Assembly (NCBI GenBank): GCA_963575715.1
Contig: CAUYTW010000363.1
Location: 1 to 49,982, forward strand
Length of the DNA: 49,982 nt
Reading direction: 5' to 3'
Source: Gammaproteobacteria bacterium
GTDB lineage: Bacteria > Pseudomonadota > Gammaproteobacteria > CAIRSR01
A program made the position numbers and the translations under genes. Under the pieces are notes generated by a model. It was not told the DNA's origin. It searched no databases and was given only the letters and a program-made list of their open reading frames with translations. The number at the start of each line of letters is the position of its first letter. Position 1 is the stretch's first letter. Of the stretch, positions 1 through 49,982 are shown piece after piece.

Positions 1-20
1 GACTAATGTTGAGGAATTAT

Positions 21-55
21 CCCTCACCCCCGGCCCCTCTCCCAAAGGGAGAGGG
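21..55. repeat. GC-rich intergenic hairpin repeat
   Basis: A run of C-rich sequence ends in a perfect 9-bp stem (CCCTCTCCC / GGGAGAGGG, positions 35-43 and 47-55) with an AAA loop. Similar C-rich palindromes are common intergenic repeats in many proteobacteria. No T-tract follows, so it is not a typical terminator. It lies 150 bp upstream of the sugar dehydratase gene. Confidence 0.5.
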
Positions 56-65
56 AAGAAAGGCA

Positions 66-85
66 AATAGGTAGCAACTTGAGTT
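66..85. repeat. Solo end of the 93-bp MITE family H
   Basis: The sequence ATAGGTAGCAACTTGAGTT matches the terminal inverted repeat of the MITE copies at 13409, 37866 and 39972 at nearly every base. The matching left end is not visible: it would fall at about the window start, and the interior here (the C-rich hairpin) does not match the other copies. It is therefore a solo or rearranged end. Confidence 0.45.
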
Positions 86-202
86 TTGGTTAACACTAAT
101 CACGATATTGAAAATATTTTATTCTACATTCGGTTAGCCAGTAGTTGAACGAAAAAAATCCATCTCCAGAAAATTTAATTCTGCCTCATCAAGATAATTA
201 TA

Positions 203-2143
203 ATGAAAAATTTATTTTTGAGTTTACCTCGTCATCAAAAACAAATTATCGCCGCAGCGACTGATTTTATTTGTTTACCTATCATATTCTATTTCGCTTT
301 AATGCTTCATTTTGATAGTCTTAAACTCGAACCATTAAAAGAATACAGCTGGCTGGCTTTTTCGACCGGCGCAATTTCCATACCAATTTTTATAAAGCTC
401 GAACTTTATCAAGCAGTTATCAGATATATTGACCAAAAAATAATTTCTGTTGTCGTCATAGGCATCATGTCATCGCTGCTGGTGCTCGTGGGGTTGTTTC
501 TCCTTATCGGCAATGCACGACTTTCTCCCGCATTGTTCTTGATTTATGGGATAAACGCCACCCTATATATTTTAGCCAGCCGATTCATAGCACGCGTTTT
601 TTTTCTTGGAACAGCAGAGACTGATCAAATGCAGCGCGTGGCCATCTATGGTGCGGGTCAAGCTGGAAACATGCTTGCAAATGCGCTTAAATCGGGACGT
701 GAATATTACCCACAAATATTCATCGACGATAATCCACAACTGCAAAATACTACGATTGGTGGAATAAAAGTTTATCCATCTTCTCAACTTAAAAAATTAG
801 TGGCCATAAAGCGTATCAATAGTATTTTATTAGCCATACCCTCATTGACGCGACACCAGCAGCGCGAAATATTCGATCGTCTGGAACCATTGAAAATTCA
901 AATTAAGATTACCCCGCCGATCATTAATTTGGTAAAAGGTATTTCGCGTGTTGAAGATATGCGTCAGATCGAAATTGAAGATCTGCTTGGCAGAGATCCT
1001 GTCGAGCCAAATCTCAAATTACTTTCTGTAGGTATCACCGGAAAAACGGTCATGGTGAGTGGAGCAGGAGGTTCAATTGGATCTGAATTATGCAGACAAA
1101 TCATTAATTTGAATCCCTTGCGACTCATTCTTCTCGACAACTCAGAATTCGGACTGTACTCAATTGATCAGGAATTACAAAATTTAAAATCCACGCAAGG
1201 ACTTGATGTTGAGATACTCACATTCATGGGTTCTGTCCTTGACTACGAAAAATGTAAGGACATTCTTTCAACTTTCACAGTAAATACCATCTATCATGCA
1301 GCTGCCTACAAGCATGTACCGCTTGTAGAATATAATCCGGTCGAAGGCATTCGAAATAATGTATTTGGCACGCTTAATTTTGCTAAAGCCGCAGATACTA
1401 CAGGTGTCGAATGCTTTATTCTCATTTCCACCGATAAGGCGGTACGTCCCACCAATGTGATGGGAGCCACCAAACGTTTATCAGAACTTATTTTGCAATC
1501 TTTTTCGCACCAAGGTTCACGGACGCGATTCTCCATGGTACGTTTTGGTAATGTGCTTGGTTCTTCAGGGTCGGTAGTACCACTATTTCGTAAACAAATT
1601 TTGAATGGTGGCCCAATTACCATCACGCATCCTGAAATCACACGTTATTTCATGACCATCACGGAAGCAGCACAACTTGTATTGCAAACGGGATCGATGG
1701 CTACGGGGGGGGATGTTTTCGTGCTTGATATGGGCGAACCAATACGAATCACTGAATTAGCAACGCGTATGGTGCATTTGAGTGGACACGAAATAAAAAC
1801 ACCAGAAACACCGAACGGCACCATTGAAATCAAGTATACAGGCTTACGTCCGGGCGAAAAGCTGTATGAGGAATTGCTGATCGGCACTAATTTTACCATT
1901 ACCGATCACCCCTTGATTATGCGTGCACAAGAAGCTGAAGTTGATTGGCAATTTTTGGAAGCCACGCTCAAACAACTAGAAGAAGCCTGTATTCGTAATG
2001 ACCATCCTGCTATTCGTTCCCAATTACGCGCTATCGTTCAGGAATATTGCCCCGTCTCTGAAATAGCCGATATCCTGTGGAAAAAAATAATAGCCGCGAA
2101 TCATCGCCAGCATCTTGAACAAATCACACAATGTCGTGAATAG
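203..2143 (+). CDS. Membrane-anchored nucleotide-sugar 4,6-dehydratase (PglF/WbpM/CapD family)
   Basis: A 646-residue protein with about four N-terminal transmembrane segments (roughly residues 14-35, 48-68, 80-102, 108-130), then two Rossmann modules. The first carries GAGQAG at 150-155 (CoA-binding-like). The second has the NAD-binding signature GAGGSIG near 286. In the catalytic region (about 409-424) the usual Tyr of the SDR YxxxK motif is Met (MGATK), as is typical of this large-form family. Members act on UDP-GlcNAc at the inner membrane to make 4-keto-6-deoxy sugars for O-antigen, capsule or glycan synthesis. Length fits the family. ATG start. Its 3' end overlaps lipA by 29 bp, although the two functions are unrelated. 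No other polysaccharide gene is in view; a cluster could lie upstream of the window. Confidence 0.9.
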
Positions 2144-3014
2144 TCCATTTCTCCGTAAACCCGACTGGATCCGCATCCGTGCGCCTAGTGGTAAGAGCGT
2201 TACACGCATCAAAAATATTTTGCGCGCCGCCACCTTGCATACCGTTTGCGAGGAAGCATCCTGCCCTAATTTGGGCGAGTGTTTTTCCAACGGGACCGCG
2301 ACCTTCCTGATCATGGGCGACCGCTGCACCCGGTGCTGTCCATTTTGCGATGTGGGCCACGGTCAGCCCCAACCCTTGGACCCCGACGAGCCAGCGCACC
2401 TGGCGACGACCGTCGCCGCGCTGGGGTTACGCTACGTCGTGGTCACATCAGTGGATCGGGATGATTTGCGCGACGGCGGTGCTGGCCACTTCTCTAACTG
2501 TATCCGCGCCATCCGTGCGTGCGTGCCGCAGATCAGGATTGAAATTCTAACTCCGGATTTTCGGGGTCGGATGGAGCGGGCGCTAAATCTTCTGGCGGTA
2601 GATCCGCCGGATATTTTCAATCACAACCTTGAGACCGTCCCGCGTCTCTATCGGGAGGTACGGCCAGGTGCCGATTATGATCATTCCCTGACTTTGTTGC
2701 GAACCTTTGCAGCCCGCCATCCCAACGTGCCAACCAAGTCTGGCCTGATGCTAGGATTGGGAGAAACTCGCGCTGAAGTCGAAGAAGTGTTACGCGATTT
2801 GATTTCAAACGGTTGTGCCAGAATTACCGTGGGACAATACTTGCAACCTAGTCGTCAACATCTTCCCGTTGCTCGTTTTGTCCATCCTGAAGAATTCCTT
2901 TCGCTACGACAATATGCCAAGGAATTAGGCTTTACCCATATCGCCAGCGCACCAATGGTACGATCTTCCTATTACGCAGAATTACAGGCCACGGAGAATG
3001 AAACCCATGGCTAA
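2115..3014 (+). CDS. lipA: Lipoyl synthase
   Basis: Radical-SAM enzyme that inserts two sulfurs into protein-bound octanoyl groups to make lipoate. Both iron-sulfur motifs are visible: the auxiliary cluster CX4CX5C (C45, C50, C56) and the radical-SAM CX3CX2C (C71, C75, C78, with an extra Cys at 74). The C-terminal R-S-S motif that ligates the auxiliary cluster is at 283-285. Length (299 residues) is slightly below the E. coli enzyme because the N-terminus is short. The start is uncertain: TTG at 2115 overlaps the upstream gene, GTG at 2136 is also in frame, and neither has a clear Shine-Dalgarno. lipB is not adjacent. The gene is visibly more GC-rich than the preceding dehydratase gene. Confidence 0.95.
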
Positions 3015-3111
3015 AGGCTGGGTCTTGTAAAGACCAATTCATGATCAGGCTCAGAAAATTAATGCAAATAGATGATCTATGATTGATGTCAAGTGAACGG
3101 CCTGAAACCTG

Positions 3112-3150
3112 GCAGGACAAGCTTCAGTCTTCAGGTTGGGGTAGTTGACT
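3112..3150. repeat. Remnant of an IS200/IS605-like right end
   Basis: The motif CAGGACAAGCTT followed by a short palindrome and the tip GGGGTAGTTGAC resembles the right ends of the K repeats (for example 32940-33019, tip GGGTGATTGAC) and the fragment at 4736. No partner end is found nearby. It sits 27 bp upstream of coaX and may hold part of its leader. Confidence 0.4.
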
Positions 3151-3176
3151 GATAAAACCATATTCCACATTCACGC

Positions 3177-3962
3177 ATGCTTGAAAAATCCACCGGAAAA
3201 CTTCTATTAGATATCGGTAACTCACGGGTAAAGTGGGGAATGCTCGATGAGCAAGGAAAGATTTCAGCAGTAGCTTCGCATTCGCGCCTCCGCGATGGCA
3301 TTCAAAAAATCGCCGAAAATTGTTGGTCGGATTTATCCCCGACACGAGTCATTGTCTCAAATGTTGCGGGAAATTCCATCGCAAGTGAATTAAGGGAATG
3401 GATACAAGAAAGATGGCGGGTGAAAGTAGAATTTTTGATACCGCAGACGTGCGCCCACGGAGTAGTCAACGCCTACTGCGATCCATCCCGTCTTGGCTCC
3501 GACCGTTGGGCCGCGCTTCTTGGTGCAGCGCGCAGGCAGCATGGTCATTTGTGCGTGGTTGATTGCGGTACCGCAGTAACGATGGACGCGCTTTCCGCCG
3601 ATAATATCCATCTCGGTGGTTTGATTATCCCAGGATTGGGATTAATGCGTGACTCGTTAATCACCAGCACGGCAGGAGTTCGTCACACTTGGGGCGCAGA
3701 AGCGGCGATCCTTGCGCGGGATACCGGCAGTGCAGTCGCGGGTGGGACTCTTTATGCGGTCATCGCGCTTATTGATCGTGTCGTCGCCGATCTCGCTGTG
3801 GAACTCTCCGAGGAAGTCACAGTGCTCATTACAGGCGGAGATGGTGCGCTGATGGCTCCGTTGCTTGCCTGTCATGTCGAATACCAGGCCGATCTAGTTC
3901 TCCATGGTCTTGCTGTGATTGGAAACTTTCCGTCAGAGATGCAAGCTATAAACCAGGTTTAA
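3177..3962 (+). CDS. coaX: Type III pantothenate kinase
   Basis: Catalyses ATP-dependent phosphorylation of pantothenate, the first step of CoA synthesis; a cytoplasmic ASKHA-fold enzyme. The N-terminal phosphate-1 motif is LLLDIGNSRVKW (catalytic Asp at 12). GSDRW lies at 107-111, the DCGT phosphate-2 motif at 129-132, then GGLIIPGLGLMRDSL and a C-terminal TGGDG. At 261 residues it matches the family. ATG start at 3177. A remnant of a mobile-element end sits just upstream. The next gene starts 26 bp after its stop, so the two may be co-transcribed. Type III enzymes are common in beta- and many gammaproteobacteria in place of CoaA. Confidence 0.93.
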   Translation: MLEKSTGKLLLDIGNSRVKWGMLDEQGKISAVASHSRLRDGIQKIAENCWSDLSPTRVIVSNVAGNSIASELREWIQERWRVKVEFLIPQTCAHGVVNAYCDPSRLGSDRWAALLGAARRQHGHLCVVDCGTAVTMDALSADNIHLGGLIIPGLGLMRDSLITSTAGVRHTWGAEAAILARDTGSAVAGGTLYAVIALIDRVVADLAVELSEEVTVLITGGDGALMAPLLACHVEYQADLVLHGLAVIGNFPSEMQAINQV

Positions 3963-3987
3963 ACTGGATTATCCGTGTGAGGTCGCA

Positions 3988-4692
3988 GTGAATTGGTTAT
4001 CATGCATCCTGGGCGAACGGCCGCATCTAACCCCGGAACAGACACAACGTTTGTTGACTTGGCGTAAGCTGCCCGCCGCCGATCTCGGACAACCGATGGA
4101 AAAGAGTCGTTACGTAGTGGTAGACGTTGAAACCAGCGGCCTGAGCGTTAACAAAGATCGACTCATCGCCATCGGCGCGGTGGCAGTGATTGGTGGCCGT
4201 ATTCACCTCGGTGAAAGCCTGGGGATTGTTCTGCGCCAGGTTCATGTCAGCAACAAGGATAACATCCTGATTCATGGCATCGGCGGTGAGGCGCAACGCG
4301 AAGGAATGCAGCCGGCAGAAGCATTGCTGGCTTTCCTTGAATATCTTGGTCATGATCCCTTAATTGCTTTTCATGCCCTCTTTGACGAAATTATGATCAA
4401 CCGTGCCATCAAAACTTATCTCGACATGCGTTTCAATCATTCTTGGCTGGACCTCGCGTATATTGCGCCGGCGCTATTTCCGCGACTTGCTCAAAAAAAT
4501 CAGAACCTGGACCAGTGGATGGCTCAATATGGAATTAACAATTATTCTCGTCACAATGCCGTGGCCGATGCCGTCGCTACAGCGGAATTATTGATCGCGC
4601 TCCGTCCTGCGCTGTCCGCCAAAGCTATAAAAAATTTCAACAATTTACGTGATTTAGAACGGATGCAGCGCATGAGCGCCTTTCATTATTAA
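3988..4692 (+). CDS. DnaQ-like 3'-5' exonuclease
   Basis: A 234-residue DEDD-superfamily exonuclease. Exo I is VVVDVETSG (D46, E48), Exo II contains D133 (FHALFDE), and Exo III is HNAVAD (H189, D194), so all acidic residues and the general-base His of the DEDDh subgroup are present. It resembles the epsilon subunit of DNA polymerase III but has a short N-terminal extension and no alpha-binding tail that I can identify, so it is better called a PolC/DnaQ-type exonuclease than DnaQ itself. GTG start at 3988, 26 bp after coaX. The E. coli partner gene rnhA is not adjacent. Confidence 0.85.
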   Translation: MNWLSCILGERPHLTPEQTQRLLTWRKLPAADLGQPMEKSRYVVVDVETSGLSVNKDRLIAIGAVAVIGGRIHLGESLGIVLRQVHVSNKDNILIHGIGGEAQREGMQPAEALLAFLEYLGHDPLIAFHALFDEIMINRAIKTYLDMRFNHSWLDLAYIAPALFPRLAQKNQNLDQWMAQYGINNYSRHNAVADAVATAELLIALRPALSAKAIKNFNNLRDLERMQRMSAFHY

Positions 4693-4735
4693 TTCAAGCA
4701 TTTATAGGTGACATTCACCAAAATTACGCAAGAGA

Positions 4736-4776
4736 GCTTGCCACAAACCCCGTCCTTTAGGGTGAGGTAATTGACT
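4736..4776. repeat. IS200/IS605-like right-end fragment
   Basis: The hairpin CCCCGTCCTTTAGGGTGAGG followed by TAATTGAC resembles the right tip of K2 (CACGCCCTTTAGTGCAGGG, then TGATTGAC). It is a solo end in the 212-bp gap between the exonuclease and hom. The rest of that gap has no recognisable gene. Just before hom there is an imperfect inverted repeat (AACCCTTC ... GAGGGGTT). Confidence 0.45.
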
Positions 4777-4904
4777 CAACCAATGTACCTGCCACGCAGT
4801 ATAATTGTGTTAATTGACTTATCCCACAAACCCCTGACTGAAACCAAATTGAACCGTCAATAACCCTTCAACCCTACGGGATCGAGGGGTTTCCCTGAGG
4901 ATTT

Positions 4905-6227
4905 ATGAAACCCATCCATGTAGGCCTGCTTGGAATCGGAACCGTTGGCGGTGGCACCTTCACCGTCCTTAAACGCAATACCGAAGAGATCGCCCGGCGC
5001 GCCGGACGGCAGATTCAGATTGTCATGGTCGCTGATTGCGATCTAACGCGAGCCACCGAGGTTACCGGTGGTAGTTGCCAATTGACCGACGATGCCTTCG
5101 CCGTCGTGACTGATCCACGTATCGACATCATTGTTGAATTGATTGGAGGCACGACCATCGCCAAAAAGTTGGTACTCAAGGCCATTGAGCACGGCAAGCA
5201 TGTTGTCACCGCCAACAAAGCATTACTCGCCATCCATGGTGCCGAAATTTTCGCAGCGGCGCGGCGTCAAGGCGTGATGGTCGCCTTCGAGGCGGCGGTA
5301 GCGGGCGGTATTCCGATTATCAAGGCAGTGCGCGAGGGACTGGCAGCGAACCAGATCCAGTGGATCGCTGGAATCATCAACGGGACGACCAATTTCATCC
5401 TTTCCGAGATGCGCGACCAAGGGCTACCGTTTGATGTCGTGCTCAAGGAAGCACAGGCGCTCGGCTACGCCGAGGCCGATCCGACCACCGATATCGAGGG
5501 TTTTGACGCCGGACACAAGATCACTATCCTCGCGGCGCTGGCCTTCGGCATCCCCATGCAGTTCGATAAGGCCTACATTGAGGGTATCACCAGGCTCGAC
5601 GCGATTGACATTAAATACGCCGAGCAACTTGGCTATCGCATCAAGCTGCTTGGAATCACTAAGCGCGTTGTGGTTGAGGGCATCGCGGGCGTTGAATTGC
5701 GCGTGCATCCCACGCTGATTCCAGCTAAACGCTTGATCGCCAATGTTGAAGGAGCGATGAACGCCGTTGTCGTTCATGGCGACGCGGTCGGCACGACCCT
5801 GTACTACGGCAAAGGTGCGGGTTCCGAACCAACCGCGAGCGCGGTGATCGCTGACCTGATCGATGTCGCGCGTATGCATACCTCAGCCCCCGAGAATCGC
5901 GTGCCCAACCTGGCCTTTCAACCGGATTCCTTGTCGGATCTACCGATTGTTTCCATGGCGGAAATCGAAACCGGCTATTACCTGCGCCTCACGGTCGCCG
6001 ACCGTGCAGGTGTTCTCGCCGATGTCACTCGGATTCTCGCCGACCAGGGGATCAGCATTGAGGCGATGATTCAACGCGAACCAGCAGAGGGCGAGGATCA
6101 GACCGATATCATTCTCCTGACGCATGTCACCAAGGAAAAAAATATCAACGCGGCGATAGCGAGAATTGAGGCGCTGACCGCCGTGCATGGCAAGGTCACG
6201 CGGTTGCGCCGCGAGGAATTGCGGTAG
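4905..6227 (+). CDS. hom: Homoserine dehydrogenase
   Basis: Reduces aspartate-4-semialdehyde to homoserine in the threonine/methionine branch. A 440-residue monofunctional form: N-terminal NAD(P)-binding GxGxxG (GIGTVGGG, residues 10-17), the conserved TANKALLA segment with Lys105, a central substrate-binding domain with AGIINGTTN, and a C-terminal ACT domain from about residue 350 that is likely the threonine-sensing site. Not fused to aspartokinase. The ATG start has a good Shine-Dalgarno (GAGGA, 6 nt upstream). In many proteobacteria hom is followed by thrC; here the next gene is unrelated and starts 8 bp later. Confidence 0.95.
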   Translation: MKPIHVGLLGIGTVGGGTFTVLKRNTEEIARRAGRQIQIVMVADCDLTRATEVTGGSCQLTDDAFAVVTDPRIDIIVELIGGTTIAKKLVLKAIEHGKHVVTANKALLAIHGAEIFAAARRQGVMVAFEAAVAGGIPIIKAVREGLAANQIQWIAGIINGTTNFILSEMRDQGLPFDVVLKEAQALGYAEADPTTDIEGFDAGHKITILAALAFGIPMQFDKAYIEGITRLDAIDIKYAEQLGYRIKLLGITKRVVVEGIAGVELRVHPTLIPAKRLIANVEGAMNAVVVHGDAVGTTLYYGKGAGSEPTASAVIADLIDVARMHTSAPENRVPNLAFQPDSLSDLPIVSMAEIETGYYLRLTVADRAGVLADVTRILADQGISIEAMIQREPAEGEDQTDIILLTHVTKEKNINAAIARIEALTAVHGKVTRLRREELR

Positions 6228-6235
6228 GCGCGGTC

Positions 6236-7225
6236 ATGATTGAATTTCAATGGCCCTGGCTGCTCCTATTTCTCCCAGTGCCATGGTTGCTCCGCCGTTG
6301 GTGGCGTCCGGCCACGACGACTGAACAGGGTATTTTGCGCGTTCCGAGCTTGGCACCATTCGCAGCCATCATTGATGGCGCGCCTGCGGGTCAACGTGCT
6401 GATCGGCGCTGGTTGTGGATTGCCACCCTCGCCTGGCTGTGCCTAGTATTAGCCGCCGCTCGCCCCGTCTGGCTGGGTGAGCCGATAGAACTGCCGGTGA
6501 GCGGACGCGATCTAATGCTGGCGGTCGATCTCTCCGGCAGCATGGACACCGCCGATTTCCTTCTCGATAACCACCCTGTTAGCCGTCTTGCTGCGATTCA
6601 ACATCTTGCCGGCGAATTCATTAAGCGTCGGGTGGGTGATCGGCTGGGCCTGATCCTCTTCGGTCGCCAAGCCTACGTGCAAACCCCGCTGACCTTTGAC
6701 CGCGCCACCGTGCGTCAACTGCTCGACGAGGCAGTCATCGGTCTGGCTGGCAAGGAGACCGCCATTGGCGATGCCATCGGTCTGGCCACTAAACGGCTAC
6801 GCGACAATCCACAGGGTAATAAGGTGGTTATTCTGCTTACCGATGGTGCCAATACTGCTGGCGAAGTGGAGCCACTTCAGGCTGCGACTCTCGCGGCCAA
6901 GGAGGGATTAACTCTTTATACCATTGGTGTAGGTGCTGACGAGATGCTGGTGCGTTCCATCTTTGGCATGCAGCGCGTTAACCCTTCTACCGATCTGGAC
7001 GAAAAGACCCTGCGCGCCATCGCCGATACTACCCATGGTCGTTACTTTCGCGCTCGTGATACCGCCCAGTTGGAAGAAATTTACCACCTGCTTGATCAAC
7101 TGGAGCCAACCAGCGCCGAGCGGCATACTTTTCGCCCGCAACAGACACTATTTTATTGGCCGTTGGCGGCAGCGCTGTTGTTGGCCGCGCTAGTAACGCT
7201 AATGAAAATCACTTGGGCTGCGTAA
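6236..7225 (+). CDS. BatA-like von Willebrand factor A domain membrane protein
   Basis: A 329-residue protein with hydrophobic segments at about 6-20 and 59-77, a VWA domain from about residue 90, and a C-terminal transmembrane segment near 308-326. The MIDAS metal motif DxSxS is intact (D98, S100, S102), with the downstream Thr and Asp (LLTDGAN). This is the layout of BatA/BatB proteins (aerotolerance operon), usually found with a MoxR ATPase and a DUF58 protein, often followed by BatB and a TPR protein. None of those partners is here, so the operon is incomplete or its other members lie elsewhere. The TAA stop lies inside the start of a mobile-repeat fragment (G1). Confidence 0.85.
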   Translation: MIEFQWPWLLLFLPVPWLLRRWWRPATTTEQGILRVPSLAPFAAIIDGAPAGQRADRRWLWIATLAWLCLVLAAARPVWLGEPIELPVSGRDLMLAVDLSGSMDTADFLLDNHPVSRLAAIQHLAGEFIKRRVGDRLGLILFGRQAYVQTPLTFDRATVRQLLDEAVIGLAGKETAIGDAIGLATKRLRDNPQGNKVVILLTDGANTAGEVEPLQAATLAAKEGLTLYTIGVGADEMLVRSIFGMQRVNPSTDLDEKTLRAIADTTHGRYFRARDTAQLEEIYHLLDQLEPTSAERHTFRPQQTLFYWPLAAALLLAALVTLMKITWAA

Positions 7226-7311
7226 AGGCTGACTGCCGGGAAAGACATGGACGGTTGCAAAATTGTATTTTTTCTTCCAGCTCTAAAAGGCGAGGTTTCT
7301 CGGAGACCCTG
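7219..7311 (+). repeat. G1: IS200/IS605-like end fragment with micro-ORF
   Basis: It begins with a segment (GGCTGACTGCCGGGAAAGAC) also found inside K3 (near 38440). It ends with the hairpin/tip sequence GGTTTCTCGGAGACCCTG followed by ATGAA, nearly identical to G2 at 11303-11335. A 21-codon ORF (7247-7312) ends in TGA overlapping that ATG. Here the ATG is not the start of a real gene: it faces the 3' end of dut. Confidence 0.5.
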
Positions 7312-7333
7312 ATGAAAGGTGCCCTCAAGCCAC

Positions 7334-7771
7334 TCATATATATCCCCCCGTGCTGCCCATTCCTCCCCTGTCATCATCACGGATTGACTCTACTTCTTCC
7401 CAAATTGCCTGCACGAATGGTAAAAAAATTCCTTGCGCCAGCCGCTCGCCCTTTTTTATTTCCACGGGCTGGTGGGTAAAATTATGCAGGAGAATATAAA
7501 TTTGATCAGTTGGCCCAGCATAATCGGGATCGATCACGCCAACCCCATTAGCGATTATGAGTCCTTTTTTTAACGGTAAACTGCTGCGCGCCGCTATAAG
7601 CAAGAAATGACCGCCTGGAGCCGCGATAATTAAACCCGTCGGAACTTTTTCTACTCCATGCGGGGGGATTATCATATCCACGGTCGAAGCAATATCAAAT
7701 CCAGCAGATTCAGTAGTTTGGTAGGAAGGAAGAGGAATGGAATCATTCAGACGTGTAATTTTAATTTTCAT
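7334..7771 (-). CDS. dut: Deoxyuridine 5'-triphosphate nucleotidohydrolase (dUTPase)
   Basis: Hydrolyses dUTP to dUMP and pyrophosphate, keeping uracil out of DNA and feeding dTMP synthesis. A 145-residue trimeric-type dUTPase. Motif 1 AGFDI (D26), motif 2 RSSLP (62-66, in place of the commoner RSG), motif 3 with catalytic Asp81 and Tyr84 (GVIDPDYAG), motif 4 GERLAQ, and motif 5 RGGMGSTGG (135-143), where Met replaces the usual Phe. These variants suggest a lineage different from E. coli Dut. The start codon coincides with the junction to repeat K1: the ATGAA at 7771-7767 is the element's insertion-site sequence, and a K1 micro-ORF stop overlaps it. It is separated from the usual dfp/coaBC neighbour. 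Confidence 0.92.
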   Translation of the reverse strand: MKIKITRLNDSIPLPSYQTTESAGFDIASTVDMIIPPHGVEKVPTGLIIAAPGGHFLLIAARSSLPLKKGLIIANGVGVIDPDYAGPTDQIYILLHNFTHQPVEIKKGERLAQGIFLPFVQAIWEEVESIRDDDRGGMGSTGGYI

Positions 7772-8208
7772 CCAGCATTTCCAGCGCGGAAACCCCTAGC
7801 TTTAGTCATGGGGAGGAAGCGCCGTCCTCCTGTTAGTTGACTTTGATTTTGAAGTAGAAGTTGCCGGTCTTTCCCGGCTGCCACCGCCTAATTAAAGACG
7901 GAATGCCCGTAAGGGCCTAGTGACGGACGGATTTTTAATTCCGTCGCCCCCCTCGCCAATGTTGCAACGCAGCTTGGATTCGATACTTTGAATCTTGCGA
8001 CAAACCGTTTCGCTCTTACCCCTGAGATTGTCTGCATCTGCCACTTTCAGCAGCCCTGAGTTGAGGAAGCGCCCTAGGGTGAGTTCCTGCGACTGCGCGC
8101 AGGACAAGCTTTTACTTCGTTGCAACGGAGTCCAATTTCTCGGACTTAGGCTGGTAAACCAGGCTTTATTCCATTAAAGCCCCCGCATTTATGCGTGAGG
8201 TGATTTAC
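7772..8208. mobile_element. K1: 437-bp non-autonomous IS200/IS605-like element
   Basis: Alignable with K2 (32601-33019) and, in reverse, K3 (38170-38548). The left tip starts right after TTCAT. A palindrome around CCCCTAGCTTTAGTCATGGGG follows, then GGAAGCGCCGTCCTCC, an internal region with GACTGCGCGCAGGACAAGCTT, and the right palindrome AAAGCCCCCGCATTTATGCG ending in TGAGGTGATTTAC. No ORF of substance. It fills the space between dut and the acyltransferase, and its left tip forms the dut leader (AGGAGG, then a 13-codon micro-ORF whose stop overlaps the dut ATG). No transposase is present, so mobility would need an enzyme in trans. Confidence 0.7.
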
Positions 8209-8933
8209 GTAGCATTGTCCCGATCCATGACTGGATGTCCCATTCTACGATCAGCCTCGTTGGTAATGGCATTGAGTGAATCCTCGATACGACGACGAAA
8301 TACCTCTTGATCCTCGGCGCTTGCCTTTGCCGGTAAAACCAACGGTTGTCCCCAGATGAATATCCCACGCGCGAATGGTAGCGCCACGCAAAAGCGATCC
8401 CAAGTTTTGAGCAAATGACGATGCCTGGTAGCGAAAGTACAAGGAATGACAGGAACTCCGGCTAGGCGCGCTACCTGAACAATTCCCTCCGAAGCAATCA
8501 TTCGCGGCCCTTGTGGACCATCGGGAGTAATCCCCACGCATTCTCCTGCCTTCAGCGCTTTCAATAAAGTACGAAAAGCTACAGATCCTCCTTTATGCGT
8601 GGAACCCGGAACTGTATGAATACCAAAATAACCAACAATTCGAGAAATAATCTTGCCGTCACGATGCTGTGAAATCAACATGTGAATTGTTTTTCCCGAT
8701 CTCCAGCAGTAGGGCATCATAAGAATTCGGCCATGCCAAAAAGCCAGGATGAATGGTTTGCCATTGTCCCAAAAGGACGTTGCCACTTCTTCCCCTATCA
8801 CCTCCCATCGATTGGAACCATATACCAATCGGATATAGTGCGCGCCCAGCCAGCATAAAAAACTGCGAACACGTTCATTTTTAAATGGTGATTTCAACAA
8901 CGCAGTCAGCTTCATCCCCGTTCTCGCAACCAT
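8205..8933 (-). CDS. DUF374-type lysophospholipid/lipid A acyltransferase family protein
   Basis: A 242-residue LPLAT-superfamily protein. The N-terminal DUF374 signature FWHGRI (His67) lies in a hydrophobic stretch, followed by the H-x-D-like SQHRDG near 86 and the conserved GITPDGPQGPR near 150. Members transfer acyl chains to lipid A precursors or related glycolipids at the inner membrane; the exact substrate is not known from sequence. The last three codons and TAA stop run into the tip of repeat K1 (GTAAATCACC), so the element supplies the stop and may have altered the C-terminus. The start is uncertain (ATG at 8933, or the Met seven codons in). Confidence 0.8.
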   Translation of the reverse strand: MVARTGMKLTALLKSPFKNERVRSFLCWLGAHYIRLVYGSNRWEVIGEEVATSFWDNGKPFILAFWHGRILMMPYCWRSGKTIHMLISQHRDGKIISRIVGYFGIHTVPGSTHKGGSVAFRTLLKALKAGECVGITPDGPQGPRMIASEGIVQVARLAGVPVIPCTFATRHRHLLKTWDRFCVALPFARGIFIWGQPLVLPAKASAEDQEVFRRRIEDSLNAITNEADRRMGHPVMDRDNAT

Positions 8934-9126
8934 TCTTCAGGATACTTGCCAATGTAAATTTTATAAGGGTAGCCGCATAATAATAAAATGCGAATGACGT
9001 ACTATAGCCCAAACACAGCAAGACCGGCATGGTGACATCCTGCACCAAAAAACTGCCGTCCCACTGAGCCAATGCGCTATCCTTATACACCTCCTTCTTC
9101 GTCCAACCGTGGCGGGATAAATTCAA

Positions 9127-9669
9127 GTGAAAACGGCTAAAATGAACTATTTGGTAATTTCAGCTCTCGGTCAGGATCGTTCGGGACTGGTTAATGAACT
9201 ATCCTCGGTCATCTTGGATGCTGGATGCAACATCGCGGACAGCCGGATGACCGTGCTTGGAGGCGAGTTCTCGCTGCTCATGCTCCTGTCCGGCCCATGG
9301 AATGCCATTGCTAAACTAGAAAACCAAATTAGTGCCCTCCAGAATCGCCTGGGATTAATCATTACCCTTCGACGCACTGAGCCACGCCAACCCGAGGGCA
9401 ACATGCTCCCATATCAAGTGGAAGTGATTTCTCTTGACCATCCGGGCATCGTCTATCAGCTTGCCAAATTTTTTTCCGCTCGTCGGATCAATATCGAAGA
9501 AATGGCTACCAGCACCTACGCAGCGGCCCATACCGGCACGCCAATGTTTAGTGTCAACATGAGCGTTGCGGTCCCCGCAGATACGCACATCGCGCGGTTG
9601 CGCGAGGAATTTCTAGATTTTTGTGATGAAATGAATCTTGATGCAGTCATCGAACCCGTGCGCGGATAA
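9127..9669 (+). CDS. GcvR-like tandem ACT-domain regulator
   Basis: A 180-residue protein with two ACT domains (about 7-80 and 95-175). The N-terminus NYLVISALGQDRSGLVNEL closely resembles E. coli GcvR, a repressor partner of GcvA that senses glycine and controls the glycine cleavage system. The internal motif EEMATSTYAAAHTGTPMF and the DHPGIV repeat are characteristic. The GTG start at 9127 gives an N-terminus of the same length as GcvR; ATG at 9142 is a plausible alternative. No gcv genes are in the window. The 193-bp gap upstream, divergent from the acyltransferase gene, holds nothing recognisable. Confidence 0.8.
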   Translation: MKTAKMNYLVISALGQDRSGLVNELSSVILDAGCNIADSRMTVLGGEFSLLMLLSGPWNAIAKLENQISALQNRLGLIITLRRTEPRQPEGNMLPYQVEVISLDHPGIVYQLAKFFSARRINIEEMATSTYAAAHTGTPMFSVNMSVAVPADTHIARLREEFLDFCDEMNLDAVIEPVRG

Positions 9670-9706
9670 AATCAACATTTAGTCTGAGTTAAAGCAATTC
9701 GCCCAC

Positions 9707-11119
9707 ATGAGATCCAGTCACCCTTCCGGTAGACGTCTTTTTGTTCTCGATACCAACGTATTAATGCACGACCCTGCGGCCATTTTTCGTTTTCATGAGC
9801 ATGACATTTTTTTGCCCATGACTGTGCTTGAAGAATTGGACGCAGGCAAGAAGGGTCTCTCGGAAGTAGCGCGCAATGCTCGCCAGGCGAGTCGTTTTCT
9901 GGATGAAATCATCGCCAAGGCTGCTGGAGAAAATATTGAGCTTGGCCTGCCCATTTCCACTTTACCGGGTAACAATCCTAAACTAGAATCAAGTGGACGA
10001 CTATTTTTTCAAACACGCACTCTTGCCTCGGATTTACCTTCTACCCTGCCTGGAAACATTCCCGATAATGCTATTCTCGCCACGGTTATGGCGATTCGAC
10101 TTGAGCATCCCCAAACTGCCGTCACTCTGGTTTCCAAGGATATCAATTTACGCATCAAGGCACGTATTCTTGGAATTTTGGCGGAAGATTATTATAATGA
10201 CCAAGTATTAGATGATGTCGATTTACTTTATACCGGCCAAATCGAGCTACCCGTTGATTTTTGGGAAACCCACGGCAAGGAAATGGATTCGTGGCGGGAA
10301 GAGGGACGTACCTTTTATCGAATTACGGGACCGCTGACAAAGGATTTTTATCCCAATCAATGCCTATTTCATGGACAGGATCAAGAATTCGAAGCATTAG
10401 CGCGACGGACCGATGCGCGCGGTGCCATCATCGAATTATTGCGTGATTATCGCAATCCACGTAATAATATTTGGGGAATCACGGCGCGTAACCGAGAGCA
10501 AAACTTCGCTTTGAATTTACTTATGGACCCAAATATCGATTTCGTTACGCTGGTAGGTCAAGCGGGCACTGGAAAAACATTATTGGCTCTGGCCGCAGGT
10601 CTTGCTCAAACCCTGGATGAAAAATTTTTTAGGGAAATCATCATGACGCGCGTTACCATTCCAGTCGGGGAAGATATCGGTTTCTTACCGGGCAGCGAGG
10701 AAGAAAAAATGACTCCATGGATGGGGGCACTCATGGACAACCTTGAAGTGCTGACTCATTCCGAAGCCAATAGCGAATGGCGACAGGCGGTAAACAATGA
10801 TTTACTTCAATATCGAATCAAGATTCGTTCATTGAATTTCATGCGCGGACGAACTTTTCTTAATCGCTATTTAATCATTGACGAAGCGCAAAACCTTACC
10901 GCCAAGCAAATTAAAACCTTAATTACCCGTGCTGGCCCGGGATCCAAAGTAGTATGCCTGGGAAATTTGAATCAAATCGATACTCCCTATCTTACTGAAA
11001 CGAACTCAGGCTTGACCAATGTCGTGGATCGTTTCAAGAATTGGGCACACGGTGGACATATCACCCTGGTGCGTGGCGAACGTTCTCGTTTGGCTGATTA
11101 TGCTTCGACAGTATTATAA
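9707..11119 (+). CDS. PIN-PhoH ATPase (PhoH2/YlaK family)
   Basis: A 470-residue fusion of an N-terminal PIN-type nuclease domain (residues ~8-140, starting LFVLDTNVLM with Asp15) to a C-terminal PhoH P-loop ATPase. Walker A is GQAGTGKT near 284-291 and Walker B is LIIDEAQN near 389-396, followed by KTLITRAGPGSKVV. The combination defines PhoH2 proteins, which have been described as RNA helicase/ribonucleases. ATG start. It follows the GcvR-like gene by 37 bp, but that pairing is not known to be functional. Full length, no sign of decay. Confidence 0.9.
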   Translation: MRSSHPSGRRLFVLDTNVLMHDPAAIFRFHEHDIFLPMTVLEELDAGKKGLSEVARNARQASRFLDEIIAKAAGENIELGLPISTLPGNNPKLESSGRLFFQTRTLASDLPSTLPGNIPDNAILATVMAIRLEHPQTAVTLVSKDINLRIKARILGILAEDYYNDQVLDDVDLLYTGQIELPVDFWETHGKEMDSWREEGRTFYRITGPLTKDFYPNQCLFHGQDQEFEALARRTDARGAIIELLRDYRNPRNNIWGITARNREQNFALNLLMDPNIDFVTLVGQAGTGKTLLALAAGLAQTLDEKFFREIIMTRVTIPVGEDIGFLPGSEEEKMTPWMGALMDNLEVLTHSEANSEWRQAVNNDLLQYRIKIRSLNFMRGRTFLNRYLIIDEAQNLTAKQIKTLITRAGPGSKVVCLGNLNQIDTPYLTETNSGLTNVVDRFKNWAHGGHITLVRGERSRLADYASTVL

Positions 11120-11273
11120 ATAAAACATGGTTGAAAAAAGATCAAAAGAGGTTGGATCGAATTTTACTGCAAACTAAACGTCCAATCGGGTAATTTCAAT
11201 ATTCAAACCGTTCAGGGTGTAGTCCAAGGAAATGGATATAAACATTGTAAACTTATTTCACGGAGCGACGATT

Positions 11274-11336
11274 ATGCCTATGAAAATCGCCCATTTCCTC
11301 GCCGCCCTAAAGTGCGGAGTTTCTCGGGGACACTGA
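11274..11336 (+). other. G2: IS200/IS605-like end with 20-codon micro-ORF leading into dapC
   Basis: The segment GCCGCCCTAAAGTGCGGAGT forms the family hairpin and is followed by TTCTCGGGGACACTG and then ATGAA, the dapC start. An ORF from ATG 11274 (preceded by CGGAG) encodes MPMKIAHFLAALKCGVSRGH and stops at TGA 11334-11336, overlapping the dapC ATG by one base. The G1 micro-ORF aligns with it (KIVFFLPALKGEVSRRP). The similarity may only reflect the shared DNA hairpin, but the geometry would couple translation. The rest of the gap 11120-11273 holds nothing clear. Confidence 0.45.
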
Positions 11337-12541
11337 TGAATCATCACCTCGATCTTCTTCAACCTTATCCTTTTCAACGGCTGGCCCAACTAGTTGCGGG
11401 AATATCGCCCCCGGCAAAATTTTCACCGATAAAACTTTCAATTGGCGAACCTGGCCATCCCGCGCCTTCTTTTATCGCCCGTGCCTGGCTGGAGCATCAA
11501 GGAGAACTTTCTCAATATCCCGGCACCCGTGGTAATTTCGCGCTACGTCAAGCCATCGCCAATTGGTTGACGCAACGTTTTTCCCTACCTAATGGATCCA
11601 TTCATCCGGATCGTCATTGCCTACCAGTTGCGGGAACCCGTGAAGCTTTATTCGCGTTCGCTCAATGCGTGGTGGAACCAAGCAAGGATTCTTTGGTGTT
11701 GATGCCAAATCCTTTTTATCAAATCTATGAAGGAGCCACACTTCTCGCTGGCGCGCTGCCATGGTTTTTGAATACGACCCAGAAAACTAATTTCCTGCCG
11801 GATTTTGACGCAGTACCGAAAGAAATCTGGCAGCGCTGCCAGCTTCTCTATGTTTGTTCTCCAAGCAATCCTGGCGGCGCGGTATTGGGCGTGGCTACTT
11901 ATGAAAAACTCATTAACCTTGCTGATCGTTATGATTTCGTCATTGCCGCTGATGAATGTTACAGTGAAATTTATGGCGATGAAAAATCTCCTCCGACGGG
12001 TTTGCTTGAAGTTTGCGCTGCCTTGGGACGCAATGATTTCCAACGCTGCGTGGTATTTCACAGTCTTTCTAAGCGATCAAATGTGCCAGGGTTACGTTCT
12101 GGATTTATCGCTGGGGATGGAGAAATTCTGGAACGCTTTTTTCTTTATCGCACTTATCAGGGTTGCGCCCTGCCGCCTCCGACTCAGGCTGCCTCGACAA
12201 TTGCCTGGTCCGATGAGGTGCATGTGGTGGAAAATCGCGTCCTTTATCAATGTAAATTCGCTGCCGTACTGGAAATCCTCGTAGACGTATTAGAAGTATC
12301 GGCACCGGCGGGGGGATTCTATTTATGGCCAAAAGTTCACGGCGATGGAGAAATGTTTGCCCGTGCCCTATACGCCGCGACGAATGTCCTGGTTTTACCC
12401 GGGAGTTATCTCTCTCGTTTCGCCCACGGCATCAATCCAGGCGTCGACCGAATTCGTATCGCGCTGGTTGCCACTTTTGAAGAATGCCTGGAAGCGGCAA
12501 AGCGCATCCGTGATTTTGTAAAAACTACCAATACATATTAG
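11336..12541 (+). CDS. dapC: Succinyldiaminopimelate transaminase
   Basis: PLP-dependent fold-type I aminotransferase of 401 residues. It converts N-succinyl-2-amino-6-ketopimelate to N-succinyl-L,L-DAP in lysine and peptidoglycan precursor synthesis. Visible features are LSIGEPGHPAP near 34, AADECYSEIYG near 204 (PLP-pyridine Asp), and the Schiff-base motif SLSKRSNVPGLRSG with Lys246. The start is set at ATG 11336, because the upstream in-frame codons encode only repeat sequence (element G2); this gives the typical DapC N-terminus MNHHLDLLQPYPFQRL. dapD follows 42 bp later, the next pathway partner (DapD makes its substrate), so an operon is likely. Confidence 0.92.
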   Translation: MNHHLDLLQPYPFQRLAQLVAGISPPAKFSPIKLSIGEPGHPAPSFIARAWLEHQGELSQYPGTRGNFALRQAIANWLTQRFSLPNGSIHPDRHCLPVAGTREALFAFAQCVVEPSKDSLVLMPNPFYQIYEGATLLAGALPWFLNTTQKTNFLPDFDAVPKEIWQRCQLLYVCSPSNPGGAVLGVATYEKLINLADRYDFVIAADECYSEIYGDEKSPPTGLLEVCAALGRNDFQRCVVFHSLSKRSNVPGLRSGFIAGDGEILERFFLYRTYQGCALPPPTQAASTIAWSDEVHVVENRVLYQCKFAAVLEILVDVLEVSAPAGGFYLWPKVHGDGEMFARALYAATNVLVLPGSYLSRFAHGINPGVDRIRIALVATFEECLEAAKRIRDFVKTTNTY

Positions 12542-12583
12542 CGATTATTTGGAAACATCAATATTCCAATCTGGAGCATAACC

Positions 12584-13405
12584 ATGACTGATATTCAAGG
12601 TATTATTGAATCTGCATTTGAACGACGCGCTGAAATCACTCCACGTAGTGTTGAAACTGTAGTCAAAGACGCGGTGGAGGAGGCTATTTATTTATTGGAT
12701 ACTGGTTGTGCCCGCGTTGCAGAAAAACGCGATGGTGAATGGGTAGTAAACGATTGGTTGAAAAAAGCGGTGATGCTTTACTTTCGTATTGCCGATAATT
12801 CTTTTCTTAAAGGGGGATTCACTAATTATTTTGACAAAGTTCCCGCTAAATATTTTGATTACAATTCTAAAGAATTTCGTGATGACGGTGTACGGATTGT
12901 TCCTCCGGCAACGGCGCGATACGGAGCTTATATCGCGCCTTCGGTGGTATTAATGCCTTCTTATGTCAATATCGGAGCTTACGTAAATACGGGCACCATG
13001 GTGGATACCTGGGCCACGGTGGGTTCCTGCGCCCAAATCGGAAAAAATGTTCATCTTTCGGGAGGAGTTGGTATTGGTGGGGTATTAGAACCAATTCAAG
13101 CTCTGCCCACGATTATCGAGGACAATTGTTTCATTGGTGCTCGTTCCGAAGTTGTGGAAGGGGTCATCGTCGGTGAGGGTTCAGTAATTTCGATGGGGGT
13201 ATATCTTGGACAGAGCACTAAAATTTACGACCGCACCACTGGCCAGATTACTCACGGCCGTATTCCTCCGCGCTCAGTGGTAGTTGCGGGGAATTTACCC
13301 TCCGCAGATGGAAAATATAGTCTCTATTGTGCCGTCATCATCAAGCAGGTGGATGAAAGGACGCGCGCTAAAACAGCAATCAACGAGTTGTTGCGGGATA
13401 TTTAA
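12584..13405 (+). CDS. dapD: Tetrahydrodipicolinate N-succinyltransferase
   Basis: Transfers succinyl from succinyl-CoA to tetrahydrodipicolinate in the DAP pathway. Length 273 residues, against 274 in E. coli. An N-terminal helical domain is followed by a left-handed beta-helix from about residue 100 to 225 made of hexapeptide repeats ([31 protein letters not shown] region), including the conserved G-A-R-S-E-V segment. ATG start with GGAG 10 nt upstream. It is co-oriented with dapC and is the second gene of a likely dapC-dapD operon. The stop codon touches the 5-bp target duplication of MITE copy H2. Confidence 0.96.
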
Positions 13406-13408
13406 TTT

Positions 13409-13501
13409 AACCTAAGTTGCCACCTATTCGTGGTTACAATGTTTTCGCTACATTCATTCACGGTGGATGCGGCTTCAGTGGTATAAGTAACAACTTTGGT
13501 T
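13409..13501. mobile_element. H2: 93-bp MITE with 5-bp target duplication
   Basis: Terminal inverted repeats AACCTAAGTTGCCACCTAT and, on the other strand, AACCAAAGTTGTTACTTAT. It is flanked by a perfect direct repeat AATTT (13404-13408 and 13502-13506). Same length as H1; its interior aligns with H1 and H3 in reverse orientation (core GCCGCATCCACCGTG on the minus strand). It lies between dapD and the membrane protein gene. No coding capacity. Confidence 0.75.
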
Positions 13502-13642
13502 AATTTAGTCTTACAAATTGATTAACCCTCGCGGGTTCTCCCGCCCCGTCTAGTATCATTAATAAACAAGCCACGGCTGCTGTTGTGGGTCTCACTATTA
13601 ATTAAAAAATCCGTCAGACCGAAAAATCCGAGAAAAATATTT

Positions 13643-14413
13643 ATGCTTAAATGGAAACTACTTTTAACGACATTGCCATTTGTAGCCGGCATGATCGTAA
13701 TCACTTTTATTCGTCAATCAGTTCTGGAAATTCCTGGATTAATTGAATTCAGTGACTTTAGTCCGGTGGTTACGGCAACTGCTCTTATTATCGGCTTTAT
13801 GTATTCTGGAGTCATCGCAGATTATAAGGAGTCTGAAAAGTTGCCCAGCCAGATTATCCTTAGTCTTGAAGCAATTCACGATACCTTTTCCGAGTTGGCA
13901 CTAGCCGGCAAGCCGGTTGATCTTTCCTATGCGCGGCGGCAACATTTTGCAGTATTGTCTACCGTCGAAGATTGGTTGATGAATCGCGTCTCATTATCTC
14001 AATGTTGGGAGGCGCTGCGAGGTCTTAATGAAATCACGGCGCACATCGAACGTGCTGGAGCTAGTACCGCCCATACTGGTCGCACCCTGGCCGAAACGGT
14101 CAATTTGCGTGCTGCCGTAAATCGCATTCATATTATTCGAACAACCTCTTTTATCCAGACCGGCTACGTGCTCTTATACGCATTAGTCAGCGCGGTTCTG
14201 CTCCTGCTTTTGATTGCCAATTTCAAGAGTCTTGTATCACAATATTTAATTGTTGCCTCGTTATCGTTGATCTATATTTATCTTATTTTTTTGATCCATG
14301 ATTTGGATAATCCTTTTGACTACGCGGACGGAATTCAAGTTGGCTCCTCTGAGGTTAGCCTCGATCCTTTATATTTCTATCATCCCATTCTAGAAAACAG
14401 CATTAAGTCATGA
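13643..14413 (+). CDS. Membrane protein, bestrophin-like/DUF4239 type
   Basis: A 256-residue protein with about four hydrophobic segments: two near the N-terminus (about 9-27 and 37-57) and two in the C-terminal half (about 170-190 and 196-218), separated by a soluble, Arg/Glu-rich middle section. After the last segment comes HDLDNPFDY, resembling the Asp/Asn-Pro-Phe motif of DUF4239 and bestrophin-like proteins, a group that includes putative anion channels. This assignment rests on topology and the short motif only. ATG 13643 is preferred over an upstream TTG. A cyclic-nucleotide-binding gene follows 73 bp later and could be a functional partner. Confidence 0.6.
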   Translation: MLKWKLLLTTLPFVAGMIVITFIRQSVLEIPGLIEFSDFSPVVTATALIIGFMYSGVIADYKESEKLPSQIILSLEAIHDTFSELALAGKPVDLSYARRQHFAVLSTVEDWLMNRVSLSQCWEALRGLNEITAHIERAGASTAHTGRTLAETVNLRAAVNRIHIIRTTSFIQTGYVLLYALVSAVLLLLLIANFKSLVSQYLIVASLSLIYIYLIFLIHDLDNPFDYADGIQVGSSEVSLDPLYFYHPILENSIKS

Positions 14414-14486
14414 ACTGATGATAAGCAATTCAGACGGCCACTGCATTATATGAATAAGTGGCTTGAATTAAATTTAAGAGCAATTT

Positions 14487-15284
14487 ATGTTAACGTTCGT
14501 GGAAATTCCTGAATATCTCGAAGTACTGGACCTTGAAAGTCGCAAAGTTGGTATGGCGTTATCCGAAGCACTGCAAACGGAAGGTAACGAAATCCACTTA
14601 CTCCCTGGTCTTGATGTCAGCATCCGTGAAACGACCTCATTCGTGCATATAATTTCTGGCTGCTGTAAATGGTTCGATGGTAAACGGCTGGTTCGACTAT
14701 ACTCCGATGGCGATTGGTTGCTGGCCAATCCACATGGCGCGGGAGCAACCAGCCGCGTGGTCAGCGATTTTAGGTGTCATCTGCGTGTCATTCCAAGGGA
14801 CGTATTTTTGGATACGATAGCCAAGACTCCTGCGCTTCTGGCCCAATGGCAGCATTATCATGACCTTCAAACGCGTATCTTGTTAGGGCTTGTCGGGACG
14901 TTGGCTCCAGAAGATACGATGCCAAATTTCCGCATCAAGTCATTACGTCCCGATGAGGTAATCCTAACGGAAGGCGCGACTAACCATGAAGTGTATCTAA
15001 TGCTTGAGGGGCAAGCATCAGTATTAGTCAACGGACACCAGGTTGGTAGCATTGAACAGGATGAAGTTTTTGGTGAAATCAGCTTTCTGACCGAACAACC
15101 ACGTTCAGCTTCAGTGGTTGCGACATCAGCCTGTCTGGTTCAGATTATCGAAAGGGATCAATTCGCATTATTGATAAAAAGTAGACCTGAGTTATTACGT
15201 CGTACCGCAACGACACTAGCGCAACGTATTGTTGAATTGAATACGCAGCTTATTTCTTTGGGAAGAACTGTTAATCGTCCATGA
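14487..15284 (+). CDS. Cyclic-nucleotide-binding domain protein
   Basis: A 265-residue protein. The C-terminal third (about 150-255) is a complete cNMP-binding (Crp/Fnr-type) beta-roll with phosphate-binding cassette FGEISFLTEQPRSASVVA near 193-209, where the Glu and Arg that contact cyclic nucleotide are both present. The N-terminal half looks like a second, degenerate beta-roll (LLPGLDVSIRETTSFVHIISG). No helix-turn-helix follows, so it is not a Crp-type transcription factor but a stand-alone sensor. ATG with AAGAG upstream. It is followed closely by hypC and preceded by the membrane protein. Confidence 0.8.
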   Translation: MLTFVEIPEYLEVLDLESRKVGMALSEALQTEGNEIHLLPGLDVSIRETTSFVHIISGCCKWFDGKRLVRLYSDGDWLLANPHGAGATSRVVSDFRCHLRVIPRDVFLDTIAKTPALLAQWQHYHDLQTRILLGLVGTLAPEDTMPNFRIKSLRPDEVILTEGATNHEVYLMLEGQASVLVNGHQVGSIEQDEVFGEISFLTEQPRSASVVATSACLVQIIERDQFALLIKSRPELLRRTATTLAQRIVELNTQLISLGRTVNRP

Positions 15285-15365
15285 GTAGTGATCTCTCATA
15301 ATGGTCGAGATTACAAACCGCAATTATCAAAAAATTTTTATTATAAATTTTTTAGGATAAGCTTT

Positions 15366-15641
15366 ATGTGTTTGGGCATTCCAATGCGAATTACTAGTAT
15401 TGATGGTTATTATGCTGACTGTCAGGCCAAGGGCGTAGGACGCAAAGTAAATTTATTTCTGCTGCAACACGAACAATTGGTGGTTGATGATTATGTAATG
15501 GTGCATGTCGGCTATGCCCTCCAAAAAATTTCCCAAGAGGATGCGCGTCTTACTTGGGAAATTTTCGATCGCATGTTGGATTCGGAAACAATAACCGATC
15601 AAGAATCCTTTGATCCTACTGGATCGAAAGTGGCTCTGTGA
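15366..15641 (+). CDS. hypC: Hydrogenase maturation chaperone HypC/HupF
   Basis: A 91-residue protein starting MCLGIPMRI. Cys2, which must be N-terminal after Met removal, binds the iron and the hydrogenase large subunit during NiFe(CN)2CO assembly. That fixes the start at ATG 15366 (AGGATA 9 nt upstream), although the frame is open from 15288. The C-terminus has the typical VHVGYALQKISQEDARLTWEIF pattern. Odd point: no other hyp gene and no hydrogenase gene is in the window, so this copy is an orphan, relying on genes elsewhere or serving a different partner. Confidence 0.88.
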   Translation: MCLGIPMRITSIDGYYADCQAKGVGRKVNLFLLQHEQLVVDDYVMVHVGYALQKISQEDARLTWEIFDRMLDSETITDQESFDPTGSKVAL

Positions 15642-15736
15642 AGTAACACGCAATAAATCCCAGCTTGACCAACCTAAGCCAAAAAATATTACTTTCTGTA
15701 TCAAACCCTCAAACCCTCAACTAAAGTTACCAATTC

Positions 15737-17161
15737 ATGCTGCCCGTTATCGCTATAGTGGGTCATCCCAATGTGGGTAAATCGACGCTTTTCAATGCCC
15801 TGACTCGTGGCCGGGACGCACTGGTAGCGGATTTTCCCGGACTTACCCGTGACCGCCAATATGGCTTAGGTCGCGTCGGGCCACGTTCCTACAGGGTTGT
15901 CGATACAGGAGGATTCTCCGGTGAACGGCAAGGTCTTCTCAAGCTCATGTCCGAACAAGCCATGCTTGCCACCCAGGAGGCAGACTTAGTTTTTTTTCTG
16001 GTGGACGCCAAAACTGGTCTCACCGCTGCCGACGAAGAAATTGCAGAACATCTGCGGCATTTACGAAAGCCCGTTTTTCTTGTGGTAAACAAGGCCGAAG
16101 GGCTAAATAGTGCCATGGCGGCAGCAGATTTTACGAAACTAGGCTTCGCGCATCCCATCACCATCTCCGCAGTTCACGGTCAGGGAATTCGATCCCTCAT
16201 GGAACGAGTTCTTGCCGCCGATCCAAACGCTGACACTAGCTGTGTTCCGCAAGAAGAAAGTGGTGAAGATCCCTCTGCTGAACGTCCCGAACCTTGGGTC
16301 GCAGTGGTCGGACGCCCCAATGTCGGAAAATCCACCTTGATTAACCGCATGGTGGGAGAAGAACGGTTGCTGGCCTCGGATCAGCCCGGGACCACCCGGG
16401 ATAGCATTCATGTCCCTTTTTTTACGGAGGGGCGAAGCTACACGCTTATCGATACCGCTGGTGTGCGGCGTCGGGGTCGTGTTACTGAAATGATTGAGAA
16501 ATTCAGTGTGGTGAAAACATTGCAGGCGATTGACAGCGCTCATGTGGTGATCCTGGTGATGGATGCCCATCAGGGAATCAGCGATCAAGATGCGCATTTG
16601 GTTGGTCAGGTGCTGGAAGCGGGGCGGGGCCTGGTGGTCGCAGTGAACAAGTGGGATGGACTGGACGCAGCGGCGCGCACCGAGATTAAAACCCAGATTG
16701 ACCGTCTATTTCCGTTTTTGGATTTTGCCCCGTTTCAATACATTTCCGCACTTCGCGGCACTGGGCTATCTGGACTCTTTAACGCAGTGGATCGGGTTCA
16801 TGCCTCTGCGATCCGTCAGATTCCGACTCCCCTGGCCACGCGGATACTCCAAGAAGCCATTGCCGCCAACGCCCCTCCCCTCGTTCATGGTCGCCGAGTC
16901 AAGCTACGCTTCGCACACCAAGGAGGGCGAAATCCGCCCCGCATCATCATTCATGGCAATCAAACTGAGGCTGTGCCCGCGAGCTACCGTCGCTATCTGG
17001 CGAATGCCTATCGCAAGGCGCTAGATCTCGTGGGTACACCTTTGATCGTGGAGTTCAAGGGCAACGTGAACCCCTATGAGGATCGAATCAATCATCTTTC
17101 TGCGCGTCAGGTGAAAAAACAGCGACGAATTACCCGCTACGCCAAAAAGCCAGTCCAATAA
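15737..17161 (+). CDS. der: Ribosome assembly GTPase Der (EngA)
   Basis: Essential GTPase for 50S subunit maturation. A 474-residue protein with tandem G domains. The first P-loop is GHPNVGKS (8-15) with DTGG and NKAE; the second is GRPNVGKS near 191-198 with DTAG and NKWD. A C-terminal KH-like domain ends in a basic tail (KKQRRITRYAKK). Length and order match the family. ATG start at 15737. In many Gammaproteobacteria der follows bamB; here it follows hypC, so the usual hisS-bamB-der cluster is broken. Confidence 0.96.
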   Translation: MLPVIAIVGHPNVGKSTLFNALTRGRDALVADFPGLTRDRQYGLGRVGPRSYRVVDTGGFSGERQGLLKLMSEQAMLATQEADLVFFLVDAKTGLTAADEEIAEHLRHLRKPVFLVVNKAEGLNSAMAAADFTKLGFAHPITISAVHGQGIRSLMERVLAADPNADTSCVPQEESGEDPSAERPEPWVAVVGRPNVGKSTLINRMVGEERLLASDQPGTTRDSIHVPFFTEGRSYTLIDTAGVRRRGRVTEMIEKFSVVKTLQAIDSAHVVILVMDAHQGISDQDAHLVGQVLEAGRGLVVAVNKWDGLDAAARTEIKTQIDRLFPFLDFAPFQYISALRGTGLSGLFNAVDRVHASAIRQIPTPLATRILQEAIAANAPPLVHGRRVKLRFAHQGGRNPPRIIIHGNQTEAVPASYRRYLANAYRKALDLVGTPLIVEFKGNVNPYEDRINHLSARQVKKQRRITRYAKKPVQ

Positions 17162-17250
17162 ATCGACAGAATTTTTCAAGCGTTCTACGATCTGGATCGT
17201 GATGCCGTCCAGATCGAGAATTCAGAGACTAAATGTAAACGGTATCTTTC

Positions 17251-17435
17251 ATGTTTCAATCCACATCCGACTTCATCTGCTGAATGACAAAGCCATCGAC
17301 AGATTGAGGTCGGTGGATTGCCTCCTCGTAAACGAGGAGGTTACCAAAAACGATAACGATGTTTATGCATCGTTGTCTAATTTAACTAATCCCTCTGAAG
17401 GGGGTGGTCTCAAACCAGCAAGGAAATTTGATGAA
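17251..17435 (+). repeat. F1: 185-bp structured repeat forming the leader of the Rieske gene
   Basis: A near-identical copy lies in reverse at 36318-36503 in front of glyS. Contents in order: GTTTCAATCC, TGCTGAATGACAAAGCCATC, a perfect hairpin CCTCCTCG / CGAGGAGG, a palindrome AACGATG / GCATCGTT whose base changes between copies preserve pairing, a C-rich/G-rich hairpin near 17390-17404, GGTCTCAAACCAGC, and the ribosome-binding site AAGGAAATTTG directly before ATGAA. Identity between the two copies ends exactly at ATGAA, i.e. at the start codon of each gene. Confidence 0.75.
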
Positions 17436-17886
17436 ATTAAAAGAATCGATTTTTTCCAGGCGACAATTCATCAATAGTTGTCTTGCGGGAATCGGAACCT
17501 TGGTTAGTTACGTGATGACACATACGCTGATTTCCGCCCTTTTACCACCAAGGGAAGAACAGGATAATATTGAAGAAATCAAAATGCCGGCAACGGAAAT
17601 GGCGCTTGATCCAAACTCCGCCAAATCATTTTTTTTTGGACGCACTCCGGCTTTATTGATCAAGTCGGAAGAGGGTGAATTAATCGCACTCAAAGCGGTT
17701 TGTACTCATTTTGAATGTTTGGTCCATTATGATCCCGCGCTAAAATATATAGTATGCCCATGTCATCAAGGATTTTTTGATATTCATGGAAATAATCTCA
17801 AGGGACCCCCACCACAACCATTAACACGCTATCAAATCAATCAAGAAACAGACGGATTATTGATTCGCCGAGAGAGTAACGCATGA
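17431..17886 (+). CDS. petA: Rieske [2Fe-2S] protein of a cytochrome b6f-type complex
   Basis: A 151-residue membrane-anchored iron-sulfur protein. The N-terminus has a Tat-like SRRQF (R10, R11) before the single transmembrane helix (about 14-35). Cluster motifs are CTHFEC (C91, H93, C96) and CPCHQG (C109, C111, H112): two Cys and two His ligands plus the disulfide pair. It carries electrons from the Qo site to a high-potential acceptor. Start set at ATG 17431, since upstream codons are repeat F1, which supplies AAGGA. Its stop overlaps the cytochrome b start (ATGA), so the two are coupled. Notably AT-rich compared with der. petA is used in the bc1 sense (Rieske protein). Confidence 0.88.
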   Translation: MKLKESIFSRRQFINSCLAGIGTLVSYVMTHTLISALLPPREEQDNIEEIKMPATEMALDPNSAKSFFFGRTPALLIKSEEGELIALKAVCTHFECLVHYDPALKYIVCPCHQGFFDIHGNNLKGPPPQPLTRYQINQETDGLLIRRESNA

Positions 17887-19163
17887 GGTATCATCAATTA
17901 CATCAATGGCTAGCAGAACGATTACCATTCGAGATATTCCTTCCTTTTTTTAGAAACAAGAAAGTACCCATCCATCGTTACAGCCTTTGGTATTATTTGG
18001 GAAATGTTATTCTGACTTGCTTATTGATTCAAATCGTCACGGGCGTAATTCTATTATTTCATTATCAACCTACGCCAGCCACTGCTTATGAAAGTATTCG
18101 CTTGTTAATTCTGAAAGTTCGTTATGGTTGGTTGATACGCTCCCTTCATCTATGGGGAGCGAATGTCATGATTGCCGCGCTTTGGGTTCATCTATTCAGC
18201 ACTTTTTTTTCAAAAGCCTATCGTCGGCCTCGTGAATTTATTTGGTTAACCGGTTGTATCCTATTCATTATCGTAATGGGTCTGGGATTTAGTGGTTATC
18301 TTCTACCCTGGAGTGAACACTCCTTTCTTGCTACTCGGGTAGGTACTGGAATTGCGGGACAGACTCCGTTGATCGGACATGGCTTAAAAATTTTTCTTCG
18401 TGGTGGAGAAGAGATAGGAGACGCGACTCTCACCCGTTTTTTCGCGCTCCATGTCGCATTTTTGCCGCTTGCTTTGATTGCGGTGGCAGGATTGCATTTA
18501 CTTTTAATCCAGCTTCATGGTTTGAGCGTGCCGCTTTCCTTTGAGGAGAAAAAATTTTCTCTAGAAAAAATATCATTTTTTCCAGAATTCGTTTTGCGTG
18601 ATCTGGCAATATCATGCTGGATTATTGGAATTGTGGTGATATTCGCGGTATTGTTTCCCTGCGAGGCAGGAAAAAAACTTGATCCTCAACTGATTGCCCC
18701 AGACGCTGCTATTCCAGCATGGTATTTTATTTTTATGTTTAATATCTTGCGGTTTATGCCGGCAAAAATTGGATCTATGGATGGTTCACAATTAGGAATT
18801 TTGTTTCTTGGTGCGGGTTTTTTATTTATTTTTTTAACTCCTTTTATTGAGCGTAATTCTAAAAAAGGAAAATCGAGTCCATTTTTTACCATCACGGGTA
18901 TCGTGATGGTAATATTCATTTTATTGATGACACTCTTTTCTCTGGAATCGGACCATCTTATTCAGAAAATTGCCACTGAGACGATTATTCCGGTGCAGAG
19001 TGAGATTAATCAGGCGCAATATATACTCGCACGTAAACAGATTCCTGGAATGATTGTCTTTGTTGCAAGTATTATTTCCCTGGGAATTTTGTTATGGCGA
19101 AAGGCGCGTGATCTTGAAATATTAAGAAAACAAGGATTTTTTTTGGAGTTTCGCCGTGACTGA
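17883..19163 (+). CDS. petB: Cytochrome b of a b6f-type Rieske/cytochrome b complex
   Basis: A 426-residue protein with about eight transmembrane helices, i.e. cytochrome b6 fused to a subunit-IV-like part. Heme ligands H89/H103 and H190/H205: the second pair has 14 residues between them, as in cytochrome b6 (13 in bc1). GYLLPW near 139 and RSLHLWGA also resemble b6. The residue equivalent to b6 Cys35, which holds heme ci, is Tyr38, so heme ci attachment is unlikely. The Qo motif PEWY is PAWY (278-281), an unusual substitution. Overlaps petA by 4 bp. No cytochrome c1, f or other c-type gene follows; the next 364 bp lack CxxCH. Confidence 0.88.
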   Translation: MRYHQLHQWLAERLPFEIFLPFFRNKKVPIHRYSLWYYLGNVILTCLLIQIVTGVILLFHYQPTPATAYESIRLLILKVRYGWLIRSLHLWGANVMIAALWVHLFSTFFSKAYRRPREFIWLTGCILFIIVMGLGFSGYLLPWSEHSFLATRVGTGIAGQTPLIGHGLKIFLRGGEEIGDATLTRFFALHVAFLPLALIAVAGLHLLLIQLHGLSVPLSFEEKKFSLEKISFFPEFVLRDLAISCWIIGIVVIFAVLFPCEAGKKLDPQLIAPDAAIPAWYFIFMFNILRFMPAKIGSMDGSQLGILFLGAGFLFIFLTPFIERNSKKGKSSPFFTITGIVMVIFILLMTLFSLESDHLIQKIATETIIPVQSEINQAQYILARKQIPGMIVFVASIISLGILLWRKARDLEILRKQGFFLEFRRD

Positions 19164-19527
19164 TTTTACCTCGGTCCATCCTCGGCTCATCAGTCCAGAG
19201 AATTCGCGATTCACAGCGGTCCTCGGTCATCGACTAGCTTGTGCTAAATCGAGCCTCGGTGGCTTGTACCGCTCCACGCGCATAACGTCCGGGCCTACCG
19301 CCCGTAGCAACTTTACGTTGACAACCGCCCGGCGGGTTTTACGTGATCTTCCGGGTCTTCTTAACACAACCCCTACCCTAGCCATGACCTCAGACTATCG
19401 CGAATTCAACGGCGAAACCACCGATCACACTGCCGTGGCGCCCTCTGCTCCGTTTCACTACGCAACCGGGCTGCGGGGTCGTCCTCCATCCTTGGAGTCC
19501 TTCAATGAATCCTGACTTGACTCGTGC
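19164..19527. other. GC-rich region without a convincing gene (weak 119-codon ORF on + strand)
   Basis: A GTG-initiated ORF of 119 codons (19156-19515) overlaps the cytochrome b stop by 8 bp, but its product has no recognisable motif, no membrane segment and a Ser/Thr/Arg-rich composition typical of chance ORFs. Base composition is clearly more GC-rich than the cytochrome b gene. A short stem (CCGC/GCGG) followed by GTTTTA at about 19328-19342 could be a weak terminator. The stretch 19333-19385 loosely resembles 34041-34085 (both contain GGTTTTACG ... CTTC ... CAACCCC.TACC), hinting at shared mobile-element debris. Confidence 0.35.
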
Positions 19528-21453
19528 TTATAATTCCACTTGCGCGCCTAGTTCCACCACGCGATTGGTTGGCAAATGCAAAAAGTCAGTGGCGCTGCCG
19601 GCATTACGTGCCATGGTGGCGAATAAATGCTCCCGCCATAGTGCCATGCCTGGTCGAAAAGTTGGGATGAGCGTTTCGCGGCTGAGGAAATAACTCGTAG
19701 TCATCGGTTCAAATTCTAGGCCATGTTCTCGGCACAAGATCATGGCTTGAGGCACGTTGGGCGTTTCCGAAAAACCATAGTGAATTGTGATACGTTTGAA
19801 ACCCGGACGGATATGATGAATTTCCACGCGCTCATGGTCATCAATAACCGGAAATTCTTCCACCATCACGGTGAGCAAAATGACTTGTTGATGAAGAACG
19901 TGATTATGTTGGAGATTGTGAAGCAAGGCGTGCGGAATGCCTTCGTGACGAGCGGTCATAAACACTGCGGTTCCTGGCACGCGGATGGGAGGATCCAATT
20001 CCAGTGCGTCAAGAAAGCTGTCTACCGGGATGGTGTGGGGGGCAAGACGTTCCGTCAATATTTCACGCCCTCGTTTCCAGGTCACCATCAGCAAGTAGAC
20101 AATCGCGCCAACCGCGAGGGGAAACCAGCCGCCCTCGGTCACCTTGAGCAAATTGACGCCAAAAAAGGCGATATCCAGCGCCAGCGCCACTAGCATTCCC
20201 GCCAGCACCAGGGGCAGTGGCCAATGCCACAAGCGGCGCGCGACCACCGCGATTAACAGCGTGGTCGACATCATGGTTCCCGTCACCGCGATGCCATAGG
20301 CTGCCGCCAAGGTATCCGAGGAACCAAAACCCGCTACCAACAACACCACCGCAATCGCCAAAGTCCAGTTGATCATGGGCAGGTAAATTTGACCACGCGC
20401 GGCCGAGGAGGTATGACAAATTCGCATTCGGGGTAGAAAGCCGAGTTGCAACGCTTCCTTGGTGAGAGAAAAGGCTCCAGAGATGACCGCTTGCGAGGCG
20501 ATGATGGTGGCAACGGTGGCAAGTATCACCAGTGGGTAAAGACTCCAGGAAGGTGCAAGACGATAGAAAGGGTTCTCTATCGCTCCTGGATCACGCAGCA
20601 GCAATGCTCCCTGGCCAAGATAATTGAGCGTTAGCGCCGGCAGGACAAAGGATAGCCATGCGATGCGAATGACGCGACGACTAAAGTGACCCATGTCAGC
20701 GTAGAGTGCTTCAGCGCCGGTAAAGGCAAGTACTACGGAACCAAGAATCAACCATCCCTTCTGGCCATTGCGTGTGAAATACAACAAGCCATGGTAAGGA
20801 TTCAAAGCAGTAAGAATGCGGGGAGACTGCATCACGCTTACAGCTCCCAATAAAGCAATGATGGTAAACCAGATCGTCATTATCGGCCCAAATAGCGCTC
20901 CAATTCGTGCCGAGCCACCACTTTGAATCAAGAATAACCCAATCAATACTGCGATTGCTGCGGGTACCACATAGGGAGTAAATATCGGCGTAGCAACTTC
21001 AAGTCCTTCCAGAGCGGAAAGCACGGAAATGGCGGGAGTGATCACGCCATCTCCATAAAAAAGCGCCGAACCAATCAGACCAGTCGTAATCAACATGTTT
21101 CGTTGTCGTCGTGATAACTCACCCGCACGCAGGGTCAACGCAGTAAGCGCAAGGATTCCGCCTTCGCCACGATTGTCGGCGCGCATGACGAAAAATACAT
21201 ATTTAACAGTGACGACGATCATGAGTGCCCAAAAAATCAAGGACAATACTCCGAGGATGTCAGCGACAACGGGCATTGCACCGCCGGTGGTGAAGCATTC
21301 TCGCATAGCGTACAGCGGGCTTGTGCCAATATCGCCGTAAACCACCCCGAGTGCCGCAAGCAATAAAGAAGCGGCATTGGCCTCGGAATGATGAATAGAA
21401 TCTGAATGATTGCTGGATGATGCTTCGGGTAGGATTGCGGAAGGTTCAGGCAT
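19528..21453 (-). CDS. kup: Low-affinity potassium transporter Kup
   Basis: A K+/H+ symporter of the KUP/HAK/KT family, 641 residues, close to E. coli Kup (622). The N-terminal signature GVVYGDIGTSPLYA near 37-50 is followed by about 12 transmembrane helices and a C-terminal cytoplasmic domain of roughly 150 residues. GDGVITPAISVLSALEGLE near 135 is another family hallmark. ATG start at 21453, 13 bp after the lolC/E stop, so it is probably the last gene of a transcript with the reductase and lolC/E. Nothing in the sequence shows a potassium-responsive control element. Confidence 0.95.
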   Translation of the reverse strand: MPEPSAILPEASSSNHSDSIHHSEANAASLLLAALGVVYGDIGTSPLYAMRECFTTGGAMPVVADILGVLSLIFWALMIVVTVKYVFFVMRADNRGEGGILALTALTLRAGELSRRQRNMLITTGLIGSALFYGDGVITPAISVLSALEGLEVATPIFTPYVVPAAIAVLIGLFLIQSGGSARIGALFGPIMTIWFTIIALLGAVSVMQSPRILTALNPYHGLLYFTRNGQKGWLILGSVVLAFTGAEALYADMGHFSRRVIRIAWLSFVLPALTLNYLGQGALLLRDPGAIENPFYRLAPSWSLYPLVILATVATIIASQAVISGAFSLTKEALQLGFLPRMRICHTSSAARGQIYLPMINWTLAIAVVLLVAGFGSSDTLAAAYGIAVTGTMMSTTLLIAVVARRLWHWPLPLVLAGMLVALALDIAFFGVNLLKVTEGGWFPLAVGAIVYLLMVTWKRGREILTERLAPHTIPVDSFLDALELDPPIRVPGTAVFMTARHEGIPHALLHNLQHNHVLHQQVILLTVMVEEFPVIDDHERVEIHHIRPGFKRITIHYGFSETPNVPQAMILCREHGLEFEPMTTSYFLSRETLIPTFRPGMALWREHLFATMARNAGSATDFLHLPTNRVVELGAQVEL

Positions 21454-21466
21454 AAATGATTGATTA

Positions 21467-22714
21467 TTATTCGTGACGCAGTGCTTCTGCGGGACGGATA
21501 GAAGCGGCCCGCCAAGCGGGATAAAGAGTGGCTAATAAACTTAATGTAAAGGCAACCACTCCAATGTGAATGACATCTATCCAATGTAAATCGGAGGGTA
21601 AGCGTGAAATAGGATAGACATCCGCTGCAAGGAATCGTACTCCGAAATGGGTTTCGATGTTGGCAACCAGCGGCTCGATATGAAAAGCCAGCGCCACGCC
21701 TCCCACGATCCCGGCCAGGGTGCCCGTCAATCCGATGAGGCTGCCTTGAACCATGAATACTCCAATCACCCCCGCTGGCGTCATTCCCAGAGTACGCAGG
21801 ATGGCGATGGCGGCAGCCTTGTCGGTGACAACCATAACGAGGGTGCTCACGATATTAAAGGCCGCGACGAAGATAATCAGTCCCAAGATAATCAACATCA
21901 TTTGTCGTTGCTGGGCCAGGGCGATGAAAAAATTTGCGTTCTGGCGCGTCCAATCGGAAACAACCGAGCGTCCAGGCAAGGATTGTGCGACCTCGTGAAC
22001 AATTCGTCGTGCCTGATAAAGGTTGGTTACCTTGAGACGCAAGCCGCCGACGCGCTCCCCCAGCCCAAATAAACGCGCCGCGTTGGCGAGATGGATAAGG
22101 ACCAACCCGGTGTCGTATTGACGCATCCCCATCTCAAATAATCCCACTACGGTATGACGACTGAGCTTGGGCAAGGTATCGGTGCCTTGCGTATCCTCGC
22201 GTGCTGTAACGAGGGTCACTTGGCCGCCCATCTCAACGCCTAATTTTTTAGCCAGGGCCTTTCCTAAAATGATGCCTTGCTGGTTTGGGATCAGGGCATC
22301 CAGATTGCCATTCACTACATGATCGCCAATTTCGGCGACTCGTGCCTCACTCTCAGGCAGGATTCCCCGTACCATTACCCCGACCACGTTGCGGCCTTCG
22401 GTCACCATCGCCCCGCCATTAATAAAAGGCGCAACGGCAATGACTTCTGGATGTGCGGCGGCAACCTGGGCCGCCGTTTTCCAATTATTAAGCGTGCCAT
22501 TCACTTCAGTCAGGGTGGCATGGGCGATACTGCTCAGGATTCCTTGACGCACATCTTTTTCGAAACCATTCATCACCGCCACCACCGTAATCAACACCGC
22601 CACGCCAAGCGCGATGCCCGCCATTGAAATCAGTGAAATGAATGAGATGAAATGATTACGCCGTCGCGCGCGGGCATAACGTAGTCCAATCCAGAGCACA
22701 AGTGGATGAAACAT
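21467..22714 (-). CDS. Lipoprotein-releasing ABC transporter permease LolC/LolE
   Basis: An inner-membrane permease that, with LolD, detaches mature lipoproteins for LolA-mediated transport to the outer membrane. 415 residues: the N-terminal motif YARARRRNHFISFISLISMAG precedes the first transmembrane helix (about 24-46), then a large periplasmic domain, then three helices near 275-300, 320-345 and 375-400 (FtsX-like permease). Only one permease gene is here and no lolD follows; one-permease (LolF-type) systems exist in some Gammaproteobacteria, so I do not choose between C and E. ATG 22714 lies 26 bp after the reductase stop. Confidence 0.9.
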   Translation of the reverse strand: MFHPLVLWIGLRYARARRRNHFISFISLISMAGIALGVAVLITVVAVMNGFEKDVRQGILSSIAHATLTEVNGTLNNWKTAAQVAAAHPEVIAVAPFINGGAMVTEGRNVVGVMVRGILPESEARVAEIGDHVVNGNLDALIPNQQGIILGKALAKKLGVEMGGQVTLVTAREDTQGTDTLPKLSRHTVVGLFEMGMRQYDTGLVLIHLANAARLFGLGERVGGLRLKVTNLYQARRIVHEVAQSLPGRSVVSDWTRQNANFFIALAQQRQMMLIILGLIIFVAAFNIVSTLVMVVTDKAAAIAILRTLGMTPAGVIGVFMVQGSLIGLTGTLAGIVGGVALAFHIEPLVANIETHFGVRFLAADVYPISRLPSDLHWIDVIHIGVVAFTLSLLATLYPAWRAASIRPAEALRHE

Positions 22715-22740
22715 AAATGTAACGAGATCCTTGTGGCTGG

Positions 22741-23760
22741 TTAGCCATCCTTCTTGCTGTATTCAAAGGCATCGGCGTGATAGTGATCCCGAGATAGTCC
22801 GTGGGCGATAAAGGTTTCCAATCCAGTGGCAACCATGGGCGGCGGACCGCAGGCATAAACCTCATAGCGCGACAAGTCGGGATAGTCGGCCACGACCATG
22901 GTGGGAACACGCCCAACGCGACCTTCCCAACCATCTTCGGCGGTTGGCCGGGAAAGTACCGGCGTGTAACGAAAATAGGGATAGTGTTGTTCCCAAAACC
23001 GGGGTAATTCATCCAGATATAGATCCCGGCGCGTCCGCGCTCCCCAATATAAATGGAACGATCGGCTGGTTTTTTCCGCGAAGGCGTATTCGAGGATCGA
23101 TTTCACCGGAGAAAAGCCCGTGCCTCCGGCTATCAAGATTACAGGCCGCGTGGATTTTTCCTGAAAGCTAAACGATCCGAGCGGGCCTTGGATGCGCAGA
23201 AGTGAATTTTCCGGCATTTCCTGAAACAACCAGCTGGTGAAACTTCCGCCTGGAACATGACGCACATGTAATTCCAGTAGTTCATTGTTGCGCGGAGAAT
23301 TTGCCAGAGAAAAAGAGCGATGGCGATTGTTGGATAACAGGAATTCAATATATTGCCCAGGAAGAAATGACAAACGATCACTTTCTGGAACTTTTATAAA
23401 TAAGCGCAATACATCGGGGGCGAGGAATTCCTTTTTTACCACGCGACAGGGCAAAATTCGGATAGGAATATCTTGATTTTTTTTCACCTCACGGACCTGA
23501 AGATCGAGATCGGTGCGGGGAACTGCTAAACACGGGAGAATGACGCCCGATTTTTGTTCCTCGGGATTTAACGCTGTAGGTGACTTATGACCATAATCAA
23601 CCGCCCCTACCAAGAGCGTGGCCTTGCACGCTCCGCATTGCCCAGCGCGGCAACCATAGGGCAAGGCTATACCCTGGCGTAACGCCGCCGCCAGAATAGT
23701 TTCCTCGGGTTCAATGGACATCTCCCGACCGCTGGATTCAATATGCGCAACGAAGCTCAT
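22741..23760 (-). CDS. 2Fe-2S ferredoxin / FAD / NAD(P)H oxidoreductase (AscD/Fre-type)
   Basis: A 339-residue three-domain reductase. The N-terminal plant-type ferredoxin has C37, C42, C45 and C77 (GCRAGQCGACK). The middle FAD-binding domain has RSFSLAN, and the C-terminal NAD(P)H-binding domain has AGGTGFSPVKSI and the terminal YACGPPPMV. This order is that of CDP-6-deoxy-delta-3,4-glucoseen reductase (AscD), phenol hydroxylase reductases and related proteins. With no sugar or oxygenase gene beside it, the electron acceptor is unknown. Start at ATG 23760 rather than the TTG just before it. Likely first gene of a reductase-lolC/E-kup transcript. Confidence 0.85.
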   Translation of the reverse strand: MSFVAHIESSGREMSIEPEETILAAALRQGIALPYGCRAGQCGACKATLLVGAVDYGHKSPTALNPEEQKSGVILPCLAVPRTDLDLQVREVKKNQDIPIRILPCRVVKKEFLAPDVLRLFIKVPESDRLSFLPGQYIEFLLSNNRHRSFSLANSPRNNELLELHVRHVPGGSFTSWLFQEMPENSLLRIQGPLGSFSFQEKSTRPVILIAGGTGFSPVKSILEYAFAEKTSRSFHLYWGARTRRDLYLDELPRFWEQHYPYFRYTPVLSRPTAEDGWEGRVGRVPTMVVADYPDLSRYEVYACGPPPMVATGLETFIAHGLSRDHYHADAFEYSKKDG

Positions 23761-23798
23761 CAATATAATTTCCTTGGGTTGGAACTAATGCGGTTGAA

Positions 23799-25034
23799 CT
23801 AATTCGGTTTTAATAATATTTCCACGGATGATCGATATTTTTCCGGATCTTCCGAGCCAACGATTTTATCGGGAGTATTAGAGAATTGTTTAGCTAGATT
23901 AAGCAGCATTACTGGAATATTACAATTTTTGTTTTTATTATAAAATAATTTAACCATTGGTCGCAATAAATCATTCTCATTTGATTCCACTACGATTCCC
24001 ACGCGTCCACTTTGTAGGGCTACCACGGTTCCCACTGGATAGATTCCGACGCAACGGATGAAATGTTGTACCAATTCTGGCTCAAAATGGTATTTGCTCC
24101 ATTCAATTAGCTTCCCTAATACAAAATGGGGAGATTTTCCTTTATGATAACAACGAGCCGAGGTTAAGGCGTCATAAACATCGACTACAGCGGCCATTTT
24201 TCCATGAAGAGTAATAGCGTCACTATTTTTTCCCAATGGATAACCGCTCCCGTCATAACGTTCATGGTGTTCAAAAATGATACTCTGAGATACATCGGAA
24301 ATTCCGTCGGATGAATTTAAAATATCACGGCTATACTCGACATGACGACGCATGATAACAAATTCATCTTCGGTAAGCCGTCCCGGCTTGTTTAATATAT
24401 CCAACGGTACTAAGGATTTTCCGATATCATGCAATAAACCCCCAATCGCTGCCTGTTGAATAATGGAGCCTGGCATTCCTAAGTGCTTGCAAAATGATGT
24501 TAATAGCACTGCCACAGATACGGAATGTTCAAAAGTATATCTATCCATTTCGCGGATGCGTATTATTCCTAGCAAGGCGTCTTGGTTATGGAAAATAGAT
24601 TGGACTATTCTTTCAACTACTGGTTCCAGACGTTCCAGTTCAATTTGTTTACCGAGGCGGGCATCGTCCATCATGTTGGAGATTACCTGATTAGCCTCTT
24701 TTTTTACATTAACCGCTTGTTGCCATTCTTCTTTCAATGGAATACGCAAACCCTTGACAGGATAAGGTAGAAGCAACTCATCCATGGTCTTCTTGACTTC
24801 TTTTTGAATTTCAGAAATATTTTGTCCTTGATTTTCTTTTTCATCCAGTATATCCAGTCCTTTATCTGTATCAATATAAACTTCCCGTAGTTTAAGGTCG
24901 AAAATTTTTTCTAAGGTATCTTGCGAAGTTACCGTGAAGCTGCTTTTCAAAAATGGATGATCCATCCAGCCGATGTCCAAATCATGGATGAACATTCCTA
25001 GACGTAAATAATCTATTTTTATTTTTTTGATCAT
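23799..25034 (-). CDS. HD-GYP domain c-di-GMP phosphodiesterase (DUF3391 + HD-GYP)
   Basis: A 411-residue cytoplasmic protein. The N-terminal DUF3391 segment (about 1-120, IDYLRLGMFIHDLDIGWMDHPF) precedes an HD-GYP domain. The metal-binding HD is in LLHDIGK near 200, and the GYP loop is in HHERYDGSGYPLG near 256-268. All hallmark residues are intact, so it is probably an active phosphodiesterase hydrolysing cyclic di-GMP. A C-terminal tail of about 70 residues (VGTVVALQSGRVGIVVESN) is typical of the group. ATG 25034 with GGAGA upstream. Divergent from zipA. Confidence 0.9.
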   Translation of the reverse strand: MIKKIKIDYLRLGMFIHDLDIGWMDHPFLKSSFTVTSQDTLEKIFDLKLREVYIDTDKGLDILDEKENQGQNISEIQKEVKKTMDELLLPYPVKGLRIPLKEEWQQAVNVKKEANQVISNMMDDARLGKQIELERLEPVVERIVQSIFHNQDALLGIIRIREMDRYTFEHSVSVAVLLTSFCKHLGMPGSIIQQAAIGGLLHDIGKSLVPLDILNKPGRLTEDEFVIMRRHVEYSRDILNSSDGISDVSQSIIFEHHERYDGSGYPLGKNSDAITLHGKMAAVVDVYDALTSARCYHKGKSPHFVLGKLIEWSKYHFEPELVQHFIRCVGIYPVGTVVALQSGRVGIVVESNENDLLRPMVKLFYNKNKNCNIPVMLLNLAKQFSNTPDKIVGSEDPEKYRSSVEILLKPN

Positions 25035-25103
25035 AAATAAATCTCCAATCTTTATAATAACTTGTTGATTTTATAAATATTAAAAATAACTAATTTTATT
25101 ATT

Positions 25104-25112
25104 TGGTATAAT
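25104..25112 (+). promoter_or_regulatory. Candidate extended -10 promoter for zipA
   Basis: TGGTATAAT is a perfect -10 hexamer with the TG extension. No good -35 lies 16-18 bp upstream in this very AT-rich stretch, which fits an extended -10 promoter. It is 58 bp before the zipA GTG and between the divergent HD-GYP and zipA genes. Confidence 0.4.
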
Positions 25113-25169
25113 AGTGGTGAGTAATGTATTAAAACCGTAAAATTGACACTTCCGTTAGGAGGGATAAAC

Positions 25170-25880
25170 GTGAATTTTGTACGTATTATATTGATTTTAT
25201 TTGGTTTTGGATTCTTACTAGGGATTTGGTGGTGGGAACGGCAACGACGTGTCGAACTTCCACGGCACGAGCGGGAAGTTCTCGAAGGTATTGGAATTGA
25301 AATCCGTACCGAAGGAAGCGATGTCGCCCTAGATTTTTCTGGTTTGGATGGCATCACTGCCACCAATGAACATATTTCGGAAAGATCTTTAAGTATTGTA
25401 TCAGAGGATGAACGCCTGTCTTTATCCATGCCATCCATGGTAGAAGAAAAATTGATTGTTTTTAACTTGATGGCACCAGTGGATCGACCCTATTCCGGCC
25501 AGGATCTACTCACCGCCATTCAGGGTGCTAACCTAGTGTATGGAGAAATGAGTATCTTTCATCACCGAATTAAGGGTTTGCGCCGCCCTATTTTTAGTAT
25601 GGCCAACTTAGTTGAGCCAGGGACTTTCAATCCGCCAGCCATGGATGGTTTTTTCACCCCTGGTCTTACTTTTTTCATGCGCCTCCCCGGTCAAATAGTT
25701 GGTCCGCGAGCATTGGACCTAATGTTCAAATCTGCCCAGCATCTCGTCAATGAACTGGGTGGAAACCTTTGCGATCAACATCGTTATCCTCTCGACCAGC
25801 AGAATATTGCCAAATTGCGCGATGAGGTAGCAAAGCACCAGCAGTGTGTCGATAATATCAATAAAATGGAACGCGGATAA
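25170..25880 (+). CDS. zipA: Cell division protein ZipA
   Basis: Anchors FtsZ to the inner membrane at the division site. A 236-residue protein with an N-terminal transmembrane helix (about 3-22, ILILFGFGFLLGIWWWERQRR) facing a short linker, and a C-terminal FtsZ-binding domain from about residue 95 (LIVFNLMAPVDRPYSGQDLL). The linker is shorter and less Pro/Gln-rich than in E. coli (328 residues). The GTG start at 25170 is chosen because AGGAGGG lies 6-12 nt before it. ligA, the usual downstream gene, is replaced here by a hybrid kinase. ZipA is a marker of Gammaproteobacteria. Confidence 0.88.
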   Translation: MNFVRIILILFGFGFLLGIWWWERQRRVELPRHEREVLEGIGIEIRTEGSDVALDFSGLDGITATNEHISERSLSIVSEDERLSLSMPSMVEEKLIVFNLMAPVDRPYSGQDLLTAIQGANLVYGEMSIFHHRIKGLRRPIFSMANLVEPGTFNPPAMDGFFTPGLTFFMRLPGQIVGPRALDLMFKSAQHLVNELGGNLCDQHRYPLDQQNIAKLRDEVAKHQQCVDNINKMERG

Positions 25881-25942
25881 TTATTTCGTTGTTAGAGAAT
25901 TGAACGTCACGTTGATTTATTTCCTCGATAGAGTTTGACCTG

Positions 25943-28900
25943 TTGAACCCATCAAAGCAATCCTCGCCAGGGCTGATTGTCCCAACCAATGGATCAAATG
26001 CCTTCATCGGCGATGCTGGTTTATGTACTCAGCATAACGAAAAACTCTTGGGATTTATTGCTGAAACCCTACCGGTGGCCACTTCATATGTCGATACCAT
26101 TCCTCCTGGCGAATGGAATATCTCTCCTGAATATAATCAACGTTTTTGGCTTGCGCCGGACGCTGCCCAGGTAGGAACCTGGGAATGGTTTATCGAAACC
26201 AATCAATATTACTGGTCGGAAGAAATTTGGCATCTCTATGAATTGGTGTCTAATCGTCATTCACCTTCCTATGAAAGCTGGCTGCAATCAGTATATCCAC
26301 CAGATCAAGAACGAGTCGCCACGACTTTTGCAATGGCTACCACTCAAGGTATTGAGTTTAGGTTGGAATGGCGCGTAAATCCGGTGACTGACACTCCCGT
26401 GCGGTGGTTAATGGCTCATGGCCGACCTATTCGAGAACCGAGTGGAAAGATTACAAGTTATGTCGGTATCGTATTCGATGTCACTGCGCGTAAACGTGCC
26501 GAACAGGCATTATTGGAAAGCGAGGAACGCTATCGACGTATTATCGCCACCGTGCCGGGGGTGCTTTATGATTATATTGTTTTTCCGGATGGAACTAATC
26601 GTTTCCTGTATGTAGGCCCTCGGCTTTGGGAAATCCTTGAATTAGATGAAACGGCATTGCTGGCTGATAGTGAAGTATTCTGGAAAATAATTCACCCCGG
26701 AGATGTAAAATCCCTTCGAGCCGAGGATCTGGCCGCTCATCGTGAAAAAAAATTGTTTAGCGCCGAGTGCCGCATCATAACCGCTTCTGGTCGTCAAAAA
26801 TGGATCCATCTTACTGCGAAACCGTGCTCAGGATTGGGTCATGGAGAGTGTTTACCCTTATGTGATTGTTCGACGCTTGCCTCCTATTCTTCAACGTCGG
26901 AATCAAAAAATAAATTTAAGCCGGAAGTCTGGAGCGGAATTATTCTCGATATTACTGCCCGCAAGGAGGCGGAACGCGCGGTCCGCGAAAGTGAGCATAC
27001 TTACCGCTCATTGTTCAAAAATTTGCTCAATGCGGTTGCTTATTGCAAGATGTTCTACCACGGTGATTCGCTGGAAGATTTCATTTATCTTGCAGTAAAC
27101 GAGGCATTTGTGGTTCAGACTGGACTTTTAGATGTGGTTGGTCACCGCGCCTCGGAAGTGATTCCTGGAATTCGTGAGCAAGATCCAGAACTATTTGAAA
27201 TTCTCGATAGAGTGGTGCGTAGCGGTCGGCCTGAACGTTTCGAGCTTTACATGGCGGCTTTACGACAATGGATCTCTGCCGCTGTATATAGTCCGGCGCC
27301 AACCCATTTTGTATTGGTGTTTGATGTTATTACCGAGCGCAAGCAGGCCGAGTCCAGATTACAAAAACTATCATTAGCAGTCGAGCAGAGTCCGATTAGC
27401 ATCATCATTACCAATACCGCCACCGAAATTGAATATGTAAACGAGGCATTTACTCGTATTACTGGATACACCCTAGATGAGGTAAAAGGACAGAATCCAC
27501 GTTTTCTACAATCAGGGAAAACGCCAAGGGAAGATTATAATTCCCTGTGGACCGCACTGACCCAAGGGCAATCTTGGCGCGGCGAGTTCATCAATCAGCG
27601 TAAAAATGGAGAAATTTTCATAGAATATGAAAGTTTTACCCCCATCCGTCAACCTAATGGCGTTATTACTCACTATTTGGCAATTAAGGAAGATATTACC
27701 GAAAAGAAACGTCTTAATCAGGAGTTGGATCATCATCGTCATTGTCTTGAAGAATTAGTCGAAGAGCGTACTCGACAATTACAAGAAGCTAACCGTATTC
27801 TGGAAAAAACCTCTGACGAGGTTGCAGACTTGTACAATAACGCACCGTGTGGTTACCATTCCCTTGATGCGCAGGGTCGATACATTGCAATCAATGATAC
27901 CGAACTGGCCATGCTCGGTTATTCCAGGGATGATTTAATTGGAAAAAAGAAAATTTTTGATTTGATGACCACTGAATCTCAAGAACGGTTTTCAATGAAT
28001 TTTCAAACTTTACTAAAAAATGGACGTATCCGTGATTTTGAATACAATTTAATCCGTAAAGATGGTTCTATTATCCCTGTGGTGATTAATGCCGATACAG
28101 TTTGTGACGCCAATGGCAATTTTATTTATTGCCGTTCCACCCTGTTCGACGATACGGAGCGTAAACGACGGGAACAACAGATTGTTTTACTGAATCGTCA
28201 TTATTGGGCTGAACTCGCCAAGCGCGCAGAAGAGGCGGAAGCAGCAACTCGGGCTAAAAGCGCCTTTCTGGCGAATATGAGCCATGAAATTCGGACGCCC
28301 ATGAATGCAATTCTTGGGCTTACCCATTTACTCCGACGTGGTGTTATCGAAGCGGATCATTTAGATAAGCTCGATAAAATCACCGCAGCTACGCATCACC
28401 TTTTATCAATAATCAATGGAATTCTAGATCTTTCTAAAATTGAGGCGGGTCGATTTCAACTGGAAGTTATCGATTTTTCCGTCGATGACATATTGGAAAA
28501 AATATCCACTATGATTTCTCCACGGCTACGTGATAAAGGATTAAATTTTTTCATCGAGATTAAAGATTTACCTAACTGGCTGTATGGAGATCCAACTCGT
28601 CTGTCACAAATTTTGCTCAATTATTTGGATAACGCGGTGAAATTCACCGAACGCGGGAAAGTTACCCTGCGTGCCTTAGTGACGGAATCGATGGAAAACA
28701 ATTTGTGGGTACGATTTGAAGTCGAGGATACCGGCATTGGAATTGAGCCTGGGAAATGTTCGCAGATTTTTTCAGCCTTTGAGCAAGCGGATAGTTCCAT
28801 CACGCGCCGCTATGGAGGTACTGGTTTAGGGCTTGCCATCAATCGACGCCTCGCAGCGCTCATGGGAGGAGAAGCGGGTGTTGATAGTTCACTGGGGCAG

Positions 28901-30067
28901 GGCAGCACTTTCTGGTTCACGGCGCGCTTGCGTCAAGGAACAATTCAATCAAGGGAAATAACTTTAGACGCAGAGCAAATATTATCCCAAGAATATCGTG
29001 ACGCACGGATTCTGGTGGTTGAGGATAATTTAATCAATCAAGAGGTGGTTAGAGAATTGTTGAAAGGGGTAGGATTACAGGTGGATGTAGCGGAGGATGG
29101 CGCTAAGGCCATCGAAAAGGCGCGTATGCAATCCTATGATTGCATCCTGATGGACGTGCAAATGCCGATTATGAATGGACTCGCTGCAACAAATATCATT
29201 CGTGCTTTGCCTGGTCGAGAACATATTCCTATTTTAGCGATGAGTGCTAATGTTTTTGCCGAGGACCGACAACAGTGCTTGGCGGCAGGAATGGACGATT
29301 TTGTGGCCAAGCCGGTAGTTCCTGAAGCATTATTCGCCAGTCTGGCAAGATGGTTACGCAACGGAAAGGTTGATGTATCCTCTCCTGTTCCGATGTCAAA
29401 AACAAAAAATAACCTGAATACGAAACACAACTATTCACCGGATACAGTGACATTTTCAACGAAATATTCGATCCTACCGGCCGCGTTGAATGAAATTGCT
29501 GGTCTGAATACCGCGTTAGGTTTGAAGACCCAACATGGTCGAATTAATGACTATATTCGATTGTTGCACAGATTCTCTCATTATCACCGAGATGATATGG
29601 TACGGTTAAAAGAAATTCTTATTCGTGGAGATCGCAAGGAAGCGCAGTATGTAGCCCATACTCTCAAGGGCGTTGCCGGTAATTTAGGAGCTATTTCGCT
29701 CAGGATGAAAGCACAACAACTGGAGGAATCCCTGCGTCGTGGTGTTTCGCCAACAGAAATTGAATCCTTGCGCACCATGGTGGAAAAAGAATTAACCGAT
29801 CTCGTCACTGCCATTCTTGCCATACCCATTATGCCATCCGCAGATTCTGAAGTTACTTTAGAACAAGCGCAAAAATTATTCGATCAATTGGAACGGTTTC
29901 TCGTTACTAACGATTATGTTGGCCGTACATTTTTACAAGAGAACGTTTCACGTCTAAGTGCAGTGCTGGGTGAAAAAGCCATGGAATTAGAACGACTGGT
30001 CGAACGTTTTGATTATGATGCAGCGTTGGCATTGGTTCGCAACATTCGCGTCGGAAATAAACGCTAG
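25943..30067 (+). CDS. Five-PAS hybrid sensor histidine kinase with receiver and HPt domains
   Basis: A 1374-residue soluble hybrid kinase without transmembrane segments. Five PAS/PAC modules at roughly 70-180, 190-335, 340-460, 468-590 and 625-745; a coiled-coil stretch follows PAS4. Then HisKA ([10 protein letters not shown], His781), HATPase with N, G1 (DTGIGI) and G2 (GGTGLGLA) boxes, a receiver with Asp1071 (LMDVQMP), and a C-terminal HPt ([10 protein letters not shown], His1239). It therefore holds every step of a His-Asp-His relay and needs an external response regulator, not found in the window. TTG start at 25943 is the only upstream candidate; no clear Shine-Dalgarno. Confidence 0.9.
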
Positions 30068-30119
30068 CGGTCTAATTATATTAAAAAGTTGCACGGTTCA
30101 CATTTTACTTGAAAGTAGA

Positions 30120-30509
30120 CTACCCGCCTGCTGAAAAAATATCGTCTTCCGTATTAAATTCCAAATCAGGCCCAGCGCTGCGTATTTCGTAGCTATCTCC
30201 ATTTCGAATGGTGATACGATACGGAATGAGCCACGGATCTTTCGCGGGATCGCGGACGCGATCAATACTTTTTATACGTTTACGTAAATAAGCTGCAAAC
30301 GATTTTTGAGACATGGTATTTAAACTGCGGCCAGAAATTAAATAATCGGTATAAACAACCTTGACTATAGTATTTATTTCTTGCGAGGCAACCAGAATTT
30401 CACTATTATTTTCAATAAAACCAATTAACTGGTTGACCATTTTAACGACAGCGCCAACACTGAATATTACCATGATAATAAAAAGCAGTCTGATGGTCAT
30501 CAGTCTCAC
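30120..30509 (-). CDS. Small membrane-anchored GspG-like (pseudopilin C-terminal) protein
   Basis: 129 residues: one N-terminal hydrophobic helix (about 6-28) followed by a soluble part. The C-terminal section DPAKDPWLIPYRI ... YEIRSAGPDLEFNTEDDI matches the DPWG.PY ... SAGPDG...DDI pattern of type II secretion major pseudopilin GspG. The N-terminus lacks the GFTLIE prepilin cleavage site, so processing as a pilin is doubtful. It follows the 693-residue membrane protein gene by 9 bp, so the two are probably co-transcribed. No other secretion gene is nearby. Confidence 0.65.
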   Translation of the reverse strand: MRLMTIRLLFIIMVIFSVGAVVKMVNQLIGFIENNSEILVASQEINTIVKVVYTDYLISGRSLNTMSQKSFAAYLRKRIKSIDRVRDPAKDPWLIPYRITIRNGDSYEIRSAGPDLEFNTEDDIFSAGG

Positions 30510-30518
30510 TCTCCTTAT

Positions 30519-32600
30519 CTATAATCGGAAATACTTATTTTCGATAATACGTTTATCGATAATTTCATCGAACTGCATACCAATCCGCGCATTATGTTGG
30601 AGAAAATAGTAAAATTCATTTTTAGTTAGATATAAAAGTTCAACTTCTTCAGCGGCAATAAGAGTAGCGGTTCTTGGTATATTTTTGATCAAGGCAATTT
30701 CTCCAAAAAATTCGCCTTTTACAAGAGTTAATCGACGCGCAGAATTTTCTGCACCAGGAGGGTCAACGAAAACTTTGCCTTTATTGATAATATAAAAACG
30801 GTCGCCCGGTTCTCCATAGCGAAAAATAATATCTCCAGCCTTGCGAGTTTCTCGTTTCAGCATCGCTATCAAGTGGTTCACCTGACAAGGAGTAAGGTGA
30901 GATAAAATACTTCTTCCTTCCATAATCATTTTGCTGATACGGATCATATCTGTCACTTTTTCTCCTCCGCCAGCGGATCGCACGACAAATTCATCAAATT
31001 CATTTCGCTTCAGCTCGATAAGTGTCGAAGATTTGACCGCAACCACACTCGCGGTTCGTGGCATTCTTTCGAGAAGCGCAATCTCTCCGAATGAACTACC
31101 TGGCCCGAGTTCATTTAAAATATGCTCTCGACAATATTCATCCTCGATAATGACATTTAACTTTCCAGAAACTATGCAATAAAATGAGTCTCCTTCTTCA
31201 CCCTGAGTGACAGCTCTTTCTCCCGGACGTAATCGCACAATGCGCAATCGTGAAGTCAGTACGCTCATTTCATTTTCATTGAGTTTGGAAAATAGCGGTA
31301 TTTCGCGCAGAAATTTTGTAAGTTCTCCTGTGACAATGGTATTCCTGCTCGCAATTTTCTTTCCAAGTTGATTGAGACGATGCAAAGGAGAACCAGTCAT
31401 CGTCATCGCATTTGATATTCCAATGGAGATAAAAACCGCCAATAGCGTCACTAGGGGAATAATAATAATTACAAAATACATACCAGTCAGCGTCTTCATG
31501 AGCAATCCTCCTGCCATAAAATCCATGGCTAGACCGGTGAAACTGGAAAGAAAAATATTCCAAAATGCGGCATAAACAAAATAAAGCCACAAACAAGCCC
31601 AGGCCGACATCCCTAAAAAATATTCCTGAGCACGCATTTCTCCTCGCCAACTAAATAATTCAATTAAGAATTTCTTACGTAAGAATCTGTGCAGAGGCCG
31701 TCCACCTGCGCCGAATTCAGTGATATAATAAACATATTGCGTCATTTCGCTTTCAAGCAACGGAGAAATACTGAAAAGAAAAACGAACCAACATGCCTGC
31801 CTTACAATTTCAGAAAACGTCCAAAAATAGCTGAGAGCCATGCATATTGGCATAAACAGAAGAGGAAATCCCATACGCATGGCAAACAGTCTGGTTACTA
31901 CCAGATTGCCTGCTGTTACGATATCCGTCAATTCACAATCAAAAAAGAATAGACCATACTTGAATTGCAGACGTGGGTGTAATACTTGGCATTGATGATA
32001 TGAAAGCGCAAATGCTGACAACAAATTTTTTATATTAACAATCAGCATAAGGGTCATCCATAAAATTATGAGACCCAGGGTATATGAAATAATTCGTTCT
32101 TGTTCGCCAGCAGTTGGAGATAACGCAAATGCCAGAAAAATATTTCCTCCATGGGAATTTGTTGAAAATAAAAAGCCAATGATTCCACATACTGTAAGCA
32201 ATGCTATGCTAGGAATTGAAATAAATACGGATGCAATGAATTGCAGTACCGCGTTATCAAATCGGCCATGACTTGATTTTTCTTCGGATTTCGCTGAAAC
32301 CTCTGATAATGGACCATCAATTAGAAAACCTTCTTGATTCAATTTTTCAATGGCATTAATTGTGCTTCGGAAATATTTTGTCCCACTATTTTCAATTTGT
32401 TCCTGCAAGATATCGGGCAGTGTTTTTGTGCCATCGAACGTCTGGATAAGGATGGCCTCCTCTTTTGTCAATTTGACATAAGTTGCATTGATAACATTTT
32501 TGAGAAAGAAGTGATAAGGCCCTGCATCAATAAATAGGACTCCATCCACGAGCCGGGGTCGGAGCGTTTCGAGATTGAGGGAGATATTGCTGGGAATCAT
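30519..32600 (-). CDS. Membrane protein with PqqD-like N-terminus and two cyclic-nucleotide-binding domains
   Basis: 693 residues. Residues about 10-95 look like a PqqD/winged-helix domain (LTKEEAILIQTFDGTKTLPDIL). A section with several membrane helices (about 115-420) follows, laid out as in PqqD-linked M50 metalloproteases. Where an HExxH motif would be expected there is LSYHQCQVLHPRL, so the peptidase site appears lost. Two cNMP-binding domains follow (about 430-550 and 560-685), with cassettes FGEIALLERMPRTAS and FGEIALIKNIPRTAT, both keeping Glu and Arg. ATG 32600 lies at the K2 junction, with a K2 micro-ORF stop overlapping it. Possibly a cyclic-nucleotide-gated membrane sensor; the function is unknown. 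Confidence 0.75.
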   Translation of the reverse strand: MIPSNISLNLETLRPRLVDGVLFIDAGPYHFFLKNVINATYVKLTKEEAILIQTFDGTKTLPDILQEQIENSGTKYFRSTINAIEKLNQEGFLIDGPLSEVSAKSEEKSSHGRFDNAVLQFIASVFISIPSIALLTVCGIIGFLFSTNSHGGNIFLAFALSPTAGEQERIISYTLGLIILWMTLMLIVNIKNLLSAFALSYHQCQVLHPRLQFKYGLFFFDCELTDIVTAGNLVVTRLFAMRMGFPLLFMPICMALSYFWTFSEIVRQACWFVFLFSISPLLESEMTQYVYYITEFGAGGRPLHRFLRKKFLIELFSWRGEMRAQEYFLGMSAWACLWLYFVYAAFWNIFLSSFTGLAMDFMAGGLLMKTLTGMYFVIIIIPLVTLLAVFISIGISNAMTMTGSPLHRLNQLGKKIASRNTIVTGELTKFLREIPLFSKLNENEMSVLTSRLRIVRLRPGERAVTQGEEGDSFYCIVSGKLNVIIEDEYCREHILNELGPGSSFGEIALLERMPRTASVVAVKSSTLIELKRNEFDEFVVRSAGGGEKVTDMIRISKMIMEGRSILSHLTPCQVNHLIAMLKRETRKAGDIIFRYGEPGDRFYIINKGKVFVDPPGAENSARRLTLVKGEFFGEIALIKNIPRTATLIAAEEVELLYLTKNEFYYFLQHNARIGMQFDEIIDKRIIENKYFRL

Positions 32601-33019
32601 CCAAATTCGGCGCGGAAACCTCTGGTTTTAGCCATGGTTAGGAAGCACCGTCCTCCTGTTTTTTGACTTTGAAATGAAAAGTTACCGTTCTTTCCCGGCG
32701 GTCAGCCCGTAAGCTGCTAAATAACAGAGAGCCTTTTGGACCTCGCTCCTCTCGTTAGGTTGCAATGCAGCTTCGGTTCTTACAAACTTTGCAGCAAACC
32801 GTTTCGTAGTTACCCGTACCGTATCTGCATCCGCCGCTTTCAGTGCTTGGAGTTGCCTGTCTGCCGACAGGCAGAAGGAAGCGCCCCAAGATGAGTTCCT
32901 GCGACTGCGCGCAGGATAAGCTTTTACTTCGTTGCAACGTAGTTCGATTTCTCAAACTAAGGCTGGTCAATCTCGGACTTATTTTCATAAGCCACGCCCT
33001 TTAGTGCAGGGTGATTGAC
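32601..33019. mobile_element. K2: 419-bp non-autonomous IS200/IS605-like element
   Basis: Left tip CCAAATTCGGCGCGGAAACC starts right after ATCAT, the complement of the start codon of the adjacent minus-strand gene. It continues with the AGGAAGCACCGTCCTCC block, an internal region shared with K1 (GAGTTCCTGCGACTGCGCGC, then GGATAAGCTTTTACTTCGTT), and a right palindrome (CACGCCCTTTAGTGCAGGG) with tip TGATTGAC. A 12-codon micro-ORF (MAKTRGFRAEFG, minus strand) ends in TGA overlapping the neighbouring ATG. No transposase. It separates the divergently read trpF. Confidence 0.68.
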
Positions 33020-33078
33020 TCGCAGTCGAAGCGTCCACGTTACGATGGCCATAAATTTGTATGGCGGGATAGTTACGA

Positions 33079-33732
33079 TTGAAAAATAATCTAATAAAGC
33101 GTACTCGCATTAAGGTTTGTGGCATTACTCGCCCCGTTGACGGTATCGCGGCGGCGGATTGCGGTGTTGATGCGATTGGATTGGTGTTTTATTCACGAAG
33201 TCCGCGTGTTGTGGATCTCACCACCGCGAAGGCAATAGTTGCCACACTACCACCCTTCGTAGTGGTAGTTGCCTTATTCGTGAATCCCACTCCCGAGGAG
33301 GTATACGCAGTGCTTTCCTACCTTCCGGTAGACCTGCTGCAATTCCACGGTACCGAGACACCAAATTTTTGTAGTGCCTTCAGTCGACCTTACCTTAAAG
33401 CCATTCCCATGCGTCCCGAAACAAATTTATCCCTATTAGCACAGGACTATAACGATGCACGCGGATTGCTGGTTGATGCCTATCGACCTGGAATACCTGG
33501 AGGCACTGGCGAATGCTTCGATTGGAATCTTCTACCTACCCAACGTTCCTTTCCTTTGGTTTTGGCTGGTGGTTTGAACCCAGGCAATGTCGCCGACGCC
33601 GTGCGTCGCGTGCATCCCTATGCGGTGGATGTGAGCGGCGGGGTAGAAGTCGCCAAGGGAATTAAAGATCCTCAGCTCATCGCGGCCTTTGTCCAGGCAG
33701 TGCAATACATTGACACTCCCACGAATAAATAG
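33079..33732 (+). CDS. trpF: Phosphoribosylanthranilate isomerase
   Basis: Isomerises N-(5'-phosphoribosyl)anthranilate to CdRP in tryptophan synthesis; a TIM-barrel enzyme of 217 residues. Motifs are the N-terminal RIKVCGITRP with catalytic Cys (residue 14), GLVFYSRSPR, LLQFHG, the catalytic Asp region LLVDAYRPGIPGGTGECFDW, LAGGLNPGNV, and the C-terminal phosphate grip AVDVSGGVE. TTG at 33079 is the only sensible start, since upstream ATGs run into stops. K2 ends 60 bp upstream, so the promoter lies in or next to it. The last codons (PTNK, stop) fall in CCCACGAATAAATAGGTGGG, which resembles the hairpin at 34209. Confidence 0.93.
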   Translation: MKNNLIKRTRIKVCGITRPVDGIAAADCGVDAIGLVFYSRSPRVVDLTTAKAIVATLPPFVVVVALFVNPTPEEVYAVLSYLPVDLLQFHGTETPNFCSAFSRPYLKAIPMRPETNLSLLAQDYNDARGLLVDAYRPGIPGGTGECFDWNLLPTQRSFPLVLAGGLNPGNVADAVRRVHPYAVDVSGGVEVAKGIKDPQLIAAFVQAVQYIDTPTNK

Positions 33733-33752
33733 GTGGGATTCTTAATGACGCC

Positions 33753-33846
33753 GTAAATCACCTCACGGCTAAAGCCGGGGGCTTTAATGGAATAAAGCCT
33801 GGTTTACCAGCCTAAGTCCGAGCAATCGGACTACGTTGCAACGAAA
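33753..33846. repeat. K-type right-end fragment (opposite orientation to K1 and K2)
   Basis: Starting at the tip GTAAATCACCTCACGGC and the palindrome TAAAGCCGGGGGCTTTA, about 94 bp match K3 (38170-38260) almost perfectly through CGGACTACGTTGCAACGAA, then diverge. The rest of the 500-bp gap up to glyS (33847-34208) has no recognisable gene. It may be decayed mobile-element sequence. Confidence 0.6.
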
Positions 33847-34208
33847 TGAATTCCAGTACGAACGATGTTTAACATCTACCTTGGAAGGCTCAACCGGAAT
33901 AGAGGCCATATTAAGCAACTTGGGCCAGTGTCAGTGGCGCTACTACGTTCCGTAGTTTTACGGGTCGTAGATACTTCGGCTGCCGATGGTGGTTGTACAC
34001 CAGACCTTAAAGTCATGGCTGTCATGGCTTTTTAAACACGCGCAAGGTTTTACGCCTAGGACTTCCCCAGGCAACCCCATACCTTAACTTGTTAAAGAGC
34101 ACCAGAATTTTAGCACCAATGCCGCGCATCGCGAAAATCAAAAAACTATTTGAACGCGATTCCTACCACGGCTAAACCCAGCGGCTCTCTCGCTATTTTC
34201 TGTAAAGT

Positions 34209-34226
34209 CCACGAATAAATTCGTGG
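34209..34226. terminator. Perfect hairpin just downstream of glyS
   Basis: CCACGAAT / ATTCGTGG with an AA loop, 5 bp beyond the glyS stop. It could act as a terminator for the glyQS transcript, but no T-run follows on the minus strand. A similar sequence overlaps the trpF stop (33717-33736), so it may instead be a repeat end. Confidence 0.4.
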
Positions 34227-34231
34227 GCGTG

Positions 34232-36322
34232 TTAAATTACTAACAGAGAAATATCAGCGACTCGCAAAAAAAGATTGCTAATTCCTTTGAGGAGAGACAA
34301 CCGATTTTTTCTGACGGCTTCATCATCCGCCATCACCATTACTTCATCAAAAAATCTATCCACGTCACCTTTCAATCCCGCGAGTTTTGTCAACGCTCCT
34401 TGGTAATCACGGGCTTCCCATAGGGGCAAAATTTCTTTATTGATAGAATGAAAACGAATCGTCAATAATTGTTCAGCAGTTTCGGTCAATAAACTGTTTT
34501 CCACGGTGGTGGGAATTGTTTCCTGGAATTGACATAGAATGTTTTTAATGCGTTTATTAGCGGCGACCAAGCTGACCGCCTCGGGAAGCATACGGAAAGT
34601 ATGAACTGCATGGATACGAACTTGAAAATCCAGAGGATGGATCGGTTTTCGCGCCGCCACCGCTTCAAATTCATCGGATTGCAATCCTTGTTCCAAGAAA
34701 TAAGCGCGTAGGCGTTCCATCATGAAGTCATAAACTTGATCCACCACATTAGTTTGGGTGAATGGATGGCCAGGGGTTTGTTCAAAGATCGCGGTAGCCT
34801 GTTTCAACAGGCTCACCAGGTCAAGATTCAAATGGCCTTCAATGAGGATACGTAGCGTGCCTAACGCGGCGCGGCGCAGTCCAAAGGGATCCTTGTCGCC
34901 AGTTGGTGGAGTGCCGATGCCAAAGATACCGACTAGGGTATCCAAGCGATCTGCGATGGCAAGAGCCTGTCCCGTTGGAGTAAGCGGTAAGACATCTCCG
35001 GCGCAGCGCGGTAGGTATTGCTCTTCCAGCGCGGTCGCCACCTCAAGTGACTCTCCATCATGGCGAGCATAGTAACGACCGATTACTCCCTGAAGCTCGG
35101 GAAACTCTCCTACCATGTCGGTGAGTAAATCGCATTTGGCCAACAACGCCGCTCGCTTCGTATTCTCTGGGGAACTTCCTATTTGATTTGCGATATATAA
35201 GGATAATTGCTCGATCCGTAGCATTTTATCGTATAGGGTGCCGAGACGTTCTTGAAATAGCATCCCTTTCAATCCATCAACACGCTCCACCAAGGAGCGT
35301 CGCCGATCCTGTTCCCAGAAAAAAGCGGCATCCGCCAAGCGGGGACGAATTACTCGTTCATTGCCTTTCTGGACACAAGCGAGGTCACGGCTGTCGATAT
35401 TGCTTAAAGTAATAAAATACGGAAGTAAATTTCCACTGATGTCCTCCACGGGGAAATATTTTTGTTTCCCCTTCATGGTGGAAATCAACGCTTCCCGAGG
35501 AACATCCAGAAAACGAGATTCAAAATTTCCCGTCACAGGTATTGGCCATTCCACCAGACTTGTTACTTCGTCAAGAAGGGACTCGTCCAATATGGCGCGT
35601 CCGCCTACACTACATGCGGCGGTTTCAACCTGGTCGCGGATTTGCGCGCGGCGCATGGCAAAATCAGCGAGAACAAAACCTTGCGTTTTCAGAATATCGG
35701 CATAATCCCCAGGGTGAAAAATGGTGATAGGAGCGGGATAATGAAAACGATGGCCTCGTGTCTCGCGGCTGGTGCGTTTTCCCAGAATTTCAGTATCAAT
35801 GATTTCATCACCTAGGAGCATTATCACCCAATGCACTGGGCGCACGAATTCAACTTTTAGCGCACCCCAGCGCATTCGTTTTGGAATGGGTAATTCGGCG
35901 AGAGCCTGAGTAATGATTCCTGGCAGCAATTCGCGGGTGGCGCGACCTTGCTCAATGCTTCGAAATACCAGCCATGCGCCTTTATCGGTGATTAGATGTT
36001 CGAGTTGTTCGACTTCAACGCCGCAAGAGCGCGCAAAGCCTCGCGCTTGCGGTGTTGGAAGTCCGTTCTTTTTGTCGATAGCTGCGCTCAATGCCGGACC
36101 ACGCCGTTCGACCCTTCGATCTGCCTGGCGACTCGCTAATTCTTGTACCAACACCGCCAATCGTCGCGGAGTAGCATAAATTTTGATTTCGCCGCGATGC
36201 AAACCCGCCTTATCGAGTCCAATTCGGACATTTTTTCCCAGCGATTCAGACAGCATCCGCAATGCCGTAGGCGGGAGTTCCTCGGTACCGAGTTCAAATA
36301 AAAAATCCGGTTTTGCGTTCAT
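34232..36322 (-). CDS. glyS: Glycyl-tRNA synthetase beta subunit
   Basis: Forms the alpha2beta2 bacterial GlyRS with GlyQ and charges tRNA-Gly. 696 residues when started at ATG 36322, giving the canonical N-terminus MNAKPDFLFELGTEELPP. Characteristic segments are RWGALKVEFVRPVHWVIMLL, the HD-like domain KCDLLTDMVGEFPELQGVIG, and the C-terminal anticodon-binding (DALR-like) region. Upstream in-frame codons (MGEVSNQQGNL) come from repeat F2 and are also encoded before the Rieske gene, so they are not part of the protein. F2 fills the whole glyQ-glyS gap and provides AAGGA as ribosome-binding site. Confidence 0.95.
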   Translation of the reverse strand: MNAKPDFLFELGTEELPPTALRMLSESLGKNVRIGLDKAGLHRGEIKIYATPRRLAVLVQELASRQADRRVERRGPALSAAIDKKNGLPTPQARGFARSCGVEVEQLEHLITDKGAWLVFRSIEQGRATRELLPGIITQALAELPIPKRMRWGALKVEFVRPVHWVIMLLGDEIIDTEILGKRTSRETRGHRFHYPAPITIFHPGDYADILKTQGFVLADFAMRRAQIRDQVETAACSVGGRAILDESLLDEVTSLVEWPIPVTGNFESRFLDVPREALISTMKGKQKYFPVEDISGNLLPYFITLSNIDSRDLACVQKGNERVIRPRLADAAFFWEQDRRRSLVERVDGLKGMLFQERLGTLYDKMLRIEQLSLYIANQIGSSPENTKRAALLAKCDLLTDMVGEFPELQGVIGRYYARHDGESLEVATALEEQYLPRCAGDVLPLTPTGQALAIADRLDTLVGIFGIGTPPTGDKDPFGLRRAALGTLRILIEGHLNLDLVSLLKQATAIFEQTPGHPFTQTNVVDQVYDFMMERLRAYFLEQGLQSDEFEAVAARKPIHPLDFQVRIHAVHTFRMLPEAVSLVAANKRIKNILCQFQETIPTTVENSLLTETAEQLLTIRFHSINKEILPLWEARDYQGALTKLAGLKGDVDRFFDEVMVMADDEAVRKNRLSLLKGISNLFLRVADISLLVI

Positions 36323-36503
36323 CAAATTTCCTTGCTGGTTTGAGACCTCCCCCATCAGGGGGGATTAGTTAAATTTGACAACGATGCGTAAGCATCGTTA
36401 TTTTTTTGGTAACCTCCTCGTTTACGGGGGAGGCAATCCACCGACCTCTATCTGTCGATGGCTTTGTCATTCAGCAGATGCGGTCGGATGCGGATTGAAA
36501 CAT
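36318..36503 (-). repeat. F2: 186-bp structured repeat between glyQ and glyS
   Basis: Reverse-oriented copy of F1 (17251-17435), with the same hairpins and the same AAGGAAATTTG ribosome-binding site ending at ATGAA. It occupies nearly all of the 197-bp intergenic region of what is normally a tight glyQ-glyS operon. The palindrome AACGATGC/GCATCGTT differs from F1 by changes that keep base pairing. No ORF of its own. Confidence 0.75.
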
Positions 36504-36519
36504 AGTCACAGAATCTGTT

Positions 36520-37440
36520 TTAAGCGGTTATCATGGGAAAGCCAAGGGCTTTACGTCGTTCATAATAAGATTGCGCCACGCCGCGCGCTAAGGTGCGTAC
36601 TCGAAGGATATAACGCTGGCGCTCGGTCACGGAAATCGCCCGACGGGCATCAAGTAAATTAAAAGTGTGCGATGTTTTCAGCATTTGTTCGTAGGCAGGC
36701 AGCGGTAATCCAGCGTCGAGCAGTTTTTTAGATGCTGCTTCGCAGGTATCAAACCAGCCAAATAAACTAGCGACTTCTGCATGTTCAAAATTATAAGTGG
36801 ACATCTCTACTTCGTTTTGATGAAAGACATTGCCATAGGTAATTCGCCCGAAAGGTCCTTCGGTCCAAATCAGATCGTAGACGCTTTCGACGCTTTGCAA
36901 ATACATGGCAATGCGTTCCAAGCCGTAGGTAATTTCGCCTGTGATCGGAAAACAATCCAAGCCACCCACCTGCTGGAAATAAGTAAATTGGGTTACTTCC
37001 ATGCCATTCAGCCACACCTCCCAGCCTAGCCCCCAGGCACCCAGTGTAGGCGATTCCCAATTGTCCTCAACAAAACGGATATCATGAACGAGAGGATCAA
37101 TTCCCAGCATTCGTAAACTGCCGAGATATAATTCTTGAATATGAAGCGGCGAAGGCTTAAGAACCACCTGGAATTGATAATAATGTTGGAGTCGATTCGG
37201 ATTTTCGCCATAGCGCCCATCGGTGGGGCGACGGGATGGCTGAACATAGGCCGCACCCCATGGCTCTGGCCCGATGGCGCGTAAAAAAGTCGCGGGATGG
37301 AAAGTTCCTGCTCCAACTTCCATGTCATAGGGTTGCAATACGACACATCCTTGAGATGCCCAATATCCTTGTAATGCGAGAATCAGACCCTGGAAGGTAG
37401 ATACGGATTGGGAACCGGGAGAATTGATTTGATCAGTCAC
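36520..37440 (-). CDS. glyQ: Glycyl-tRNA synthetase alpha subunit
   Basis: Catalytic class II subunit of GlyRS, 306 residues (E. coli 303). Characteristic segments are [43 protein letters not shown] split over motifs 1-2, [77 protein letters not shown], and a C-terminal helical part ending in [15 protein letters not shown] start at 37440. It is transcribed before glyS, from which it is separated by repeat F2. About 1.1 kb without genes lies upstream. Confidence 0.96.
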
Positions 37441-37865
37441 GGTGGTATTTCCTTAGAGGCAGTCTAGAAAAATTTCATTGGAGTCCGCCGCGAATGCTTA
37501 CCCTGGCAGGCTCCCGCGCATTGCCTTACGGTTCACGTTTCGATAGTACACCAATCAATAAGATTGAATGAGAATTTCTATCCATTTTGATTAATAAGAA
37601 GCGACGAATTATAGTGATGAATAAAATATCAACTTACCTCAATATAATTGGCAAGTTTTTTAGATTCTAGCTTCGAAAAAGACAATAAAAATTGAATTTT
37701 TTATCCTATTGATGGGGGCATTACCCTGCCGACGTTTTTTAGCATACTGGTTGACATTTCCCCATTCTATTGCTGCACTCTACGAAACGCAAATCCATCA
37801 GAACAGCGCTGACAACCAAATCTGCCGTCGAACGCGCTACTTTGCTATCTAAACCGAAAAATAAT
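37441..37865. other. AT-rich gap upstream of glyQ without recognisable gene
   Basis: About 425 bp with no plausible ORF on either strand and no recognisable RNA gene. The glyQ promoter must lie here or further upstream, but I see no convincing -35/-10 pair. Followed by MITE H3, a 107-bp inverted-repeat element and K3, so the whole glyQ-argG divergent gap is made of inserts. Confidence 0.5.
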
Positions 37866-37957
37866 AACTCAAATTGCCATCTATGTCCTTAACGCTGCAT
37901 TCCACTGTGGCATTCTGGTGGAAACCTCGTAACCATGGATAGGTGGTAACTTGGGTT
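37866..37957. mobile_element. H3: 92-bp MITE copy
   Basis: Ends AACTCAAATTGCCATCTAT and, on the other strand, AACCCAAGTTACCACCTAT form the family inverted repeat. Interior GCTGCATTCCACTGTGG aligns with H1. No clear target duplication, unlike H1 and H2, so it is probably an older copy. Confidence 0.65.
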
Positions 37958-37992
37958 GCTATAAATTACTTGGAAAATCTTATATCATTATC

Positions 37993-38099
37993 AGTTACGC
38001 AGTTGAACTTTAACTATTTGATTCAACTAAAAAGTAACTAAAGGGTCATCTTTTGCAATCGATTAAAATGTTGAATCTATTTTTTTCAACTGCGTAACT
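37993..38099. repeat. 107-bp inverted-repeat element
   Basis: Perfect 15-bp terminal inverted repeats AGTTACGCAGTTGAA (37993-38007 and 38085-38099) enclose a second inverted pair GATTCAAC / GTTGAATC (38020-38027, 38070-38077). Not related to family H by sequence. No target duplication seen. Either a MITE of another family or a long hairpin. Confidence 0.55.
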
Positions 38100-38169
38100 C
38101 CTAAATCCTCCCTAAGAGGTAACTTGGCTTATTATTAGTTGTTATGTATATTGAATTACTTGTCGGAAG

Positions 38170-38548
38170 GTAAATCACCCCACAGCTAAAGCCGGGGGCT
38201 TTAATGGAATAAAGCCTGGTTTACCAGCTTGGGTCCGGGAAATCGGACTACGTTGCAACGAAGTATAAAGACTCACCCTGGGGCGCTTCCTCAACTCAGG
38301 GCTGCTGAAAGTGGCAGGTGCAGACAAGCTCGGGGGTAGTACGAAACGGTCTGCCGCAAGGTTCGCAAGAACTGAATCTGCGTTGCAACATTGGCGAGGG
38401 GAGCCGGGTCGCAAGACTCGTGTCACCAGGCCCGTAAGGGCTGACAGCCGGGAAAGACCGGCACTTTCTTAACTTCAAAAAATCAAAAAACAGGAGGACG
38501 GCGCTTCCTTACCATGGTTAAAGCCAAGGGTTTCCGCGCCGTATTTGG
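38170..38548. mobile_element. K3: 379-bp non-autonomous IS200/IS605-like element
   Basis: Reverse orientation relative to K1/K2. Starts at right tip GTAAATCACCCC with palindrome TAAAGCCGGGGGCTTTA, runs through TACGTTGCAACGAAG and GCGCTTCCTCAACTCAGGGC, and ends with ACAGGAGGACGGCGCTTCCT and the left tip GCGCCGTATTTGG directly before ATGAC (target GTCAT on the other strand). Here the ATG at 38549 is not a gene start: argG begins 49 bp later in another frame. Confidence 0.68.
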
Positions 38549-38597
38549 ATGACATTTCAATCCCGCGCTCCGCGCTCTGCATTTTATGGAGTTTCCT

Positions 38598-39809
38598 ATG
38601 TCTTCGGTAAAAAAAGTTGTGCTTGCCTACTCTGGTGGGCTGGATACTTCAATTATTTTGAAGTGGTTGCAAGAACAATATCATTGTGAGGTAGTGACTT
38701 TCACCGCCGATATCGGCCAGGGAGAAGAACTAGAACCCGCGCGCGCCAAGGCCGAAAGCATGGGGGTTAAAGAGATTTATATCGAAAATCTGCGTGAGGA
38801 ATTCGCACGCGATTTTGTTTTTCCCATGTTTCGGGCGAATACCATTTACGAGGGTGAATATCTGCTCGGCACTTCCATCGCCCGCCCGTTGATTGCCAAA
38901 CGCTTAGTTGAAATCGCTATCGCCACCGGCGCCGACGCTATCTCGCATGGCGCGACTGGCAAGGGCAACGATCAGGTGCGCTTCGAGTTGGGGGCCTACG
39001 CTTTGCGGCCTGATATCCGCATCATCGCACCATGGCGGGAGTGGAGCATGGCTTCCAGGGAAGACATGCTGGTCTATGCCGAGCGGCACAATATCCCCAT
39101 TGAGCGCAAGCGCGGTGCCCTGTCGCCTTATTCTATGGATGCTAACCTGCTGCATATTTCCTATGAAGGTGGTCCGCTGGAAGATCCCTGGATCGAGGCC
39201 GAAGAAGCACTCTGGCGCTGGACCGTGGCACCGGAATGCGCACCAGACGTGCCGCGTTATGTGGAAATTGCCTTCCGTGGCGGAGATGCTGTGGCCGTGG
39301 ATGGCGAGGAACTTAGCCCCGCCAGTCTACTCGCCACCCTGAACGCACTGGGTTCGGCGCATGGCGTGGGACGCTTGGATCTTGTGGAAAATCGCTATGT
39401 GGGAATGAAATCGCGCGGCTGCTACGAAACCCCTGGCGGAACGCTGCTGCTCAAGGCTCATCGCGCATTAGAATCACTGACTCTCGACCGTGAAGTGGCC
39501 CACCTCAAGGATGAATTAATGCCCCGCTATGCGAGCTTAATTTACAACGGCTATTGGTGGTCTCCCGAGCGACGTATGCTCCAGACCATGATCGATGCTT
39601 CCCAGGAACATGTAAATGGCAAAGTGCGTCTCAAACTCTACAAAGGCAATGTCAGCGTGGCCGGACGCGCATCTGCGGATAGTTTATTTGATTCCAGGAT
39701 AGCCACTTTCGAGGATGATCGTGGCGCTTATGATCAAAAAGATGCCGCTGGTTTTATTCGTCTCAACGCTCTACGGATGCGCATCGCTGCGCGTTGTCGC
39801 GGAAATTGA
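38598..39809 (+). CDS. argG: Argininosuccinate synthase
   Basis: Condenses citrulline and aspartate with ATP cleavage in arginine synthesis. 403 residues, the length of the short (type 1) form. N-terminal PP-loop is [12 protein letters not shown] (about 6-17), then [44 protein letters not shown] and [20 protein letters not shown] 38598 is preferred: GGAG lies 8 nt before it and the protein then starts [17 protein letters not shown] 38586 is in frame but lacks a ribosome-binding site. Monocistronic here; K3 forms the upstream region. Confidence 0.96.
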
Positions 39810-39812
39810 GAG

Positions 39813-39833
39813 ATCCGTATTTCAAATACGGAT
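39813..39833. terminator. Perfect palindrome right after argG
   Basis: ATCCGTATT / AATACGGAT with a three-base loop, starting 4 bp after the argG stop. It may end argG transcription, though no T-run follows. A second inverted repeat (ATCAGATCAT / ATGATCTGAT, 39858-39867 and 39894-39903) lies just downstream. Confidence 0.4.
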
Positions 39834-39857
39834 GCGCACAGATTGCACCCGCCTGCC

Positions 39858-39903
39858 ATCAGATCATGTAGAGAATTCAAACTTTTCAAAAAGATGATCT
39901 GAT
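39858..39903. repeat. Inverted repeat with 26-bp loop downstream of argG
   Basis: Perfect 10-bp arms ATCAGATCAT and ATGATCTGAT. Could be part of a bipartite terminator with the palindrome at 39813, or an operator-like site for the downstream kinase gene. Confidence 0.35.
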
Positions 39904-39971
39904 CTACAGAACATTATGCTGAAACAAAAATTTCTGTAACAGTCAAATTGAACCAAGTCGAGTGATCAATT

Positions 39972-40064
39972 AACCCAAGTAGCTACCTATACCTCTTTAG
40001 CCGCATTCCACCGTGGGCGTTGTGGCGGAAATATCATTATTACGAATAGGTGGCAACTTGGGTT
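39972..40064. mobile_element. H1: 93-bp MITE with 5-bp target duplication
   Basis: Terminal inverted repeats AACCCAAGTAGCTACCTAT and AACCCAAGTTGCCACCTAT (minus strand) with 17 of 19 matches. Flanked by perfect direct repeats CAATT (39967-39971 and 40065-40069). Core GCCGCATTCCACCGTGGGCG. It sits between argG and the hybrid kinase gene. Confidence 0.78.
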
Positions 40065-40207
40065 CAATTGGGACTTTCTCCCTGTAGTAGCCAAGCTTGC
40101 AGAATCAAGGGGTGTAAACGGTTTATGAAATAAAACTCATAAGCCCCGGCATTTATTAAAAGCAGCGTTTCATTTTGAATCAAGAGATATTCACGCCGAG
40201 GATCTTT

Positions 40208-42988
40208 ATGAACACTTTTTCGACAATTCACCTGGGTCGTTGGATATCAATCATCGTAATTTTTTCGTTCTTCATTATGGTATTGCTTTCTACTTTTTTT
40301 CACGTTTGGCAGATAACAGCGTTTGTAGAAGCAAACTCTTTAGAATCGATCCGTCATCGGATAGCAGATGAAAAAGCTCATATTGAACTTTTATTTAGAA
40401 TAGGTGAGCCTGATTTGGTTACTGAGGAAATGGTACGGCTCAATTCTGACCCTGGTGTTGAGCACGTAATGCTTATCAACGAAAAAGGGCAAATACTTTA
40501 TGACACGAATCGAGCCAATTTTGGTCAAGCTATGTCAAAAATTTTACCAGTATTTGATCCGTTGCTTTTAGAGGTTAATCAACACGAGCGTCACTTAAAG
40601 ATTATATTTGATATTGATCATAAGCATCTTTTAGCCTATCAACCAATAGCTATCAAAGAGTTGGTCGGTAAAATTCGTCCTGATGCGATAGGCGGATTAT
40701 TACTGAATTATAATTTGAGTTTAACTAAAGAACTAGCTCTAAAAGAAATTGTAATTGCAAGTTTAGTTGAGTTAGCCTTTGCAATCATGATAATGCTAGC
40801 TATGATACTGATATTCCACTACTGGCTAACTTTGCCTCTGACTTATTTACGGAAGATGGTTAATTATATTGGTGAGGGTAATTTCACTAAGGCCGTTCGG
40901 ACTTCAGGACGAGGTGAATTAGCTAAATTAGCTACAGCCATCATCAGAATGCAGCATGATCTTGCAGTCGCAATCGATAAACATAAATTAACACAAGCCG
41001 CTCTTCAGCGCAGTATAATTTTTGCAAATGCTACTATTGATGCAGTTTCAAATCATATTTGTGTATTGGATAAAACTGGAAAAATTTTAGCAGTAAATAA
41101 GGCATGGCGGGATTTTTATATCGTAAACTCATCCGTATCAAAACAGGAAAATTATTATATCGGGGAAAACTATATAGCGATTTGTGATCGATCTGCAAGT
41201 AAACATTGCAATGAAGCAAAATTAGTTTCAGACGGAATACGCAAAGTAATCAATGGCGCGATGGATGTTTTTTTCATCGAATATCCATGCAATAGTAATT
41301 TAGAAGTCAGGTGGTTTCTTGTCAGAATCAGTCGATTTAATGACGACAGTGGCAATGTCGTTGTTTCCCATGAAAACATTACGGAAAGAAAAAAAACAGA
41401 AATTGAACGTGAACGGCTCCTCAAAATAATTATGGAGGCTCCAGATTTTATTGCTTGTTCAGATATGGAGGCGCATCTAACCTTCCTCAATCCTGCCGGC
41501 GCCAGACTGGTTGGGCTTCCAGACAATGTCGACTTAACTCCTTTGCAAATTAAAGATATGCACCCTCAGTGGGCTACAACGCGGGTTTTGGAAGAAGGTG
41601 TCCCCGCCGTGCTGCAACAAGGTTACTGGCAAGGAGAAACCGCTCTGCGGAATAGGCTGGATGGTCATGAAATCCCTGTTTCGCAATTATTATTGGTTCA
41701 TCGTGATGGGAATGGCGTCCCTCAGCAACTGTCCACCATTATGCGAGATATTACCAGTTTCAAACAGGCCGAGCAGGCATTAATACAAGCGAAAGAATCC
41801 GCTGAAATGCTCGCGCGCACTAAGTCAGAATTTCTTGCAAATATGAGTCATGAAATTCGTACTCCAATGAATGCCATTATCGGTTTGTCACATCTGGCAT
41901 TGGACAAAAATTTATCGATTGAAGTTCGTGACTATCTTGAGAAAATTAATGCTTCTTCCGAAAGCCTATTAGGTATTCTGAATGATATTCTGGATTTTTC
42001 AAAAATTGAAGCCGGTAAGCTCTCTATTGATAATACTGCCTTCAAACTTGTCAAAATGCTTGGTAATCTACATAATCTATTTTCTGTCAAGGCAGAAGCG
42101 CAGCATCTTAGTTTTATAATTGAGGCACCTTCCAATATTCCAAACAAGTTGATCGGTGATGCGTTACGGATACAGCAAATTCTTGCTAATTTATTGGGTA
42201 ATGCTATCAAGTTTACCCAACAGGGACGCATTAATCTAAAACTGCGATTACTGGAACAAAAAAAATCACAAGTCAGACTCGACTTTAGTGTCAGCGACAC
42301 TGGAATTGGAATTAGTCAGGAAGATCAGGCCAAATTGTTTCAACCATTCAGTCAGGCCGATACATCCATTACTCGCCGCTTTGGTGGAACCGGTTTGGGT
42401 TTAGCCATTAGTCGCAATTTGTTACAATTAATGGGTAGCGATCTTCATGTTGATAGTATTCCAGGTCAAGGTACTACTTTCAGCTTCAAACTATGGCTAG
42501 AGGTAGCCACCGCTGATTCGAACCCAACAGTCAACCGCAGCCAACATGAACGAAAACCCCATGCGTTATCCGTCAAGCTACGCGAATATGCTCAAACCAT
42601 TTCTGGAACAAGAATTTTAGTCGCTGAAGATAACAGCATTAATCAGCAGGTTGTGAAAGGCTTCCTGCAATTGGCGGGGGTAACCGTTGATATTGCTAAT
42701 AATGGAATTGAAGCTATACAGTTTCTGGAAAAAAATCAATATCACGCCATTCTGATGGATGTGCATATGCCACTAATGGACGGTATTGAAACGACTAAAC
42801 AAATTCGTAAACAAGCTCAATATGCACAATTACCGATTATTGCTTTGACGGCTGGTGTGACCACAGAAGAGAGAGAACGTTGCCTCGCTTGCGGCATGAA
42901 TAATTTTGTCGCTAAACCAATTAATCCAGAAGAGCTGATCAATTTACTACAGCAAAGGATTCATCCTGAACCTATCGAAAAGAATTAA
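40208..42988 (+). CDS. Membrane-bound hybrid sensor histidine kinase
   Basis: 926 residues from ATG 40208 (GAGGATC upstream). A transmembrane helix at about 10-35, a sensor region of ~150 residues, a second helix near 190-215 and a HAMP-like segment (LTYLRKMVNYIGEGNF). Two PAS domains follow (about 260-390 and 400-520), then HisKA with His548 ([10 protein letters not shown]), HATPase with DTGIGIS and GGTGLGLA, and a receiver with Asp851 (LMDVHMPLMDG). No HPt, so it needs a separate phosphotransfer protein. No response regulator or HPt gene is next to it. Very AT-rich compared with argG. Confidence 0.9.
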   Translation: MNTFSTIHLGRWISIIVIFSFFIMVLLSTFFHVWQITAFVEANSLESIRHRIADEKAHIELLFRIGEPDLVTEEMVRLNSDPGVEHVMLINEKGQILYDTNRANFGQAMSKILPVFDPLLLEVNQHERHLKIIFDIDHKHLLAYQPIAIKELVGKIRPDAIGGLLLNYNLSLTKELALKEIVIASLVELAFAIMIMLAMILIFHYWLTLPLTYLRKMVNYIGEGNFTKAVRTSGRGELAKLATAIIRMQHDLAVAIDKHKLTQAALQRSIIFANATIDAVSNHICVLDKTGKILAVNKAWRDFYIVNSSVSKQENYYIGENYIAICDRSASKHCNEAKLVSDGIRKVINGAMDVFFIEYPCNSNLEVRWFLVRISRFNDDSGNVVVSHENITERKKTEIERERLLKIIMEAPDFIACSDMEAHLTFLNPAGARLVGLPDNVDLTPLQIKDMHPQWATTRVLEEGVPAVLQQGYWQGETALRNRLDGHEIPVSQLLLVHRDGNGVPQQLSTIMRDITSFKQAEQALIQAKESAEMLARTKSEFLANMSHEIRTPMNAIIGLSHLALDKNLSIEVRDYLEKINASSESLLGILNDILDFSKIEAGKLSIDNTAFKLVKMLGNLHNLFSVKAEAQHLSFIIEAPSNIPNKLIGDALRIQQILANLLGNAIKFTQQGRINLKLRLLEQKKSQVRLDFSVSDTGIGISQEDQAKLFQPFSQADTSITRRFGGTGLGLAISRNLLQLMGSDLHVDSIPGQGTTFSFKLWLEVATADSNPTVNRSQHERKPHALSVKLREYAQTISGTRILVAEDNSINQQVVKGFLQLAGVTVDIANNGIEAIQFLEKNQYHAILMDVHMPLMDGIETTKQIRKQAQYAQLPIIALTAGVTTEERERCLACGMNNFVAKPINPEELINLLQQRIHPEPIEKN

Positions 42989-43118
42989 TCACCAAATTTG
43001 AATTACAGAAAATGACGAGAGCACGCTGTTTGCTTGATTCAGTTCAACAACACCATTCGGATGCTGTATTTTTCATACACCGCAAGCGGTGGAGAATTAA
43101 CTTTAGAGATCATTTAAG

Positions 43119-43916
43119 TTAATTATGATGAGTAAGATATGGAATAGGATTTACTGATTTACCATTGCGTCGAATTTCAAAATGAAGAAGTATTTGATTG
43201 CTTTGATTGGTTCCCATTTCAGCAATCTTTTGTCCCTGAACAACATAATCACCTTCTTTTACTAATAAATATTTATTATGAGCATAAGCGCTTAGATAAT
43301 GATCATCATGTTTTATAATAATTAATGGACCATAACCAATAATTCCCGTACCACTGTAAACAACCTTACCATCAGCAGCGGCGATGATCGGATCTCCTTT
43401 TCGTCCACTGATATCTATTCCTTGATTGCTTGATGAAAAGCCACGCAAGGTTTTTCCTTTTGCAGGCCACCCCCAATGCAGCCTTTCCGCAGCATCTAAT
43501 TTATCTTTATTTTTTTTGTTCGCGGAAGTTTCTTTTTTATTTGGTTTTAATTCTTTTGGAAAATTTTCTTTTGTAAAAGGTTGGCTTTCACTTATTGGAA
43601 TTTCTGGAACATTTTCAGTGTTAGGTGGCGGGGTTAGTTGTAGACGCTGCCCTGGATAGATAGTGTACGGAGGAGGAATACCGTTCCAGCGCGCCAAGTT
43701 GCGGTAATTCTCACCATGTTGGAGAGCAATGATGGATAATGAATCACCAGGCTTGACAACATAGACAAACCCGGCGTCCTCTTCGGAGGACGATGGTGAT
43801 AAGGTAGGAGGTTCACTAGTACAAGCTGAGAGCACGCAAAGTCCCAACAATATCGGGAAGAACTGCTGTTTTCTTCCCTCCTTTCCGAGATTCTCCTTCG
43901 AAGGGATGCGGTTCAT
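43119..43916 (-). CDS. nlpD: NlpD-like lipoprotein (LysM + degenerate M23 domain), amidase activator
   Basis: 265 residues with a lipoprotein signal: hydrophobic stretch then LSAC lipobox (Cys32). LysM peptidoglycan-binding domain at about 51-95 (YVVKPGDSLSIIALQHGENYRNLARWNGI), a Lys/Glu-rich linker, and a C-terminal M23/LytM domain (about 165-258). The zinc-binding residues are missing (GIDISG, YAHNKY, LLHFEI), as in E. coli NlpD, which activates AmiC instead of cutting peptidoglycan. surE stops 9 bp upstream, so surE-nlpD is an operon. rpoS, usually next, is absent; a hybrid kinase converges instead. Confidence 0.9.
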   Translation of the reverse strand: MNRIPSKENLGKEGRKQQFFPILLGLCVLSACTSEPPTLSPSSSEEDAGFVYVVKPGDSLSIIALQHGENYRNLARWNGIPPPYTIYPGQRLQLTPPPNTENVPEIPISESQPFTKENFPKELKPNKKETSANKKNKDKLDAAERLHWGWPAKGKTLRGFSSSNQGIDISGRKGDPIIAAADGKVVYSGTGIIGYGPLIIIKHDDHYLSAYAHNKYLLVKEGDYVVQGQKIAEMGTNQSNQILLHFEIRRNGKSVNPIPYLTHHN

Positions 43917-43925
43917 TAAAAATCT

Positions 43926-44672
43926 TCACAAATCTTTGAGCCAATCGGTCACTCGATCAAGAGCAGCGTGGCGTGTCAAATCTACATGGATTGGGGTAAC
44001 TGAGACGTAACGATGACGGATAGCATGAAAATCGGTACCTACTCCAGCGTCTTGTTCTGGACCTGCAGGCCCAATCCAATAAATGGTTCGACCACGAGGA
44101 TCGGTACCGCAGACTACGGGTTCAGCTTTATGACGATTTCCCAAACGGGTAGCTTGAAAACCAACTAGATCTTGCCAAGGTAAATCAGGAACATTGACAT
44201 TAAGGATAGTGTCAGCCGGAAGAGGATTTTTTTGTAACCGTGTCACGATTAGGTTGGCAACCTTAGCAGCAGTTTCGTAGTGTTCATCCTGAAGATTGGC
44301 AAGTGAAATAGCTACGGCCGGTAAACCTAAAAAACGGCCCTCCATAGCTGCAGCGACAGTCCCGGAATAAATCACATCATCACCTAAATTGGAGCCAGCG
44401 TTGATCCCGGATACCACCATGTGTGGCTCTTCCTCCAATAGTCCAGTGATGGCGAGGTGAACACAATCTGTAGGAGTGCCATCCACACGGTAAAAACCAT
44501 TATCTGAACGTATCGCCTTAATCGGATAATCCAAAGTTAAGGAATTACTTGCCCCGCTGCGATCACGATCCGGGGCAACCACCACTATCTCAGCGATTTC
44601 TCTCATGGTTTGAGCCAGACAACGTAGGCCTACTGCCTGGTAACCATCGTCGTTACTAAGAAGAATTCTCAT
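43926..44672 (-). CDS. surE: 5'/3'-nucleotidase SurE
   Basis: Metal-dependent nucleoside monophosphatase, 248 residues (E. coli 253). The N-terminus [13 protein letters not shown] contains the metal-binding Asp pair (D8, D9). [22 protein letters not shown] carries further active-site Asn/Ser, and LTLDYP and NVNVPDLP are also conserved. ATG 44672. It precedes nlpD by 9 bp, the usual stationary-phase surE-nlpD arrangement, but pcm, which often lies between them, is missing. 44 bp separate it from ppiD. Confidence 0.95.
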
Positions 44673-44716
44673 GCGAGTATTTCAATTGCCTATGGTCAGC
44701 AGACTAGTCTACTTGG

Positions 44717-46630
44717 TTAAAAACGCTCTCGATGTACTACCACTTTGGCCTTGGCCTTAAGATCCGTAACCAAGTCCGTAAAGCTTTGCTCTCCCATCGC
44801 TTTAGTCAAACGCTGTCTAGCTTCGTCATGTGCCTCACGGGAAACAGCCGTCGGATCTCCTTCCTTGACTCCAAGGATTTGTACCACGGCGAAATCTCCA
44901 TTAGATAAGACAAAACCAGTATAACTTGGTTGAGTAGCAGAGACTGGTCGAGATACACGGAAAGCGACCGTCGCCAATTCTGGTGCTAATCCCGAGGCTT
45001 GGCGTCCAACCCAACCTAGTCGTTGCCAAGAAAGCTTGGCTTGTTCCGCCATCTTGATTGAATCTCCGCCTGCGCGTAACTCCTTGAGAATGGTTTCTCC
45101 GAGAGCTTTAGCACGTTCTCGGGCATGATTTTGTCGTACCACGGCAGTAACCGTTTCACGGACTTCATCCAAGGATTGATGGCGCGCAAGTTGGTGGTTC
45201 GTAACCCGTAAAACTACCAGACGATTTCCCGTAAGATCGATAGGTTCACTATTATTACTACGGATTAAAACATCCTCGCTAAAGGCCGCTGCAACAATTT
45301 TTGGATTAGCCGCAATATCAGCGCCACCATTTCTAGTAAAAGGCCCAACTGTTTGTATCGTGAGTCCCATTTGTGTCGCACTTGGTTCAAGACTGTCTGG
45401 ATGCTCGTAGGAAAGATTGGCCAAGGTCTCTGAACGCTCGAAGAATTGTTTTTCGGCTTGGATACGGCGAAATTCTTGCAACACTGAGGCCCGTGCCTCG
45501 GCAAAGCTCTGATCATGAGCCGGTTCAATACCAGTAAGCTTAATGATATGAAAACCAAAAGAGGTACGAACGGCGTCACTGATCTCGCCGTCTTTCATCG
45601 AGAATACGCGTTCTTCAAACGGTTTGACCATCGCACCACGGCCGAAGAAGCCTAAATCACCACCCTGAGATGCTGATCCCGGGTCTTGGGAGTGACTCCG
45701 AGCAAGCTCCTCGAAGGAAGCCCCCGAAATTAATTGATGTTTTAACTCTTCCAATTTGGCTTGAGCAGTGTTTACCGTCGCAGGATCGGCTTTTTCGTCA
45801 AGCGTTATTAAAATATGGCTGGCTCTGCGGCGCTCTTCTTGGTGGTAATTAGCGCGGGTCTCTTCGTAAAGAGACTGTAGCGCCTCATCCGTGGCCTCAA
45901 TATGAGAGGCCAAAGTCTCCGCCGTAAGTTCTAGGTAAGCTATGGTTACCTGCTCTGGCACCTGATATGAGTCTTGATTTTCATCATAATAACGTCGCGT
46001 TTCATCCTCGGAGATGGTTACTTCATCGAGAAAATGAGAGGCGGGTATAGTTAAATAGTTAATATCACGGGTTTGTCCTTCCAGACGCAAATGATTGTCT
46101 AGCTGTTTGGGAGTCAGAAAGGCAGTATTGACAACACCACTATAGAATTGCTGACCAACCAGGGTAGAACGTGTCCGCTGCTCAAAATTTGGTGGCGTCA
46201 TTCCTTGGTTGCGCAATATTTGTTCATAACGGTCCTTGGAAAAGTGGCCATTAACCTGAAAGGCATCAATGGCGTTGATTTGAGTGGCGAGCAAGGCATC
46301 TCCAATCCGCATTCCAAGGTCACGTGCTGCGTTGGTCAACACAATGCGTTCAATTAAATCGTTAACTACTTGTTGCTTAATACGTTCATCAGTAAAGCTG
46401 GACTGATCCATCGAATTACCGAGAACGGAGCGCAGATGTTCACGTTGTTGCTGATAGGCAAATTGAAATTCACGTAAACCTACTTCAGTATCATCTACCT
46501 GAAGGACAGGTAGATTGGGATCGGCAGTAAAAAAATTTTGTATCCCCCAGACAGCAAATACTACAATAATTAAACTGATAATAATCCAAGCAATCCAACC
46601 TTGGGCGCGTTCACGGATGGAGGTGAGCAT
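44717..46630 (-). CDS. ppiD: Periplasmic folding chaperone / SurA-like peptidyl-prolyl isomerase PpiD
   Basis: 637 residues. N-terminal transmembrane anchor (about 15-33, IAWIIISLIIVVFAVWGIQ), then a SurA-like helical domain, one parvulin domain (about 265-362, RRASHILITLDEKAD ... GGDLGFFGRGAMVKPFEERVF) and a C-terminal helical region. It helps newly exported proteins leave the Sec translocon. E. coli PpiD has 623 residues. ATG 46630. Location downstream of lon-hupB is the standard gammaproteobacterial order; here two tRNA genes and a terminator are between hupB and ppiD, so ppiD is probably transcribed separately. Confidence 0.93.
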   Translation of the reverse strand: MLTSIRERAQGWIAWIIISLIIVVFAVWGIQNFFTADPNLPVLQVDDTEVGLREFQFAYQQQREHLRSVLGNSMDQSSFTDERIKQQVVNDLIERIVLTNAARDLGMRIGDALLATQINAIDAFQVNGHFSKDRYEQILRNQGMTPPNFEQRTRSTLVGQQFYSGVVNTAFLTPKQLDNHLRLEGQTRDINYLTIPASHFLDEVTISEDETRRYYDENQDSYQVPEQVTIAYLELTAETLASHIEATDEALQSLYEETRANYHQEERRRASHILITLDEKADPATVNTAQAKLEELKHQLISGASFEELARSHSQDPGSASQGGDLGFFGRGAMVKPFEERVFSMKDGEISDAVRTSFGFHIIKLTGIEPAHDQSFAEARASVLQEFRRIQAEKQFFERSETLANLSYEHPDSLEPSATQMGLTIQTVGPFTRNGGADIAANPKIVAAAFSEDVLIRSNNSEPIDLTGNRLVVLRVTNHQLARHQSLDEVRETVTAVVRQNHARERAKALGETILKELRAGGDSIKMAEQAKLSWQRLGWVGRQASGLAPELATVAFRVSRPVSATQPSYTGFVLSNGDFAVVQILGVKEGDPTAVSREAHDEARQRLTKAMGEQSFTDLVTDLKAKAKVVVHRERF

Positions 46631-46660
46631 AGTCGTAATGAAATATTTACAATGAGGATT

Positions 46661-46698
46661 AAAAACAAAAAGGGCGCTCCCTTATCGAGACGCGCCCT
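46661..46698 (-). terminator. Rho-independent terminator after the tRNA-Asp gene
   Basis: On the minus strand, AGGGCGC / GCGCCCT (7 bp, perfect; 46692-46698 and 46671-46677) is followed by TTTTGTTTTT. It is 10 bp beyond the tRNA-Asp 3' end and separates the hupB-tRNA unit from ppiD. Confidence 0.85.
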
Positions 46699-46708
46699 AT
46701 TATTAAGA

Positions 46709-46785
46709 TGGCGGAGTGGACGGGACTCGAACCCGCGACCCCCGACGTGACAGGCCGGTATTCTAACCAACTGAACTACCACTCC
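46709..46785 (-). tRNA. tRNA-Asp (GTC)
   Basis: Cloverleaf matches E. coli tRNA-Asp closely: acceptor GGAGTGG / CCACTCC, D-arm TAGTTCAGTTGGTTAGA, anticodon loop CTGTCAC with GTC, and T-arm GCGGGTTCGAGTCCCGT. The 3' CCA is encoded. 77 nt. It lies 23 bp downstream of tRNA-Val. Confidence 0.97.
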
Positions 46786-46808
46786 GATGAAATAGTACCA
46801 TCCGCTGA

Positions 46809-46881
46809 TGGGTGTTGAGGGGTTCGAACCCCCGACTTTCGCCTTGTAAGGGCGACGCTCTCCCAACTGAGCTAAACACCC
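46809..46881 (-). tRNA. tRNA-Val (TAC)
   Basis: Acceptor GGGTGTT / AACACCC, D-arm TAGCTCAGTTGGGAGAGC, anticodon loop CTTACAA with TAC, T-arm GGGGGTTCGAACCCCT. 73 nt to the discriminator A. The genome continues TCA, so CCA is not encoded and must be added, unlike the adjacent tRNA-Asp. It begins 10 bp after the hupB stop, suggesting processing from a hupB-tRNA transcript. Confidence 0.96.
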
Positions 46882-46891
46882 CAAAGAGGCG

Positions 46892-47164
46892 CTATTTTAT
46901 CCTCTCCTTTAGCGTTTTACCAGGCTTAAATCCTACCGTCTTGCTGGCTTTAATCTCTAATATTTCTCCAGTACGCGGGTTACGTCCCGAACGACCCGCA
47001 CGCTCGCGAACCGAAAAAGTCCCAAATCCAATAAGAGTTACACTTTCTCCCTCTTGAAGGGACTCAGCTACTGCCTCTACTAAGGCATCTACCGCCTTCC
47101 CGGCTGACGCCTTGGAAAGGTCCGCCTTTTCGGCAACCTTATCGACTAATTCTGATTTATTCAT
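46892..47164 (-). CDS. hupB: DNA-binding protein HU (HupB)
   Basis: Histone-like nucleoid protein, 90 residues when started at ATG 47164 (MNKSELVDKVAEKADLSK), the exact HU length. The GAGGGG Shine-Dalgarno is then 6 nt upstream, while for the earlier ATG at 47170 it would have no spacing. The conserved beta-arm region GFGTFSVRERAGRSGRNPRTG and the C-terminal FKPGKTLKERI are intact. Located between lon and ppiD as in other Gammaproteobacteria. A strong promoter candidate lies about 95 bp upstream. Confidence 0.96.
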   Translation of the reverse strand: MNKSELVDKVAEKADLSKASAGKAVDALVEAVAESLQEGESVTLIGFGTFSVRERAGRSGRNPRTGEILEIKASKTVGFKPGKTLKERIK

Positions 47165-47259
47165 GTTCATCCCCTCATAGTACCACAGTGACTCGGTTCC
47201 ATTAACCGGTATCATCATTTGTTATCATGGATTAGGTTGCTTTGAGCTGTGCATCAAGG

Positions 47260-47289
47260 TTTATACCAACTAACGAAAACCCGTGTCAA
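47260..47289 (-). promoter_or_regulatory. Candidate sigma-70 promoter for hupB
   Basis: On the minus strand, a perfect -35 TTGACA (47284-47289) is followed after 18 bp by TATAAA (47260-47265). It lies about 95 bp before the hupB ATG and would also drive the two tRNAs. Confidence 0.65.
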
Positions 47290-47321
47290 TAACAGGATCC
47301 AAAATTCTCCTCCATAAAATG

Positions 47322-47340
47322 AAAAAGCCTATCATGGCTT
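47322..47340 (-). terminator. Candidate terminator after lon
   Basis: On the minus strand, AAGCC / GGCTT with loop ATGATA, followed by TTTTT, 75 bp beyond the lon stop and upstream of the hupB promoter. Confidence 0.55.
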
Positions 47341-47414
47341 CAATGTTGTTTGGTTGCCGTTATTTAGCAATTATTTCACTTTTTTGGTAATACCTAAATG
47401 TTTATCCTGCTATT

Positions 47415-49853
47415 TCAATGCGGACGGATAATGCTATTCGGTTCTTGAATCGATAATTTTTCCCCTATGGTAGCCACCATTGCTGGCTCATCGATGTGAT
47501 AAGGTTCTGGGAGCCGTTCTAAGGCTATTAGCAATACTTCATCGATCCAGCACACCGGCCGGATATCCAAATTTTGTTTAATATTAGCGGGAATGTCTAC
47601 TAAATCTTGACGATTTTCATCTGGGATAAGAACAATCTCGATTCCCCCTCGATGAGCAGCTAGTAGCTTTTCCTTGAGGCCACCAATAGGTAATACCCGA
47701 CCCCGCAGAGTAATTTCACCGGTCATTGCTACGTTGGCACGTACTGGAATAGTGGTCAAAGCCGACACCAAGGCCGTACACATTCCAATACCGGCACTGG
47801 GGCCATCCTTCGGTGTCGCACCTTCTGGTACATGTACATGAAAATCGTGTTTCTGGTAAAACTCCGCATCTAGGCCTAAACTCATTGAACGACTACGAAC
47901 TACACTCACCGCAGCTTGAACTGATTCCTGCATTACATCACCGATCTTGCCGGTTATGGTAAGAGTGCCTTTACCTGGTAGTACCGTAGCCTCAATTGTA
48001 AGCAGTTCACCGCCCATTTCCGTCCACGCCAAGCCAGTGACCTGACCTACCTGGTTATGGTCCTCGGCGCGACCATAACGAAATTTTTTGACTTCCAAAA
48101 ATTTTTCTAAATTACGCGAACTGATCAAAGTTTTTTTATCGTGGCTACGCAACAAATTGTCCTTAACCACCTTACGAAAAATTTTAGAAATCTCACGTTC
48201 TAAATTTCGTACTCCTGCCTCTCTTGTATAGTAGCGAACGATGTCTAGCAACGCCGTCTCGCTAATCGATAACTCTTTTCTCTTGACTCCATTAACATTT
48301 ATCTGCTTAGGAATGAGGTAGCGTTGAGCAATATTAACTTTTTCATCTTCCGTGTAGCCAGATAACCGGATAACTTCCATACGATCTAATAAAGGCGGTG
48401 GAATATTAAGAGTATTCGCTGTGGCGACAAACATAACGTCAGATAGATCATAATCTACCTCCAGATAGTGATCATTAAAAGTATGATTTTGTTCTGGATC
48501 CAGCACTTCAAGTAAGGCAGATGACGGGTCACCACGAAAATCCATCGACATTTTATCTATTTCATCTAGGAGAAACAATGGATTGCGAGTTCCTATCTTG
48601 GTCAATTTTTGGATAATTTTGCCTGGTAGAGCGCCAATATAGGTACGCCGATGACCACGAATCTCTGCTTCGTCGCGAACCCCACCTAACGCCATACGAA
48701 TGAATTTACGATTGGTAGCGCGGGCGATGGATTGGCCCAATGAAGTTTTTCCTACTCCTGGCGGACCCACTAAACACAAAACAGGTCCTTTCAGTTTACG
48801 CACGCGCTGTTGAACAGCAAGATATTCAAGGATACGTTCCTTAACTTTATCCAAGCCGTAGTGATCGGCCTCCAAAATTTTTTCCGCTGCGACGAGATCA
48901 TTGCTTACCTTGGTGCGTTTTTTCCATGGTACATTCACTAACCAATCAATGTAATTACGGACCACCGTAGCCTCAGCAGACATTGGTGCCATCATTTTAA
49001 GTTTATTGAGTTCAGAAATAGCTTTAGTTTTAATTTCCTTGGACATTCCCGCTTTTTCGATTTTACGGGCAAGATCATCGATCTCATTGGGAGTATCTTC
49101 CAACTCTCCTAATTCCTTTTGGATCGCTTTCATCTGTTCATTCAAGTAATACTCGCGCTGGCTCTTTTCCATTTGACGTTTGACGCGGCCACGAATGCGT
49201 TTTTCCACTTGAAGTAAGTCAATTTCGGATTCAAGTAGCCCAATAAGATGTTCTAAACGTGCATGCTCTTCCTCGATCTCCAGAATATTTTGTTTTTCCT
49301 CAATCTTGAGGGACATATGCGCTGCGATGGTATCGGCTAAACGCCCCGGATCGTCAATTCCAGCCAAGGATGACAAGATCTCGGGTGGTACCCGTTTATT
49401 GAGCTTAACATACTGGTCAAATTGAGAAAGTAATGAACGTGTAAGCACTTCAGCTTCACGCTCATCGATAACTACCCCACCAAATAACCCAATTTGAGCG
49501 GCAAAAAAATCTTCTGTACGCACGAATTTTAGAATCCGTGCACGACGCGATCCTTCTACTAAAACTTTAACTGTCCCGTCTGGAAGTTTAAGAAGCTGAA
49601 GAATATAAGAAAGTGTACCCACCAGATAGATATCTTCAAGTACCGGCTCATCCATCGCAGCACTTTTTTGGGCTACCAAAAGAACTTGCTTGCCCCCTTC
49701 CATAGCAGCAGCTAATGCTCGTATGGATTTTTCACGTCCGACAAACAGGGGAATGACCATATGAGGATAGACTACGACGTCGCGTAATGGTAGGACTGGG
49801 ATTACCAAGGTTGGTGCGACGGGAAGCTTGGCGTTTTCGTCTTTCTGCGACAT
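47415..49853 (-). CDS. lon: ATP-dependent protease Lon
   Basis: AAA+ serine protease, 812 residues. The N-terminal substrate-binding domain ([23 protein letters not shown]) is followed by a coiled-coil stretch near 190-265. Walker A GPPGVGKT is near 365 and Walker B FLLDEIDK near 430, with sensor motifs after. The C-terminal protease domain has the Ser in DGPSAGIGM near 690 and Lys in [14 protein letters not shown] near 735, forming the Ser-Lys dyad. ATG 49853. clpX, its common upstream neighbour, is outside or absent. An IS-like end (L) lies about 50 bp upstream. Confidence 0.97.
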
Positions 49854-49905
49854 CGTTGATATACCTTAGTACCTTATAATTAATTTCGAAATTTTTGGAT
49901 TATCA

Positions 49906-49982
49906 CCAAATGCCCGCGAGAAACCCTCGGCTTTAGCCGGGCAGGGAGGAAAGCGGGCGGTTTTCAGAATTAGGAGCCGGTC
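49906..49982. repeat. L: IS200/IS605-like end upstream of lon (truncated by window end)
   Basis: CCAAATGCCCGCGAGAAACC, then a hairpin around CCTCGGCTTTAGCCGGG and GAGGAAAGCGGGCGGTTTTC. It resembles the left tips of K2 (CCAAATTCGGCGCGGAAACC) and the complement of G2 (CCGAGAAACTCC ... GAGGAAATGGGCGATTTTC). Extends beyond the window, so a complete element could follow. Confidence 0.5.

Follow-up and report, generated by a model that had tools for sequence, protein, structure and literature searches.

A 93-bp MITE family of a gammaproteobacterial genome and its probable mobilisation by an IS982-family transposase

The window analysed, a stretch of 49,982 nucleotides (positions 1 to 49,982 of contig CAUYTW010000363.1, assembly GCA_963575715.1) from a probably uncultured member of the Gammaproteobacteria, carries three copies of a short repeat, here called H1, H2, and H3. 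H1, delimited by sequence reading and blastn, is 93 bp long (39972–40064, minus strand with respect to the consensus orientation of the family) and is located downstream of argG (ORF 38586–39809) and upstream of an ORF for a hybrid histidine kinase (40175–42988); matches to the end pattern place its left terminal inverted repeat, AACCCAAGTAGCTACCTAT, at 39972–39990 and its right one, AACCCAAGTTGCCACCTAT as read on the minus strand, at 40046–40064, and the element is flanked by CAATT on both sides (39967–39971 and 40065–40069). H2, also 93 bp (13409–13501, plus strand), lies between two copies of AATTT (13404–13408 and 13502–13506), directly at the stop codon (TAA at 13403–13405) of ORF 12584–13405, which by its family we take to be dapD-like. 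If the H2 duplication is read as TAATTTA (13403–13409), it includes this stop codon; in sister genomes a dapE-like gene directly follows the dapD-like gene, and here another ORF is found there. H3 (37866–37957, minus strand) is 92 bp long and has no duplication, its flanks being ATAAT and GCTAT; 27 bp of its right flank (37960–37986) match, at 93% identity, the right subterminal region of an IS982 copy on contig C329 of the same genome, described below. The two 19-bp ends match each other at 17 of 19 positions in H1 and at 15 of 19 in both H2 and H3. The main points of an earlier note are thereby confirmed: two 93-bp elements with inverted ends of about 19 bp and exact 5-bp flanks, and a third element of 92 bp. 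The window holds six end matches at ≤3 mismatches, with 0.00 expected in shuffles. The “solo end” that had been counted with the 93-bp family is matched at 67–85 and belongs to a different, non-autonomous element of ~164 bp with the same end sequence; its right half occupies 1–85 (plus strand), the left half is missing because the contig begins at base 1 of the window, and the 85 bases compared show one difference to a copy on another contig (L064, C39:4496–4659).

The genome (3.70 Mb in 363 contigs, 99% complete) contains ~35 homologous copies of the repeat; blastn with H1 gave 38 matches at E ≤ 0.001, some of which are IS ends. The end sequence itself occurs 191 times at ≤3 mismatches, versus twice for a reversed control pattern. 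Copies are mostly 92–94 bp long and their mean column identity is 79% in an alignment of 32 rows (31 MITE copies and one IS982 right end, L052). Being short, transposase-less, present in many copies and bounded by terminal inverted repeats, with target-site duplications as detailed in the following, the element is a MITE, as it had been interpreted before.

Duplications were assessed in 40 insertions, that is, end-paired elements with independent flanks, longer elements with the same ends included and duplicate flanks removed; the 86-bp elements of contigs C13 and C343 were left out of this set as IS982 right ends. An exact repeat of at least 4 bp flanks 20 of the 40 (4 bp in 13, 5 bp in five, 6 bp and 7 bp in one each), versus 4.5 expected from mismatched flanks and never more than 11 among 1000 shuffles; repeats of at least 5 bp flank seven, versus 0.63 expected and a shuffle maximum of four. 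The other half of the insertions has no detectable duplication by this measure. These counts speak against flanking repeats arising by chance, the outcome named earlier as a refutation, and the lengths of 4–7 bp are incompatible with a uniform duplication of 5 bp. A T precedes the left repeat in 19 of the 20 cases and an A follows the right repeat in 18, in flanks consisting of 37% T and 36% A. As the element begins with A and finishes with T, either boundary could be shifted by 1 bp, and two frames fit nearly equally: a 93-bp element with duplications of 4–7 bp at T...A targets, or a 91-bp element, ACCC...GGGT, with T...A duplications of 6–9 bp. In the latter frame the left repeat of H2 becomes TAATTTA and the flanks of H1 become TCAATTA and TCAATTG, which favours the 93-bp frame unless one base has mutated.

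Intact duplications had also been taken to indicate that H1 and H2 are recent, but the best other copy is only ~84–85% identical to H1 and ~83% identical to H2. Some activity has been more recent, as two independently inserted copies (on C266 and C330) share 99% identity; the copies on C54 and C266 have their flanks in common and represent one duplicated segment. Among 56 genomes (the genome itself and relatives), the 93-bp body is confined to its own species: outside it, a search with a 93-bp copy yielded only short end matches in one genome of the same genus, and a plasmid collection searched with H1 gave no match. A clean empty site was not found, the intergenic flanks of H1 and H2 being too diverged to align in the three closest genomes (G001–G003). 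The ends are distributed more widely. At ≤2 mismatches, 437 were counted in G001 (same genus), 144 in G002 (same family) and none in G003; the copies read in G001 differ widely in their interior, and several MITE families thus seem to use one transposase-recognised end. The 19-bp end was also seen in Poribacteria, Pseudanabaena, Thermus, Parabeggiatoa, Thiomargarita, Chlamydiota, and others (loci L101–L220); such ends are often paired 100–200 bp apart and come with no transposase match, which makes them candidate MITEs in several phyla.

Ends starting with ACCC, combined with AT-rich duplications of variable length, raised the suspicion of IS982, a family whose ends begin with AC in 57 of 69 elements, with direct repeats of 2–10 bp (Fayad et al. 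2020, PMC7335449) and an inverted repeat consensus of AC(N)6T(N)5TT (PMC7335449). The NCBIfam profile NF033520 matched 18 times in the genome, four times above the cut-off of 130 bits. On C329, a 272-aa ORF (189 bits; DDE domains PF13612 and PF01609 matched) lies in an IS982 copy with the ends AACCTAAGTTGCTACCTAT and AACTCAAGTTGCCACCTAT and the duplication (T)AAAATT(A). The longer element with the same ends and a DDE transposase, for which a genome search had been proposed, is therefore present and belongs to the IS982 family. The C329 copy measures 1207 bp; this length includes another repeat, which sits downstream of the ORF and makes the mobility of the copy itself uncertain. Several species of Thermus, Poribacteria and a MAG of Rubrobacter likewise have IS982 genes bracketed by the same 19-bp end; those proteins from Thermus and Rubrobacter that were tested exceed the NF033520 cut-off, and the lengths of the elements (892–943 bp in Thermus, 927 bp in Rubrobacter), like that of the C329 copy, are within the 845–1282 bp known for IS982. 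The MITE and the linked elements resemble the family in ends that begin with AC and in variable repeats within 2–10 bp, the linked elements also in a DDE transposase of ~270–300 aa (PMC7335449). The MITE differs from it in having no transposase and in fitting the consensus only partly (PMC7335449): AC and T9 match, while positions 15–16 are CT, not TT. Its ends begin with ACCC in the 91-bp frame and with (A)ACCC in the 93-bp frame, and both its 4–7 bp repeats and the 6–9 bp repeats obtained with the bounding T and A fall within the range of the family.

Because ends, style of duplication and resident IS982 transposase genes with the same ends agree, the repeat can be regarded as an IS982-type MITE, and a transposase of this family is, judging from sequence, most likely the one that moves it. 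We hold with high confidence that H1–H3 belong to one MITE family, non-autonomous, ~93 bp long and specific to the species, which is moved in trans by an IS982-family DDE transposase via ends of ~18 bp, at T(4–7 bp)A targets. The transposase, supplied in trans, would recognise the ~18-bp ends and insert the element at AT-rich T(4–7 bp)A sites, which would generate a short target duplication of variable length. We infer both the mobilisation in trans and current activity. Weighing against this reading are the half of the insertions that lack a duplication, the failure to find a clean empty site, the uncertain mobility of the C329 IS, the incomplete assembly of the multi-copy IS982 at the ends of contigs C1 and C50, and the MITE interiors, which outside the ends do not resemble the C329-type IS. 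A simple origin of the MITE by deletion from an IS of the C329 type was considered and rejected, since similarity ends with the terminal repeats. The repeat that sits in the C329 copy (L071 ~2262–2517, with an apparent CCTATTA duplication) is a second high-copy repeat with the ends GGAGTTACGCAGTTGAA; it was seen at ~40 places, mostly 83–97% identical to the one on C329. The interruption of the C329 IS copy by a 167-bp MITE seemed to offer a test for an empty site within the IS, but the right flank is no continuation of the IS.

If H1 and H2 are taken literally, the MITE could belong to some other DDE family, one whose duplications are truly 5 bp long (e.g., Tn3-like, IS1634, IS1380), the likeness of the ends to IS982 being accidental. 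This is very improbable, since the 19-bp ends are common to NF033520-positive elements of this genome and of other phyla and begin with ACCC like IS982, and since the duplications vary in length and are bounded by T and A.

Just as improbable is a structured intergenic repeat (a transcribed hairpin, REP- or BIME-like) kept for regulation, the spread of which merely looks transpositional. The position of H1 between genes and of H2 at a stop codon would suit this; the folds of H1 and of the consensus surpass all 200 shuffles (z −3.2 to −4.3), and the 7-bp inner stem keeps its pairing through 14 double-sided changes, versus 6.9 in shuffles, a value reached in one of 500. The alignment used for covariation took in one IS982 right end (L052), and the shuffle statistics ignore relatedness; taken together, the folding and the covariation of the inner stem are a hint of RNA function, not evidence. 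Folding of H2 and H3 is weak, covariation of the outer stem is no higher than in shuffles, and, above all, duplications and ends common to a transposase-bearing element require transposition, although a secondary regulatory role may exist beside it. That a duplicated segment is flanked by repeats through chance alone, a reading to which AT-rich flanks (4-bp matches being common there) and the C54/C266 pair would lend themselves, is scarcely credible, the counts given above exceeding every shuffle with duplicate flanks removed.

For a MITE probably moved by an IS982 transposase, the relation to one particular IS982 subtype of the genome is peculiar. In three copies, on C13, C334, and C343, the stop codon of the transposase gene is directly followed by a segment of 86–88 bp that has end-like sequence on both sides and, from start to finish, aligns with the MITE family; the MITE is, in other words, homologous along its full length to the right-terminal ~86 bp of this subtype. 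In another subtype (C293) and in the IS982 of the sister genomes G001 and G002, what comes after the gene is a short tail of unrelated sequence that has one end. A 459-bp IS982 on C330, with most of the gene deleted, has a right end that resembles the segments of C13, C334, and C343 and whose match to the MITE extends past the ends into the interior. On contigs C1 and C50 the sequence breaks off within the left end or the start of the gene of the subtype with the MITE-like tail, which would be consistent with a collapsed multi-copy IS absent from the assembly in full. The three IS982 copies are 95–96% identical, the MITE copies ~80%; a tree built from MITE copies together with IS ends is unrooted and gives the order of events no polarity, the IS ends forming one group (97/92) and the rest being star-like. 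It is conceivable, though we would rate it at somewhat below an even chance, that IS982 captured a pre-existing MITE as its right terminus, by an insertion just past the transposase stop with loss of the old end, so that IS and parasite exchanged ends. Alternatively, going by the same alignments, the MITE may have been born from the right end of this IS982 subtype. The greater age of the MITE copies (~80% versus 95–96% identity) leans toward MITE first and capture later; it suggests this order but does not show it.

Further elements were encountered. The second non-autonomous element, of 164–167 bp and with IS982-type ends, was seen at L064:1501–1664, L067, L058, and L071:377–543 besides its truncated copy at 1–85 of the window, and the copies read carry an internal CCCTCTCCC...GGGAGAGGG module; a 91-bp element at L056 contains a similar module of the CCCTCTCCC...GGGAGAGGG type. 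On contig C136 of this genome (G000; 3382 bp), matches at 278, 1211, 2144, and 3077 suggest that the contig consists of four tandem units of 933 bp; this may be an artefact of assembly or else a small circular element.

The 93-bp repeat is a new MITE family, and IS982-type MITEs as such have already been described: MITECca01, related to ISCca4 of the IS982 family in the Cardinium endosymbiont cOegib, is the precedent (PMC9769881). As far as the part of that description considered here goes, MITECca01 is likewise non-autonomous and multi-copy, has ends nearly equal to those of a resident IS982, and shows little internal similarity to its parent, with deletion intermediates present; it differs in length (~240 bp versus 93 bp) and in residing in an arthropod endosymbiont, its ends being likened here by description, and that part mentions no IS whose right terminus is MITE-like (PMC9769881). 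The hupL MITE of Candidatus Thiomargarita nelsonii, the genome of which holds the present end sequence (L132), also has a 19-bp inverted repeat and comes from a sulfur gammaproteobacterium, but its 10-bp direct repeats and the proposed link to PD-(D/E)XK set it apart, by description, from the 93-bp MITE (PMC4853749).

A previously unassigned repeat is now linked to a transposase family, IS982, and another IS982/MITE pair is added to that of Cardinium. Where targets are AT-rich, a count of 5 bp can conceal an IS982-type duplication that varies from 6 to 9 bp. The IS982 copies ending in a MITE-like module, finally, provide a concrete case for the question whether MITEs arise from the ends of insertion sequences or become them.
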